From an uncultured Bacteroidales bacterium (lineage in GTDB: Bacteria; Bacteroidota; Bacteroidia; Bacteroidales; Bacteroidaceae), in NCBI GenBank assembly GCA_945836755.1, contig CAMAMB010000002.1:33578-97577 (forward strand): a DNA stretch of 64,000 bases. The letters are read 5' to 3'. Under the pieces are notes generated by a model. It made no database searches. It had not been told where the DNA came from and saw only the letters and a list, made by a program, of their open reading frames with translations. This document shows positions 1 to 64,000 of this stretch, piece by piece (the stretch's first letter is position 1; every line of letters begins with the position of its first letter). The translations under genes were made by a program, and so were the position numbers.

Positions 1-2298
1 AAATTATTGTGAGGGTGAAGCGCAAAGGTCGCCCTGAGATTTGTCAGCGTCTGATAGATGGCTGGGAAGGTTTTGCTGTTTGTCTCGCCGTTGAGTTGCA
101 TGATGAGATGGTTCACGGCATCTGCCTGAAGTAGTTTCCGATAGTCGGAAGGTACGGCCCCTGTCTTGGCTTCGGCAAAGAGACGGCCCGTCACATCGTC
201 CAGGTAATCATGGAGAGGGTAGTTGGGATTGAGGCGTAGCATCACGAGACTCGACAACAACGAGCTGACCACTCTCTGCCCTATCCTCTCGGCATAGGAC
301 CGCGGCTGAGGAGTGATGCGAGCCATGTAGGCCGGTGTGGTGAGCCATGTAGGTTCATGCAAGATGTGGCGGTCGAGGAAGTCGACGGCTCGCTGCTGAT
401 CTTCACGAGAGTTATAAGAATAGACGCTACCTTCCTCGTCCGGCGCCTTGTAGTCGTTGAATGTTCCACCTATGTTCGACAGCACGTGGAAGCAATATCG
501 GTTAAACTGATTAACTATCTGCCCGTACATGGTACGAAGGTTGTCTCCGTTGATGTCATTGCTTTCGTAGGTCCATGCCGGCAGATGCTGCAGTTCACGT
601 TGCAGATTGCGTATACCGTATTCCGAAGCCTTCATGGCGTCGTCTCCAAGATCCTCCGTCTGACACCGTGGGTCGTTGGTGCGGTTGGTTTCGCCGTCGC
701 CAAACCACAGACGTCTGTTTGCCCTTAGGCGTGCCGATGTAAGAGGTTCCAGCTCCCAATGGTCTGCATCGCAGTCATAAGCCCCCGGCATGATGCGATA
801 CCCCCACTCTATGGCCCACTCGTCGTAGTCGCCTATGCGAGGGAAGAGGCCCTCTCTACCTATGCTGTCCTCGGGCTGCGCTACATAGTTGAAGCGTGCG
901 TAGTCCATGATGCTGGGTGTATGACCATGCTTATATAGGAATGTCTTGCTGCGAAGGCTGTCCACAGGAACCAGACTCGACGAGCCGAAGTTGTGGCGCA
1001 GTCCGAGCGTGTGTCCCACCTCATGAGAAGACACGAAACGTATAAGCTGCCCCATCAGCTCCGTATCAAATTTCATGCAGCGTGCAGCCTCGTCGAGCGT
1101 AGATGCCTGCACCATATACCAATCGTGCACGAGCGACATCACGTTATGGTACCAGCAAATGTGGCTCTCTATAATCTCACCGCTTCGGGGGTCACTCACA
1201 TGAGGGCCATAGGCGTTCTCAATGTGGGAAGCAAGGTAACGAATGACTGAGAAGCGTGCGTCCTCCATGGACATGGTGCTGTCGTTCTCGGGCCACTCCT
1301 TAGCCATAATGGCATTCTTGAAGCCGGCCTTCTCGAATGCTTTCTGCCAATCGTTCACACCTGCAATGAGATATGGCCGCCACTGTTTGGGAGTAGCCGG
1401 ATCTATGTAGTAGACGATAGGCTTCTTTGGCTCAATGAGTTCGCCGCGCTTCATTTTCTCAGCATCGGCGCTATCTTTCGGCTCGAGGCGCCAGCGAGTG
1501 ATGAAGCGACGTGGTGTGACGCTCTGCTGGTGGTCAGCAAACTCTATATAAGAGTTGGTAAAATAGCCCACGCGCGGATCAAACAGACGAGGCATCATCG
1601 GCTCCTTGGGAAGCAACACAAACGATATGTTCAGCCCAATAGTCACCTTTCCGGTAGCGCGGCCGGCGATGGTAGACTTAGACATTGAGGTCCACGTGTT
1701 TACGGTACGCACCTCGGTATTTGTAGGGAACGTATGAATGCTTTCAATGTATGAGAGGCTGCGCATAAACGACTGTGCGCCGAAGAGTGTGCGGGCCGAG
1801 GAGCTAAGGCCGAGCGCCTGGTTGTCGCTGAGGAAGAGGTCGGTCACCTTGACTTTCATCTTCCCCCTTTGCACATTCTCTATCTTGAACGAAGCGATTA
1901 TAGGGTCGGTGCTACATGAACGCACCGCCGCATTGATGGCATCGAGGGTATCGGCCCGGTTGATTATCAAGCGTGAGCGCATCAACAACCTATCCTTACC
2001 GGTGGTCTGAAAATAGATGGTCTGCTCACCCACCTGCTCTCCGCCATACTTGCCTGTATAGGCCGGAGTGCCGGTATAGCGTACGGTGACGAGGATGTCC
2101 CGTCCTAAAAGGGTGTCCGGTATGTGAAAATACCAGTCATCACCTGAGCGGGTCACGTCAAATAGTCCTTTATCTGCCTTGGAGGCAGCAGCTTCCTGCT
2201 TAGCCTTATCTTGGGGCTCCTTAGGGAGGGAGAATGCGCTCAGCGAGCTACTTAGGGTAAACAGGGAGAGTAAGAGGAAGAGGGGTAAACGTTGCATA
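1..2298 (-). CDS. zinc-dependent metalloprotease (DUF5117/DUF4953-like), C-terminus beyond the left edge
   Basis: Reverse-strand frame from ATG at 2298 (MQRLPLFLLLSLFTLSSSLSAFSLPKE, signal peptide) runs open to the window edge; contains SSHEVGHTLGLRHNFGSS (HEXXHXXGXXH zincin motif) near 990-1030. Absent from the ORF track because it has no stop in the window. Confidence 0.85.
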
Positions 2299-2354
2299 GA
2301 TTATTTGAAGTCATTAGAGATGTATAGGAACAGGCCATGTCGGCACTGCGTATA

Positions 2355-3068
2355 TTATATAGGTGTATATATGCCTTTCAGTATGTGTATGAAGGCTTCG
2401 TGTGAAGCGTCCAAGCGGCTGAAGGCATAGGGGGGTAGTTTGAGCGACAAGGTGGCCGGTAAGTCCGCGATGTCGAAGTATTGGCGAATAATGGCAGCCA
2501 TATTGAGCGAGAGCTGGTCGCCTTTCTTCAAAAGCTGGATACTGTAGAGGCGCAACCTGTCCTTGTCGGCCTCGCCTCGCCTCAGTTGATTGAAGAGCAG
2601 GTAATACGATTCGGGGGTACCTACCTTTAGCAGAAGGGGCGCGAAATCTATATCCCGGCCTTGCCCCATTGCTCTGAGCAACTTCTCGGCCTGCATCCCG
2701 TCGTGTATCACCGGCAGAAGGGCCTCGAGTGTCTTGCTACAATCTATCGGTGTGGCTTGCCGCAAGAATTGTGCCAAGCGTGGGTCGTTCAAGTCTAAAG
2801 TGCCGCCTGCCACCATCCTCGCTGCTGCTTTCAAGAAGGTGCCAAGATAGGCTTTCCGGTCAGCGGGCACAATCTCCACGAAGTAGGCCCAGAATTGGTC
2901 TGACGGCAACTCCGGTAGCAAGCGGTCTCCCAGCAAACTGCCGGCAGCACGAAACTCTGCCACGCTGAGGCGGTCAAGCCAGGCCAACAGGGCGCGGGGG
3001 TCGCCTCCGGCAAGGCAGGTGCCGAGAGCATGTGCAAGACGTGAATTATAGGAACGGGCTTGTGCCAT
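2355..3068 (-). CDS. hypothetical protein (237 aa)
   Basis: Open frame with ATG start, co-directional with neighbours; no recognised domain. Confidence 0.65.
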   Translation of the reverse strand: MAQARSYNSRLAHALGTCLAGGDPRALLAWLDRLSVAEFRAAGSLLGDRLLPELPSDQFWAYFVEIVPADRKAYLGTFLKAAARMVAGGTLDLNDPRLAQFLRQATPIDCSKTLEALLPVIHDGMQAEKLLRAMGQGRDIDFAPLLLKVGTPESYYLLFNQLRRGEADKDRLRLYSIQLLKKGDQLSLNMAAIIRQYFDIADLPATLSLKLPPYAFSRLDASHEAFIHILKGIYTPI

Positions 3069-3145
3069 AGCTACTTAAAGGTGAAGGGTATACGCATGCC
3101 ATAGGGGCTGCATCTGTCGGAGCGGATACGGCAAGGTGGATGCCG

Positions 3146-4564
3146 CTACCTGCGCTCCAGACAGACCACATTCTCTACATGATGGGTCTGCGGAAACATA
3201 TCCACAGGCTGCACGGCAGTCACTTGATAGTCCTTGTCCATAAGGGCGAGGTCACGGGCCTGTGTGGCGGGGTTACAGCTCACGTAGACAATACGCCGAG
3301 GACCGGCCGACAGGATGGTGGCTACTACATCGGGGTGCATGCCGGCCCGCGGAGGATCGGTGATGATGACGTCCGGCCGTCCGTGGGTGCGGATAAAGTC
3401 GGCGGTGAGTATATCTTTCATATCTCCGGCATAGAAGGTGGCGTTTTCTATCCCGTTGAGGATGGCATTCTCCTTAGCGTCCTCAATAGCTTCAGGCACA
3501 TACTCGATGCCTATCACCTCGCGGGCGCTCCGAGCCACGAAGTTGGCTATCGTGCCCGTACCGGTATAGAGATCGTACACAAGTTCGTTGCCCGTAAGAC
3601 CGGCAAACGAACGGGCTGTACGGTAGAGTCTGAGAGCCTGCTCCGAGTTGGTCTGGTAGAAGCTCTTGGGCCCCACTTTGAAGCGCAGGTCTTCCATCAC
3701 TTCATATATATAAGGAGTACCGCTATGTACATGCACTTCCAAGTCGCCTATGGTATCGTTACACTTCAAGTTATTGACCCACAACAGCGACGTCACTTCG
3801 GAAAAACTCTCTCGCACATACTCCAGCATGGCCGTAGCCTGAGCCTGTTCTTCGTCGCTGCGGATGCAGAATTGGAACAGGAGCATGACTTCGCCGGTGG
3901 CTGAGGTGCGCAACATGATGCCTCTCAGCAAGCCCACGCCCCCTCTGAGGTCATAGAATGACAGCCCGTGTTCGAGGGCGAAGTTTCTGATGCCTCCTCT
4001 CAGGCGATTGTTGATGTCGTCCATGAGGTGACACTCTTCTATGTCCAATATCTTGTCGAAGGCCCCGGGTATGTGAAAGCCTACGGCGTTCATACAGTCA
4101 AAGGTGACGCCGCTCTCGATTTCTTTCTTGGTGAGCCATTTCTTGTTGCTGAAGCCAAACTCCAGCTTGTTGCGGTAGGCGCGTTGTCTGGCGCTACCGA
4201 TGATAGGCTGCACCTCGGGCAGCTGCACCTTGCCTATGCGGGTGAGGTTGTCCACAACTTGTTTCTGTTTGTAGGCCAGTTGCAGTTCATAGGGGAGGCA
4301 CTGCCATTTGCAACCGCCACACACCCCGAAATGTTTGCAGAAGGGCTGGGCGCGCTGTGGCGACAGGCTGTGAAAGTGCACAGCTTCTGCCTCCGCATAG
4401 CTGTGTTTCTTGCGGGTGAGTTGCAGGTCAACCACATCGCCGGGAACGACGTAGGGCACAAAGACCACCATGTCGCCTACACGTGCCAAGGCTTTGCCTT
4501 CGGCAGCTACGTCGGTGATGGTCACTTGTGGTATGAGGGGGAGGGGTTTACGTTTGCGGGCCAT
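3146..4564 (-). CDS. rlmD: 23S rRNA (uracil-5-)-methyltransferase, RlmD/RumA family
   Basis: TRAM-like N-terminus, CKHFGVCGGCKWQC Fe-S motif, DLYTGTGTIANFVA SAM motif, ITDPPRAGMH and YVSCNPATQARDL motifs. Confidence 0.9.
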   Translation of the reverse strand: MARKRKPLPLIPQVTITDVAAEGKALARVGDMVVFVPYVVPGDVVDLQLTRKKHSYAEAEAVHFHSLSPQRAQPFCKHFGVCGGCKWQCLPYELQLAYKQKQVVDNLTRIGKVQLPEVQPIIGSARQRAYRNKLEFGFSNKKWLTKKEIESGVTFDCMNAVGFHIPGAFDKILDIEECHLMDDINNRLRGGIRNFALEHGLSFYDLRGGVGLLRGIMLRTSATGEVMLLFQFCIRSDEEQAQATAMLEYVRESFSEVTSLLWVNNLKCNDTIGDLEVHVHSGTPYIYEVMEDLRFKVGPKSFYQTNSEQALRLYRTARSFAGLTGNELVYDLYTGTGTIANFVARSAREVIGIEYVPEAIEDAKENAILNGIENATFYAGDMKDILTADFIRTHGRPDVIITDPPRAGMHPDVVATILSAGPRRIVYVSCNPATQARDLALMDKDYQVTAVQPVDMFPQTHHVENVVCLERR

Positions 4565-4614
4565 TTCTTGGTCGGAATTACGAAAGGTGGGATAGATAGA
4601 ATGAATGGCTGCGA

Positions 4615-5685
4615 CTATCTGACGATGCCCTGCACGCCGAGTGAGATAAGTCGCTGCTTTATGCGCTCCAACAGGGTTGGCATGGCGTAACGCGGGAGTT
4701 CGTCGGGAGCCACAGCCAGAAAGCCTTCGGGCACTTCCTGCAGTTTGCGGAGGGGACTGGCCACGTAGCAGTCTGCCAGGAGGATGCGGTGAGTGAGCAC
4801 GTGCTTCATGCCGTTTACTATTTCAGCCAGTGAGGCCGGATCTATGCCGAGCGTAGCCATAGCTGGATGCGCCGCCACGTCTGAGGGAGTGGGTTTATGG
4901 TCAAATTCGAGCAGGGGAAACTCGTACAGCCCCTGCCATATATCGCCCGGGCCACGTCGATGCAGCCACACCCCTACCTCTGAGGTCACGAAGAGATAGA
5001 CAAAGAAGCGGTTCCTGACTGCCGCGCGGCGGCTCTTCACCGGGTAGCGGTCCGGCTGTTGCTCGGCAGCTGCCTTACAGGTTTCGGCGAGGGGACATCC
5101 CTCTCTACAGAGGGGCTGCGAGGGGGTGCAGACCGTAGCGCCAAAGTCCATGATGCCCTGGTTATAGTCTGCCGAGCCCGCGGGTGGCAAGAGGTGGGCC
5201 GCCAATGCGGCGAAATATTTTCGTCCCTCGGTGGTGTCGATGGCGAGGTCTATGCCGAAGAAGCGCGAGAGCACCCTGTACACGTTGCCGTCTATCACGG
5301 GCAGGGGCATGCCCCAGGCAAAGCTACAGATGGCGGCTGCCGTGTAGTCGCCCACGCCCGGCAAGGCTCTCACGCCCTCGTAAGTGGTGGGGAAAGTGCC
5401 TTGGCGGGCCACTTCACGCGCTGCTTTCAGCAGGTTGTGTGCACGACTGTAGTAGCCCAAGCCCTGCCACAGGCGCATCACGTCGTCTTCGTCTGCACGC
5501 GCCAGGTCCTCGACAGTGGGATAGGCACTGACAAAGCGCTTGTAGTAGCCGAGGCCCTGCGCCACGCGGGTCTGCTGAAGGATTACCTCAGACAGCCAGA
5601 TTTTGTAGGGGTCGCCCACATCGCGCCAAGGCAGGTCGCGGCGGTGCTGAGCATACCAGTCAACGATTGTCTTGGCGAAATCCAT
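4615..5685 (-). CDS. mutY: A/G-specific adenine glycosylase
   Basis: LQQTRV, GVGDYTAAAICSFAWG...VIDGNVYRVLSR HhH-GPD motifs; C-terminal Fe-S cysteines and NUDIX-like domain. Confidence 0.93.
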   Translation of the reverse strand: MDFAKTIVDWYAQHRRDLPWRDVGDPYKIWLSEVILQQTRVAQGLGYYKRFVSAYPTVEDLARADEDDVMRLWQGLGYYSRAHNLLKAAREVARQGTFPTTYEGVRALPGVGDYTAAAICSFAWGMPLPVIDGNVYRVLSRFFGIDLAIDTTEGRKYFAALAAHLLPPAGSADYNQGIMDFGATVCTPSQPLCREGCPLAETCKAAAEQQPDRYPVKSRRAAVRNRFFVYLFVTSEVGVWLHRRGPGDIWQGLYEFPLLEFDHKPTPSDVAAHPAMATLGIDPASLAEIVNGMKHVLTHRILLADCYVASPLRKLQEVPEGFLAVAPDELPRYAMPTLLERIKQRLISLGVQGIVR

Positions 5686-5773
5686 CTTCCGGTGGGTTAA
5701 AAAACTTCAGGGAATGCGTTGCACAGCATGGCTGCCACTCTTGCCCGTGGCAACACACAGCCGGTCTGTCGGT

Positions 5774-6832
5774 TTAATGGAAGAGCTTGATACGTTGCTC
5801 TTCACTGAGTTTGCAGATGAGTATGCGGTCGTCCTCTTCGACGACCACAAAGTCTTCGAGGCCTTGCACCACTACGCGCTTCTTGCCGTGCACATGGACC
5901 ATGCAGCCCCGGGAGTCAAAGAAATGTATGTTTTCTCCCACTGCGGCATTGCCGTAAGCGTCATGCGCCACTTGTTCGCGTAGCGAGCTCCATGTGCCCA
6001 GATCGCTCCAGGCAAAAGAGGCCGGGTGAACAAAGATTTCCTCAGCCTTTTCGAGTATGGCATAGTCCACGGAGATATTCTTGCATTCCGGAAACTCCTT
6101 ATCGAGCCTTTCGCGCTCTTCCGCGGTATCGTACACAGGCATCATCTGCTCAAAGACAGCCGACATCTCGGGTTCATAGACCCTGAAAGCATTGACGATG
6201 GTGCTTACGCTCCAGACGAAGATGCCTGAGTTCCAGAGGTAGTTGGGTTGGGCCACATACTGTTCTGCCACCTCGCGGGAAGGCTTCTCCTTGAAGCCGT
6301 CCACACGGAATATGTTGAGCCCACGCGATGAGGGATAGCTGAGGTCGGCCTTGATGTAGCCATAACCTGTCTCGGGGCGGGTGGGCTTCAGACCGAGGGT
6401 GATGAGGCCGTCGGTCTCTGCGGCAAACGAGAGGCAGTCGCTGATGGAGGCCTGGAAGGCTGCCACGTCGGGAATGTAGTGGTCGGCGGGTGTCACCACG
6501 ATGTTAGCCCGCTGGTTGCGCTTCTTGATTTTCCAGCTGACGTAGCAGATTGGGGGCGCTGTGTTTCGACCGCAGGGCTCAAGCAGCACCTGGTCCTTGG
6601 GCACGAATGGCAGCTGCTCGTAGACCAGCTGAGCGTAGCGGGCCTGCGTCAGCACCCAGATATTCTCTACCGGGGCAAGGTCGCGGAAGCGAGCAGCCGT
6701 GAGCTGAATGAGCGACTGGCCGAGGTTCAGTATGTCTAAAAACTGCTTGGGCTTATCCTCGCATGAGAGCGGCCAGAAGCGACTGCCGGTGCCACCGGCA
6801 AGGATGACTATATGCGTATTTTTGTCAATCAT
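5774..6832 (-). CDS. mannose-1-phosphate guanylyltransferase
   Basis: HIVILAGGTGSRFWPLSCEDKPKQFL nucleotidyltransferase signature; ADHYIPD; WSDLGTWSSL. Confidence 0.92.
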   Translation of the reverse strand: MIDKNTHIVILAGGTGSRFWPLSCEDKPKQFLDILNLGQSLIQLTAARFRDLAPVENIWVLTQARYAQLVYEQLPFVPKDQVLLEPCGRNTAPPICYVSWKIKKRNQRANIVVTPADHYIPDVAAFQASISDCLSFAAETDGLITLGLKPTRPETGYGYIKADLSYPSSRGLNIFRVDGFKEKPSREVAEQYVAQPNYLWNSGIFVWSVSTIVNAFRVYEPEMSAVFEQMMPVYDTAEERERLDKEFPECKNISVDYAILEKAEEIFVHPASFAWSDLGTWSSLREQVAHDAYGNAAVGENIHFFDSRGCMVHVHGKKRVVVQGLEDFVVVEEDDRILICKLSEEQRIKLFH

Positions 6833-6880
6833 ATATCTTGCTTTGAAAACGTTGATAAGGTGTAGCCGACGCTCATCCCG

Positions 6881-7255
6881 TCAATCGGCCTCGCAGATGC
6901 CTTCGATATAAATACGCACAAGGCTGTTGGCTGCGTTGCTGCGTATGCCGACGGGCTTCTTGAAGTGGCCGGGTACCTTGTTCTTGCCATTATAGCTGAC
7001 GGTCACCTGCCCCTTGGCTCCGGGGGCGATGGGGTCTTTGCTGAACTTGGCCACCGTACAACCGCACGACGAGAAAGCCTGCTGTATGACGAGGGGCTCG
7101 TCGCCGGTGTTGGTGAAAACAAAGGTCACCTTCTGCACCTGTGATTCCTTGAAGGCGCCAAAGTTGTGGGTAGTCTTTTCAAATTTGATGACGGCCTGCG
7201 CAGCAGCGCTCAGGGCCATCAAGCTGCCTATCAGCAGCATGAATAGATGTTTCAT
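6881..7255 (-). CDS. DUF1573 domain-containing exported protein
   Basis: MKHLFMLLIGSLMALSAAAQA signal peptide then FEKTTHNFGAFKES...CGCTVAKFSKDPIAPGAKGQVTVSYN; start moved to ATG at 7255 from the track start at 7312. Confidence 0.85.
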   Translation of the reverse strand: MKHLFMLLIGSLMALSAAAQAVIKFEKTTHNFGAFKESQVQKVTFVFTNTGDEPLVIQQAFSSCGCTVAKFSKDPIAPGAKGQVTVSYNGKNKVPGHFKKPVGIRSNAANSLVRIYIEGICEAD

Positions 7256-7605
7256 ATCGTTATATGTTTGAAGTCGGAAAGGATGAAGCAAGAAGCCCGC
7301 AAGTGAAGACAATCTCGGGGAAGCCCTTGTAGGCTCTCACTATATGGCGCAAATTTACGACATATTATCTAACAAAGCGACGTAACGTGCGGTTTTTCTA
7401 CGCCCTCCGTCCAGCAAAAGGGGAACAGGCTGCCGCTTTCCGACCGTAACACGGCAGTCAAATAGTGCGTATTCATCGTAAAATATCGCCACATAGGTGG
7501 AGCTTTCAACACCCGCGCGCAACTCGTCAAAGGCTGGACTGAACGCTTCATTCATGGTGACGGCCGAACCCGGATGTACATCCACGCATCGTCGCCCAAC
7601 CAGCA

Positions 7606-7737
7606 GACGAGCGTACATCAACCAGGCGACGAGCGTACATCAACCAGACGACGAGCGTACATCAACCAGGCGACGAGCGTACATCAACCAGGCGACGGTT
7701 GTACACCGAACGGGAGACGCTGCCTCCGAGCATGGCA
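7606..7737. repeat. 22-bp tandem repeat array, unit GACGAGCGTACATCAACCAGGC
   Basis: Four near-identical units at 7606, 7628, 7650 and 7672; degenerate units in phase at 7694 (GACGGTTGTACACCGAACGGGA) and 7716 (GACG...), and upstream at 7584. Confidence 0.95.
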
Positions 7738-7849
7738 GCAACGGGCGCACGTAGAGTCAGCAAGCCCCGGATGCAAGCCGCCAGCCACCCGAGACAGACC
7801 GGGAGCACCGGGAGAGCCTTGCAGAGAAAAGAAAAGGCGGGACACGCGC

Positions 7850-7879
7850 TTTGTAATTCAACCCAAAAGTGTACTTTTG
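7850..7879 (+). promoter_or_regulatory. Bacteroidetes-type promoter for ruvC
   Basis: TTTG (7850-7853), 18 nt, TACTTTTG (7872-7879); matches TTTG-N~19-TAnnTTTG; 20 nt before ATG at 7900. Confidence 0.7.
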
Positions 7880-7899
7880 CTGCACGCATATCACGACCC

Positions 7900-8490
7900 A
7901 TGGTTGAGCAAGCAGAACAAATCATCATCGGCATCGACCCCGGCACCAACGTGCTGGGCTATGGCGTGCTGAAGGTTACGGGCCGTAAGGTAGAAGCCAT
8001 GGCCATGGGCGTCATAGACCTGAGGAAGGTGAGCGACGTATATCTGAAGCTGGGACGCATCTTTGAAAGGGTTAATTCAATCATCGAAGCCTTTTCGCCT
8101 GACATTCTGGCCATTGAGTCTCCCTTCTGCGGCAAGAATGTACAGACCATGCTCAAGCTGGGGCGGGCGCAAGGCGTGGTCATGGCAGCTGCCATCAACC
8201 ATCAAATTCCCGTCGTGGAGTACGCCCCCAGCAAGATCAAGCAGGCTGTCACTGGCAACGGCGCCGCCACCAAGGAGATGGTGCAGCGCATGCTCATCCA
8301 CCGGCTAGCGCTTACGGAAGAGACCCTCCTACCCTACTTCGACGCCACCGACGCCTTAGCCGCAGCTCTCTGCCACCACCTGCAAGCACATTCGCCCCTT
8401 GCAACTCTCGGGCCAGCCCATAAGTCGGGCGGCCGAGCAGGGTCATGGAGCGACTTCGTTAAACAGCACACCGATCGCATTCACCGATGA
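7900..8490 (+). CDS. ruvC: crossover junction endodeoxyribonuclease RuvC
   Basis: IIIGIDPGTNVLGYGVL...LAIESPFCGKNVQTMLKLGRAQGVVMAAA...YAPSKIKQAVTGNGAATKEMVQ; start re-set to ATG at 7900 downstream of the promoter. Confidence 0.93.
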   Translation: MVEQAEQIIIGIDPGTNVLGYGVLKVTGRKVEAMAMGVIDLRKVSDVYLKLGRIFERVNSIIEAFSPDILAIESPFCGKNVQTMLKLGRAQGVVMAAAINHQIPVVEYAPSKIKQAVTGNGAATKEMVQRMLIHRLALTEETLLPYFDATDALAAALCHHLQAHSPLATLGPAHKSGGRAGSWSDFVKQHTDRIHR

Positions 8491-8568
8491 ACAGGGCCAA
8501 GTATCCCGCCCTTGTCTCTCCTACACACCGAATAACCTCTCTCGTCTCACTCTTATCACCCACTGCTC

Positions 8569-9051
8569 ATGAAGCTATTTCTTGTGCTCTGTCTCTTGTG
8601 TCTGCCCTCGATGGTGAGGGCGCAGGACGTGTTCAATTATGTGCTTGACAATGCCACGCGCGTGGTGAACAGTCCCACAAGCGGTTATACGCAGGCCCAG
8701 ATTGCGCAGTTTAAGCGCACCTCCCTGCTCTACTTGCAAAAGAAAGCCTTTGAGCAGAGCGAGACGGTGGCCACAGACCTTCTTGATACACAAGCCTACT
8801 ATCTGTCAGAGTTCTTGACACTCTTCTTCACGGAGGTAATGAAGGACAAGAAGCAGCCCGAAGCCGTGCGCAAGAACAAGATTTTGCTCTTCATGAATGC
8901 CTCGGTGATGAACCCCATGTGGAACGATACGGACCGCGAGACGACACACGCCTTCATAGACGACAAAGAGAGCATGACGCCTTTCTGTCTCGACACAGAC
9001 TGGCAGAAGGCATACGCGGCCGCTGTCGTCAACTTAGAGTCGCTACGCTGA
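8569..9051 (+). CDS. conserved exported hypothetical protein
   Basis: MKLFLVLCLLCLPSMVRAQ signal peptide; open frame of 160 aa. Confidence 0.65.
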   Translation: MKLFLVLCLLCLPSMVRAQDVFNYVLDNATRVVNSPTSGYTQAQIAQFKRTSLLYLQKKAFEQSETVATDLLDTQAYYLSEFLTLFFTEVMKDKKQPEAVRKNKILLFMNASVMNPMWNDTDRETTHAFIDDKESMTPFCLDTDWQKAYAAAVVNLESLR

Positions 9052-9108
9052 GCCCCCCACACGCCCCTGACCGGCCAGAGACACTACACACCCTTATATA
9101 TCAGACCC

Positions 9109-9426
9109 ATGTACGACATTCAACTCAACGAAAGCGGCTCGCGCCATCTGTGTGTGACTGACGCCCACATGGCTACGCTCCGCAAGTATAACCTGCTCGA
9201 TGGCCTTGTGGGCAGCACAGGCTTCGTGACAGAGGAAGAGGTGAACAAGCTTCGCCGCCGCGTGGAGGCGCTCACACTCAGTCAAGGCGACGAGGCCAAG
9301 GACCTGCTAAAACTCAGTGCCGATGTAGTCTTCGCTGACAAGCTCAAAGCCTTCGGACTAAAGCACCTGCTTGAAGCCTTCCGGCAATACTGCGCCACGA
9401 CGCCTGTCGAAAGCGAAGAAGCGTAG
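9109..9426 (+). CDS. hypothetical protein (105 aa)
   Basis: Open frame with ATG, co-directional with neighbours. Confidence 0.55.
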   Translation: MYDIQLNESGSRHLCVTDAHMATLRKYNLLDGLVGSTGFVTEEEVNKLRRRVEALTLSQGDEAKDLLKLSADVVFADKLKAFGLKHLLEAFRQYCATTPVESEEA

Positions 9427-9546
9427 ACGCTCCGCCGCCCACAAAGGGTGACTAAGAACGCCGTAAGAGAAGGAAGGAACGCAGACCTCTCCGCCGTACG
9501 CCCCAGCTGCCACCCCCGCCCGTACAGACATAGACACGCCCCGCCC

Positions 9547-12500
9547 ATGCCACAGCCCCACCAATATCAGCTATCAGACTTTATCCCCACCACGCAGAAG
9601 GAAATGAAACTGCGAGGCTGGGAGCGAGCAGACGTGATATTCTTCTCCGGCGATGCCTACGTAGACCACCCTTCGTTCGGGGTGGCGGTGCTGGCACGCC
9701 TCTTAGAGGCAGAGGGACTGCGTGTGGCCATCGTGCCACAACCATCGTGGCACGGCGACCTACGCGACTTCAGGCGCTTAGGACGTCCGCGCCTTTTCTT
9801 TGCCATAGCGCCGGGCTGCATGGACTCCATGGTCAACAAGTATACAGCCAACCGACGCCTGCGCAGCGAGGACGCGTATAGTCCGGACGGCAGGCACGAC
9901 ATGAGGCCGGAGTATCCCACCATCGTCTATACCCACATACTGCGTGAGCTCTATCCCGATACGCCGGTAGTAATCGGCGGCATAGAAGCCTCGCTCCGAC
10001 GGCTGACACACTACGACTACTGGAAGGGCGAGCTACGCCCCTCGATACTGACCGACTCAGGGGCCGATCTCCTGATCTACGGCATGGGCGAGGCTCCGCT
10101 CACCGACCTGTGCACCCTGCTCAACGACACGCTCGAAAGTTACGCCACGGCAGCTGACACGATGACCAAGAACGACACGAACGGGGAAGAAGGCGGCGAA
10201 GTCAGCATGACACGCAGCCTCTTTCGGAACGCCATCAGCCGTGTGGCCATACGTCAGACAGCTACTCTCGAGACACGCGACAGCATACGAGGCGGCATAC
10301 GCGGAGACGACATCCTGCTACACAGCCACGAAGTCTGCCTGAAAGACCGCAAGCGCTACGCCGAGAACTTCAAACACATAGAGGAAGAAAGCAATAAATA
10401 TGAGGCAAGTCGCCTCATTCAGCAGGTGAGGGAACAGTATATAGTGGTCAATCCGCCCTACCCGCCTATGACAACAGGACAGATAGACCGCGCCTACGAC
10501 CTTCCCTACACACGCCTTCCCCACCCTAAGTATAAAGGTAAGCGCATACCGGCCTACGAAACCATCAAATACTCCGTCACCCTTCATCGCGGGTGCTTCG
10601 GCGGCTGCGCCTTCTGCACCATCTCCGCCCACCAGGGCAAGTTTATCATGTCACGCTCCAAAGAAAGCATTCTGCGCGAAGTGGAGGCCGTGACACGCAT
10701 GGAAGGCTTCAGCGGCAACCTCTCAGACCTGGGCGGACCGTCAGCCAACATGTACAGAATGGGAGGAAAAGACACCACGCTGTGCAGAAAATGCAAACGC
10801 CCCTCATGTATTCACCCCGCCATCTGTCCCAACCTGCACGCCGACCATCGGCCGCTGACAGACATCTACCGCGCCGTCGACGCCCTGCCACAAGTGCGCC
10901 ACAGCTATATAGGAAGCGGCGTGCGCTATGACCTCCTGCTGGCCGACTATAAAGATCCTGCCCTGAAGAAGGCAGCCCGCGACTACACGGAAGAACTCAT
11001 CTGCCACCACGTCTCAGGCAGGCTGAAGGTGGCACCGGAACACACCTCGCCCAAGGTGCTGGAGTTGATGCGGAAGCCCTCGTTCGACCTTTTCAAACAA
11101 TTCAAGACGGTCTTTGACACCATCTGCCGCAAAGCCGGACTGCGCCAGCAAATCATTCCCTACTTCATCTCCTCACATCCGGGCTGCACCGCCGAAGACA
11201 TGGCAGAACTGGCTGCCATCACCAAGCACTTAGACTTCAAGCTGGAACAGGTGCAGGACTTCACGCCTACCCCCATGACTGTGGCAACTACCACCTGGTA
11301 CGCGGGTTATCACCCCTATACCCTCCGCCCCGTATGGTCGGCCCACTCCCCTACTGACAAACTCAAGCAACGTATGTTCTTCTTCTGGTATAAAGCCGAT
11401 GAGCGGAAACGCATCATGGCTGAACTCAAACGCATAGGCCGCACCGACCTGATTGGCAGGCTGTTCACCCTGCTCACCCTTGCTCTGACGGGCATGGCTG
11501 CCCTGTCACCAAACGTCCTCATGGCACAGAGCGCACACAACGAACCCACCACAGCCCTCCAGGCAGCCATACGCCATGTAGATTACGGTATGGAAAGCCG
11601 CGTCACAGCCACCGACGGCGAGACACCACTATGGCTCTCAGCCAACAGATACGGTCTCTCAGGGGTGGAATACGCCAACGGCTACCTCAGACTACAAGCC
11701 GGACACAGGGCGGAGAACGACAGCCTGCGCAAATGGCGCATAGGATGGAGAGCTGACGTGGCAGCCACCTACGGAATGTCGGCCCCCTTCGTCATACAGC
11801 AGCTATACACCGACATTGACTATCGCGCCCTCCGCCTCACCATCGGAGCCAAGGAGGAACCTATGCAGCTGAAGAACAACCTGCTCAGTAGCGGCAGTCA
11901 GACAATGGGCATCAACGCACGCCCCATGCCCAACATACGCATCGCACTACCTGAATATCTGAGCCTTACCGGAAAATCAGACTGGGTGGCCATCAAGGGA
12001 CACTTTGGCTATGGCATGCTGACGGACGGCGGCTTCCAGAAAGATTATTGTGCTATGGACGCCAAACGCACAGAGAAGGTGCTCTACCACACCAAGGCCG
12101 GCTACCTACGCATAGGCAACGAGAAGAAATTCCCCCTCTCCTTCGAAGGCGGCCTCGAATGGATGACCTACTTCGGAGGCACAGCCTACATTACAGGCTC
12201 TGTGGGCGGCATAGGCAGCAAGTTGGAGATGCCACAGCGCCCGAAGGACTTCTTTGACGCCATATTCGGCCTCGGCGGTGATGCCACCGACGGTGATGGC
12301 TATGCCAACGCCACCGGCAACACCGTAGGTAGCTGGATTTTCCGACTGAACTATAAGGCCAACAACTGGCGGGCAAGCATCTACTTGGACCATTTCTTTG
12401 AAGACCACTCGCAGATGTTCTTCGAATATGGATGGCTGGACGGCCTCCTTGGCGCAGAAGTGGAGCTACCTCAGAACCCCTTCGTAAGCACCATCGTGTA

Positions 12501-12993
12501 CGAGTTTTTGAAGACCACCTACCAAAGTGGGCCTGTATACCACGACCATACGGCTGCCATACCGGACCAAATTAGTGGAGCCGACAACTACTATAATCAC
12601 AGTATCTATCAAGGTCACCAGCACTGGGGACAAGCTGTGGGCAACCCACTGTACACTTCGCCGCTGTACAGGCACGATGGCACACTCGCCTTCTCCGACA
12701 ACCGTTTCATAGCTCACCACATCGGCCTCATGGGGCAACCGACTGCTTCATTGTCTTACCGCCTGCTCTACAGCCACGAACGCAGCCATGGCACCTACCC
12801 TGCCCCACATCTGACGGCCCGACACACAGACAGCTTCCTTATAGAAACAACGTGGCGCCCACAAAAGCCCATCAAACACATTGGTGACGGCTGGGAATGC
12901 GGCCTTGCACTTGGTATGGACCGCGGCAATCTCATTGGCAACAACTTCGGCCTCAGCCTACACATCGTGAAACGCGGTATGCTTATCAGATAA
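9547..12993 (+). CDS. YgiQ-family radical SAM protein read in frame into a capsule-assembly Wzi-like outer-membrane protein
   Basis: N-terminal part: MPQPHQYQLSDFIPTTQKEMKLRGWERADVIFFSGDAYVDHPSFG, GCFGGCAFCTISAHQGK (CxxxCxxC). After ELKRIGRTDLIGRLF a signal-peptide-like TLLTLALTGMAALSPNVLMAQ leads into a Wzi-type barrel sequence with no stop. ATG at 9547 preferred over track start 9448. Confidence 0.8.
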   Translation: MPQPHQYQLSDFIPTTQKEMKLRGWERADVIFFSGDAYVDHPSFGVAVLARLLEAEGLRVAIVPQPSWHGDLRDFRRLGRPRLFFAIAPGCMDSMVNKYTANRRLRSEDAYSPDGRHDMRPEYPTIVYTHILRELYPDTPVVIGGIEASLRRLTHYDYWKGELRPSILTDSGADLLIYGMGEAPLTDLCTLLNDTLESYATAADTMTKNDTNGEEGGEVSMTRSLFRNAISRVAIRQTATLETRDSIRGGIRGDDILLHSHEVCLKDRKRYAENFKHIEEESNKYEASRLIQQVREQYIVVNPPYPPMTTGQIDRAYDLPYTRLPHPKYKGKRIPAYETIKYSVTLHRGCFGGCAFCTISAHQGKFIMSRSKESILREVEAVTRMEGFSGNLSDLGGPSANMYRMGGKDTTLCRKCKRPSCIHPAICPNLHADHRPLTDIYRAVDALPQVRHSYIGSGVRYDLLLADYKDPALKKAARDYTEELICHHVSGRLKVAPEHTSPKVLELMRKPSFDLFKQFKTVFDTICRKAGLRQQIIPYFISSHPGCTAEDMAELAAITKHLDFKLEQVQDFTPTPMTVATTTWYAGYHPYTLRPVWSAHSPTDKLKQRMFFFWYKADERKRIMAELKRIGRTDLIGRLFTLLTLALTGMAALSPNVLMAQSAHNEPTTALQAAIRHVDYGMESRVTATDGETPLWLSANRYGLSGVEYANGYLRLQAGHRAENDSLRKWRIGWRADVAATYGMSAPFVIQQLYTDIDYRALRLTIGAKEEPMQLKNNLLSSGSQTMGINARPMPNIRIALPEYLSLTGKSDWVAIKGHFGYGMLTDGGFQKDYCAMDAKRTEKVLYHTKAGYLRIGNEKKFPLSFEGGLEWMTYFGGTAYITGSVGGIGSKLEMPQRPKDFFDAIFGLGGDATDGDGYANATGNTVGSWIFRLNYKANNWRASIYLDHFFEDHSQMFFEYGWLDGLLGAEVELPQNPFVSTIVYEFLKTTYQSGPVYHDHTAAIPDQISGADNYYNHSIYQGHQHWGQAVGNPLYTSPLYRHDGTLAFSDNRFIAHHIGLMGQPTASLSYRLLYSHERSHGTYPAPHLTARHTDSFLIETTWRPQKPIKHIGDGWECGLALGMDRGNLIGNNFGLSLHIVKRGMLIR

Positions 12994-13056
12994 CGCCCAC
13001 ATAACCGGATACCATCTACTCCCCACATTCAGCGACATACCTTTATACTCCTCACC

Positions 13057-13545
13057 ATGACCAAGAACTTGACATTCATCCTCTTAACACTGCTGCTCAC
13101 CGCCTGCGGCAAGCTGCCGAGCAATGGAGACCTCGATGGAAAGTGGATGCTCACCGCACAATATACCAAGCCCTCAACCGACTCCCCCACATACAGCGAC
13201 TACACGGACAAACGCGATACGGGCATCAGCTGGAACGTCCAGCTTGACCTCCTGTCTATCACAGCCCCCGTTCCCCTCCATGAAGATACCTCAGAGTTGC
13301 AACTCGGTAAGTCGCACGAGGTGGTTTGTCGTTTCAACCATGAGGGTTCGACGTTGCGCCTTACCCAAATCTTCTGGCACTATAGGGCCCACGACATAGC
13401 CATCACCCCGGAGGAACTGGAAACCTCACCCCTGTCCATCGTAGGCATTCACCAAGGCGGTACAGACTTCCAGGTCCTTCAGCTCAGCAGCAAGCGCATG
13501 GTGCTCTGCTCCGAGACCGACAGCCTCATATTCAAGAAGATATAA
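13057..13545 (+). CDS. lipoprotein, lipocalin-like
   Basis: [18 protein letters not shown] lipobox followed by [11 protein letters not shown]. Confidence 0.65.
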
Positions 13546-13661
13546 CCCACATAGGGTCACTGTCGCTCTACACCACTCATGACAACCACGCCACGGCACA
13601 GCCCCCCACGCGCAGGCTCTGCCCCCAAAGGCATTACCTATCACATCAATCTTCAAGCGCT

Positions 13662-14942
13662 ATGAATAGAGACAACGCTATTTTTAATCTTATCGAGGCC
13701 GAGCGCCGTCGCCAGCTTCGCGGCATTGAGTTAATTGCCTCAGAAAACTTTGTTTCGACGGAAGTAATGGCAGCCATGGGCTCCGTGCTGACCAACAAAT
13801 ACGCCGAGGGGTATCCAGGCAAGCGTTACTACGGAGGCTGCCAGGTAGTAGACGAGTGTGAGCGCCTGGCTATTGAGCGTGCCTGCAAGCTCTTCGACGC
13901 AGCCTACGCCAACGTTCAGCCCCACTCGGGCGCACAGGCCAACGCCTCCGTTTTCATGGCCGTGTTAAAACCCGGTGACACATTCATGGGACTCAGCTTA
14001 GACCAGGGTGGCCACCTCTCCCATGGCTCAGCCGTCAATACCTCCGGCATTCTCTACCACCCCGTTGCCTATCATCTTAGCCCGGAAACAGGACGCGTTG
14101 ACTACGACGAGATGGAACGTCTCGCCATAGAACACAAGCCTAAACTGATTGTGGGGGGAGGCTCAGCCTACAGTCGAGAATGGGATTACGCCCGTATGAG
14201 GGCCATCGCCGATAAAGTAGGTGCTCTCCTCATGATAGACATGGCACACCCCGCCGGTCTTATCGCTGCAGGCCTGCTTGACAATCCTGTACATCACGCT
14301 CACATCGTCACCACCACCACACACAAAACGCTCCGCGGCCCACGTGGTGGTCTGATACTCATGGGTAAAGACTTCGACAACCCCTGGGGACTTACCACCC
14401 CTAAGGGCGAGATCAAGCCTATGAGCCGTCTGCTTGACAGTGCAGTCTTCCCCGGCGTTCAAGGCGGCCCACTTGAACATGTCATAGCTGCCAAAGCCGT
14501 AGCCTTCGGCGAAGCTCTTCAACCGGAGTTCCGCCAATACGCCTCACAGGTTAAAACGAATGCTGCCTGTCTCGCCAACGAACTCATGAAACGCGGATTT
14601 CACATTGTGAGCGGCGGTACCGACAACCATAGCATGCTCGTTGACCTTCGCCCCAAGTACCCCGAGCTTTCCGGCCGTGCAGCTGAAAATGCCCTCGTGG
14701 CAGCCGACATCACTGTGAATAAGAATATGATTCCGTTCGACACCCGCTCCGCCTTCCAGACCTCAGGTATCCGCCTCGGTACTCCGGCTATCACCACACG
14801 TGGTGCGAAAGAGGACCTCATGGTGCTCATAGCCGACTTCATAGAGCAGGTGCTCAATGCGCCTGAAGATGAAAAGGTCATCGCAGATGTACGCCATAAG
14901 GTAAACGAAACCATGGAGAGTTACCCCCTGTTCGCTTGGTAG
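13662..14942 (+). CDS. glyA: serine hydroxymethyltransferase
   Basis: [46 protein letters not shown]-lysine motif. Confidence 0.97.
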
Positions 14943-14968
14943 TCTAAGGGGCTGACACCCATACACCA

Positions 14969-15018
14969 ATAGACTTGGCAGGGCTTCACTTCAGCGAGGT
15001 CCTGCCAAGTCTATTTAT
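14969..15018 (+). terminator. rho-independent terminator after glyA
   Basis: ATAGACTTGGCAGG (14969-14982) pairs perfectly with CCTGCCAAGTCTAT (15001-15014). Confidence 0.75.
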
Positions 15019-15196
15019 CTGAAAGGTCAAGGCGGCTCAAACAGTCATTTAAGCTATACTTCACACAAAATGGATAGGCGTATGACGTGCCGGAGAGTGG
15101 AGAGCTCATCCTGTGGAAGCTCCCCCACTCAACCTGCAAACGGGACAGGCTGAGTAAGGGCGACGTTTAAGCGAAATCAGACTATCATTGTGAATA

Positions 15197-15583
15197 TCAA
15201 TATAGGTGAAAGATACGCTCCATCAACTGCCACTTCTCGTCTGAAGTAGCCGTGGCCTGGGCCTTCTGGTAACGAGCAGTCAGTGCCTCCCACTCAGCCT
15301 GACGCGGCTGGTGCGCCATCTTCTCCATCACCTCGTGCCATGAAAGGTTAGCGGGAAGCTCGACTATCATAAAGAGACGAGTGCCCACAAGATATATCTC
15401 CATCTCCAGCACACCGGAAGCACGTATGCCCTCAAGTATCTCCGGCCAAATGCCATCCGGAGCGTGAAGGCGTCGATAGGCACTAATGAGTTGAGGGTCA
15501 TCACGGAGGTCGAGCGTCTGGCAATAACGATTGGTGGCACAAGCGTGCCGTCTAACAGGATAGCCTTCAGGAGATGGGTTCAT
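15197..15583 (-). CDS. L-rhamnose mutarotase family protein
   Basis: CQTLDLRDDPQLISAYRRLHAPDGIWPEILEGIRASGVLEMEIYLVGTRLFMIVE pattern typical of RhaM/YiiL. Confidence 0.88.
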   Translation of the reverse strand: MNPSPEGYPVRRHACATNRYCQTLDLRDDPQLISAYRRLHAPDGIWPEILEGIRASGVLEMEIYLVGTRLFMIVELPANLSWHEVMEKMAHQPRQAEWEALTARYQKAQATATSDEKWQLMERIFHLY

Positions 15584-15636
15584 AAGGATTGAGATAAACT
15601 GTTAAAGTAATCGAGGCCACAGTAGAATGGCAGGTG

Positions 15637-16467
15637 CTATAGCAGGTCTGTGAGCAAGGAGGGAGTATGACGTGGGAGGGTGTCCACGAGTAGGGCGCCC
15701 GGCTGTGGAGTCGCAGGTGTCTGCACATTGAAACCAGCCTCTTGAAGCCTCACCATAATAGTGTCAAGCGCCTTCTGCGGACGATTGTTGATGGCACTAA
15801 GATGGCACAACCAGAGCTGTCTGATATGCGCCGGAGATAGATGGGCGATAAGGAACTGCGCCGTCTCTTCATTGCTTGTATGGCCATTTGGAGCAAGTAT
15901 GCGGTTCTTCAGCCTCAAAGGATAGGGGCTGAGACTCAACATAACAGGGTCATAATTAGCTTCGACCACGAGATGCGTCGCCGCCTGAACATGTGGTATC
16001 ATGTCATCCGTGAAGTGACCGACATCAGTAAGCAGAACGAAATGCTTTCCCTCAGCCTCTATATGATAGCCCACATTCTCCGCGCTATCATGAGGCACGT
16101 GAAAAGTCGTGACACGGAAAGGGCCGATGGTGAAAGTATCTCCGGGGCTGAATGTGACGCGACAATCGACAGGCACTTTCTTGGCCACATGATGATTTGC
16201 GTCAATCGACTTATGGACCCGCTCCGTGCCATAAACAGGGAGATGAAAATGAGCACTGATTGCTCCGACGCCCTTTGCATGATCGGTGTGGTCATGAGTT
16301 AAAAGGAGGGCCACAGGAGCAGCCTGCGAAAGGCCATAAGTTGAAAAGTGCTGCTTGAGTTTGCGCAGACTGATACCCGCATCTATCAGCAGGCCCACTC
16401 CGTCAGAGAGTAGGTAGGAGGCATTGCCGCTACTGCCGGAACAAAAGGAGATGTATTGCAAGGACAC
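15637..16467 (-). CDS. MBL-fold metallo-hydrolase (YycJ-like)
   Basis: LQYISFCSGSSGNASYLLSDGVGLLIDAGISLR, LLTHDHTDH; likely GTG start near 16467 (track start 16512 overlaps the upstream gene). Confidence 0.85.
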   Translation of the reverse strand: MSLQYISFCSGSSGNASYLLSDGVGLLIDAGISLRKLKQHFSTYGLSQAAPVALLLTHDHTDHAKGVGAISAHFHLPVYGTERVHKSIDANHHVAKKVPVDCRVTFSPGDTFTIGPFRVTTFHVPHDSAENVGYHIEAEGKHFVLLTDVGHFTDDMIPHVQAATHLVVEANYDPVMLSLSPYPLRLKNRILAPNGHTSNEETAQFLIAHLSPAHIRQLWLCHLSAINNRPQKALDTIMVRLQEAGFNVQTPATPQPGALLVDTLPRHTPSLLTDLL

Positions 16468-16489
16468 TTGATTAAGATGAGGATGAAAC

Positions 16490-18799
16490 TTAGAAGGGTA
16501 GGCCAACAGCAAAGTGGAAGGTAAAGTCGCGACTAAACTTAGGGTTGACGAGAGGATAGTGGTTGATACTATTCCGATACTGCGGGTTGATAGCCTTCAT
16601 ACCACCGTCAAAGCGCAGAATGAAGTAGTCAAAGTTGAGACGAAGCCCCAAACCATACGCCACTGCTATCTCGCGCCAAAATCTATGCCAGCGGAAAGTA
16701 CCCGCCTCCAGACCCGGATAGGTGCGAGTGTTCCAAATGTTGCCGGCATCTATGAAGAAGGCCCCATGAAGCTTTCCAAATAACTGCGTGCGCCACTCTG
16801 CACTGAGGTCAAGCTTGAGGTTACCCGTTTGATTGATGAAGTCCACCTTGCCATCCTCTCCCCGATATGAGCCTGGACCTAATTCGCGCACGCTCCATCC
16901 TCTGACACTGTTGGCGCCACCAGCGAAGTAACGTTTTTCATAGGGCAACAAGTCAGAGTTCCCATAGGGGATACCAATGCCAAGGGCAGCATGACAGGCA
17001 AAAGAGTTGCGGGAATTGACGAGGAAGCTTTTAACCACGTCAAAATCAAACTTCACATATTGGGAGTAGTTGATGCCAAAGAGGGTATACTTCCCTTGAC
17101 CGTCTTTGTTGTGACCGAAAAGACGTGAATAAGCGTAGAGCAGGTTACCGGCCAGCTCCACGCTGCTCTTCATCACAAGCCCATTCGTCTGATAGATACC
17201 CGAGGGGCGGTCGGCTGCATCACGCATGGAGTTATAGATAAGGCTATAACTCGTCTTCATGACAAACAAATTTTCGTAAGTAGATCTCAACACCGAGTAA
17301 TGAGGGTCATCACCCTCCAGATACTTCTGTCTGAAAGCGCCAGATATCCAAGGCATATAGACATAGTTGAGCTGGAAGGCATCGAGGCGGTGCTGCAGTC
17401 GAGAATCAGCATTGCGATACCAGCGATAGCCCCATGACCCAGTCAGCACACGTCGATGAAACTCCGGCCGGTCCTGCGAGTCATACATAATCTTTGCCTC
17501 AGAGGTGGCCTTCACTGCCTTGTGCATTCTGAAGCGTGCGAAGGGTATACGGAGGGTTGGAAAACGCAATGCCATCTCTGCAGACCACGCAATAAAGTTA
17601 TTATCACTATACTCCTCCAGGCCCGTAATGGCCTCATACGCAGCTCGGAGTTTCAGAGTGAGCAGCTCCGAACCATGACCGACATTTCTATTAGAATAGG
17701 TCACCGACGCGGCTGCACCGAGGTCACCGGCAGTGTTTGTGCCCTCCACATCAAAGCCAAAACTATTAGGCTTAGCCGGGATGACATGTATATCACACCC
17801 CACCTGCGCCGTATCTCCCGACATAGGATATAGACGCACCGTAGTTTGCTTGATAGCTGGCAGACCACCCAGTGAGACGTATGAGTTACGGACATCCGTT
17901 TCTCTCAGAAGGCTGTCCTGGTTGAGAGGAATCTGCGAGGCGTAGATACGGCGACGAATGCGGTTGCGTCCTTTATAAAAGAATTGGATATCACGATAAG
18001 TCGTAGAATCGAGCGACTGGGTGTCAGCACGTTCCACATCTTCGTAGAGGCGTATCTTACCTATGGTGCGCGGTATGGCAATAACTGTTTCTTCTTGAGG
18101 GGTTACAAAGTGAAGGGTCACATCTGCCCCAAGAGAGCCTCGCAGCGTGTCTATGTCAAAAGATATATAGCCATCATGAAGGCCATAGAAACCTCGATCG
18201 GCCATGGCACGAAGGATACGGCGTTTCTCTTCGGCCATGCGGTTCAGGTTGAGAGGCATTCCACGACGTAGCAAGGTGGCAGCAGAGTCGGCCTGAAATG
18301 CTCTGTATGCCTCTTCTGACTCAAAATGGTAGTAGAGGTGCTCTATATAATAACGGTTTTGAGGATGTAGGTTGTAACGTACGCGGGTCTTGTACTTATG
18401 GTGCGTAACGACTGTGTCACAAGAAGCATGAAGGTAGCCCTCGTTCATAAGTGCCTGCTCGAGCGAAGCAATGGAGAGGGCCGTTTGCTTGGGGTCATAA
18501 ATAGCCGGCGCTTCTCCCATTCGCCTCAACCACTTAGAAAACCCTTTGTTGCCGCGCACAGAGTCTGTACTTGACAGGCAATAAATAGCTGTGGGCACCT
18601 TCAGCAGGGAGAACCACTTCGTGTTAGGCTGCTGACGTACATAGCTCTTGTACTGAGATAGTTTCTCGACCTTCTTGTCCGAGGTGACGCTGACCTTCTG
18701 TAGAAGCGTCTGGTCAGCCTGAAGAAAACGACGCGGGCTGCATGACGTCACCAGAAGGACAAGCAAGCTGGAGAAAATATATGCGAGTGGTCTGTACAT
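16490..18799 (-). CDS. BamA/TamA-family outer membrane protein
   Basis: Lipobox-like LVTSCSPRRFL N-terminus, POTRA-like repeats, C-terminal barrel with FAGGANSVRGWSVRELGPGSY and terminal FHFAVGLPF. Confidence 0.87.
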   Translation of the reverse strand: MYRPLAYIFSSLLVLLVTSCSPRRFLQADQTLLQKVSVTSDKKVEKLSQYKSYVRQQPNTKWFSLLKVPTAIYCLSSTDSVRGNKGFSKWLRRMGEAPAIYDPKQTALSIASLEQALMNEGYLHASCDTVVTHHKYKTRVRYNLHPQNRYYIEHLYYHFESEEAYRAFQADSAATLLRRGMPLNLNRMAEEKRRILRAMADRGFYGLHDGYISFDIDTLRGSLGADVTLHFVTPQEETVIAIPRTIGKIRLYEDVERADTQSLDSTTYRDIQFFYKGRNRIRRRIYASQIPLNQDSLLRETDVRNSYVSLGGLPAIKQTTVRLYPMSGDTAQVGCDIHVIPAKPNSFGFDVEGTNTAGDLGAAASVTYSNRNVGHGSELLTLKLRAAYEAITGLEEYSDNNFIAWSAEMALRFPTLRIPFARFRMHKAVKATSEAKIMYDSQDRPEFHRRVLTGSWGYRWYRNADSRLQHRLDAFQLNYVYMPWISGAFRQKYLEGDDPHYSVLRSTYENLFVMKTSYSLIYNSMRDAADRPSGIYQTNGLVMKSSVELAGNLLYAYSRLFGHNKDGQGKYTLFGINYSQYVKFDFDVVKSFLVNSRNSFACHAALGIGIPYGNSDLLPYEKRYFAGGANSVRGWSVRELGPGSYRGEDGKVDFINQTGNLKLDLSAEWRTQLFGKLHGAFFIDAGNIWNTRTYPGLEAGTFRWHRFWREIAVAYGLGLRLNFDYFILRFDGGMKAINPQYRNSINHYPLVNPKFSRDFTFHFAVGLPF

Positions 18800-19067
18800 T
18801 TCGGGGCAAAGTTAAGACTTTTTCAGGAAGAACTTTGTAGCTTTGCCGTGAAATACCATTGCTCTCACGTAGCAGACAATAGTAATAGCCCCGCCCTATA
18901 GAAGTCATTCCTCACTGCGCCGATGCCTTCCCCTATGGCCACCCACAACCCGGCTTCCAATGAAGGGGAACACCAGCCATCCTACATCCATCTACCCGCC
19001 TCACAGCAAGGACTGTCTGCCTCGGACAATCCTTGCCATATTTTCACCATAAACCGCCCCCTCATAT

Positions 19068-19862
19068 ATGCTCACTCGCCGCACCATAAAATTTGTTCAT
19101 TCGCTTGCACAAAAGAAGTACCGCGACGACAGTCTCTGTTTTGTGGCAGAGGGGAGGAAACTTGTCTACGATTTGCTGGCCGCAGGTATGAAAGCCGAAG
19201 GGCTCTATGCCACTGACGACTTTCTCGCCTCATTACCGGCTTCCCTCCTTCCTGCCTCCACAGCAGTCCATCCCTGCACAGTGGCCGAACTGGCGGCCCT
19301 CTCTGCCTTGGCTTCTCCCCCCAAAGGCGGGGGTGCCATCTGTGTCTTCCACCAAAGGCCCCTAGTGTCAGTCACAGCAACAGAGGCCATTGGCAACACC
19401 CTAAGCATAGCCTTAGATGGTGTACAAGATCCCGGCAACTTAGGCACCATTATCCGCACAGCCGATTGGTTCGGCATTCACCGCATTTTCGCTTCACACG
19501 AGACTGCCGACGTCTATTCCCCCAAGGTAGTGCAAAGCACGATGGGGGCCTTGGCCCGCGTGGAAGTTATCTACACTGACCTTCCTTCATTTATCTCATC
19601 GCTGCCAGAGAGCACACCGGTATATGGTACTTTCCTGGACGGCGACAATTGTTATACAGCCCCCATCGAACGGCCGGAAGCCGGCCTCCTTGTCATGGGC
19701 AACGAGGGCAATGGCATCAGCGCACAGGTTGCAGACGGCGTGACCCACCGCCTATATATCCCCCCGTTCCCGGATAGCAGTTGTGGGTCAGAAAGTCTTA
19801 ATGTAGCGTCAGCCACAGCGATACTCTGCGCAGAGCTTCGTCGGCGCATCCGAGCGAAATAA
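19068..19862 (+). CDS. TrmH/SpoU-family RNA 2'-O-methyltransferase
   Basis: LDGVQDPGNLGTIIRTADWFG, LLVMGNEGNGIS, LYIPPFP...ESLNVASATAILCAEL knot motifs. Confidence 0.92.
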   Translation: MLTRRTIKFVHSLAQKKYRDDSLCFVAEGRKLVYDLLAAGMKAEGLYATDDFLASLPASLLPASTAVHPCTVAELAALSALASPPKGGGAICVFHQRPLVSVTATEAIGNTLSIALDGVQDPGNLGTIIRTADWFGIHRIFASHETADVYSPKVVQSTMGALARVEVIYTDLPSFISSLPESTPVYGTFLDGDNCYTAPIERPEAGLLVMGNEGNGISAQVADGVTHRLYIPPFPDSSCGSESLNVASATAILCAELRRRIRAK

Positions 19863-19889
19863 GCCCACACATGTGCCCTACCTTTCACA

Positions 19890-21317
19890 TTGACCGTCTC
19901 ACTATCAGCCCTTGCCCTTTTAGCCTTGTATCCTTTGACCGATATATCTTCATTCTCGCTTGTCATCATGCTGCTGGCAGTCATTCAGCTGCTCGCAGCC
20001 TTTATATATTGGAGCATATTCTGGTGGGATAGTAAAAGGCCTGAGGCGATAGCTCAGCAGAACCAACCCACCTCTCTCAGCGACAGCGACCATGCTGCTC
20101 GCATAACCCTTATTGTACCGATAGGACCAAGCGACAACCGCGATGAGGCCATTGCCACCATTCAAGCGTTGAGACAACAGCAATATCAGGGGTATTGTGA
20201 AGTGGTTGTTGCTGACTTCACACATGACAACGACGACATACCACTGCAAGCCCTCATCGAGAACCTGGCGAACACGACCGAGGGGCTGCGCCTGCGCCAT
20301 ACAGCGGTGCCTACGTCCTCGCGCCAGATTGTGCCTCGAAAGTTGGCTCTTACTCTGGGCTTCAAGGCCGCCTGGGGCGAATGGGTCATGGTCGTTCGCC
20401 CGGGGGCCATCCCCCCCGACACTCACTGGGTAGAAGCCTGCGCAGCGCACATGACTTCCGGCTACGACTATATACAATACTATACCACGTATCGTCCGTG
20501 CGACACATCCTCACCCCTTCCCCCTGACACACCGAAGTCTGATAGGGTCAATCTACGTAAGAAGCCAAAATACTCACCCTCGGCCACACTGACCTTCGAG
20601 CACATTCATCATTACCTTGACGTGTGGTACGCCTGGCAAAAAGGGATACGTTTCAATCCGCCACTCGAAGGCTATGCCCTGCGCAAAGAGTGGTTCCTCG
20701 CCGAAGGGGGCTTTAGTGACAGCCTTGCCTTCAACTTTGGCGAAGAAACCATCCTCATTGCCCGTCACGCATTGCCCTCACGCACTGCCATGGTGCTATC
20801 ACCCTCTTCCACCCTACATCTGCGTGCCCCATCGACTACCGAACTTTACTTTGAACGTATCGTGCGGTCTGAGAGCCACCAATATACAGATGTTGAGGCC
20901 GCGCCGCTTACCGCCACACGCCAGGCGACAGTCGTCATTGCTGTCTACGCATATATGGCTGCTTTTATTACCTGGCTTCTCACACGCCTCGCCCAGGTGG
21001 GATATTATCTTTTACCACCAGACTACGACAATGAGGTACTTTCGTGGCTCGCTCCCGTCTTCAGCCTGGACTACCGCCCCATATTCGACAGCCTGATCGA
21101 TGCGCTTTGTATCCTCATTCTTTTTATCTTTGCAGGTCTGACCCGCAAGGGGCTTCGGCGCATAGCCGGTTCGCTTGGTGAGAGCCTGCCGGGTAGTTTC
21201 AGTTTCCTGGCCTTTGTACTCTCCGCACCCTACAGGTGGCTGCGCATTAGCTTCGGCCGTACCTACCACAGCCCCGACTTCGACCGCAAGGCCTATCCCC
21301 ATAGCGCTACCCCCTAA
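19890..21317 (+). CDS. membrane-associated glycosyltransferase-like protein
   Basis: N-terminal TM helices, GT2-like ITLIVPIGPSDNRDEAIATIQALRQQQYQGYCEVVVADF, C-terminal TM helices; true start uncertain (track start is a non-ATG codon). Confidence 0.65.
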   Translation: MTVSLSALALLALYPLTDISSFSLVIMLLAVIQLLAAFIYWSIFWWDSKRPEAIAQQNQPTSLSDSDHAARITLIVPIGPSDNRDEAIATIQALRQQQYQGYCEVVVADFTHDNDDIPLQALIENLANTTEGLRLRHTAVPTSSRQIVPRKLALTLGFKAAWGEWVMVVRPGAIPPDTHWVEACAAHMTSGYDYIQYYTTYRPCDTSSPLPPDTPKSDRVNLRKKPKYSPSATLTFEHIHHYLDVWYAWQKGIRFNPPLEGYALRKEWFLAEGGFSDSLAFNFGEETILIARHALPSRTAMVLSPSSTLHLRAPSTTELYFERIVRSESHQYTDVEAAPLTATRQATVVIAVYAYMAAFITWLLTRLAQVGYYLLPPDYDNEVLSWLAPVFSLDYRPIFDSLIDALCILILFIFAGLTRKGLRRIAGSLGESLPGSFSFLAFVLSAPYRWLRISFGRTYHSPDFDRKAYPHSATP

Positions 21318-21396
21318 GCTCCGGTTGGCTCCTGCTGCCACCTGCCCACACCCACCTTCAACCTACCGGCCCATCGCACATCACTATCTAACCTAT

Positions 21397-22017
21397 ATGC
21401 TCCCACTTCAATTTATCACCCATCAGACTGAGCGATACAGCTACGAAGAGTCCGCAGAAATTGCCCTCAAGGGTGGCTGCAAATGGATCCAACTTCGCAT
21501 GAAGGGCCATACCGATGACGAAGTGCGCCCTATCGCCCGGCGTTTGTTGAAGGCATGTCGGGCGGCTGAGGCTGTACTCATTATTGACGACCGGGTACAT
21601 CTCGTCAACGAGATACAATGTGATGGCGTCCACCTCGGACAGCAGGACATGCCTATCGCTGAGGCTCGGTCCCTGTTGGGTGAGGGTTTCCTCATTGGCG
21701 GCACGGCCAACACCCCGGAGCAGGCCGTACAGGTCTGCGTAGATGGTGGCGACTACGTGGGCTGCGGGCCCTTCCGCTTCACTACCACTAAAGAAAACCT
21801 GTCCCCAGTGCTCGGCCTCGAGGGATATAAGTCTATTGTGTCTGCGCTACGTGCCAAGCGCATACGCCGCCCCATCTGCGCCATTGGAGGCATCACCCTC
21901 GACGACGTACCGGCCATCATGCAGACCGGCGTCCAGGGCATTGCCGTCAGTGGGGCTATCTTACACGCTCCCGACCCCATCCAGGCCATCCATCGCTTTC
22001 TCCACTGCTCTTACTGA
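21397..22017 (+). CDS. thiE: thiamine phosphate synthase
   Basis: FITHQTERYSYEESAEIALKGGCKWIQLRMKG, DGVHLGQQDMP, VGCGPFRFTTTK, ICAIGGITLDDV; ATG at 21397. Confidence 0.92.
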   Translation: MLPLQFITHQTERYSYEESAEIALKGGCKWIQLRMKGHTDDEVRPIARRLLKACRAAEAVLIIDDRVHLVNEIQCDGVHLGQQDMPIAEARSLLGEGFLIGGTANTPEQAVQVCVDGGDYVGCGPFRFTTTKENLSPVLGLEGYKSIVSALRAKRIRRPICAIGGITLDDVPAIMQTGVQGIAVSGAILHAPDPIQAIHRFLHCSY

Positions 22018-22087
22018 GGCATCCCCCATTCCGGCGATGGCCTTGCCTTATCCTCCAGTACCATCTATTCACACACTCACTATATAA

Positions 22088-23875
<1,788 letters not shown>

Positions 23876-23900
23876 ACACTATCCTGAACGACAACAAGCC

Positions 23901-23934
23901 GGGTTGACCTCCACGTGTGGAAGTCAACCCTTTT
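23901..23934 (+). terminator. rho-independent terminator after thiC
   Basis: GGGTTGACCTCCACGTGTGGAAGTCAACCC stem-loop followed by TTTT. Confidence 0.85.
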
Positions 23935-24351
23935 GCTACGTATATGGCGCCCCTTGGCAATGTCTGCCACGTGTGCCCCCATCCCTTTACCCCCGCCCGA
24001 AGAGGAAAGAAGGAATGAGTGAAAGTAAATACGTTTCATACGCGTTAAATTAATATGGTTGGAAATAATTGGATGCGTGGCGTGGAGGCCTTCATGAAAG
24101 CTGCGCCGGGAGACGCTCCCGCGCATAACTAATCAAAAGCCTGGAGCTAAAACTCATTGTAAATTTTTACCCCTCCGAGATTATATAAGATTAACCATAA
24201 AAAGCTGCAACAGGCATTACGCGCAGCTGTGGGAGCGACTACCCAACAGGGGCATCATGCGCCGAAAGGAGGCATGCGAGAATAGGGGTATGGTGATGCT
24301 GGCCGCGAAAACAGGTAGTTGTCTAAGAATTAGGACATGCACATCGGGAAT

Positions 24352-24500
24352 TTCTACAAGTACATCTAAGATTTCCTACAAGTACATCTAGCTTTTCCTA
24401 CATGTACATCTAGGTTTTCCTACATGTACATCTAGGTTTTCCTACATGTACATCCAGGTTTTCCTACATGTACATCCAGGTTTTCCTACATGTACATGGA
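24352..24500. repeat. 22-bp tandem repeat array, near-palindromic unit CCTACATGTACATCTAGG plus TTTT
   Basis: GTACATC/GTACATG recurs at exactly 22-bp steps: 24360, 24382, 24404, 24426, 24448, 24470, 24492. Confidence 0.96.
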
Positions 24501-24596
24501 TGAAATAATGAGGGGCACCAAAAAAAACACAACTGAGGACGTAGCATCCCTGCCCGCCCCTTTCAGGGTCGGGAATTAAGGGGGGGCAACGCCTTA

Positions 24597-24616
24597 GATA
24601 GGACTAACGTCCTATC
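24597..24616. other. perfect 8-bp stem-loop GATAGGAC-TAAC-GTCCTATC
   Basis: Direct inspection; about 100 nt upstream of the small ORF at 24712. Confidence 0.6.
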
Positions 24617-24711
24617 CTATTGTCTCCGTCCCCTCCGGGGGCACGCTTACAATGAAGACATGTACGTTTAGCCATCCCCTCGGGCATGCTCTTCATAACA
24701 TAAATACATCC

Positions 24712-24873
24712 ATGAAAAAAATGTACAAGGCCCCCTGTGTGGCAGAAACACATGCTCCACACGCCCATAACTTAATGAAAATGTCTGCACGTATGCCCCC
24801 AGAGGGGGCAAATAACCCAGGGGAGAGCCCACGCCCTACCTACGCGGCCCTTCCTCTCTTTCTCCGCCCCTGA
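24712..24873 (+). CDS. putative small peptide (53 aa, MKKxYxxP-type)
   Basis: ATGAAAAAAATGTACAAGGCCCCC: MKKMYKAPCVAETHAPHAHNLMKMSARMPPEGANNPG; resembles small Bacteroidetes ORFs starting MKKxYxxP. Track start 24652 is less likely. Confidence 0.45.
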   Translation: MKKMYKAPCVAETHAPHAHNLMKMSARMPPEGANNPGESPRPTYAALPLFLRP

Positions 24874-25032
24874 AGGAGCAAGGCGCATTCCAGGCCTCCA
24901 CCCTCCTCATTCCACATGCCGCCCCTGCCAATGTGCCTGTCCCCCGGCAGACACATATAGGCATTACAGCAGATGCCATATAGACCACAACCCGGCGCTG
25001 ACGCGGTAGAGCGCCCCGACGGCATGGAGAAA

Positions 25033-25809
25033 CTACAACGGGAGGGTAAGGAGCTGCGACAAATGGGTGATGACAAAGTCTGCCTCGGGGGAAACGGTCG
25101 CCGTATCCGTCGGCGAGACCTCCAGCTCTATGCCACGGGCCGAAGGGATGGTCGATGGATCCTCCCATCCACGTCCCTTGTACCACACGGTACGACAGCC
25201 AATGGCGTGGGCCGGACGGATGTCATTCTTCACGCTGTCGCCCACCATCACGCAGCGGTCAGGAGCCACGCCGGCAGCTTCGACAGCCAACCGGTATATC
25301 TCCGTGGAAGGCTTGCGTACATTCACCGTGGCACTTTCAACCACCGCTTCAAAATAAGAAGCCAAACCGTATTCTCTCAAAACCGTGGGAAGGTTGCCGT
25401 AAAAGTTGGAGACCATGACCAGTGCATGGCCACGCTTGGTAAGTGCCTCCAACACAGCGGCCGACTGCTCAGTGCAGCGTCGGGCGACTTGGTCGAGACG
25501 GCTTGCCAGTTGCCGGGCCACAGCTTCAAGCTCGTCACCGGCCTCACAAACGGGCCGACCCAAAGCCTGAAGTGCTATGAGCTCCTGCCTCATCTTGACG
25601 AGTTGTGTCTGATAGAAGTCGTAAGAAGGTTGGACCAGGGTTTTGTCCCGTTCGAGTGCCCGCTCCCCGGCAATATAGGCTTGGCGCAGCGTGGCATCGT
25701 CCATGGAAAAACCCGCAGCCTCGTAGGCCTCTTTGATAAGATGATACCAGTGGCAGGCCTGCGCGTCAAGCGTGCCGCCGTAATCAAGGAGAATGGTACA
25801 TGGCTTCAT
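25033..25809 (-). CDS. HAD-family hydrolase
   Basis: ILLDYGGTLDAQ, VMVSNFYGN, VMVGDSVKNDIRPA motifs (first motif DYGGT rather than DxDGT). Confidence 0.82.
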   Translation of the reverse strand: MKPCTILLDYGGTLDAQACHWYHLIKEAYEAAGFSMDDATLRQAYIAGERALERDKTLVQPSYDFYQTQLVKMRQELIALQALGRPVCEAGDELEAVARQLASRLDQVARRCTEQSAAVLEALTKRGHALVMVSNFYGNLPTVLREYGLASYFEAVVESATVNVRKPSTEIYRLAVEAAGVAPDRCVMVGDSVKNDIRPAHAIGCRTVWYKGRGWEDPSTIPSARGIELEVSPTDTATVSPEADFVITHLSQLLTLPL

Positions 25810-25885
25810 GGCAGACATTAAAAGCTGTTTGAAAAGAAGGTAAGGCAAAGTCGTTAGCGGCAGCTGGTCGAGGGCTGGTGCGGCT

Positions 25886-26887
25886 TTAGCGCATGAGCTG
25901 CTTGTTGCCCACTTTGACCAAGGCCACGCCTATGAGCACCCACACAGTCTCTCTCACGCGAGTGTAGAGCCCGGTCAAGACTCCCATGCCCGGCGCCGAG
26001 AGATGAAGCAGACCCAGGATGAGAAGCAGACCACCCTCACGCGCCCCGAGCTGCATGGGGAAGAAAAACAGGAGGTTGCCCATCAGCGACGAGAAGGCCA
26101 GTATGAAAATGGCATCACTGAGACCCAACGAGACGCCAAGGGAGAGAAGGATAAACCAATACTCTAACGAATTGACTAAACGGGCCACAAACTCTGCTGT
26201 AAGCGAGGCCCAGAACGCGCGTGGCATGGAGTGAAGAAGCGCTATGCCTTCGTCTATCTGCCTTATCTGGTCGAGGTGGCTCTCATAAAACTTGCGCGAC
26301 CAACGACGTAGCACCGGTACATACAGCAAGGGCACTATCAGGCGTTCAATCACGCCCTTGCGATAGAAGAAGGCAAAGCCAACGAACACGGCAAGCACTA
26401 CGACCACAAATCCACCCAGCAAGGCCCAGAGCAACGGGGTCATAAGCTCGGTGTGGAGGATGACGAAGAGCAGGGCAGCGAAGCTCCACAGACAGAAGTG
26501 CGACAAGATGTGCATCATGGAATACAGCGCTACGCTCGAGATGGCATGACAGGTGCCAATGTAGCTGCTCAGTTCCATCACCCTATACGGCCCGCCCCCA
26601 AAACCGAAGGGCGTGGTGTAACTAAAAGCAAAACCCGAGACGGTGAGTTTATAGGCGTGACGATAAGAGAGATGGCGCTCATGGCTGCCACTATTGACAA
26701 TGATCTGAAAGGCCCGTGCATTGAAAGCGTAGACTATCACCCACACACCAAGCACCGCCGGGAAATAAAGACCGGCGCGTCCGATGTTGGCTACGAGCGT
26801 CTCGTAGTCGACATCGAACGTGAGCAGCATCACGGCAATAGAGGCTACGCCGAATAGGAGGAAGAGGTTTCGTACAAATGGCGACAT
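25886..26887 (-). CDS. lysylphosphatidylglycerol synthase TM region/UPF0104-type flippase-like membrane protein
   Basis: Polytopic; TPFGFGGGPYRVMELSSYIG and PMQLGAREGGLLLILGL motifs. Confidence 0.8.
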   Translation of the reverse strand: MSPFVRNLFLLFGVASIAVMLLTFDVDYETLVANIGRAGLYFPAVLGVWVIVYAFNARAFQIIVNSGSHERHLSYRHAYKLTVSGFAFSYTTPFGFGGGPYRVMELSSYIGTCHAISSVALYSMMHILSHFCLWSFAALLFVILHTELMTPLLWALLGGFVVVVLAVFVGFAFFYRKGVIERLIVPLLYVPVLRRWSRKFYESHLDQIRQIDEGIALLHSMPRAFWASLTAEFVARLVNSLEYWFILLSLGVSLGLSDAIFILAFSSLMGNLLFFFPMQLGAREGGLLLILGLLHLSAPGMGVLTGLYTRVRETVWVLIGVALVKVGNKQLMR

Positions 26888-27777
26888 AGGCTTTCGTGGC
26901 GTGCTCTCATGTAGAAGAAGAGGGCGTTGAGCACAGTTAATTCAAAGGCTAAATAATAGAGGGGCTGACCGAGCAACATGGAGATGTAGAGTACAATGGC
27001 TCTTGTGTTAAAGGTAAGGATATTGGCATAGGCCATCAGCGGCAGGCTGCCCTGGCGAAAATCCTCGCGCAGCTTCTCAGGCAGCGCGCCGTCAGGGAAC
27101 ATCTCTGCGAGCTTCCTTCTCAAAGTCTGGAAGGCCGGGGTCATGCTCTCTTGAGCTGCTGTGTAACGAGCATAGAAATAGAGGAAAAGTCGCCAGATGA
27201 AATCGTCGCGCCAGCGCAGGCGTTTGAACTCTGCCTTCAGGCTATCGGCTGCCTCCAACTCACTGCCGCCGTGGCCCTTCATGAAGTAGAGATGTATGTT
27301 GCGATAGTAGTCAGCGAGCTTACACTGGTTGCCGTGACAGATGAAACCGGTGAAGGCGCACAGCACCCATATCCAGATGCCCCAGTCCGTAGAGGTAAAG
27401 GGGATGGTAGTATGCTGGAGGCGCAGGCAGATAGCCGCATAGATGGCTATGAACCATACGTCGCCGGCAAAGCCGTCGAGCACACGTCCCAAGCGGGTCT
27501 TCTGGCCTGTCATACGGGCCAGCTGGCCGTCGGCGCTGTCTAAGAGATTGGCCACAAACAGGGAGAGGATGCCCAACAGCACACTCTGCGTTTCGGTCGA
27601 AGCGAAGAAGCAACCCGCCAACGCACCGAGCACGATACTGAGAAGGGTAACCACATTGGGATGTACGTGAAGCAGGCGAAAAAGGTGCGCCCAGAGCAGA
27701 CCTAAGGGGCGGGTCAGATGAATGTCAAGCCACTCTTCAGTGTCTTGCGACTTAAAAGTAGAACTTAAAGTAGTCAT
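26845..27777 (-). CDS. CDP-alcohol phosphatidyltransferase family protein
   Basis: DSADGQLARMTGQKTRLGRVLDGFAGD (CDP-alcohol phosphotransferase-type motif), multiple TM helices. Confidence 0.9.
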   Translation of the reverse strand: MTTLSSTFKSQDTEEWLDIHLTRPLGLLWAHLFRLLHVHPNVVTLLSIVLGALAGCFFASTETQSVLLGILSLFVANLLDSADGQLARMTGQKTRLGRVLDGFAGDVWFIAIYAAICLRLQHTTIPFTSTDWGIWIWVLCAFTGFICHGNQCKLADYYRNIHLYFMKGHGGSELEAADSLKAEFKRLRWRDDFIWRLFLYFYARYTAAQESMTPAFQTLRRKLAEMFPDGALPEKLREDFRQGSLPLMAYANILTFNTRAIVLYISMLLGQPLYYLAFELTVLNALFFYMRARHESLCRHLYETSSSYSA

Positions 27778-27801
27778 CAGGATGGGGCTGATAGATGGAG
27801 G

Positions 27802-28695
27802 TTATACTGAGAGGGAGTTGGCCGCAGAATGAAGCGTCTCGTCGGCAGCTAAGAGGGCGATAGCCTTGGCGGCGGCCTTTCGACAAGGCGCAAAGCTGGG
27901 CCAGTCGTTGAAGTCGATGATGTACGCCTCGCCTGAAGGGGTCACAATGGCATCACCCCCATAGACAGTGAGTCCCAGCACCTCGGCAGCCAGTTCGGCC
28001 TGCGTCTGCAAGTCCTCTTCGCTGAAGGCGGGTGGAAGCGGCAAGTCATTGGCACAGGCTATGCCGAACTTCTCATAGCCTAACGTGCTGGCAAGATGGA
28101 CAGAGAAGAAGCGGCCACCGCCTACGCCGTAGAACTTGATGGGCGTGCCCTCTACATGGCTCTCTATAAGTACACGCAGAATGTGGCGGGTGGCAAAGTC
28201 TGCCAACACGGAGGCAAGCTCTTCCACCTGAGACACCGCACGGATGTCCGCTGCACTCTGGCTGCACTCGTCGGCGCGTTTGATCCAGAAGCGCGGAACC
28301 TGGCCGGACAGCGTGGACGATGGAAGCTCGGCCGGTAAACCCTCAGAGGGGTTGACAGCCACAAGGGGGGGAAGATGGACACCGGCCTCGCCTAACCGCT
28401 CTGCCACATAGGCCCGGTGAAGCGCCTGAAGAGCTATCGCGGAGTTATAGACAGGAAGCCCTTCAGCCTCGGCGACAGCGAGATCGGCCACCACGCGACG
28501 GCTGCGTGCCATGGAAAACACACAGTCGAAGGCGGAGAGGTCAGGGGAGATAAAGAAATCTTCCTGGAGCGTAGACACCTCATGGCCACAACGGCACAGA
28601 CGCGAGACTACGGAGGAGAAAATGGCCTCATCGCGGTTCGCTGCTCCGGGACTGAAGCAGGTGGCGCGGCGCACAGCCAGTATCTTTTTGGGCAT
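27802..28695 (-). CDS. ATP-grasp-like protein
   Basis: RFWIKRADE, LRVLIESHVEGTPIKFYGVGGGRFFSVH, YIIDFNDWPSFAPCR: ATP-grasp-like lysine, hinge and metal-binding D/N elements. Confidence 0.72.
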   Translation of the reverse strand: MPKKILAVRRATCFSPGAANRDEAIFSSVVSRLCRCGHEVSTLQEDFFISPDLSAFDCVFSMARSRRVVADLAVAEAEGLPVYNSAIALQALHRAYVAERLGEAGVHLPPLVAVNPSEGLPAELPSSTLSGQVPRFWIKRADECSQSAADIRAVSQVEELASVLADFATRHILRVLIESHVEGTPIKFYGVGGGRFFSVHLASTLGYEKFGIACANDLPLPPAFSEEDLQTQAELAAEVLGLTVYGGDAIVTPSGEAYIIDFNDWPSFAPCRKAAAKAIALLAADETLHSAANSLSV

Positions 28696-28822
28696 AATGA
28701 TAATAGTAAAAACGGCAAGGGTGACAAGAGACCTTCAGAATGGTCAACGCCACACCTATCATATAAGGAGGCCGTGTGTGAAAGGCAGTCGGGCTGCCGA
28801 AGATGGGGACACGTAGAGCCGT

Positions 28823-29521
28823 CTACGTGGCGGCAAGAAAGGCTTCGGCTTTGGCGATGTCTGTGGCATGATCTATGTCGAGCACCTTACTCATGGGATA
28901 GGCTTTGACGCGCCAGCCGTCTGAGAGCAGGGCACGCTGGAAGTTCCGCATACGGCTCTGGCCCTCGGCTATGCAGCGGCGTAGAGTGGTCAATACTTCC
29001 GGCCGCAGCAAGTATATACCGGCTGAGACATAGGTCTCACCATGGTGAGCATCATTAAAGGCCGTGATGTTCAGCCGAGCATCGGTAGCCACATAGAGTG
29101 GTTTTTCGTCGTCCACGTAAGCGGTAACGGCCATCAGGGCATCCACCTCCATGGAGTCAAAGGCTGCTATGTAGGCTGCGAAGTCGTCTTCTCTGAAGAT
29201 GGTATCTACCGTCGTCAGACAGAAGGGGCTTGGCGGCAGGTGGTCAGCCAGCACAGCCAAGGAGTGCATGGAGCTGGGGGTGGATTGGACGTATACACTG
29301 AGGTCATCGGAAGCAGTCTCAGCTGCTCGCAGATGGTTGACCACTTCGGGCATCTGCGGGTTGACAATGACATCAATGTGCTCCGCCTTCATGCGGCGGA
29401 AGATGCGTAGCAGGCGGTCTATTAAGGCCTCACCGCCCACTGTGACCATGGGCTTGGAAGCCTTTACTCCCTCAGCCTGAAGGCGAGACCCTTCGCCTGC
29501 GGCTATGATGGCATAGTTCAT
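28823..29521 (-). CDS. nucleotidyltransferase (NTP_transferase) family protein
   Basis: YAIIAAGEGSRLQAEGVKASKPMVTVGGEALIDRLL. Confidence 0.88.
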   Translation of the reverse strand: MNYAIIAAGEGSRLQAEGVKASKPMVTVGGEALIDRLLRIFRRMKAEHIDVIVNPQMPEVVNHLRAAETASDDLSVYVQSTPSSMHSLAVLADHLPPSPFCLTTVDTIFREDDFAAYIAAFDSMEVDALMAVTAYVDDEKPLYVATDARLNITAFNDAHHGETYVSAGIYLLRPEVLTTLRRCIAEGQSRMRNFQRALLSDGWRVKAYPMSKVLDIDHATDIAKAEAFLAAT

Positions 29522-29623
29522 AGTGGCATATTGAAGTTCCGCCCCTTGTCAGAGGCGGAACGTAAAAGTGGATTGTTTTACCTGTGTCTATCTGGGGTAG
29601 AAAGCCACAGCGTCTGAATGACC

Positions 29624-30808
29624 TTAGCCTCGTTCCTTACGCTCCTGATAGAGCTTGGGAAGTGGATCCTTATGGGCTTCGTCATAGGCTGCACGGTGGC
29701 GGCAGATGTCAATGGCAGCATAAATGGCCTGGCGGAAGGAGTCGGGCTTCGCAATGCCTTGGCCGGCGATGTCGTAAGCTGTGCCATGATCGGGGGAAGT
29801 ACGCACGATGGGAAGCCCTGCGGTAAAGTTGACACCGTCGCCAAAGGAGAGGGATTTGAGGGCCGTCAGGCCTTGGTCGTGATACATGGCCAGCACGCCG
29901 TCAAACTGTTTATAAAGCCCGGCGCCGAAGAAGCCATCGGCAGCAAAGGGCCCGAAGCAGGTAATGCCCGACTCCATCGTGGCTGTGATAACGGGCTTGA
30001 TGATCTCCTCCTCTTCAGCGCCTAACAGACCGCCATCGCCGCTGTGGGGGTTGAGCGAGAGCACAGCGATACGGGGGTTGGAAAGGCCGAAGTCGCGACA
30101 CAGCGACCTGTGGAAGAGGCGCAGCTTGTGTTCCACGCTGTCAGCGGTGATGGCCATGGGCACTTCAGACAAGGGCAGATGGGTGGTGACAAGGGCCACC
30201 CGCATCAGTTCGTTGAAGAGCACCATGAGCACGTTGTCTGCATCATGGGCATCGAGGGGGGAAGCTTCCACCTTATCAGAGGCTTGAGCCGTCGCACTGT
30301 TCAGCCTGGCGAAGCGGTCAAGCAGATACTCTGTGTGGCCCACAAAGTGGAATTCAGGGGAATTCTGAATACCGGCCTTGTTGATGGGAGCCGTCACAAG
30401 GGCGTCAATCTCACCTTCACGGAGGGCTGCCACTGCTGCCTCCAACGACAGGAAGGCTGCGCGTCCCGCCTCGGGTGTGGTACGGCCGAAGTCCACGGTG
30501 AGTTCGTCAGAGGAGCAACTCACGAAGTTAAGCCTTTCGGGCACGGCCTCGGCAGCTGAAGCCACGGGGTGGAACGCTGTCTGCAGGCCGAGGGTTTTAC
30601 GATGTTGCTGAGCTGCCTTGGGATGGCCGAAGACCACAGGCACACAGAGGTCGAACATGGTGGGCTCGGCAAAGGTTTTAAGGATGAGCTCATAGCCCAC
30701 GCCGTTAGTATCACCCTGGGTGATGCCAATGCGTAGTCGCTTGGTAGGAGGGGTTACAGCCAATTCTTCCTGAGGGAGGCTGTCAGTCGTCAATATTCTA
30801 TTTGTCAT
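29624..30808 (-). CDS. pdxA: 4-hydroxythreonine-4-phosphate dehydrogenase
   Basis: RIGITQGDTNGVGYELILK, LVTAPINKAGI, GHTEYL, LNPHSGDGGLLGAEE, YHDQGLTALK, VRTSPDHGTAYDIAG. Confidence 0.95.
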   Translation of the reverse strand: MTNRILTTDSLPQEELAVTPPTKRLRIGITQGDTNGVGYELILKTFAEPTMFDLCVPVVFGHPKAAQQHRKTLGLQTAFHPVASAAEAVPERLNFVSCSSDELTVDFGRTTPEAGRAAFLSLEAAVAALREGEIDALVTAPINKAGIQNSPEFHFVGHTEYLLDRFARLNSATAQASDKVEASPLDAHDADNVLMVLFNELMRVALVTTHLPLSEVPMAITADSVEHKLRLFHRSLCRDFGLSNPRIAVLSLNPHSGDGGLLGAEEEEIIKPVITATMESGITCFGPFAADGFFGAGLYKQFDGVLAMYHDQGLTALKSLSFGDGVNFTAGLPIVRTSPDHGTAYDIAGQGIAKPDSFRQAIYAAIDICRHRAAYDEAHKDPLPKLYQERKERG

Positions 30809-31946
30809 CTGAAGTATGTCCGTTATGTTTTTCTGCGGTGCTTAGCAGGCCACACGCAGCAAAGATGTCTTGTCCACGGGAGGCGCGAATGGTGGAAAAT
30901 AGGCCGTGGCTCGTCAGATAGTCGCGGAAGGCTGTCATCTCCGCGTCGCCCACCCCGTGCAGCGGGGTGTCGGGTATGTCGTGGAAGCGAATGAGGTTGA
31001 TGCGGCAGTCCAGGTTCTTCAACAGCGAGAGCAGGGCATTGGCATGCTGTAAGCTGTCATTGACTCCCTTGAACACGATGTATTCAAACGAGAGGCGTCG
31101 CTGGTGGGCGCCTTCGGGACCACTCTTGGCCGGCTGACGCCGACAGAAGTCATACTGCTCGAGCAGCTTGACAAGGTCGGCGATGGAGTAGGCACGCTCC
31201 GCCGGCATGAGCTGAGCGCGTCCTGCCGGCAGCGGATGGTGCAGACTGACGGCGAGATGGCACTTGCTTTCGTCTAAGAAGCGCTTCAGCCCTTTGGCCA
31301 AGCCAACAGTCGACACGGTAATGCGTTTGGGGCTCCAGGCATATGCCTCGGGCGACGTGAGGAGGGAGGTCACCCGCATCACGGCGTCGAGGTTGTCCAT
31401 CGGCTCGCCTTGCCCCATAAACACAATGTTGGTCAAGGTGTCGCGCTCAGGGAGGGAGTATATCTGATTGAGTATGTCGGTGGCAGTCAGCGAGCTTACG
31501 TAGCCTTGTCGCCCTGTCATGCAGAAGGTGCAACCCATCTTGCAGCCCACCTGACAACTCACGCAGAGCGTGGCACGTGCCCCGTCGGGTATATATACGG
31601 TCTCCACAAAATGGCCATCGGCAGTGGGAAACAGGTACTTCTTCGTGCCGTCGACCGACGCCTGACACTTCAGCGGGGCATGGCCTCCCACGTCATAGCC
31701 GGCAGCGCGGAGCATGGAGCGTGTCTTGGCCGAGAGGTTACGCATCTCGTCGAGCGAGGTCACCTGCTTGCGGTACAGCCAGTCGGCCATCTGCTTGCCC
31801 ACAAAAGACGGCAAGCCTAAACGCCGGGCGAGGTCTTTCAATTCGTCCGGCGTCAATCCCAAGAGGGGATGTAAAGTGGATGGAGCGGAAACATGGACTC
31901 CGGTCTCTAACCGGGATGTCAGCGGCTCGTGGCTGGTCGTGCGCAA
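30798..31946 (-). CDS. rlmN: 23S rRNA (adenine-2503-C2)-methyltransferase RlmN
   Basis: CVSCQVGCKMGCTFCMTGRQG, NIVFMGQGEPMDNLD, RITVSTVGL. Confidence 0.95.
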   Translation of the reverse strand: MRTTSHEPLTSRLETGVHVSAPSTLHPLLGLTPDELKDLARRLGLPSFVGKQMADWLYRKQVTSLDEMRNLSAKTRSMLRAAGYDVGGHAPLKCQASVDGTKKYLFPTADGHFVETVYIPDGARATLCVSCQVGCKMGCTFCMTGRQGYVSSLTATDILNQIYSLPERDTLTNIVFMGQGEPMDNLDAVMRVTSLLTSPEAYAWSPKRITVSTVGLAKGLKRFLDESKCHLAVSLHHPLPAGRAQLMPAERAYSIADLVKLLEQYDFCRRQPAKSGPEGAHQRRLSFEYIVFKGVNDSLQHANALLSLLKNLDCRINLIRFHDIPDTPLHGVGDAEMTAFRDYLTSHGLFSTIRASRGQDIFAACGLLSTAEKHNGHTSDDK

Positions 31947-32049
31947 AATGGAGACAGGTAAAACCGTAGGGATGAAGCCAAGAAAGGGGCGTCGAAGCTT
32001 GACTGTCGTTAGCGGCAGAGAGCTTCACGCCCCTATGATGTATATGAAA

Positions 32050-32586
32050 TTACTTGCGGTAGAGCAACCAGGCATTGGGACTCTGGCTGCGGAATTCGTT
32101 GCGCTGGCGCACGGCCGAGGCCTTGTCGTCGAATGAAGCCAGGATGACACGGAACCAACCTGTGTTGCCGTTGATGGTTTCGTTGGTCTTCACCACGCGG
32201 GCATCATATCCCTTGCTCTTTAGGTCGGCTGCATATGCCTCAGCGTTGGCCTGAGAAACGAAGCTGCTGACAACCACGCTGTAAGCCTTCAGAGGCGAGT
32301 AGCCCGGCAGCACCTCCATGGTGCCGTTGATGGTACGCACCTCGGCGTCGTTGACAGAGGCCACGGGAGTAGTCTCCACGGTGGTCACGGGTGTCACAGG
32401 GGTCTCCTTCACCTCGACCGTATCTACCACAGGAGTAGTGGGCACGTAGGCCGTATTGCCGGAGTTACTGTTCATGCCTTGCTGGGCCTGCTCATAGGCT
32501 TGGCGGTAGGCAGATTCTTTTGACTTACAGGCGGTCAGACACATCAGCGAGCAAAGGCCGAGGATAGGGAGAAGATTTCTTTTCAT
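32050..32586 (-). CDS. SPOR domain-containing lipoprotein
   Basis: MKRNLLPILGLCSLMCLTACKSKE lipobox; C-terminal SPOR-like YSVVVSSFVSQANAEAYAADLKSKGYDARVV...WFRVILASF; start re-set to ATG at 32586. Confidence 0.85.
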   Translation of the reverse strand: MKRNLLPILGLCSLMCLTACKSKESAYRQAYEQAQQGMNSNSGNTAYVPTTPVVDTVEVKETPVTPVTTVETTPVASVNDAEVRTINGTMEVLPGYSPLKAYSVVVSSFVSQANAEAYAADLKSKGYDARVVKTNETINGNTGWFRVILASFDDKASAVRQRNEFRSQSPNAWLLYRK

Positions 32587-32998
32587 AAGTAGATTGAGGT
32601 ATAGGTGAGATGCTTCCGGCAACTGTGCACCGGCCCTTTGCAAGCGATAGACGCTATCTGGTGACACCACAGCGAGGGGCAGTAACGAAACAATGGCTTC
32701 GAGCGAAGCACCTCAAGTATTGAGAATGAATGTAATGCGAACGTGTTGAGGGCGTGCGCCATTCCGCATGTCCTACGGTACGATGAAGCCCATACCGACA
32801 TGCCGGAGATGGTAGACATTCTTGGCCTTGCAAGCCTACGGAGGCCTTCAGCTCATCACTGCAGGACTGCCAAACAAAGTCAAAAACGCATTTTCTCCCG
32901 CAAAAGTAGTAATCCTTACTATGCAGGGGGCGACGCAGGGTGTTAAACTACTATAAAAGGGGTATTTTACCCTATTGCAGGTCTTTTTGGGCAGCAAG

Positions 32999-33031
32999 TT
33001 TGCGCCAACCAAAACAAAAAGCGTACATTTG
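32999..33031 (+). promoter_or_regulatory. Bacteroidetes-type promoter upstream of the YtxH gene
   Basis: TTTG (32999-33002), 21 nt, TACATTTG (33024-33031). Confidence 0.6.
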
Positions 33032-33186
33032 ACACGGCTAAACACACGGCCTACCACGGCCTTGCCCTCCGCAAAGCCCATTGGCCGCCAACCTCTACCG
33101 CTCTCAGAAGCAGCCGGGCGCTGCTCCTAATCATCCACAGCAGACTTCATAATCATCTCATTGTTTCACTTTTAAATCACCACATC

Positions 33187-33390
33187 ATGAAAGGACTTAG
33201 CATCTTAGCCGCCTTCCTCGGCGGTGCAGCCGTAGGTGCAGCCTGCGGCATCCTCTTCGCCCCTGAAAAGGGTGTCGACACCCGCGAACGCATTGCCGAC
33301 GCCATTCGCAAGCGTGGCATCAAACTCAACCGCAAGGAAATGGAAAGCCTCGTTGACGACATTGCCGACGAGCTCCAGCCTGCAGAATAA
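33187..33390 (+). CDS. YtxH domain-containing protein
   Basis: MKGLSILAAFLGGAAVGAACGILFAPEKGVDTRERIADAIRKRG. Confidence 0.88.
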   Translation: MKGLSILAAFLGGAAVGAACGILFAPEKGVDTRERIADAIRKRGIKLNRKEMESLVDDIADELQPAE

Positions 33391-33502
33391 ACCTACCTTC
33401 CCGGGGTGGTCAACCGGCCACCTCGGGAACACTTACCCCGAGACACAAGCCCCGGAAGGGCGTCTACCCCACCCCACCATCCCACACACAAACGACAGCA
33501 AC

Positions 33503-33901
33503 GTGTTATCAAGCGACAAGAACATACAGCTCATCAGCGACTTGCTCATAGAGATAAAGCGCTATGCAGAGATACAGAAGGAGGGCTTCAGAATAGACCT
33601 CACCCTCAAGCTCACCAAGCTGCTCACAGCCCTCATCGTGGGCATGGTATTCGTACTCATGACGAGCGTCATGGTGCTCATGCTCTCCTTCGCCCTGAGC
33701 CACCTGATAGCCCCCCTCGTCGGTAGCCTCGCCCTGGCTTATGCCCTCATCGGAGCCCTCTACCTGCTCATCGCCATTGTCGTCTACACCAAGCGCAAGC
33801 CTTGGCTCGAACAGCCCCTTGCCGACTTCCTGGCCGGCATCCTGCTCGAGCAAGACCACCACGAGAACGAGGCCGGTTCCCCGCCTTCGACACACAGCTG
33901 A
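33503..33901 (+). CDS. phage-holin-III-like small membrane protein
   Basis: LISDLLIEIKRYAEIQKEGFRIDLTLKLTKLLTALIVGMVFVLM with two TM helices; GTG start at 33503 inferred. Confidence 0.72.
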   Translation: MLSSDKNIQLISDLLIEIKRYAEIQKEGFRIDLTLKLTKLLTALIVGMVFVLMTSVMVLMLSFALSHLIAPLVGSLALAYALIGALYLLIAIVVYTKRKPWLEQPLADFLAGILLEQDHHENEAGSPPSTHS

Positions 33902-33960
33902 CAGCCACACGCTGCTACTCTCAGCCCACTGAAATTCAACGAACTCCCATCCCGTCACCC

Positions 33961-34236
33961 ATGTCCCACAGTCTCGAAAGCCTACAAGCCATGCGCGCTG
34001 ACCTGCGCCGACAGAAACACGAAGCGGCAGAGCGTATAGCGGAGAAGTTTCACCAACTTTGCACACCCGAACCTGCCGACACACCCATCCAGCAATGGGT
34101 GCAAAGGGCCGAACGAGCCTACCTCATCTACGACGGAGTAATGACAGGATACAAGCTCATGCGCCGCTTCCACAAGGCCCTCGGCTTCCTGCACCACAAG
34201 CCGCACAAAGCCCACACCAAGACAAGCAGCAAATAA
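33961..34236 (+). CDS. hypothetical protein, third gene of the YtxH/holin cluster
   Basis: MSHSLESLQAMRADLRRQKHEAAERIAEKFHQL..., basic C-terminus; co-directional. Confidence 0.6.
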   Translation: MSHSLESLQAMRADLRRQKHEAAERIAEKFHQLCTPEPADTPIQQWVQRAERAYLIYDGVMTGYKLMRRFHKALGFLHHKPHKAHTKTSSK

Positions 34237-34562
34237 TCCAAGCGCTATATCCGGCACACGCAGAGAGAGTTGACACTGGGGGAATAGCCCCTACTGCAAG
34301 CGAAGCGGCGTATTGCCCCGCGGCCGATGCTTCACTCCCCACACAGATTATCATCAGTCTGCGCCCACACCGGGCCTTGACAGGCGGCCGTAGCAGGCCG
34401 CAGCCATCCAAGCCTCTACCCTACAGACAGCCCCACTTGGGCTCACATGACGGGTGGTGGCTCTTTTTATGCCCCGGCACCGGGAGGACAAGAGCCCGAC
34501 GAAGCTCACACTTGCCCCATGGCCACCCGTGCCCGTAGGGCATGCAGGCATTATTAAAGGTA

Positions 34563-34674
34563 TTGGCGAGAGTAACATTGGGGCTGATGCCACCTTGCAT
34601 TCGCACGGATGCCACCTTGCATTCGGCCCAATGCAACCTGACATTGGGGCAGATTTCACTCGCGGGAATGCTTC
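34563..34674 (+). repeat. dispersed repeat module I, copy A (22-bp bricks)
   Basis: 112-bp segment aligns without gaps to 52118-52229; internal units GATGCCACCTTGCATTCGCACG / GATGCCACCTTGCATTCGGCCC / AATGCAACCTGACATTGGGGCA. Confidence 0.92.
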
Positions 34675-34745
34675 TAAAAATGGCGAGATGCCTTCAAACA
34701 ACGGCAGGATGCCCTCAAGTAATGGCAGGATGCCCTCAAGTAATG
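34675..34745 (+). repeat. repeat module II, copy A (21-bp bricks)
   Basis: AAAAATGGCGAGATGCCTTCAAACAAC then GGCAGGATGCCCTCAAGTAAT twice. Confidence 0.88.
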
Positions 34746-34886
34746 GCTGAATGCTTGGCTGTGTCCACTGTAACCATCATTCACGAGAGGAATGCCGGTC
34801 GCGCCATGACGGCAAGGCTGTGTGCCTTATGTCCGATGGGCGTCGCCAGTCGGCCTGCCATGCCGCTTCGGAGCCAGGATATGACA

Positions 34887-34925
34887 ATCGTGCGGAACAG
34901 CCTCGAAGAAGTTGTTCCGCACGAT
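34887..34925 (-). terminator. stem-loop downstream of gdhA (likely terminator)
   Basis: ATCGTGCGGAACA / TGTTCCGCACGAT perfect 13-bp stem. Confidence 0.6.
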
Positions 34926-35002
34926 AAGTGTTCATTTGGGAATATGGGCGGCAAGCGTATAAGTGGCGGGACTGCCGGCGCATGCCACCGCCGGGCCTCG
35001 GC

Positions 35003-36340
35003 CTATACGATGCCCTGAGCCATCATGGCCCGGGCCACCTTCATGAAGCCTGCAATGTTGGCTCCCTTCACGTAGTTGACCGTGCCATCAGTCTGGCGGC
35101 CGTAGCGCACGCATTGGTCGTGCACTGCCTTCATTATCTGATGGAGCTTGGCATCCACCTCGTCGGCCGTCCAACTAATGTGCATGGCATTCTGCGTCAT
35201 TTCAAGGCCCGAAGTGGCTACGCCGCCGGAGTTGACAGCCTTGCCGGGGGCAAAGGGTACGCCGTGGCTGACGAAGTAATCCACGGCCTCAGCCGTACAA
35301 CCCATGTTGCTCACCTCTGCGACGAGCTTCACGTTGTTTTCCTTCAGCTGCTGCGCATCGTGGAGGTTAAGCTCATTCTGCGTGGCACAGGGGAGGGCGA
35401 TGTCGACGGGGCGTTCCCAGGGCTTCTTGCCTTCATAGAAGGTGGCTTCTGGATAGCGCTCGGCGTAGGGGGCTATGATGTCTTCGCCGGAGAGGCGCAG
35501 GTCGAGCATGTAATCTATCTTGTCGCCGGAGATGCCCATGGGGTCGTACACATATCCGTCGGGGCCGCTAAGGGTCACCACCTTGCCGCCCAGCTCCGTA
35601 GCTTTCTTGGCAGCGCCCCAGGCCACATTGCCAAAGCCCGAGATGGCGATGGTGCGACCGGCAAGGCTGAGCCCAAGGTCGTCAAGCATCTGCTCCACAA
35701 AATAGAGGGCGCCGAAGCCCGTAGCCTCGGGACGGAGTATGGAACCGCCGAACTCCATGCCCTTGCCGGTGAAAGCGCCTGTGTGTTCGTGGCTCAGCTT
35801 CTTCAGCATGCCGTACATATAACCTACTTCGCGTCCGCCCACGCCTATGTCGCCGGCCGGCACGTCCTTGTCGGGCCCGAGGTTGCGCCAAAGCTCCGTC
35901 ATAAAAGCCTGGCAGAAGCGCATAATCTCCATCTCGCTGCGACCGCGCGGTGCAAAGTCGGAGCCGCCCTTGGCCCCGCCCATAGGCAGGGTGGTCAGCG
36001 CATTCTTAAACGTCTGCTCGAAGCCAAGGAATTTGAGAATGCTCAGATTGACAGAGGGATGGAAACGTATGCCGCCTTTGTAGGGGCCTATGGCATTGTT
36101 GAACTGCACACGGTAGCCGAGATTGACGTGCACTTCTCCGCGGTCGTCAATCCAGGGCACCCGGAAGGTGTAGATACGATCAGGCTCCACCAGACGCTCA
36201 ATGAGCTTGACCCGCTCAAACTCGGGATGTTGATTATAGACTTCCTCAATGGAGGTGAGCACTTCGCTCACGGCTTGCAGATATTCCTGCTCACCGGGAT
36301 GACGCGCCTGAAGGGCATGCAAAATTTGGTCGGTATTCAT
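35003..36340 (-). CDS. gdhA: NADP-specific glutamate dehydrogenase
   Basis: GGIRFHPSVNLSILKFLGFEQTFKNALTTLPMGGAKGGSDF, GDIGVGGREVGYMYG; ATG at 36340. Confidence 0.96.
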   Translation of the reverse strand: MNTDQILHALQARHPGEQEYLQAVSEVLTSIEEVYNQHPEFERVKLIERLVEPDRIYTFRVPWIDDRGEVHVNLGYRVQFNNAIGPYKGGIRFHPSVNLSILKFLGFEQTFKNALTTLPMGGAKGGSDFAPRGRSEMEIMRFCQAFMTELWRNLGPDKDVPAGDIGVGGREVGYMYGMLKKLSHEHTGAFTGKGMEFGGSILRPEATGFGALYFVEQMLDDLGLSLAGRTIAISGFGNVAWGAAKKATELGGKVVTLSGPDGYVYDPMGISGDKIDYMLDLRLSGEDIIAPYAERYPEATFYEGKKPWERPVDIALPCATQNELNLHDAQQLKENNVKLVAEVSNMGCTAEAVDYFVSHGVPFAPGKAVNSGGVATSGLEMTQNAMHISWTADEVDAKLHQIMKAVHDQCVRYGRQTDGTVNYVKGANIAGFMKVARAMMAQGIV

Positions 36341-36519
36341 GGTTTGTAGATGGGAATAGGATGAAACGACGCAGGCTGCATGGCCTGCACCTTTGTTCGC
36401 ATAGCAAATGTATATCCAAATATCCACAAGCCACGGGAAAGCGTGTGATTTTTCCCTCTAATATGTTGCATAGCATAAATATAGAGGAGAGACGTCACCA
36501 TCCTGCGACAAAAACCGGA

Positions 36520-37368
36520 CTATGAAGCGGGGAGAACGTCGGCCTTGGCAAGTGCGTAAATGAGGACAGCCACGACGCAGCAGCAGATAAGGGCAAGCAC
36601 CATGAAGGTGTAGAGATGGACGAGAGCGGTGAGCCATATCGTCTTTTTCCAGCTGTGGCCGAAAAGCTGCTTGAAGTCCCAGGTGAAGAGGGCGAAGAGC
36701 ACGAAGCCCGGCAAGGGGTAGAACGCGGCACTGCCCTTGTTGCCAAAGAGTAAGATATAGACCATGGAGAGAGCAACAAGCTGGCAGCTGATATAGACCT
36801 GGGCAAAGAAATTTTCAGGCAGCGTGGACCGCGGCCGTATCGGGGAATGCCGGAACACCCGGCAGGTAAAAACCGTGAACAGGAAGTGGAGACTGATGAG
36901 GGAGACGGCCATGTGGCGGTCAAACCAACTGACAATACGTTCAAAGCCCTTGAACGTGGCGTCGAGCGTGATGGTGCCTATACCGTAGTCGAATACGGTC
37001 TTTTCTTTGGCCTTGCCCATGTCGGGGTTGACGATGCCCAGCTCTTTCGTAAAGGGCTTTTCCTTGGACGCGGAGGTTTCCCGGCCCGTGAGGGAGGAGA
37101 CGACGGCATAGAAGATGCAGAGCACAAAGAGCATCTTGATGGGCGGGAAGAACGGCATGCGATGTCCATCGAGATAGTCGCCTATCATGCGTCCGGGACA
37201 GGTGAAGAGGTGGTAGAGGGTGCGGGGAATGCTACGGGTACCCATGCCCCAGACTTCGAGGGTGGATGACAGGACACTCCGCGTGGTGAAACGGGAAGTC
37301 GAGGCACTCTGCCCACAATGGGGACAATAGTTGCCTTCAAACTCTGTGTAACAATTGAGGCACTGCAT
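36520..37368 (-). CDS. DUF3667 domain-containing membrane protein
   Basis: MQCLNCYTEFEGNYCPHCGQSASTSRFT zinc-ribbon start, polytopic C-terminus. Confidence 0.85.
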   Translation of the reverse strand: MQCLNCYTEFEGNYCPHCGQSASTSRFTTRSVLSSTLEVWGMGTRSIPRTLYHLFTCPGRMIGDYLDGHRMPFFPPIKMLFVLCIFYAVVSSLTGRETSASKEKPFTKELGIVNPDMGKAKEKTVFDYGIGTITLDATFKGFERIVSWFDRHMAVSLISLHFLFTVFTCRVFRHSPIRPRSTLPENFFAQVYISCQLVALSMVYILLFGNKGSAAFYPLPGFVLFALFTWDFKQLFGHSWKKTIWLTALVHLYTFMVLALICCCVVAVLIYALAKADVLPAS

Positions 37369-37381
37369 TGGGCAAAACTAT

Positions 37382-37533
37382 GTGAAGAGGTAAGCCGCTC
37401 ACGCTGAAGAGGCAGACCGGGAAAGCGAAGGGACAGAACGGGGGAGCTGAAGGGACAGAACGGAAAAGCGCAAGGGGTTAACTGCTCACGCTGAAGTGGC
37501 AGAACGGGCAAGCGAAAGAATAGACTTCCAAGG
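37382..37533. repeat. 21-22-bp tandem repeat array, consensus GCTGAAGRGGCAGAACGGGNAA
   Basis: Unit starts at 37382, 37403, 37425, 37446, 37468, 37490 and 37512. Confidence 0.82.
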
Positions 37534-37554
37534 CTCTCGTATGGCCTAAAGGAA

Positions 37555-37585
37555 AGAGAGCACCGGGAAATCCCAAGTGCTCTCT
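37555..37585 (-). terminator. stem-loop downstream of glnS
   Basis: AGAGAGCAC / GTGCTCTCT stem, about 45 nt after the glnS stop on the minus strand. Confidence 0.65.
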
Positions 37586-37629
37586 CTGTGAGGATGTGGA
37601 TGTTTCCGATTGGCCGGTGAGGGGGGGGG

Positions 37630-39339
37630 CTATTTCTGCCCTCCCTTCCAGCTGTCTTTGAGTGAGACGGTGCGGTTGAAGAGTGGTGCTTCGGTGGTGG
37701 AAGAGGGGTCGGCGATGAAGTAGCCTGTACGTTGGAACTGGAGATAGGGGTTACCCGTTGAGTTGTTCACGGCAAAAGGCTCTACATAACACTCTTCCAA
37801 GACCTTGACGGAAGCCGGGTTGAGCAGCTCGCGGAAGTCGCGAGGATCAGCCGAAGGGTCTGGCACAGTGAAGAGTGGCTCGTAGAGACGCACCTTTGCC
37901 TTGACGCAGCGGGCTGCATCCACCCAGTGGATAGTACCCTTCACCTTGCGGTCGGCTCCGGGCATGCCGCTCTTGCTGTCAGGGTCGTACTCGGCATTGA
38001 CCTGCACGATGCGGCCTGTCTCGTCCTTCACGCAACCTGTACACTTAACGATGTAGGCATTCTTTAGTCTCACCTCACGGCCCGGCGACATGCGGAAGTA
38101 CTTCTTCGGGGCGTCCTCCATAAAGTCGGCACGCTCCATCCAGAGCTCACGGCTGAAGGTGACGGTGTGACTACCGTCGGCCTCACACTCGGGGTTGTTG
38201 ATTGCCTCCAGCTCTTCGACCCGGTCCTCCGGATAGTTGGTGATGACGAGGCGCACAGGGTCGAGCACCGCACTGACGCGGAGGGCACGTTTGTTGAGGT
38301 CTTCGCGGGCAGCAGCCTCCAACATGCCATACTCGTTGAGGGCCTCGATACGTGTGTAGCCTATCATATTGACGAAGCCGCGTATAGACTCAGGCGAGTA
38401 GCCACGGCGACGCAGGCCGCAGATGGTAGGCATGCGTGGGTCGTCCCATCCTTCCACCAGTCCTTCCTGCACGAGGGCCAGGAGCTTACGCTTTGACATG
38501 AGCGTGTAAGTAAGGTTGAGGCGGTTAAACTCGTACTGCCGTGGACGGTGGTCGCTGAGATCCTTGCCTTCCTTCAGTTCGTCGATGAAGTAGTCGTAGA
38601 GGGGACGATGAGGCACGAACTCGAGGGTACAGATGGAGTGTGTGACCCCTTCAAAGTAGTCGCTCTGGCCATGGGCAAAGTCGTACATGGGATAGGCATG
38701 CCACTTTGTGCCGGTCTGAGGGTGTGGCTTATTGATGACCCTATATATAATGGGGTCGCGGAAGTGCATGTTGGGGTTGGCCATGTCTATCTTGGCCCTG
38801 AGCACCATGGCGCCTTCTTCTATCTCGCCCTTCACCATCTTTTCAAAGAGGGTGAGACTTTCGTCCACGGGTCTGTCTCGGAAGGGACTTGCCGTACCGG
38901 CCTGGGTCGGTGTGCCTTTCTGTTGGGCTATCTGCTCGCTGGTCTGTTCGTCGACGTATGCCTTTCCCTGACGGATGAGGCTGACTGCGAAGTCGTATAG
39001 TTTGTCGAAATAGTCGGAGGCATGGCACACCTTGCCCCACTCAAAGCCCAACCACCGGATGTCGCGCTTGATAGCCTCCACATACTCGGTGTCTTCCTTC
39101 TGGGGGTTTGTGTCGTCCAGACGAAGGTTGCAGACGCCGCCAAAGCGCTGGGCTATGCCGAAGTCCATGCAGATGGCCTTGGCGTGGCCTATATGGAGGT
39201 AACCATTGGGCTCGGGCGGGAAACGGGTCTGCAGACGGCCGTCGTTCAGTCCGTCGGCCAGGTCTTTCTCCACTATTTGTTCTATAAAGTTGAGTCCTTT
39301 GTCTGCCGTAGTGGCAGGTTGGGGCTGTTCAGTCTTCAT
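37630..39339 (-). CDS. glnS: glutaminyl-tRNA synthetase
   Basis: TRFPPEPNGYLHIGHAKAICMDFGIA (HIGH), LMSKRKLLALV (KMSKS-like), RLDDTNPQKE. Confidence 0.97.
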   Translation of the reverse strand: MKTEQPQPATTADKGLNFIEQIVEKDLADGLNDGRLQTRFPPEPNGYLHIGHAKAICMDFGIAQRFGGVCNLRLDDTNPQKEDTEYVEAIKRDIRWLGFEWGKVCHASDYFDKLYDFAVSLIRQGKAYVDEQTSEQIAQQKGTPTQAGTASPFRDRPVDESLTLFEKMVKGEIEEGAMVLRAKIDMANPNMHFRDPIIYRVINKPHPQTGTKWHAYPMYDFAHGQSDYFEGVTHSICTLEFVPHRPLYDYFIDELKEGKDLSDHRPRQYEFNRLNLTYTLMSKRKLLALVQEGLVEGWDDPRMPTICGLRRRGYSPESIRGFVNMIGYTRIEALNEYGMLEAAAREDLNKRALRVSAVLDPVRLVITNYPEDRVEELEAINNPECEADGSHTVTFSRELWMERADFMEDAPKKYFRMSPGREVRLKNAYIVKCTGCVKDETGRIVQVNAEYDPDSKSGMPGADRKVKGTIHWVDAARCVKAKVRLYEPLFTVPDPSADPRDFRELLNPASVKVLEECYVEPFAVNNSTGNPYLQFQRTGYFIADPSSTTEAPLFNRTVSLKDSWKGGQK

Positions 39340-39422
39340 AATGTGGTGATGTGTATATGAAATTGAGAAGTGATTGTCACGTTTATCTTTGCGGCCGGGA
39401 GGGTGTCACAAATGACCGGAGG

Positions 39423-41609
39423 CTAATTGGCCATCTCGGAGATGAACTTGATACGCACCAGGCGTATCTCCTCTTCGCTGTAATCTTCTCCCAGCTCATT
39501 GAGGGCCTCGTCGAGCGAGTCGGTATCGCTCTCGCTGAAATAATGGTATATATCGTCCACCTGGTCTTCGTCGAGCACGTCGAAGATGAAGTAGTCGATG
39601 TTGATCTTCGTACCTGAGTATACGATGGCTTCAAGGTTGTCGAGCAGCTCACCAAACTCTATGTTGTTGGCCACGGCTATGTCGTCGAGGGGCACTTTAA
39701 GGTCGATGCTCTGAATGATATTGACCTTGTGTTTAGACTTATTGGCCTTGGTCCTGATACGGAAGTCCTCGGGACGCACTATATCGTTCTCCACGCAGTG
39801 CTTCTTGATGAGTTCACAGAACTCTGTGCCGTAGCGTTTGGCCTTGCCGGCCCCCACCCCGGGTATATTCTGAAGCTCTTCCAAAGTCTGCGGGTAGATG
39901 GTGGCCATCGCTTCCAACGACGGGTCTTGGAAGACGACATAAGGGGGCACGCTCAACTCTTTGGAGAGGCGCTTGCGCAAGGTGCGCAGCATCTCGAAGA
40001 GCACAGGGTCTACCGCACAGGAAGCACCGCCTTGGGGCTCTATCTCTTCGGCAGTGGCATCCTCGTCATAGTTACGGTCTTCGGCAATGAGGAAGGCGGT
40101 GGGCTTCTCCATATACTGGTGGCCGGCGGGCGTAATCTTCAAGACGCCATAGTTGTCGACATCCTTCTCTAAATAGCCGGCTATCAAGGAGGCGCGAATG
40201 ACGGCATTCCACACCTGTTCGGAGCATTCTTCGCCCACACCGAACCACTCTATGCTGTCGTGGTTATGGGCTGTGACGTCTTCGCTGCGGTGGCCGAGGA
40301 GTATGTCTTTGAGATAGTCTTCGCGGAAGTTTTCCTTGGTTGCCTTGATGGTCTGCAGGAGCTGCATGAGCTGTGTACCGGCCTCCATCTGCTCTTTGGG
40401 GTGCAGACAGTTGTCGCAGCCTTCGCAGTTGTCGCGGTCGTATTGCTCGCCGAAATAGTGGAGCAGCAATTTGCGCCGGCATACGGCACTCTCGGCATAG
40501 GCTGCCGTCTCTTTGAGCAGCTGTCGGCCTATGTCCTGCTCGGCCACGGGCTTGCCCTCCATGAACTTCTCGAGTTTCTGCAGGTCCTTGCGGGCGTAGA
40601 ATGCCACGCAGAGTCCTTCGCCCCCGTCGCGGCCGGCCCGTCCGGTCTCCTGGTAGTAACCCTCGAGGCTCTTGGGTATGTCGTAGTGTATGACGAAGCG
40701 CACATCCGGCTTGTCAATACCCATGCCAAAAGCTATCGTAGCCACTATGACGTCGATGCGCTCCATCAGGAAATCGTCCTGGGTCGACGAGCGTGCTGCC
40801 GAGTCCATGCCGGCATGATAGGCGGCGGCCTTGATGTCGTTGGTGAGCAGCACCTCAGTCAGTTCCTCCACCTTCTTGCGGCTCAGGCAGTAGATAATGC
40901 CACTCTGGCGCGGGTGCTGACGTATGAAGCGCACGATGTCTTTATCCACATTCTGCGTCTTGGGCCTCACCTCATAATAGAGGTTAGGGCGATTGAAGGA
41001 GCTCTTGTATTCGTCGGCATCGAGAATGGCGAGGTTCTTTTTGATGTCCATGCGCACCTTCTTGGTGGCCGTGGCCGTAAGGGCTATGACGGGCGCCTTG
41101 CCTATCTCGTTCATGATGGGGCGTATCTTGCGGTACTCGGGACGAAAGTCGTGTCCCCATTCTGAGATGCAGTGGGCCTCGTCGACGGCGTAGAAAGAGA
41201 TGGTTACGCTGCGCAGGAACTCCACATTCTCTTCCTTGGTCAGCGACTCGGGTGCTACATACAGCAGCTTTGTCACGCCCGTGCGTATGTCGTGCTTCAC
41301 GGCCTCTATCTGGGCCCGGCTGAGCGATGAGTTGATGAAATGGGCTACTCCGTCCTCGCCACCCTGGTGGCGAATGGCATCGACCTGATTTTTCATCAAG
41401 GCAATGAGCGGAGAAATCACGATGGCCGTTCCGGGCATCAGCAGAGCCGGCAGCTGGTAACACAGAGACTTGCCGCCACCTGTCGGCATGAGCACAAACA
41501 CGTCATGCCCTGCGAGAAGTGAGCGTATAATGGCTTCTTGACCTTTCTTGAAGGTGTCAAACCCAAAGTACTGTTTAAGCGCTTGATGCAAGTCTGTAGA
41601 TGAGTTCAT
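39423..41609 (-). CDS. recQ: ATP-dependent DNA helicase RecQ
   Basis: LMPTGGGKSLCYQLPAL, DEAHCISEWGHDFRPEYRKI, QETGRAGRDGG, RQC and HRDC-like C-terminus; ATG at 41609. Confidence 0.95.
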   Translation of the reverse strand: MNSSTDLHQALKQYFGFDTFKKGQEAIIRSLLAGHDVFVLMPTGGGKSLCYQLPALLMPGTAIVISPLIALMKNQVDAIRHQGGEDGVAHFINSSLSRAQIEAVKHDIRTGVTKLLYVAPESLTKEENVEFLRSVTISFYAVDEAHCISEWGHDFRPEYRKIRPIMNEIGKAPVIALTATATKKVRMDIKKNLAILDADEYKSSFNRPNLYYEVRPKTQNVDKDIVRFIRQHPRQSGIIYCLSRKKVEELTEVLLTNDIKAAAYHAGMDSAARSSTQDDFLMERIDVIVATIAFGMGIDKPDVRFVIHYDIPKSLEGYYQETGRAGRDGGEGLCVAFYARKDLQKLEKFMEGKPVAEQDIGRQLLKETAAYAESAVCRRKLLLHYFGEQYDRDNCEGCDNCLHPKEQMEAGTQLMQLLQTIKATKENFREDYLKDILLGHRSEDVTAHNHDSIEWFGVGEECSEQVWNAVIRASLIAGYLEKDVDNYGVLKITPAGHQYMEKPTAFLIAEDRNYDEDATAEEIEPQGGASCAVDPVLFEMLRTLRKRLSKELSVPPYVVFQDPSLEAMATIYPQTLEELQNIPGVGAGKAKRYGTEFCELIKKHCVENDIVRPEDFRIRTKANKSKHKVNIIQSIDLKVPLDDIAVANNIEFGELLDNLEAIVYSGTKINIDYFIFDVLDEDQVDDIYHYFSESDTDSLDEALNELGEDYSEEEIRLVRIKFISEMAN

Positions 41610-42007
41610 AGAGACTATGTATATTGACCTGTTGAGGTAGAAGAGGGAAGAGACTATGGGGCGGAAGGGGCATCGGAAAGGCTGCTGAACCACAGAAGAT
41701 GGCAGACGAGCCTCCCCTTGTCGGGCTTACCCTTTCCTTAACGTAAGGCAAATTTATAACAAAAACCAAATTCCACGCACGTCTTTAGGGCATAAATATT
41801 TCATATACCCCTCAATATTTTTGCTGGCAAGGTTTGACAGGCCGTCTGAGGGGGGCGGTCTGACTGCTTCCGACGCCGGGTAACGAGGGTTCACCTTGCG
41901 AGCAGAGAGCAAGGCTGCCGAGCGGTAAGCGGCCGCATCACATCGTCCGGCAAAGAGGGCTTGAGCCACGGCTCAGAGGATACGCCCTGTTCACGCCTTG
42001 CATAGAA

Positions 42008-42049
42008 GGCTCACGGGAATGCTCCCAGAAAAAACTGGAAGCATCCCCG
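42008..42049. repeat. possible relic of module I end, forming an imperfect hairpin
   Basis: GCTCACGGGAATGCT resembles the module I end CACTCGCGGGAATGCT; CGGGAATGCTCCC-AGAAAAAACT-GGAAGCATCCCCG is an imperfect inverted repeat. Confidence 0.5.
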
Positions 42050-42509
42050 TTATTTTTAGATGCCTTCGAAGGATAAGTTTCTTCGTTGGGGGAAGAAGGT
42101 GGGGTAGATGGCAGGTGCCAGAGGCACACATGCAACAGGTTCTACCCTATACGGAGATAGTTTTCGAAAACGACCTACACATCTTACACTAATCTTACAT
42201 CAACCTGAATACCAGCGGGTTAAGTATGTAGCATTTAAACACCACACCTTACACAAATGTAGCATTGTCCCCCGGCACGATGCAGGTAGAGACAGCCACT
42301 GCCGAAGGTCCTGACGGCGACTACCCCCACCTGACACAGCCCTGCACCCATGTGGCCGAGAGAGGCGGCCGGCGGCAAAGGAAATGGCAAAACCTTGGGC
42401 TTTGACTTTTCTCTTCCCACACCTTGCACTATCTTTGCACGGGCGGGTGCGCACGCCACACCTCACGAGTTGTGCAGCTACGCCTGCTTCCCCACACTCC
42501 CACATCTAT

Positions 42510-44513
42510 ATGTACAGAAAGACTTTACACGACACAGACCTCAGGGCAGACCTTCGGTATCTGCGACTCCTGGCCCGCGACTTTCCCACCATATCCAGCG
42601 TCACTACAGAGATTATCAATCTGGAGGCCATACTCCATCTGCCCAAGCCCACCGAGCATTTTCTGGCAGACCTGCACGGAGAGAATGAAGCCTTCGAGCA
42701 CGTGCTGCGCAACGCCTCGGGCAACATCAAGCGCAAAGTGTGTGAACTCTTTGGCAACACGCTGCGCGAGACAGAGATACGCGATCTCTGCACCCTCATC
42801 TACTATCCGCGCCAGAAGCTCGAGTTGGTGCGCCACGAGGAGCGCGACTTGGACGACTATTATCAGACCACGCTGAACAGGCTCATAGCCATCTGCCGCA
42901 GCGTCTCTTCCAAGTACACCCGTTCGAAGGTGAGGAAGAGCCTGCCCGAAGAGTTCGCCTACATCATAGAAGAGCTGCTGCACGAAAGCAGCGACGACCA
43001 CAATAAACAGGCATACGTGGGCGTCATCATACGCACCATTATCGGTACAGGCCGGGCCGAGGGCTTCGTCATTGCACTCTGCAAGCTGATACAGCGGCTC
43101 TCCATCGACTGTCTCCACATCCTGGGCGACATCTTCGACCGCGGCCCCGGCGCCCATCTCATACTCGACCGGCTGAGCTCGTACCATAACTGGGACATAC
43201 AGTGGGGCAATCACGACATCCTATGGATGGGAGCCGCCGCCGGCAATACCGCCTGCATAGCCGCCGTGCTGCGCCTCTCCCTGCGCTATGCCAATACGAA
43301 GACGCTCGAAGAAGGCTATGGCATCAACCTGCTGCCCTTGGCCACCTTCGCCATGGAGACCTATAACGACGACCCGTGCAGCCCCTTCAGGCCCATACTG
43401 GAGACCAGCGACCAGCCCGACGAGAAAACGCTGAAGATGTTGGCCCAAATGCACAAGGCCATTGCCGTCATACAGTTCAAGCTGGAAGGCCGCCTCTACG
43501 AGGCACACCCGGAGTGGGAAATGGCCGACCGCATCATGCTCACCCACCTGAGCGACGACGGAAAGACTATCCGGCTGAACGACGAGGTGTACCGGCTGCG
43601 CGACCACCACTTCCCGACCCACCGCCCCGACGCCCCTCTGGAGCTGACCGCTGAAGAGGAAGACCTCATGAAGAAGCTGCAACGCTCATTCCTGCGCAGC
43701 GAGAGACTGCATTCACATGTACAGGAACTCTTAGACCACGGCACCATGTACGGCGTGTATAACGCCAACCTCCTCTTCCATGCCTCTGTGCCCTTGACCG
43801 CCGAAGGCAAGTTTTTAGAGCTTGAAGTGGAAGGCTTGAAGGTGAGCGGCAAAGACCTGTTAGACAGAATTGAGACGCTCGTGCGGATGGCCTACGACGA
43901 CGGGGCGGAATGTGAGGCCCGCCAACGTGCCACAGACTATTTCTGGTATCTGTGGTGCGGCCCCCACTCACCCCTGTTCGACAAGAGCAAGATGTCGACC
44001 TTCGAACGATACTTCATAGACGACAAGGCCACCCACAAAGAAGAAAAAGGAGCCTACTACACGCTGCGCAAAGAGCCCGCCGTGTGCGACGCAATCATGG
44101 ACGCCTTCGGAGTGACGGCCCCGCACCGCCACATCATCAACGGTCATGTGCCCGTAAGAGCTGCCGGCGGCGAGAGCCCCATCAAGGCCGACGGCCGCCT
44201 CATGGTCATAGACGGCGGCTTCGCCAAAGCCTATCACGACACCACCGGCATAGCCGGCTACACCCTGGTCTATCACAGCAGAGGCTTCCAGCTCGTGGCC
44301 CACGAGCCTTTCACGTCGACCGAAGAAGCCATTGCCCACGGCACAGATATTAAGTCGACCACACAAATCGTAGAAATGATGGGACGGCGTGCCATGGTGT
44401 CTGACACCGACAAGGGCAAGGAGCTGCGAGAACAAATCAGCGACCTGGAAAAACTGCTCGCAGCATACCGCCGCGGCCTCATCAAACAACCCAACGCCAA
44501 AGGGACATTATGA
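42510..44513 (+). CDS. fbp: fructose-1,6-bisphosphatase class III
   Basis: DLRYLRLLARDFPTISSVTTEIINLEAILHLPKPTEHFLADLHGENEAFEHVLRNASG, LHILGDIFDRGPGAHLI, IQWGNHDILWMGAAAG; ATG at 42510. Confidence 0.95.
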   Translation: MYRKTLHDTDLRADLRYLRLLARDFPTISSVTTEIINLEAILHLPKPTEHFLADLHGENEAFEHVLRNASGNIKRKVCELFGNTLRETEIRDLCTLIYYPRQKLELVRHEERDLDDYYQTTLNRLIAICRSVSSKYTRSKVRKSLPEEFAYIIEELLHESSDDHNKQAYVGVIIRTIIGTGRAEGFVIALCKLIQRLSIDCLHILGDIFDRGPGAHLILDRLSSYHNWDIQWGNHDILWMGAAAGNTACIAAVLRLSLRYANTKTLEEGYGINLLPLATFAMETYNDDPCSPFRPILETSDQPDEKTLKMLAQMHKAIAVIQFKLEGRLYEAHPEWEMADRIMLTHLSDDGKTIRLNDEVYRLRDHHFPTHRPDAPLELTAEEEDLMKKLQRSFLRSERLHSHVQELLDHGTMYGVYNANLLFHASVPLTAEGKFLELEVEGLKVSGKDLLDRIETLVRMAYDDGAECEARQRATDYFWYLWCGPHSPLFDKSKMSTFERYFIDDKATHKEEKGAYYTLRKEPAVCDAIMDAFGVTAPHRHIINGHVPVRAAGGESPIKADGRLMVIDGGFAKAYHDTTGIAGYTLVYHSRGFQLVAHEPFTSTEEAIAHGTDIKSTTQIVEMMGRRAMVSDTDKGKELREQISDLEKLLAAYRRGLIKQPNAKGTL

Positions 44514-44604
44514 AACAAGGCACGCCCGGCATGGGCATAGGCATTCAACCTACGGCAAAGGCTTCACCAATTGACCAACCACCTCACTCATAACCTCACC
44601 ACCC

Positions 44605-45807
44605 GTGAAATCACTCCGTGAACTATATCGCATAGGCCAAGGGCCCTCTTCCAGCCACACCATGGGGCCACGCAAGGCCGCCGAGATCTATCTCTCCCGC
44701 CATGACAACCCCGAGACCCGCTTCAAAGTCACCCTGTACGGAAGCCTTGCCGCGACAGGCAAAGGCCACCTCACCGACTACGCCATAGAGCAAGTGCTCG
44801 GCAAGGAACGCACCACCATCGTATGGTGTCCCGAAATCGTCCTGCCGTTCCATCCCAACGGCATGAAATTTGAAGTAGACCATCCGGACAACACGACCGG
44901 CCACACCGACGCCTGGACAGTCTACAGTGTGGGCGGCGGAGCGCTCGCCGAAGAAGGCGACAAGCTGCAAGAGTCGCCCGAAGTATATGACCTTGACCAT
45001 CTGAGCGACATACAAGAGTGGTGTAAGAAGGAAGGCAAATCGTACTGGGAATACGTGGAAGCATGCGAGGGCCCGGAGATATGGGAGTACCTCGAAAAGG
45101 TCTGGACAGTGATGAGTGAGGCTGTGGAACGCGGCATAGCCCACGAAGGAGTGCTGCCGGGAGTGCTGCACCTGCGGCGCAAAGCCCCCGACTACTATAT
45201 CCGCGCCATGGGCTACGGCGACAACCTTCGCAGCCGCGGTCTCGTCTTCTCCTATGCCCTTGCCGTAAGTGAGGAGAATGCGTCGGGCGGCACCATTGTC
45301 ACTGCCCCCACGTGCGGGGCCTCAGGAGTAGTGCCCGCCGTGCTATACCATATACAGAAGTCGCGTCGCTTCCCCTTGCAGCGACTGCTCCATGCCTTAG
45401 CCACCGCAGGTCTTGTGGGCAACATAGCCAAGAGCCGCGCCTCCATCTCGGGGGCAGAAGCCGGCTGCCAGGCCGAGGTGGGAGTGGCATGCGCCATGGC
45501 CGCCGCAGCTGCCAACTACATGTTTGGCGGTTCATTGGCCACCATAGAATATGCGGCAGAGATGGGCTTGGAACACCATCTCGGCATGACCTGCGACCCT
45601 ATCTGCGGCCTCGTCCAGATACCCTGCATCGAACGCAACGCACACGCAGCAGCCCGCGCATTAGACGCCAATGTCTACGCCACCTTTGCCGACGGCGTAC
45701 ACCGCATTCCCTATGACAAAACAGTAGAAGTGATGAAGCAGACAGGCCATGACCTGCCTTCGCTATACCGAGAAACAAGCGAGGGAGGCCTCGCCGCCTT
45801 ACACTAA
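44605..45807 (+). CDS. sdaA: L-serine ammonia-lyase
   Basis: LYRIGQGPSSSHTMGPRKAAE, TAPTCGASGVVPAVLYH, GLEHHLGMTCDPICGLVQIPCIERN. Confidence 0.95.
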   Translation: MKSLRELYRIGQGPSSSHTMGPRKAAEIYLSRHDNPETRFKVTLYGSLAATGKGHLTDYAIEQVLGKERTTIVWCPEIVLPFHPNGMKFEVDHPDNTTGHTDAWTVYSVGGGALAEEGDKLQESPEVYDLDHLSDIQEWCKKEGKSYWEYVEACEGPEIWEYLEKVWTVMSEAVERGIAHEGVLPGVLHLRRKAPDYYIRAMGYGDNLRSRGLVFSYALAVSEENASGGTIVTAPTCGASGVVPAVLYHIQKSRRFPLQRLLHALATAGLVGNIAKSRASISGAEAGCQAEVGVACAMAAAAANYMFGGSLATIEYAAEMGLEHHLGMTCDPICGLVQIPCIERNAHAAARALDANVYATFADGVHRIPYDKTVEVMKQTGHDLPSLYRETSEGGLAALH

Positions 45808-45837
45808 GACCACTGACAAGCAAGCATCTATATCCAC

Positions 45838-48800
45838 GTGAAACAGATAGACGTTCTCCTAACCATCGACTCCCGGGCCACAGAGCGCCGACAGCTCCTC
45901 ACAGACCTGCTGAACTGCCCCGCGGTAGGCCAGTTGCTCATGGCTGTACCGCAATCGGACGAGGCGTTCACTCCCACCCTCTTTGCAAGTGGCGACGACC
46001 TTGACCGCATCAAGGTCTTCACTTACGAGCAGAGCTATCTCAGCACCAAGCTCCTACGCAAAGTAGCTGCCAAGGTCTGTGCACCCTATCTGCTTACCTG
46101 CCTGACGCCTCACGATGTACGTCTGGGCTACCGCTGCATCGAACGCATGGTCGGTGCAGCCACACAAACGGAGGCACTATTGCTGTATAGCGACCGCACG
46201 GAAGAGGGACGCCCGCACCCCACCATCGACTACCAGGAAGGCGCACTGCGCGACGACTTTGACTTCGGCGCACTACAACTCATCCGGCGCACAGCCTTGC
46301 AAGACTTTCTCACCCGGGGCGTCGGAGCACGTCTGAGATATGCCGGGCTTTATGCCCTGCGCCTCTACCTCAGCCGCAAGGGGCGCATCGTGCACTTGCC
46401 GGAGACACTGTATGTCGAGAGCGAGACCGACCGGCGCGCCTCCGGCGAAAAGCAGTTTGACTATGTGCTGCCCACAGCGCGGCCCGTACAGCAGGAGATG
46501 GAGCGTGCCGTGACCGACCATCTGAAAGCCATCAACGCCTACCTGAGTCCAGGCGACTTCCTCCCCCTGCCCGAGCCGACGGGCGATTACCCGGTGGAAA
46601 TGAGCGTGGTAATACCCGTACGCAACAGGGTACGCACCATAGCCGACGCTGTCAACAGTGCCGCCTCGCAGGTGACCGACTTCACCTATAATGTCATAGT
46701 CGTTGACAATCACTCCGACGATGGCACGACCGACGTGCTCGCACGATTAGAGCAAGCACTCAACGCCACGTCGCAGCGCCTCGTAGTGCTGCGGCCCGAG
46801 CGCACCGACTTGGGCATAGGCGGATGCTGGGACTACGCCGTGCGCTCTTCACACGCCGGCCGCTATGTCGTACAATTAGACTCCGACGACCTCTACTCCG
46901 GCACCGACACCTTGGTGCGCATACATGAAGCCTTCCACACGCCCCAGCAAGCAGCCATGGTCATTGGCAGCTACCGCATGGTCAACTTCGACTTAGACAC
47001 ACTGCCGCCGGGACTTATTGCACACACTGAGTGGACGCCTGAGAACGGGCGCAACAATGCCTTGCGCATCAACGGCCTCGGCGCTCCGCGAGCCTTCCGC
47101 ACCGACGTGCTCCGCCGAATTGGCTTCCCCAACACCAGCTATGGCGAAGACTACGCCTTGGGCTTAGCCATCTCACGCCTCTACCCCATCAACCGCATCT
47201 ACGAAGAGCTCTACCTGTGCCGCCGGTGGGAGGGAAACTCTGACGCCGCACTGAGCGTGGAAAAGGTTAACCGCAACAATTTCTACAAGGACCGTCTGCG
47301 TACCATCGAACTGCAGGCTCGCCTCGCTCTCTGCGCCGAACGCAATCACCTACCCTCTGACGAAGAGACACAGCGCTTCTACGACAGACAGATGGCGTGC
47401 TGGGAAGAAGTGGCCGCACGCTTTGACGACCTTGCCACCGCCGTTGAAACTCGCGACTTAACCACAGACGAGGGATGCAACCTCCAGGTGCAGTTTAACC
47501 CGCGCCGCATTGTGAGCACAGGCGCCAAGACTGACAAGAAGACTCTACGCCAGCGGCCCTGTTTCCTCTGCGACCTCAACCGTCCTGCCGAGCAGATAGC
47601 GTTCCCCATCTGCGGCCATCTTCAGATGCTGGTCAACCCCTTCCCCATCTTGCCGCAGCACCTCACATTGAGCACCCGCCGCCACTGTCCGCAGAGCTTT
47701 CAGCAGTTTATCGACGTGATGCCACAGCTGGCCGAGCGCCTCCACAGCTTCCTTATCTTCTATAATGGTCCGCGTTGTGGTGCTTCTGCCCCTGACCACG
47801 CCCATTTGCAGGCCGGCCGACGTGGTCACGTGCCCATCGAGCGAGATTGGAAGCGCTACGACAACAGGCTGGAGAAAGTCTGGCCTACAAGCCACAACGA
47901 CATCGTCGAGGTGGAGGAACACCTGCAAGGCACGCTCGACCTTCAGCCATCCACCGCCGTTCCCGTGGCCGCCCCCCCTTCACACGACGCCTTAGCCTCG
48001 GTCGTCGAGCAATGCGGCATTTATCGTCTCAGAGGCTACGTCTGCCCCGGCCTTGTAGTGAAGGGTGACAGCTCGGTACATGCCTTCCTCATGCGCAAGC
48101 TCATAGACTCTCTGCGCGCCGAGAGCCACACGGAGCCGGACATCAACGTGCTCACGTGGCGCGAGACCGACGACTGCCTCAAGCAAGACAACCTCATCTC
48201 TGTCGTGTTCCCCCGCAGCGCCCACCGTCCGGCCTGCTGGTTTGCCGAGGGCAAGGCCAAGCTCCTCGTCAGTCCCGGCGCGCTCGATATGGGTGGCCTC
48301 CTCATCACACCACGGCCGGAAGACTTCAAGCGGCTCACCACGGCTAAGGCTGCGGCCATCCTCCGCGAGGTGGCTGCCACCGACAACGAAATCAGTACGC
48401 TCATCCGCCATCTTACTACCCGCCCTTCACGCAGCCGCTCCACGGCGGTAGTGCCTGCCGGCGATGAATGGCCCAACGCCGACTCCACGCTCTCTGTCGG
48501 CTTGCTCACAGCCCCCAGCCTAAGGTTCTGCCTGCAAGGCCACTTCCTGGCCAAAGGCAACCCCGTAACCGCGGAGCAACTCGTAGAAGTAGACGATGGC
48601 GGCGTACGCTGGAACGGCAATGTATACAGCGAGCTCGTCTTCACGCCCGATGCTCCCGACGCGCAATTTACACTCCGCGACGTCACCATAGGTATTGGCT
48701 TCCACTGGCAGCAGCAGCGCGCCCTCACCTTCCGGGGCACGCTCCGCATCGTGGTTGACGAGCAGAAGCTGGTGGCTATCAACATCTTGCCCATAGAGGA

Positions 48801-49791
48801 CTATCTCGTCAGCGTTATTTCAAGTGAGATGAAGGCTACTTCCTCCCAGGAGTTGCTGCGTGCCCACGCCGTCGTCTCACGCAGCTGGGTTTACAGCCAA
48901 ATCATGCGCCGCCAATCCGGCCACTCCGACACCGGCTTCTTCACCTTCGTACACAAAGACAATGAGTTTATACGCTGGCACGACCGCAGCGACCACACAC
49001 TCTTCGACGTCTGCGCCGACGACCATTGCCAGCGCTATCAAGGCATCACCATGGCCACGTCGCCCGAAGTGGTCAAGGCGGTCAACGCCACGCGTGGCAA
49101 GGTACTGACCTACGGCGCCCAACTCTGTGACGCACGTTTCTCCAAGTGCTGCGGCGGTGTCACTGAGCGCTACGACAGTTGTTGGGAAGAGAAGGACGTG
49201 CCCTATCTCGTGCCCCTCCGCGACGCTGACGGTGCCCCCCTGCCCGACCTCACTCAGGAGGCTGAGGCTGACAGGTGGATACGCTCAACGCCGCCCTCCT
49301 TCTGTCACACTGACAACCGAGAGCTCCTGCGCCAGGTGCTCAATGACTATGACCTTGACACACAGCGCTTCTATCGTTGGCAGGTTGAGGTAACGGCCAC
49401 GCAGGTGGCACAATGGATGAAGGAAAAGATAGGCGAGGACGTGGGCGAAGTAGTGGCCCTCAAGCCTCTGCAACGCGGCCCCAGCGGACGCCTCATTCGC
49501 CTCCTCGTGGAAGGATCTGCGAAGAGCATCATCGTGGGCAAGGAACTTGAAATACGCCGCCTGCTGAGCGACACTCACCTCTACAGCTCGGCCTTTGTAG
49601 TCGATCCGCTCCGCCACCATTCCGACGAAGCCCCATACGCTTTCCGCCTCACCGGCGCCGGCTGGGGACATGGCGTCGGCATGTGCCAGATTGGAGCCGC
49701 CGTCATGGCCGACAAAGGCTATACCTACACCGACATCCTGGCCCATTACTATCCCGGCAGCACACTCACTGAGCCTGCGCCTACCCACTGA
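45838..49791 (+). CDS. multidomain protein: tandem GT2-like domains, DUF4922 (HIT/GalT-like), SpoIID/LytB domain
   Basis: GT2 motif MSVVIPVRNRVRTIADAVNSAASQ at 46600; CFLCDLNRP...GASAPDHAHLQAG (HxHxQ) near 47791; LQGHFLAKG...SVISSEMKATSSQELLRAHAVVSRSWVYSQ...CGGVTE...GWGHGVGMCQIGAAVMADKG. Confidence 0.85.
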   Translation: MKQIDVLLTIDSRATERRQLLTDLLNCPAVGQLLMAVPQSDEAFTPTLFASGDDLDRIKVFTYEQSYLSTKLLRKVAAKVCAPYLLTCLTPHDVRLGYRCIERMVGAATQTEALLLYSDRTEEGRPHPTIDYQEGALRDDFDFGALQLIRRTALQDFLTRGVGARLRYAGLYALRLYLSRKGRIVHLPETLYVESETDRRASGEKQFDYVLPTARPVQQEMERAVTDHLKAINAYLSPGDFLPLPEPTGDYPVEMSVVIPVRNRVRTIADAVNSAASQVTDFTYNVIVVDNHSDDGTTDVLARLEQALNATSQRLVVLRPERTDLGIGGCWDYAVRSSHAGRYVVQLDSDDLYSGTDTLVRIHEAFHTPQQAAMVIGSYRMVNFDLDTLPPGLIAHTEWTPENGRNNALRINGLGAPRAFRTDVLRRIGFPNTSYGEDYALGLAISRLYPINRIYEELYLCRRWEGNSDAALSVEKVNRNNFYKDRLRTIELQARLALCAERNHLPSDEETQRFYDRQMACWEEVAARFDDLATAVETRDLTTDEGCNLQVQFNPRRIVSTGAKTDKKTLRQRPCFLCDLNRPAEQIAFPICGHLQMLVNPFPILPQHLTLSTRRHCPQSFQQFIDVMPQLAERLHSFLIFYNGPRCGASAPDHAHLQAGRRGHVPIERDWKRYDNRLEKVWPTSHNDIVEVEEHLQGTLDLQPSTAVPVAAPPSHDALASVVEQCGIYRLRGYVCPGLVVKGDSSVHAFLMRKLIDSLRAESHTEPDINVLTWRETDDCLKQDNLISVVFPRSAHRPACWFAEGKAKLLVSPGALDMGGLLITPRPEDFKRLTTAKAAAILREVAATDNEISTLIRHLTTRPSRSRSTAVVPAGDEWPNADSTLSVGLLTAPSLRFCLQGHFLAKGNPVTAEQLVEVDDGGVRWNGNVYSELVFTPDAPDAQFTLRDVTIGIGFHWQQQRALTFRGTLRIVVDEQKLVAINILPIEDYLVSVISSEMKATSSQELLRAHAVVSRSWVYSQIMRRQSGHSDTGFFTFVHKDNEFIRWHDRSDHTLFDVCADDHCQRYQGITMATSPEVVKAVNATRGKVLTYGAQLCDARFSKCCGGVTERYDSCWEEKDVPYLVPLRDADGAPLPDLTQEAEADRWIRSTPPSFCHTDNRELLRQVLNDYDLDTQRFYRWQVEVTATQVAQWMKEKIGEDVGEVVALKPLQRGPSGRLIRLLVEGSAKSIIVGKELEIRRLLSDTHLYSSAFVVDPLRHHSDEAPYAFRLTGAGWGHGVGMCQIGAAVMADKGYTYTDILAHYYPGSTLTEPAPTH

Positions 49792-49848
49792 CAGCCTGCT
49801 CCGCCATAGAGCGGGCTCTTCCTTTCACCCTGCCGACTTTTTATTGTC

Positions 49849-50898
49849 ATGCAACCATTCTTCCTTTCCCTCAAATCGTTCGTCACTTCGCGCTGGGGCG
49901 TTGCCTGTGCCATAGTGCTCGCCATGCTGCTCACAGTGACAGCCGCCCTCCTGTTGCCATTCGCAAAGACCGCAGACAGCGAGCACATCTACATCAGGCA
50001 TGCCGATACGGCCGACTCCGTTTACCGCCAGCTCGACACACACGCCGCGGGCCCTCTACGCCTGTGGGCCATCAAGGCGCTATGCTTGGTGAGCAACTAT
50101 AGCGGGCATGTCCGCCCCGGCTGCTACACAACGGGGCACGGCAGCTCTACCTGGGCGGTTTGGCGCAAGCTGCGCGGAGGCCTACAGTCGCCTGTTCGCC
50201 TCGTCGTCCCGGCCTGTGTACGCACCCCCGAAGAGATGGCCGAACGCCTCGCCGCACAGATTGAGCCCGACACCCAGTCCCTGCTTGCTGCCCTCTACGA
50301 CCCGGCGTTTATGAAAGCTCACGAGCTTGACTCAGCCACCGCCGTCACCCTCTTCATACCCGACACCTACGAGGTGTACTGGCCCATCTCTCCGGCTCAG
50401 GTAATGGACAAACTGGCCGGTGCCTACAAGCGATGGTGGACCACCGAAAGAGTAGAAGCTGCACGCAAACAGCAACTTACGCCACACATGGCCATGACGC
50501 TGGCCTCCATCGTGGAGCAAGAGACCCAGGCCCTCGACGAACGCGCCATGGTGGCGGGCATGTATCTCAACCGCCTGCATAGGGGCATGAAGCTGCAAGC
50601 CGATCCCACCGTAAAGTTTGCCCTTCGCGACTTCGGGCTGAAACGCATCCTCCACGTTCACCTCCAGGCGGACAGCCCCTACAACACATACCGCCACGAG
50701 GGACTGCCTCCCGGCCCTATCTGCGTGCCCTCGCTGTCGGCCATTGAGTCGGTGCTTCACCCTGTCGATCACAACTACCTGTATATGTGTGCCAAGGAGG
50801 ACTTCTCCGGCACCCACCGCTTTGCCGTCACCTACGACGAGCATCTCGTCAACGCCGGACGCTACGCTGCAGCGCTCGACAAGGCTCACATTAAATAA
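49849..50898 (+). CDS. mltG: endolytic transglycosylase MltG
   Basis: Single N-terminal TM; FIPDTYEVYWPISPAQVMDKL, MTLASIVEQETQALDERAMVAGMYLNRLHRGMKLQADPTVKFAL, NTYRHEGLPPGPICVPSLSAIESVLHP. Confidence 0.95.
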   Translation: MQPFFLSLKSFVTSRWGVACAIVLAMLLTVTAALLLPFAKTADSEHIYIRHADTADSVYRQLDTHAAGPLRLWAIKALCLVSNYSGHVRPGCYTTGHGSSTWAVWRKLRGGLQSPVRLVVPACVRTPEEMAERLAAQIEPDTQSLLAALYDPAFMKAHELDSATAVTLFIPDTYEVYWPISPAQVMDKLAGAYKRWWTTERVEAARKQQLTPHMAMTLASIVEQETQALDERAMVAGMYLNRLHRGMKLQADPTVKFALRDFGLKRILHVHLQADSPYNTYRHEGLPPGPICVPSLSAIESVLHPVDHNYLYMCAKEDFSGTHRFAVTYDEHLVNAGRYAAALDKAHIK

Positions 50899-50949
50899 TA
50901 AGGCACGAGGCTCCCGCTGCCCTCGCCCACTATTTCCCTACATCCCGTC

Positions 50950-51966
50950 ATGCATACTCCTTCATCCCCCCGCGGCCCGCTGCGGTGTCTGAGGCTTAGC
51001 TGGCATGTCTACGCCTTGACCTACGGGCGTCGCTGTCGCCGGCTGCTGCTCCCGCTCAGCATCGTCACACTCAGCGCCTCGTTTCTGCTGGCCTCATTTG
51101 TATACATGCTCTGCGAGGTGGCCCTCCCCGTCTATCGCACGGCCGACCTCCTGCATATTGTGCTGCCCATAGAGAGCTGGCCACGCCTTCCCTTCCTGTG
51201 GACGGGCCTGGGCGTAGTGCTCTTCGTGCTTGCCCTGCAATGGTGGCGTCTGACACGTATCGGCCTGCGCGACCTTGACGCTGTCACGATGGCTGCCGAC
51301 GTCATGTCCCCCTACGCCGACCTTGCTCCCGGGGCTGACAGCCCTGTGCCGGTGGGTGTAGCTGATGGCGGCAAACCTGTATCCCGCGCCAAGGGCCTTC
51401 GCCGTCTGCTGCTCATTGCCTTCGTCTCTTTCGTCGTGTCACTCCTGCTGACCGCCCCCTTTGCCTGGGCAGCCTTGAAGGTGCACTGGCTGTGGGCGAT
51501 AGGCATCCCGGTCGTGCTCCTCTTGCTCCGAGCCGTGAGCAACGTGTGGCGCGCAGTGAGCCTTGCCTGGCCGTCGCTCGCCATAGGGCGCAGCTGGCGG
51601 ATGGCCTGGCGGCTCTCGTTCGGCAAACCTCTGCTGCAACAGTTTATCTACTCGCTCTTCATGGCTCCGATAGCGCTCATTCTTGCCGTACTGCCTGCCA
51701 TGGTCTTCGCAGCCCCCGTGCTGACCATCACCGACGACATGCTTCGCGGCGAGGATACATCCTTGCCCCTCGCCCTGCCTGTCACGGGCATCGCGGTCTG
51801 CACCATCCTGCTCTTCATCTACTTATTCGTGCAGTCCCTCCTCAGCCACAGCCTCCATCTCTACCTGGCCTCGTTGCCCGACCCTTCCCAGCCTTTGTCT
51901 CCTGCCGGCGAGGTGGGCACAGATGCCGGTGCCTCCTCCCCGTCAGCCTCTGAGGCCGGGCAGTAA
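50950..51966 (+). CDS. polytopic membrane protein of unknown function
   Basis: Open frame with about six hydrophobic segments, co-directional with mltG. Confidence 0.7.
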   Translation: MHTPSSPRGPLRCLRLSWHVYALTYGRRCRRLLLPLSIVTLSASFLLASFVYMLCEVALPVYRTADLLHIVLPIESWPRLPFLWTGLGVVLFVLALQWWRLTRIGLRDLDAVTMAADVMSPYADLAPGADSPVPVGVADGGKPVSRAKGLRRLLLIAFVSFVVSLLLTAPFAWAALKVHWLWAIGIPVVLLLLRAVSNVWRAVSLAWPSLAIGRSWRMAWRLSFGKPLLQQFIYSLFMAPIALILAVLPAMVFAAPVLTITDDMLRGEDTSLPLALPVTGIAVCTILLFIYLFVQSLLSHSLHLYLASLPDPSQPLSPAGEVGTDAGASSPSASEAGQ

Positions 51967-51993
51967 GCCGTTACTCCGCTGCTCTCCTCTTCG

Positions 51994-52049
51994 CAGCCTT
52001 AGCGTGACCCACCTCCATTGCATCGTCGGGCCACGCTAAGGCTGTTTTT
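51994..52049 (+). terminator. rho-independent terminator
   Basis: CAGCCTTAGCGTG (51994-52006) / CACGCTAAGGCTG (52032-52044) followed by TTTTT. Confidence 0.85.
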
Positions 52050-52052
52050 AGT

Positions 52053-52112
52053 GCCTCGCCCCGGCGGAGTAGCGCGTCCCGCCGTTGCTGCATGGCATCT
52101 CGCCATTTTTGC
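52053..52112 (-). repeat. repeat module II, copy B (inverted relative to copy A)
   Basis: Reverse complement reads AAAAATGGCGAGATGCCATGCAGCAACGGCGGGACGCGCTACTCCGCC; compare copy A AAAAATGGCGAGATGCCTTCAAACAACGGCAGGATGCC. Confidence 0.75.
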
Positions 52113-52117
52113 AAGCC

Positions 52118-52229
52118 TTGGCGTGAGTAACATTGGGCCGAATGCCACCTTGCTTTCGGGCGGATGCCACCTTGCTTTCGGCCCAATGCAACCTGGCATT
52201 CGGGCAGATTTCACTCTCCGGAATGCTTC
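52118..52229 (+). repeat. dispersed repeat module I, copy B
   Basis: TTGGCGTGAGTAACATTGGGCCGAATGCCACCTTGC...CAATGCAACCTGGCATTCGGGCAGATTTCACTCTCCGGAATGCTTC; gap-free alignment to 34563-34674. Confidence 0.92.
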
Positions 52230-52279
52230 GCGACACGCTGAGAAGGCCTGGAGCTACGGCGGTTTGGCCCTCTACACCA

Positions 52280-52332
52280 CAGCGCTCCCACAGCGTGACG
52301 ACAGAAGGGGTGCCGCCGCTGTGGGAGCGCTG
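52280..52332. repeat. perfect 16-bp inverted repeat with 21-nt loop
   Basis: CAGCGCTCCCACAGCG (52280-52295) / CGCTGTGGGAGCGCTG (52317-52332). Confidence 0.9.
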
Positions 52333-52351
52333 CATGAGAATGGCCGCAAGC

Positions 52352-52699
52352 CTAAAGCTGATTGTCAGGACCTATGGGGAAGATTACTTTCGGCTTGAAG
52401 GTGGCAGCCTCGTCGGGGGTCATCTGCGCGTAGGCCATGATGATAATCTCGTCACCGGGCTGAAAGAGCCGGGCAGCAGCCCCGTTCAGACAAATCTGAC
52501 CACTGCCTCGCTCGCCCGTAATGACGTAGGTTTCTATACGCGCGCCGTTCATATTGTTGACTACGTGCACATGTTCGCCGGCCACCAAGCCTGCAGCTTC
52601 CATCAGGGCGACATCTATGGTGACGCTGCCCATGTAGTGGAGATTGGCCTCTGTGACTACGGCACAATGGATTTTTGACTTTAGGATACTGAGTAACAC
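52352..52699 (-). CDS. panD: aspartate 1-decarboxylase
   Basis: [37 protein letters not shown] (G-S self-cleavage site), [25 protein letters not shown] start at 52699 inferred (track start 52738). Confidence 0.95.
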
Positions 52700-52803
52700 G
52701 GTCTGAATGATTAGAGGTGGAAGGGTGACAGGAGGCATGACGGCCTAAAGGTCATTCCCCGGCTCGTCACCGGGAGCTGAGGGCCGCAGAGAGCCTGCGC
52801 GGG

Positions 52804-53658
52804 TCAGCGAGTGATATAGTGGATATTGTCAATAAGACGGACGGGGCGCCGGCCGCAATAGACGGTGATGCAGCCTACGACGTCGGAAGCCTCGTTCCAT
52901 GCACTGACGGGCTGCAGCGTTTCGCCGTCCACTATCTCGTAGTACTCCACTTCAAGGCCATCGATGGCGTTGAGTGTGTCGACCACATGGTCGTGGGTTT
53001 CGGCCACGGTGTGGGTGCGCGCATAGTCCACGCTCCGGGCCAGTGTCCGGGAGATGTGCACAGCCGTTGCCTTCTCGCTGTCGGAAAGCAGGGTGTTGCG
53101 CGAACTCAGGGCCAGCCCGCTCTCTTCACGCACGATGGGGCACGGGCAGAGCTCCAACTTAAAGCCAAGGTCGCGCACCATGGCACGGATGACGGCTATC
53201 TGCTGAAAGTCCTTCTCGCCGAAATAAGCGCGCGTGGGGTCGACTATCTGGAAAAGCTTGCTCACTATCTGGCAGACGCCGTTGAAGTGGCCGGGACGGC
53301 GCGCACCCTCCATCACGGTGTCGATGGGCGGATATGAGAAACGGCGGGTGTCGGGCTCGGGATACACGTCGTCAACCGTGGGTGCATATACAAAGTCTGC
53401 CCCGAGCTGTGCCAACAGCCGGGTGTCGGCCTCTAACGTGCGGGGATAATTCTTTAAGTCGGTGGGGTCGTTGAACTGGGTGGGGTTGACGAAGACGCTG
53501 ACCACAGTCACGTCGTTCTCAGCCACCGAACGGCGCACCAACGAGGCGTGGCCCTCATGCAGGGCTCCCATAGTGGGCACCAGGCCGATGCTGCGACCGG
53601 CCGAGCGCGCTGTGGCAAGTGCGGCCACAAGTTCAGATTGATGATTGAAAACAAGCAT
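52804..53658 (-). CDS. panC: pantothenate synthetase
   Basis: IGLVPTMGALHEGHASLVRRS, VSVFVNPTQFNDPTDLKNYPRT, YFGEKDFQQ; ATG at 53658. Confidence 0.96.
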   Translation of the reverse strand: MLVFNHQSELVAALATARSAGRSIGLVPTMGALHEGHASLVRRSVAENDVTVVSVFVNPTQFNDPTDLKNYPRTLEADTRLLAQLGADFVYAPTVDDVYPEPDTRRFSYPPIDTVMEGARRPGHFNGVCQIVSKLFQIVDPTRAYFGEKDFQQIAVIRAMVRDLGFKLELCPCPIVREESGLALSSRNTLLSDSEKATAVHISRTLARSVDYARTHTVAETHDHVVDTLNAIDGLEVEYYEIVDGETLQPVSAWNEASDVVGCITVYCGRRPVRLIDNIHYITR

Positions 53659-53987
53659 GGCAATGCAAATTTGACGGGCGCACACCCCGTAACCGGGAAG
53701 TACGGCTGAAAAGAGACTGCAAAGTAAAAGATTTCTATTCTTTTATAGCATATCCTCCCTCAAAAAGATACCCTTTCCGGGGCTGAGCAGGCCGATTTTG
53801 CAAGCCGCTGTTTCATTTTATCACGCTTATCTCCCCGCCTGCCTCCATCATGGCAGGCTCTGCGGACGCTGCGAGGTAGGAAGTCACGCCGCGGCCCTGT
53901 CAAGCCTGTAAGGCACGAAAGAAGGACGAAATGGGGCGTGGCACACTTAAAAAACCGCAAAGAGAATTTCAGTTTTATATAAATGCG

Positions 53988-53995
53988 TACTTTTG
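53988..53995 (+). promoter_or_regulatory. -7 box TACTTTTG, candidate promoter for 54124
   Basis: TACTTTTG in an A/T-rich stretch upstream of 54124. Confidence 0.5.
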
Positions 53996-54123
53996 TTGCC
54001 ACTACAGACTGCCGCCATGCAGTAGCCCGCGACCGGAGGCCGTCAGGCCTCTCCTTGCTTCTGCCGCAGGCCACCCTCAATGAATGGCGCCTCCGCCCAC
54101 ATCGCATCCCATAGTCCACACAC

Positions 54124-55359
54124 ATGTCTCTACGTCTACTCTTCGCGCTTGCAGCTGCTGCCTTGTGCCCCTTGCACAGCATGGCCATGCCTCAGTCTAA
54201 CGACAGCAACCCTGTCGTACAGCCTGCGCAGGCCGACAGCCTGGAACTCAAAGCCGACACCACCGACACCCTGCCACACCGTACCCACTTCTATGAACGG
54301 GGCCTCGTGGGCAAGGCATACCGCTACCTGCGCGATGCCAACAAGATGCCCCCCGACCAGGGCAAAGACTTCGGCATCATACCCGGCCCTCACTACTCCT
54401 CGACCACCGGCCTCGGACTCGGCATCCTGGGCACACTCACCTACTCCACCCACCGCCTCGACCCGACCACGCCGCGATCAAATGCTTCCGTCTTCACAGA
54501 CATGACCACCGGAGGCTTCTTCCTCATAGGCATGCGAGGGGCACATTACACCAAAAGAGGAAAGACACGGACCGACTATAAGATCAACGTATCGACCTTC
54601 AAGACCAAATATTGGGGCATAGGATTTGAAGAGAACAAGCAAGACGCCAACGAGACGGAGTACACGCGCAACAGGCTCTACGGCCTCGTAAGGTTCATGT
54701 GGCAGCCGGCGCGCCACCTCTACGTGGGCCCCATGGTGCAGTACAGATGGTTTCAGGCCAAGAAGCGTGACACCGAGATGCTCCACCTATGGCACGGCCA
54801 AGCAGCCATCGTTCACGCCCTCACGGCCGGTATCAGCGTGACCTACGACTCGCGCGACTTCATGCTCAATGCCACACGCGGCTGCTTCTTCCAGTTAGAC
54901 CAAACCGCCAGCCCCAAAGCCCTCGCCACCGAAGGCTTCGGGTTCGGCACCACCGAGACCACCTTCAGCACCTATAAAAAAGTTTGGAAAGGGGGCGTGC
55001 TGGCATGGGAACTGCATGGCCTCTTCAATTACGGGTATGTACCCTGGTGCATGATGGCAGAAACGGGCACCACCGACCGACTGCGCGGCTACTACGAAGG
55101 CCACTACCGCGACCAAAGCCTCATCGAGACACAGCTCGAACTACGCCAACACCTGCGCGGACGCAACGGCCTGGCTGCCTGGATAGCCTTCGGACACCCC
55201 TTCAGGCGCTTCGACGAAATGCGCTGGCAACACATCCTGCCCAACGGCGGAGTAGGCTACCGCTGGGAGTTCAAAAACCGCATCAACATACGATTGGACG
55301 CCGGCATCACCCGCGACGGCGACTGCGGCATAGTGTTCAACATCAACGAAGCCTTCTAA
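54124..55359 (+). CDS. BamA/TamA (Omp85-type) barrel outer membrane protein without obvious POTRA domains
   Basis: Signal peptide MSLRLLFALAAAALCPLHSMA; barrel-like strands; DRLRGYYEGHYRDQSLIETQLELRQHL; C-terminal NINEAF. Confidence 0.78.
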   Translation: MSLRLLFALAAAALCPLHSMAMPQSNDSNPVVQPAQADSLELKADTTDTLPHRTHFYERGLVGKAYRYLRDANKMPPDQGKDFGIIPGPHYSSTTGLGLGILGTLTYSTHRLDPTTPRSNASVFTDMTTGGFFLIGMRGAHYTKRGKTRTDYKINVSTFKTKYWGIGFEENKQDANETEYTRNRLYGLVRFMWQPARHLYVGPMVQYRWFQAKKRDTEMLHLWHGQAAIVHALTAGISVTYDSRDFMLNATRGCFFQLDQTASPKALATEGFGFGTTETTFSTYKKVWKGGVLAWELHGLFNYGYVPWCMMAETGTTDRLRGYYEGHYRDQSLIETQLELRQHLRGRNGLAAWIAFGHPFRRFDEMRWQHILPNGGVGYRWEFKNRINIRLDAGITRDGDCGIVFNINEAF

Positions 55360-55492
55360 GCCCACACCGACACAAAGCCCATCACCGGCAGAAGGCTCAA
55401 CAGCAAAGCGCACAAGCTATCAGAACAGACAAAGATACATCACAAAGATACAGCAACTTACACCGGTTAAATAGACATATACTCCAAACATC

Positions 55493-56446
55493 ATGAAACG
55501 CATATCCCTCATTCTCACCCTATGCTTGCTCCTCGTCAGTCCGACGAACGCCCTTCCCTATAGCCTCGAGTATCTCCGCCTTGCCGAGGCCCAAGAGAGC
55601 GGCACCAAGTTTCTCAGTCGCGGCAACTTCGACACCTGGAGCACACGCACCATCAAAGAGAGCGGCATCATTGGCGGCAAGACAGTCACCCTCTACGACA
55701 TAGGCGGACCCTGGGGCACATCCAACGTATGGGCCAAAGTGTCCGGTGTGACCAAGACCAACGTCAGCGTATACAAGGACAGCCATCCCGGCCACGGCAA
55801 CTGCGCCAAGCTATACACCCACATCGTGGAGTGCAAGGTCTTGGGACTTATCAACATCAAGGTGCTGGCCGCCGGAAGCATCTACCTCGGCAAGACACAG
55901 GAGCCTATACGCGACACCAAGAACCCCATGAGCAAGCTCGACGCAGGCATACCCTTCACCGCACGTCCCAAAGCTCTCGTCTTCGACTATAAAGTCCACC
56001 TGACAGGCGAGCCCAACCGCATCAGACAGAACGGACTGGGCAAGGGAAGCAAGGTGGCCGGACGCGACTACGCTGACTGCATTCTCTACTTGCAGAAAAG
56101 ATGGGAGGACGCCAAGGGCAACATCTACGCCAAACGGGTGGGAACGCTCGTCCATCGCTTCACCAAAAGCTCAGAATGGAAAGAAAACCAATACTTTAGC
56201 ATTAGTTACGGAGACATCAGCAGCCAGAAATACTACAACGAGGCCTGGGCTCTCACCGCAGGCGACAACACCAAATTTGCCAAGAACTCAAAAGGAAAAA
56301 TGGTAGCCGTGAAAGAAGTGGGATGGGCCGCAGCCAACGAACAACCTACCCACCTCGTCCTGCAATTCGACTCAAGTCACGGAGGCGCATACATAGGGAG
56401 CGTGGGCAATACCCTATGGATTGACAATGTGCGTCTGGCCTACTGA
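55493..56446 (+). CDS. PCMD domain-containing exported protein
   Basis: Signal peptide; NFDTWSTRTI...GGPWGTSNVWAK...LTGEPNRIR...HLVLQFDSSHGGAYIGSVGNTLWIDNVRLAY. Confidence 0.75.
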   Translation: MKRISLILTLCLLLVSPTNALPYSLEYLRLAEAQESGTKFLSRGNFDTWSTRTIKESGIIGGKTVTLYDIGGPWGTSNVWAKVSGVTKTNVSVYKDSHPGHGNCAKLYTHIVECKVLGLINIKVLAAGSIYLGKTQEPIRDTKNPMSKLDAGIPFTARPKALVFDYKVHLTGEPNRIRQNGLGKGSKVAGRDYADCILYLQKRWEDAKGNIYAKRVGTLVHRFTKSSEWKENQYFSISYGDISSQKYYNEAWALTAGDNTKFAKNSKGKMVAVKEVGWAAANEQPTHLVLQFDSSHGGAYIGSVGNTLWIDNVRLAY

Positions 56447-56659
56447 CACAACGTCACCCTCCTACCCCCACCGCATCCTCGAGATGGTTCAAACCATCAC
56501 CTCTATCCCGGACATTACCCCGGCACACATTGCCCATATATTGCCATCTCTAAATGCTAAAACAGCCTTCCAGAAATAAAACGAACATGTGCTTCTACTA
56601 AAAAAACATAACGGGCAACGCATTTTCATGAAAACCCAAAAGGCCGAGAGCGTTTTTAA

Positions 56660-56687
56660 CCTACCTTTGCAGACTGTCTGAGGTAGG
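56660..56687 (+). promoter_or_regulatory. -7 box TACCTTTG embedded in an imperfect palindrome (candidate operator) of the RND efflux operon
   Basis: CCTACCT-TTG-CAGAC-T-GTCTG-AGGTAGG; TACCTTTG at 56662-56669. Confidence 0.65.
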
Positions 56688-56791
56688 CTGTCTTTCTTCC
56701 ACTTAACCAGCCTCCCGGCAGCAACGTCTGCGCCCCAGCACCCATCCACCCAACCCAACAAATACACTATCACAACTTAATAAGAACACAC

Positions 56792-57964
56792 ATGAAGAAA
56801 ATCGCTTTATGTATGCTTTCCGCCCTGCTACTCACCGCCTGCGGAAGTAAGTCAAGCCAAATGCCAGAAGCCAATAAAGACTTCGCTGTAATCACCGTGC
56901 AGACCACCTCTGCCGACCTCCAGACTTCATACCCGGCCACAATCAAGGGCAAGCAGGACATTGAGATACGCCCCAAAGTATCCGGCTACCTGACCAAGCT
57001 GCTCGTAGACGAAGGTGCTACGGTAACAAAAGGTCAGCCCCTCTTCCTCATTGACTCCGAAACCTATCAGGCTGCCGTCAAAAGCGCTGAAGCACAGGTG
57101 CGGGTAATCAAGGCAAACATTGCCTCGCAGGAACTCACTGTACAGAACAAGAAGTCTCTCTTCGAGCAGCACATCATCTCCGACTATGACATGCAGATGG
57201 CCAAGAACACGCTTGAAAGCCTCAAGGCCCAGCTGTCTCAGGCCGAAGCCCAGCTTATGAGCGCCCGCGACAACCTGCGCTGGTGCACTGTTTCCAGTCC
57301 CACCAACGGCGTAGTAGGTTCCATCCCCTACCGCGTGGGAAGCCTCGTCAGCGCCTCTAACGCCCAGCCTCTCACCACCGTATCCAACATTGAAGAGATG
57401 TACGTCTACTTCTCCATGACAGAGAAGCAGCTCCTCACACTGACGCGTGAACAAGGCGGCCTCCATACAGCCATCACCAAGATGCCTGCCGTCACGCTCA
57501 AACTGGCTGACGGCACAGACTTCGGCAGCACCGGCACCGTGAGCACCGTAAGCGGAGTGATTGACCAGAACACCGGCGCCGTACAAATGAGAGCCACTTT
57601 CAAGAACACGGGCCACGTTCTCCGTTCGGGCGGCACAGGCTCTATCCTCATTCCCACCCACGCTGACAACGCCATCATCATTCCCCAGAAGGCCACCTTC
57701 GACATACAGAACAAGCACTTCGTATATGTAGTAGGCGCCGGAAACAAGGTGCAGAGCCGCGAGATAGAGGTGCTGACACAGCACGACGGCCAGAACTACG
57801 TGGTGACCTCCGGCCTCAAAGTGGGCGAGCGCGTCGTAGTGGATGGAGTCAACCAGCTCAAAAACGAAATGGTCATCAACCCCATTACACCCGCTCAGGC
57901 CAATCAGGCAGCCGAGAAAGCCAAGCAGGCCCTCAAAGACGGCAAGATGCCGGGCGAGAACTGA
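56792..57964 (+). CDS. efflux RND transporter periplasmic adaptor subunit
   Basis: Lipobox LLTACGSK; IEIRPKVSGYLTKLLVDEGATVTKGQPLFLID; VSSPTNGVVGSIPYRVGSLVS. Confidence 0.94.
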   Translation: MKKIALCMLSALLLTACGSKSSQMPEANKDFAVITVQTTSADLQTSYPATIKGKQDIEIRPKVSGYLTKLLVDEGATVTKGQPLFLIDSETYQAAVKSAEAQVRVIKANIASQELTVQNKKSLFEQHIISDYDMQMAKNTLESLKAQLSQAEAQLMSARDNLRWCTVSSPTNGVVGSIPYRVGSLVSASNAQPLTTVSNIEEMYVYFSMTEKQLLTLTREQGGLHTAITKMPAVTLKLADGTDFGSTGTVSTVSGVIDQNTGAVQMRATFKNTGHVLRSGGTGSILIPTHADNAIIIPQKATFDIQNKHFVYVVGAGNKVQSREIEVLTQHDGQNYVVTSGLKVGERVVVDGVNQLKNEMVINPITPAQANQAAEKAKQALKDGKMPGEN

Positions 57965-58117
57965 TAACCAGGAAGCGTCACCGCGCCTCTTACTATCAGA
58001 TGCGTCCCCTCTCTATATATAAGCTGAACACGATTTGACGTTTACACCTCGGCTCTGCCCTTCCCAGTCTGAGGGGGAGAGCACCCCGTGAAAACCATCA
58101 GTAACGAAGAAGTTATC

Positions 58118-61100
58118 ATGCAATTAGATAGATTTATCAACCGCCCCGTGCTATCTACCGTAATCTCGGTAGTGATTGTCATACTGGGTGTATTGGGCCT
58201 GGTATCCCTTCCCATTACGCAATACCCTGATATAGCTCCTCCTACCATCGAGGTAAGCACAACCTATACGGGTGCCAATGCACAGACCGTACTTAACTCA
58301 GTGATTGCCCCCCTCGAGGAGCAAATCAATGGTGTGGAGAACATGGACTACATGACTTCCACAGCTACCAATACAGGTGCCGCCGAGATTAACATCACCT
58401 TCAAACAAGGCACCGACCCGGACATGGCTGCCGTCAATGTGCAGAACCGTGTCTCTAAGGCACAAGGCCTCCTGCCTTCTGAGGTCACACAGGTGGGTGT
58501 CATCACCCAGAAGCGCCAAAGCTCCATGCTCATCATCTTCTCCATAGTGGACGAAGCTGACAAGTATACACCTGACTTCATCGAAAACTACGCCAAGATC
58601 AACATCATCCCTCAGGTACAACGTGTGAAAGGTGTGGGCGATGCCATGGTTATGGGTGCCGACTACTCCATGCGTATCTGGCTCAACCCGGAGAAGATGG
58701 CCGAGTATCACCTCATGCCTGCCGACATCACCACCGTCCTGGCGGAGCAAAACATTGAAGCAGCCCCCGGTAGCATCGGTGAACGCGAAAACCAGACCTT
58801 CCAATACACGCTGCGTTACAAGGGACGTCTCTCCACGCCTGAAGAATTTGAGGACATGGTAATACGTTCCAACGCCGACGGTACCCTCATCAGAGTGAAA
58901 GATGTGGCCAAGGTGGAACTGGGCAGAAGCACCTACTCCTTCTCCGGTCGCGTAAACGGCCACAGGTCTGTGTCGTGTCTTGTCATGCAGATAGCCGGCT
59001 CCAACGCTACCCAGATTGTCGAAGACATTCAGGACCTGCTGAAGGAATGTGAGCAAGACCTGCCCAACGGTATGACCATCCGCGTGGCACAGAACGTCAA
59101 CGACTTCCTCTTCGCCTCTATCCATGAAGTAATCAAGACCCTCATCGAGGCCTTCATCCTCGTGTTCATCGTGGTGTTCATCTTCTTGCAAGACTTCCGC
59201 AGCACCATCATCCCGGCCATCGCCATCCCCGTCGCCTTGATTGGTACCTTCTTCATGCTCTACGCTATTGGCTTCTCAGTCAACCTGCTTACCCTCTCGG
59301 CCATGGTGCTTGCCATTGCCATTGTGGTGGACGATGCCATCGTCGTGGTCGAAGGTGTCCATGCCAAGCTGGACCAAGGCTACACCTCGTCCAAGAAAGC
59401 CTCTATCGATGCCATGCGCGAGCTCGGCGGCGCCATTGTCTCCATTACCCTGGTCATGATGGCGGTCTTCATCCCCGTAAGTTTCATGTCAGGCACAGCA
59501 GGAACATTCTACCGCCAATTCGGTCTGACCATGGCCATCGCCATCGGCTTCTCAGCTATCAACGCCCTTACCCTCTCTCCCGCCCTGTGCGCCATTCTTC
59601 TGAAGCCACACAAGAAAGAGGATGAGGCCACTCTCAAGGAACGCCTCGGCACTGCCTACAAAGCAGCCGGCCAGACCTTCCTCAACCGCTACGCAGAAGC
59701 CATCGGCCGCATACTTCACCCCTCTATCACTCTTGCCTTTGTGGTCATTGCCATCCTCGGCATGATTTTCGGCGTATACTCTTTCAGTGAGCACCCCATT
59801 CTCACCGTCATCTTCAGCATCATAGCCATTCTCGGCCTTATCGGCTTGTCGACGAAGAAGTTTATGAACTCCTTCAACGAGAGCTACGAGCGCATTCTGC
59901 AACGCTATAAGAAGTGGGTACTGAAGTTCATCCAGCGCCCCATCCTTTCCATGGGTCTGGTAGCCGCCTCAATCGCCCTCCTGATATGGCTCATGAACAT
60001 CACACCTACTGCCATGGTGCCCACAGAAGATACAGGTACCATCATGGGCTGTGTCACCATGCCGGCCGGTACTTCACAAGACCGCACCGAGGCATATCTG
60101 CAACGCGTCGACAGCCTCGTGCGCTCCGTACCCGCTGTAGAGCAGAGTACCATTATTTCCGGCTACAGCTTCATGGGCGGACAGGGTCCCTCTTACGGTT
60201 CCTTCATCGTCAAGCTCAAGGACTGGGAAGAACGTTCCATGAAAGAGAGTTCCACGGTAGTGTTCGCCAACCTCTACTTGCGCTCACGCGATGTATTCAA
60301 GGATGCGCAGGTACTCTTCTTCCAGCCACCTATGATTACCGGTTACGGTGTGTCCAATGGTTTCGCCCTCAACCTGCAGGACCGTACCGGCGGCGACCTT
60401 AACAAGTTCTATGAAGTGGCGAAGTCGTTCCTGGCAGAGCTTACCAAGCGCCCTGAAATTGAGTCGGCACAGACCAGCTTCAGCCCCAACTTCCCCGAGT
60501 TCATGATTGACATCGATGCGGCTAAATGTAAGCGCGCCGGCATCTCTCCGAGAGACATTCTGAGCACACTGCAAGGCTACTATGGTGGTCTCTACGCATC
60601 TAACTTCAACAGCTACGGTAAGATATACCGCGTCATGGTGCAGGCCGAGCGTAACGAACGCCAGAACTATGAAAGTCTCTACAAGATAAAGGTGCGCAAC
60701 GGCAGCGAGATGGCCCCCATCACGGAGTTCCTCACCATCACGCCGCACTATGGCCCTGACAACATCAACCGCTTCAACATGTATACCTCCATGGCCGTGA
60801 ATGGTAACCCTGCCTCGGGTTACACCTCCGGTCAGGCCATTAAGGCCATCGAGGAAGTGGCCAAGAGCAACCTTCCCCAAGGCTACTCGTACGAGTTCTC
60901 CGGACAGACACGCGAAGAGCAAGAGAGCTCCGGCAGCACCACAGCCATCGTCTTCGTGCTATGCTTCGTCTTCATCTATCTGCTGCTTTCTGCCCAGTAC
61001 GAGAGCTACATCCTACCGTTCGCCGTGCTCCTCTCAGTGCCCTTCGGCCTCGCAGGCTCATTTGTCTTCATACAAGGCATGGGCGCCCTCAACAGCGTAA

Positions 61101-61534
61101 TCCCCATATTCGGCGAAGCAACCAACAACATCTACGTACAGATTGCCCTTATCATGTTGATGGGTCTTCTCGCTAAGAATGCCATTCTTATTGTAGAGTT
61201 TGCCCTTGATCGCCGCAAGATGGGCATGAGCATCTCATGGGCCGCCGTACTCGGTGCCGGTGCTCGTCTGCGTCCTATCCTCATGACCTCGTTGGCCATG
61301 ATTATCGGTCTGCTACCTATGATGTTCGCCTTTGGCGTAGGTGCCAACGGCAACCGTTCGCTCGGAACAACCGCCATCGGTGGTATGTTGATAGGTATGA
61401 TTTTCCAGATTTTCATCGTGCCCGTGCTCTTTGTCATCTTCCAATATCTGCAAGAGAAGATTACCCCAATGACCTGGGGCGATATTGAAACCTCTGAGGC
61501 TGACTCTGACATCGAACAGTATACAAACAACTAA
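58118..61534 (+). CDS. efflux RND transporter permease (HAE-1 type)
   Basis: MQLDRFINRPVLSTVISVVIVILGVLGLVSLPITQYPDIAPPTIEVSTTYTGANAQTV; AIAIVVDDAIVVVE; GGQGPSYGSF; ATG at 58118. Confidence 0.96.
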   Translation: MQLDRFINRPVLSTVISVVIVILGVLGLVSLPITQYPDIAPPTIEVSTTYTGANAQTVLNSVIAPLEEQINGVENMDYMTSTATNTGAAEINITFKQGTDPDMAAVNVQNRVSKAQGLLPSEVTQVGVITQKRQSSMLIIFSIVDEADKYTPDFIENYAKINIIPQVQRVKGVGDAMVMGADYSMRIWLNPEKMAEYHLMPADITTVLAEQNIEAAPGSIGERENQTFQYTLRYKGRLSTPEEFEDMVIRSNADGTLIRVKDVAKVELGRSTYSFSGRVNGHRSVSCLVMQIAGSNATQIVEDIQDLLKECEQDLPNGMTIRVAQNVNDFLFASIHEVIKTLIEAFILVFIVVFIFLQDFRSTIIPAIAIPVALIGTFFMLYAIGFSVNLLTLSAMVLAIAIVVDDAIVVVEGVHAKLDQGYTSSKKASIDAMRELGGAIVSITLVMMAVFIPVSFMSGTAGTFYRQFGLTMAIAIGFSAINALTLSPALCAILLKPHKKEDEATLKERLGTAYKAAGQTFLNRYAEAIGRILHPSITLAFVVIAILGMIFGVYSFSEHPILTVIFSIIAILGLIGLSTKKFMNSFNESYERILQRYKKWVLKFIQRPILSMGLVAASIALLIWLMNITPTAMVPTEDTGTIMGCVTMPAGTSQDRTEAYLQRVDSLVRSVPAVEQSTIISGYSFMGGQGPSYGSFIVKLKDWEERSMKESSTVVFANLYLRSRDVFKDAQVLFFQPPMITGYGVSNGFALNLQDRTGGDLNKFYEVAKSFLAELTKRPEIESAQTSFSPNFPEFMIDIDAAKCKRAGISPRDILSTLQGYYGGLYASNFNSYGKIYRVMVQAERNERQNYESLYKIKVRNGSEMAPITEFLTITPHYGPDNINRFNMYTSMAVNGNPASGYTSGQAIKAIEEVAKSNLPQGYSYEFSGQTREEQESSGSTTAIVFVLCFVFIYLLLSAQYESYILPFAVLLSVPFGLAGSFVFIQGMGALNSVIPIFGEATNNIYVQIALIMLMGLLAKNAILIVEFALDRRKMGMSISWAAVLGAGARLRPILMTSLAMIIGLLPMMFAFGVGANGNRSLGTTAIGGMLIGMIFQIFIVPVLFVIFQYLQEKITPMTWGDIETSEADSDIEQYTNN

Positions 61535-61619
61535 GCACCGGCTACTGCTGGGGCGCTCCATGGCGAGTGCTCCAACAGGCCGAATGCTGAACGTCCTTAT
61601 CTCTACAAAACTCTCTGTA

Positions 61620-63008
61620 ATGAAAAAGACCATATATATAGTTGCGTGTACAGCTCTGCTCACCGGCTGTAAGCAATACAGCAACTACGAGCGCCCCGAA
61701 GAGCTGACACAGGGTATAGAGAAGCTATACCGCGACACCACGGCCACCTATCAGGTGGTCCAGGCCGACACCACCAACTTCGGCAACACCCCTTGGCAGA
61801 AGGTCTTTACCGATGCCAAGCTGCAAAGCCTCATCCGGAAGGCTTTAGAAAACAACCTCAACCTCCAAAGCACTGAGCTCAACATTGAGCAGAGCAAACA
61901 AGCTCTCAAGATAGCGAGACTGGCCTATCTGCCAAGCCTCACCCTTGGCGGACAAGGCACTGCTACCAGCTGGGACTACGGCAAGGCCACTCAGACATAC
62001 AGCTTCCCCCTCACTGCCTCCTGGCAAATTGGTGCTCTCGGCAGCAAGCGGAACATCAAGAAGCAGGCACAGGCCAATTTGGAGTACACCAAAGAATATC
62101 GGCAGGCAGTGCGCACCAGCCTCATAGCCGGCGTGGCCAACCTCTACTACACACTGCAGATGCTCGACGAGCAGCTCAAGACCACCAAAGAGACCGTAGA
62201 AATCTGGAAGGAGAACGTGCGTGTCATGGAAGCCATGAAAGTGGGCGGCATGACTACAGAAGCCGCTGTAGGTCAGGCGCGCGCCAACTACTACCAGCTC
62301 GAAGCCTCCATCCCCGTGCTTGAAGAGAACATACGCCAAGCCGAAAACAGCCTCTGCACCCTGCTGGCCGAGCCGGCCCACCCCATCGAGAGAAACGCCT
62401 TCGCGGCTGATGGCTTCCCCGCAAGCTACTCCACGGGCATTCCGCTCCAGCTCCTCGCCAATCGCCCCGACGTGCGGGCGGCTGAAGCCCAGATTGCGGC
62501 ATCGTTCTACAACATCAACGTTGCCCGCAGCAGTTTCTATCCTTCCCTGACCATCACCGGCCAGGCTGCATGGACCAATAACTATGGGCTCATCGTCAAC
62601 CCCGGTAAGATACTTGCCTCAGCCATTGCCTCCTTCTCTCAGACCCTCTTCGCCAACGGACAGCTGACCGCCCAGCTGAAGGTCTCGAAGTTGCAATATG
62701 AGAATACGCTGCTCCAGTTCAAGAACACACTGCTCAATGCAGGCAACGAAGTGAGCAACGCACTGTCAGCCTATCAGTCCGCACAGCTTCAGGAGACAGC
62801 CAGAGAGAAGCAGGTCGAACAGCTCAATCATACGCTCGAGCAGACACAGATGCTCTTCACACACACCAACCAGACCACCTATCTCGAAGTGCTGACAGCA
62901 CAACAAAGCCTCATCCAGGCACAGCTCAACCTTATCTCTGTACGATTTGACAAGGTGCAGGCCGGCATCAACCTCTATCAGGCCCTCGGCGGAGGCAGAG
63001 AGAAATAA
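61620..63008 (+). CDS. TolC-family outer membrane efflux lipoprotein
   Basis: MKKTIYIVACTALLTGCKQY lipobox; LIRKALENNLNLQSTELNIEQSKQALKIARLAYLPSLTL; LLANRPDVRAAEAQIAASFYNINVARSSFYPSLTITG. Confidence 0.94.
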   Translation: MKKTIYIVACTALLTGCKQYSNYERPEELTQGIEKLYRDTTATYQVVQADTTNFGNTPWQKVFTDAKLQSLIRKALENNLNLQSTELNIEQSKQALKIARLAYLPSLTLGGQGTATSWDYGKATQTYSFPLTASWQIGALGSKRNIKKQAQANLEYTKEYRQAVRTSLIAGVANLYYTLQMLDEQLKTTKETVEIWKENVRVMEAMKVGGMTTEAAVGQARANYYQLEASIPVLEENIRQAENSLCTLLAEPAHPIERNAFAADGFPASYSTGIPLQLLANRPDVRAAEAQIAASFYNINVARSSFYPSLTITGQAAWTNNYGLIVNPGKILASAIASFSQTLFANGQLTAQLKVSKLQYENTLLQFKNTLLNAGNEVSNALSAYQSAQLQETAREKQVEQLNHTLEQTQMLFTHTNQTTYLEVLTAQQSLIQAQLNLISVRFDKVQAGINLYQALGGGREK

Positions 63009-63029
63009 TCACCTAATACCCCTACTCAC

Positions 63030-63815
63030 ATGATAAGCCCGTTAGCATACATCCACCCCGAAGCCAAGTTAGGAGCCAACGTTGAGGTAGCTCCCTTCGC
63101 CTACATAGAGAAGGACGTGGTCATCGGCGACAACTGCATCATCGAACCTCACGCCTCCATCCTCAACGGCACCACCATCGGTTCCGGCAACCATATCTAC
63201 CACAATGCCGTCATCGGCGCCAAGCCACAGGACTTCCATTACGTGGAAGGCGAACCCACCCACGTAGTGATAGGCAACGACAACCAAATACGTGAGAATG
63301 TGGTCATTGCAGGCGGCACAAAGCCCGAGACAGCCACCATCATCGGCGATGGCAACTTCATCATGGACCGCGTACACATCTGCCACGACGTCACCATCAA
63401 CAACAAGTGTGTCATCGGCATTGGCAGCTGCATCGCAGGTGAGAGCGAGATACACGACTGCGCCATCCTCAGCAACGGCGTAGTCATCCAGGCCCATGTG
63501 CGCGTAGGTCTGTTCTCCCTGATACAGAGCGGATGCCGTGTCTCCAAAGACGTGCCCCCCTACATTATTCTCGGAGGCAACCCCGCCGCTTACCACGGTG
63601 TCAACAGCGTAGTGCTGCGCCACTTCCATACCACAGACCGCATCCTGCGCCACATTGCCAACACCTTCCGCATCATCTACACCGGCAACTTCAGCCTCGA
63701 AGATGCCGTCATCAAGATACCCGAACAAATTCCCATGAGCGCAGAGATTGAAAACATTCTCACCTTCATCAGCCAGGCCAAACAGGGAATTGTACGCCAT
63801 ATCGAAGAAAAATGA
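63030..63815 (+). CDS. lpxA: acyl-ACP--UDP-N-acetylglucosamine O-acyltransferase (LpxA-like)
   Basis: Hexapeptide repeats; NHIYHNAVIGAKPQDFHYVEGEPTHVVIGNDNQIREN; FIMDRVHICHDV (catalytic His region); DVPPYIILGGNPAAYHGVN. Confidence 0.85.
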   Translation: MISPLAYIHPEAKLGANVEVAPFAYIEKDVVIGDNCIIEPHASILNGTTIGSGNHIYHNAVIGAKPQDFHYVEGEPTHVVIGNDNQIRENVVIAGGTKPETATIIGDGNFIMDRVHICHDVTINNKCVIGIGSCIAGESEIHDCAILSNGVVIQAHVRVGLFSLIQSGCRVSKDVPPYIILGGNPAAYHGVNSVVLRHFHTTDRILRHIANTFRIIYTGNFSLEDAVIKIPEQIPMSAEIENILTFISQAKQGIVRHIEEK

Positions 63816-63835
63816 TGAAATAATCCCTGCAAGGA

Positions 63836-63866
63836 TTTGCCGGTTAAAATAAAAGGTATATCTTTG
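63836..63866 (+). promoter_or_regulatory. promoter of the tRNA-Ser gene
   Basis: TTTG (63836-63839), 19 nt, TATCTTTG (63859-63866). Confidence 0.8.
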
Positions 63867-63911
63867 CACCGCAATTCGGGAGATACCCTCCCCCGGAGTT
63901 GATTATAAAAC

Positions 63912-63999
63912 GGAAGTTTGGGTGAGTGGCTGAAACCACCAGTTTGCTAAACTGACGTACGGGTTTACCGTACCGGGGGTTCGAATCCCCCAGCTTCCG
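63912..63999 (+). tRNA. tRNA-Ser (anticodon GCT)
   Basis: Acceptor GGAAGTT/AGCTTCC with discriminator G; anticodon arm CAGTTTGCTAAACTG; long variable arm; T arm GGGGGTTCGAATCCCCC. Confidence 0.96.
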
Positions 64000-64000
64000 C

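Follow-up and report, generated by a model that had tools for sequence, protein, structure and literature searches.

The FbcH protein of Bradyrhizobium japonicum is reportedly made as a cytochrome b/c1 precursor that is cleaved at an internal signal peptide. The locus described here shares with FbcH a single bacterial open reading frame for two proteins and, if cleaved as predicted, would also share their separation at an internal signal peptide. The two systems differ in their products: those of FbcH reside in one inner-membrane complex, whereas the frame analyzed here encodes what would be a soluble cytosolic enzyme of the YgiQ radical-SAM family and an outer-membrane barrel of the Wzi type, which have no known common task and for which cleavage is predicted. 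The fbcH gene is listed as encoding a cytochrome b/c1 subunit (PMC12456017). Literature searches turned up no description of a fusion between YgiQ and Wzi.

We analyzed a window of 64,000 nucleotides from an uncultured Bacteroidales bacterium (genome G000), in which the fused gene sits in a ruvC-ygiQ-glyA neighborhood (Table 1). The plus-strand frame is open from 9427 to 12993, with the ATG at 9547 as its likely start, and this one uninterrupted frame encodes two complete proteins, YgiQ and then a Wzi-type barrel, both in this genome and in a second species of the same genus (G049). A sequence-only reading of the window had described an in-frame fusion of these two parts, and that description holds: TIGR03904 and PF14052 both match within the one frame, and the second species has the same fused frame. 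The protein families, gene content and promoter type point to membership in the Bacteroidales. Two small genes lie between ruvC and ygiQ (8569–9051 and 9109–9426); neither has a Pfam match, and their order is kept in G049.

Table 1. Features of the ygiQ-wzi locus, in window coordinates.
Feature	Position	Strand	Basis or remark
Perfect Bacteroidetes-type promoter, TTTG-N18-TANNTTTG	7850..7879	+	Upstream of ruvC
Fused ORF ygiQ-wzi	9547..12993	+	1148 aa plus stop; in-frame GTG at 9448 also open
YgiQ radical-SAM part, residues 1–640	9547..11466	+	TIGR03904, PF08497, genus homologue tails, AF2
Radical-SAM cluster motif CFGGCAFC (CxxxCxxC), residues 350–357	10594..10617	+	Intact; intact in G049 too
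Candidate internal start, in-frame ATG (Met624)	11416..11418	+	Met at aligned G049 position too
Signal-peptide-like hydrophobic core and cleavage site (TLLTLALTGMAALSPNVLMA, then Q), residues 641–660	11467..11526	+	Hydropathy; Q-rule
Wzi-type outer-membrane barrel, residues 661–1148, predicted mature N-terminus Gln661	11527..12990	+	PF14052; AF2 barrel
Lipocalin_8 (PF16585) lipoprotein	13057..13545	+	Common downstream partner of wzi in family; same order in many relatives

The match to TIGR03904 (NCBIfam SAM_YgiQ) spans residues 12–612 and model positions 1–557 of 558, scoring 756 bits against an equivalog cut-off of 462, and PF08497 matches the same part with 402 bits. In the AF2 model the fold is confident to about residue 640, where a block at a pLDDT of about 90 is found. 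YgiQ cores in the genus end at [RK]-L-[FY] where the terminal helix is present, and by these matches the YgiQ part is a complete radical-SAM family member up to that conserved end. It resembles the TIGR03904 family in having the whole domain and an intact cluster motif, and differs from it in that the family tail is replaced by a putative signal-peptide core and the barrel. The YgiQs of two relatives (G010, L019; G009, L020) end early in a basic tail and lack the terminal helix, so this helix seems dispensable.

The second part matches PF14052 (Pfam Caps_assemb_Wzi) over residues 715–1035 with 48.3 bits against a gathering cut-off of 30.1. Modelled alone with AF2, the barrel reaches a pLDDT of 82.7, and its best fold match in the PDB is Wzi of E. 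coli (2YNK; E 2.9e-12, TM 0.54/0.63). That match came from the fold search; a search of solved structures by sequence with the barrel profile returned nothing at 0.001. By profile and predicted fold, the part is a Wzi-type protein, predicted to reside in the outer membrane. It shares with Wzi, a capsule-associated outer-membrane protein, the Pfam match, the best fold match and the usual lipocalin gene downstream, and differs in lacking its own start codon and signal-peptide n-region, both of which ygiQ would supply. The wzi-lipocalin pair may work together.

The fused gene of G049 (L059, 2427–5759) lies mid-contig, comprises 1138 codons from its first start codon and occupies the same locus, in the order ruvC, two small genes, ygiQ-wzi, lipocalin and glyA. 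Because a second species carries the same fused frame at the same locus, we conclude that the frame is real and not open by chance. The two fused chains are 66% identical end to end, synonymous sites between them are saturated (pS about 0.7, dS about 1.9–2.5), and neither contains a stop or frameshift. A sequencing or assembly error that deleted a stop, the alternative offered by the sequence-only reading, is a conceivable product of an incomplete assembly in many contigs, such as that of G000 (84.8% complete, 94 contigs), and is hardly credible here: the independent G049 has the same open fusion despite saturating synonymous divergence, which refutes an error unless the same one arose in both assemblies. 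The earlier reading had also asked whether relatives would show a stop or frameshift between the parts. The fused frame is absent from 56 of the 58 genus genomes, where all ygiQ and wzi copies examined are separate genes; G049, the only relative with the same arrangement, is open as well.

Between the two species YgiQ has a dN of 0.25 and the barrel one of 0.35, values that, set against the synonymous divergence, indicate purifying selection on both halves. This bears on the proposal that the fusion disabled either YgiQ or the barrel and that the other half alone has been kept, for which it can be said that neither the usual tail of YgiQ nor the start of Wzi survived the fusion. Such a loss is improbable given selection on both halves across saturating synonymous divergence, a CxxxCxxC motif that is intact in both species, and the status of both parts as sole copies: apart from the fused gene, neither genome has a ygiQ that scores over the cut-off or a wzi (G000 85% complete, G049 96%).

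Inspection of the junction revealed how the two parts are joined. Past [RK]-L-[FY], unfused YgiQs of the genus carry a variable basic tail and then a stop, whereas both fused proteins run from RLF straight into a hydrophobic stretch. The most hydrophobic 19-residue window of the whole chain (residues 635–653) overlaps residues 641–660, and the counterpart segment in G049, VFLAALSLTATSSLQA, likewise overlaps the most hydrophobic window of its chain; both segments end in Ala followed by Gln. Bacteroidetes characteristically carry a Gln just past the signal peptidase I site (the Q-rule; PMC5837995), and this residue is common there among unfused Wzi homologues. AF2 of the full chain gives the YgiQ fold to about residue 640, low confidence over residues 649–693, and then the barrel. 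What the fusion lost is the variable basic YgiQ tail together with the Wzi start and n-region; the hydrophobic core and Ala-Gln site were kept, and a basic YgiQ helix now precedes the core. These losses support the earlier suggestion that the genes fused by deletion, and the YgiQ terminal helix sits at the position expected of an n-region, in line with the proposal that the YgiQ C-terminus doubles as part of a signal peptide. The same reading had pointed to an RLF-coding microhomology; an R-x-F junction is possible (two fused sequences were compared), since the wzi of a third species, G073, begins MRPF. Where an FbcH-type precursor has its internal signal peptide, the chain described here has a candidate for one, a hydropathy peak and Ala-Gln motif kept in both species.

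We favor the explanation that the fused gene encodes a precursor of two proteins, which signal peptidase I splits at this putative internal signal peptide, and assign it a probability of roughly 0.55. The long protein is probably split to send its halves to different places in the cell, with an ordinary signal peptidase the most likely agent. YgiQ would fold in the cytosol; its basic last helix and the hydrophobic segment that follows would together form an internal Sec signal, the helix being the n-region; signal peptidase I would cut between A660 and Q661; and the barrel would proceed to the outer membrane, leaving YgiQ with a hydrophobic tail of roughly 20 residues that may be membrane-anchored or trimmed. 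The fuller version of this scheme, a two-compartment polyprotein in which cleavage yields a cytosolic, tail-anchored radical-SAM enzyme plus an outer-membrane barrel and the last YgiQ helix doubles as n-region, we put at about even odds. The sequence-only reading held that the two parts could not work as one chain; this premise overlooked post-translational cleavage, which would separate them without an internal start. We consider very improbable a single uncut functional chain, in which YgiQ would stay attached to a barrel inserted in the outer membrane or the whole fusion would be retained at the inner membrane. No stop separates the parts and the hydrophobic segment could serve as an uncut anchor, but the Ala-Gln cleavage site is kept in both species, and it is implausible that a barrel which crosses the periplasm to the outer membrane would remain linked to an Fe-S enzyme folded in the cytosol.

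Cleavage faces points of its own. A signal peptide behind a folded domain of 640 residues is unusual, the cut would leave a hydrophobic tail on YgiQ, and the Met624 common to both species, together with a favorable ATG in G049 (L059 4239), is what internal initiation needs. In that alternative, translation of the barrel would begin at a separate start within ygiQ (ATG 11416; in G049, L059 ATG 4221 or 4239), the YgiQ terminal helix would again double as signal-peptide n-region, and full-length translation would yield a YgiQ that carries the barrel as its tail. An in-frame ATG does stand at 11416, and its translation reads MAELKRIGRTDLIGRLFTLLTLALTGMAALSPNVLMAQ as had been claimed. The two fused genes share Met624; the closest unfused YgiQs (G021 and G014) have Ile, and just 3 of 18 unfused genus YgiQs have Met at this position. 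The ATG also has an A at −3, a feature that favors initiation in Flavobacterium, a Bacteroidetes genus (PMC6847099), and the G049 ATG at 4239 lies in an A-rich, unstructured context (−1.5 kcal/mol). The context of ATG 11416, on the other hand, is structured: its −15.1 kcal/mol resembles the average internal ATG (−13.7) and not the mean over window starts, −8.1; about 22% of window starts are as structured, and the comparison is noisy because those starts were first-ATG calls. Nor does either species have an internal promoter match: no site of the type in Table 1, at up to 2 mismatches, occurs within 11000–11416, and no promoter-like site occurs in the last 400 bases 5′ of the G049 counterpart of that ATG. 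The promoter upstream of ruvC likely drives the whole run from ruvC through ygiQ-wzi to the lipocalin gene.

Internal initiation would also leave every completed YgiQ chain still carrying the barrel. A ribosome that reaches the end of YgiQ meets no stop and goes on to translate the barrel, and we therefore favor the split precursor; cleavage is the reading that deals with the fused chain itself. Internal initiation as the main source of the barrel we regard as possible but distinctly less probable. Part of the barrel may also arise from internal starts, and both mechanisms can coexist.

We looked for fusions in 58 genomes of the genus, 400 of the family and 393 of the order. No third fusion was present among the 58, and none other in the 400, where the best unfused protein scores 1068 bits and the fused ones 1712 and 2726; another family fusion would have shown, since fused chains would outrank unfused ones in score. 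None was found in the order genomes at E up to 1e-280, a level at which a weak, distant fusion could escape. Three long frames were rejected as fusions: that of G205 (927 codons) is hflX beside wzi with a stop between, and those of G294 (802 codons) and G054 (950) are chance-open or rny-overlapping frames and not ygiQ. In G205, which belongs to another genus, wzi lies directly behind hflX, 6 bases apart (L061, 1268–4048). In each of the gene trees the two fused sequences group as sisters (YgiQ 91/86, Wzi 100/97) and, with no third fusion found, a single fusion event in the ancestor of G000 and G049 appears to account for them.

In most relatives wzi lies behind rny, and a Lipocalin_8 lipoprotein gene commonly follows it across the family (window 11527–13545; L031, L036, L047, L070–L073). 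G073 has wzi and lipocalin behind ygiQ as separate genes, with the ygiQ stop overlapping the wzi start as ATGA. This arrangement is a likely, or at least possible, intermediate toward the fusion; it could instead be an independent move, because the G073 YgiQ is not established as sister to the fused pair. G073 holds two full wzi-lipocalin copies, one ATGA-coupled to ygiQ (L064, C17) and the other elsewhere (L080, C16). In the simplest history, the wzi-lipocalin pair would have been relocated from behind rny to behind ygiQ; ygiQ and wzi would then have become translationally coupled, as still seen in G073; and one deletion in the ancestor of G000 and G049 would have joined them in frame, taking out the end of ygiQ (basic tail and stop) as well as the beginning of wzi (start and n-region). 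We infer this order of events from the observed gene orders, sequences and trees. Judging by gene order, wzi has been relocated beside a housekeeping gene on more than one occasion.

Software for gene calling and function prediction will place a chain of this kind in the wrong compartment. If the precursor is split as proposed, it would represent a natural Sec signal peptide acting behind a folded cytosolic domain of 640 residues, in a family whose genes are normally separate. It would show a coupled gene pair turning into a precursor protein without loss of either product, and would offer a clean system in which to learn at what distance from the N-terminus a bacterial signal peptide still works, as against the use of nested in-frame starts.
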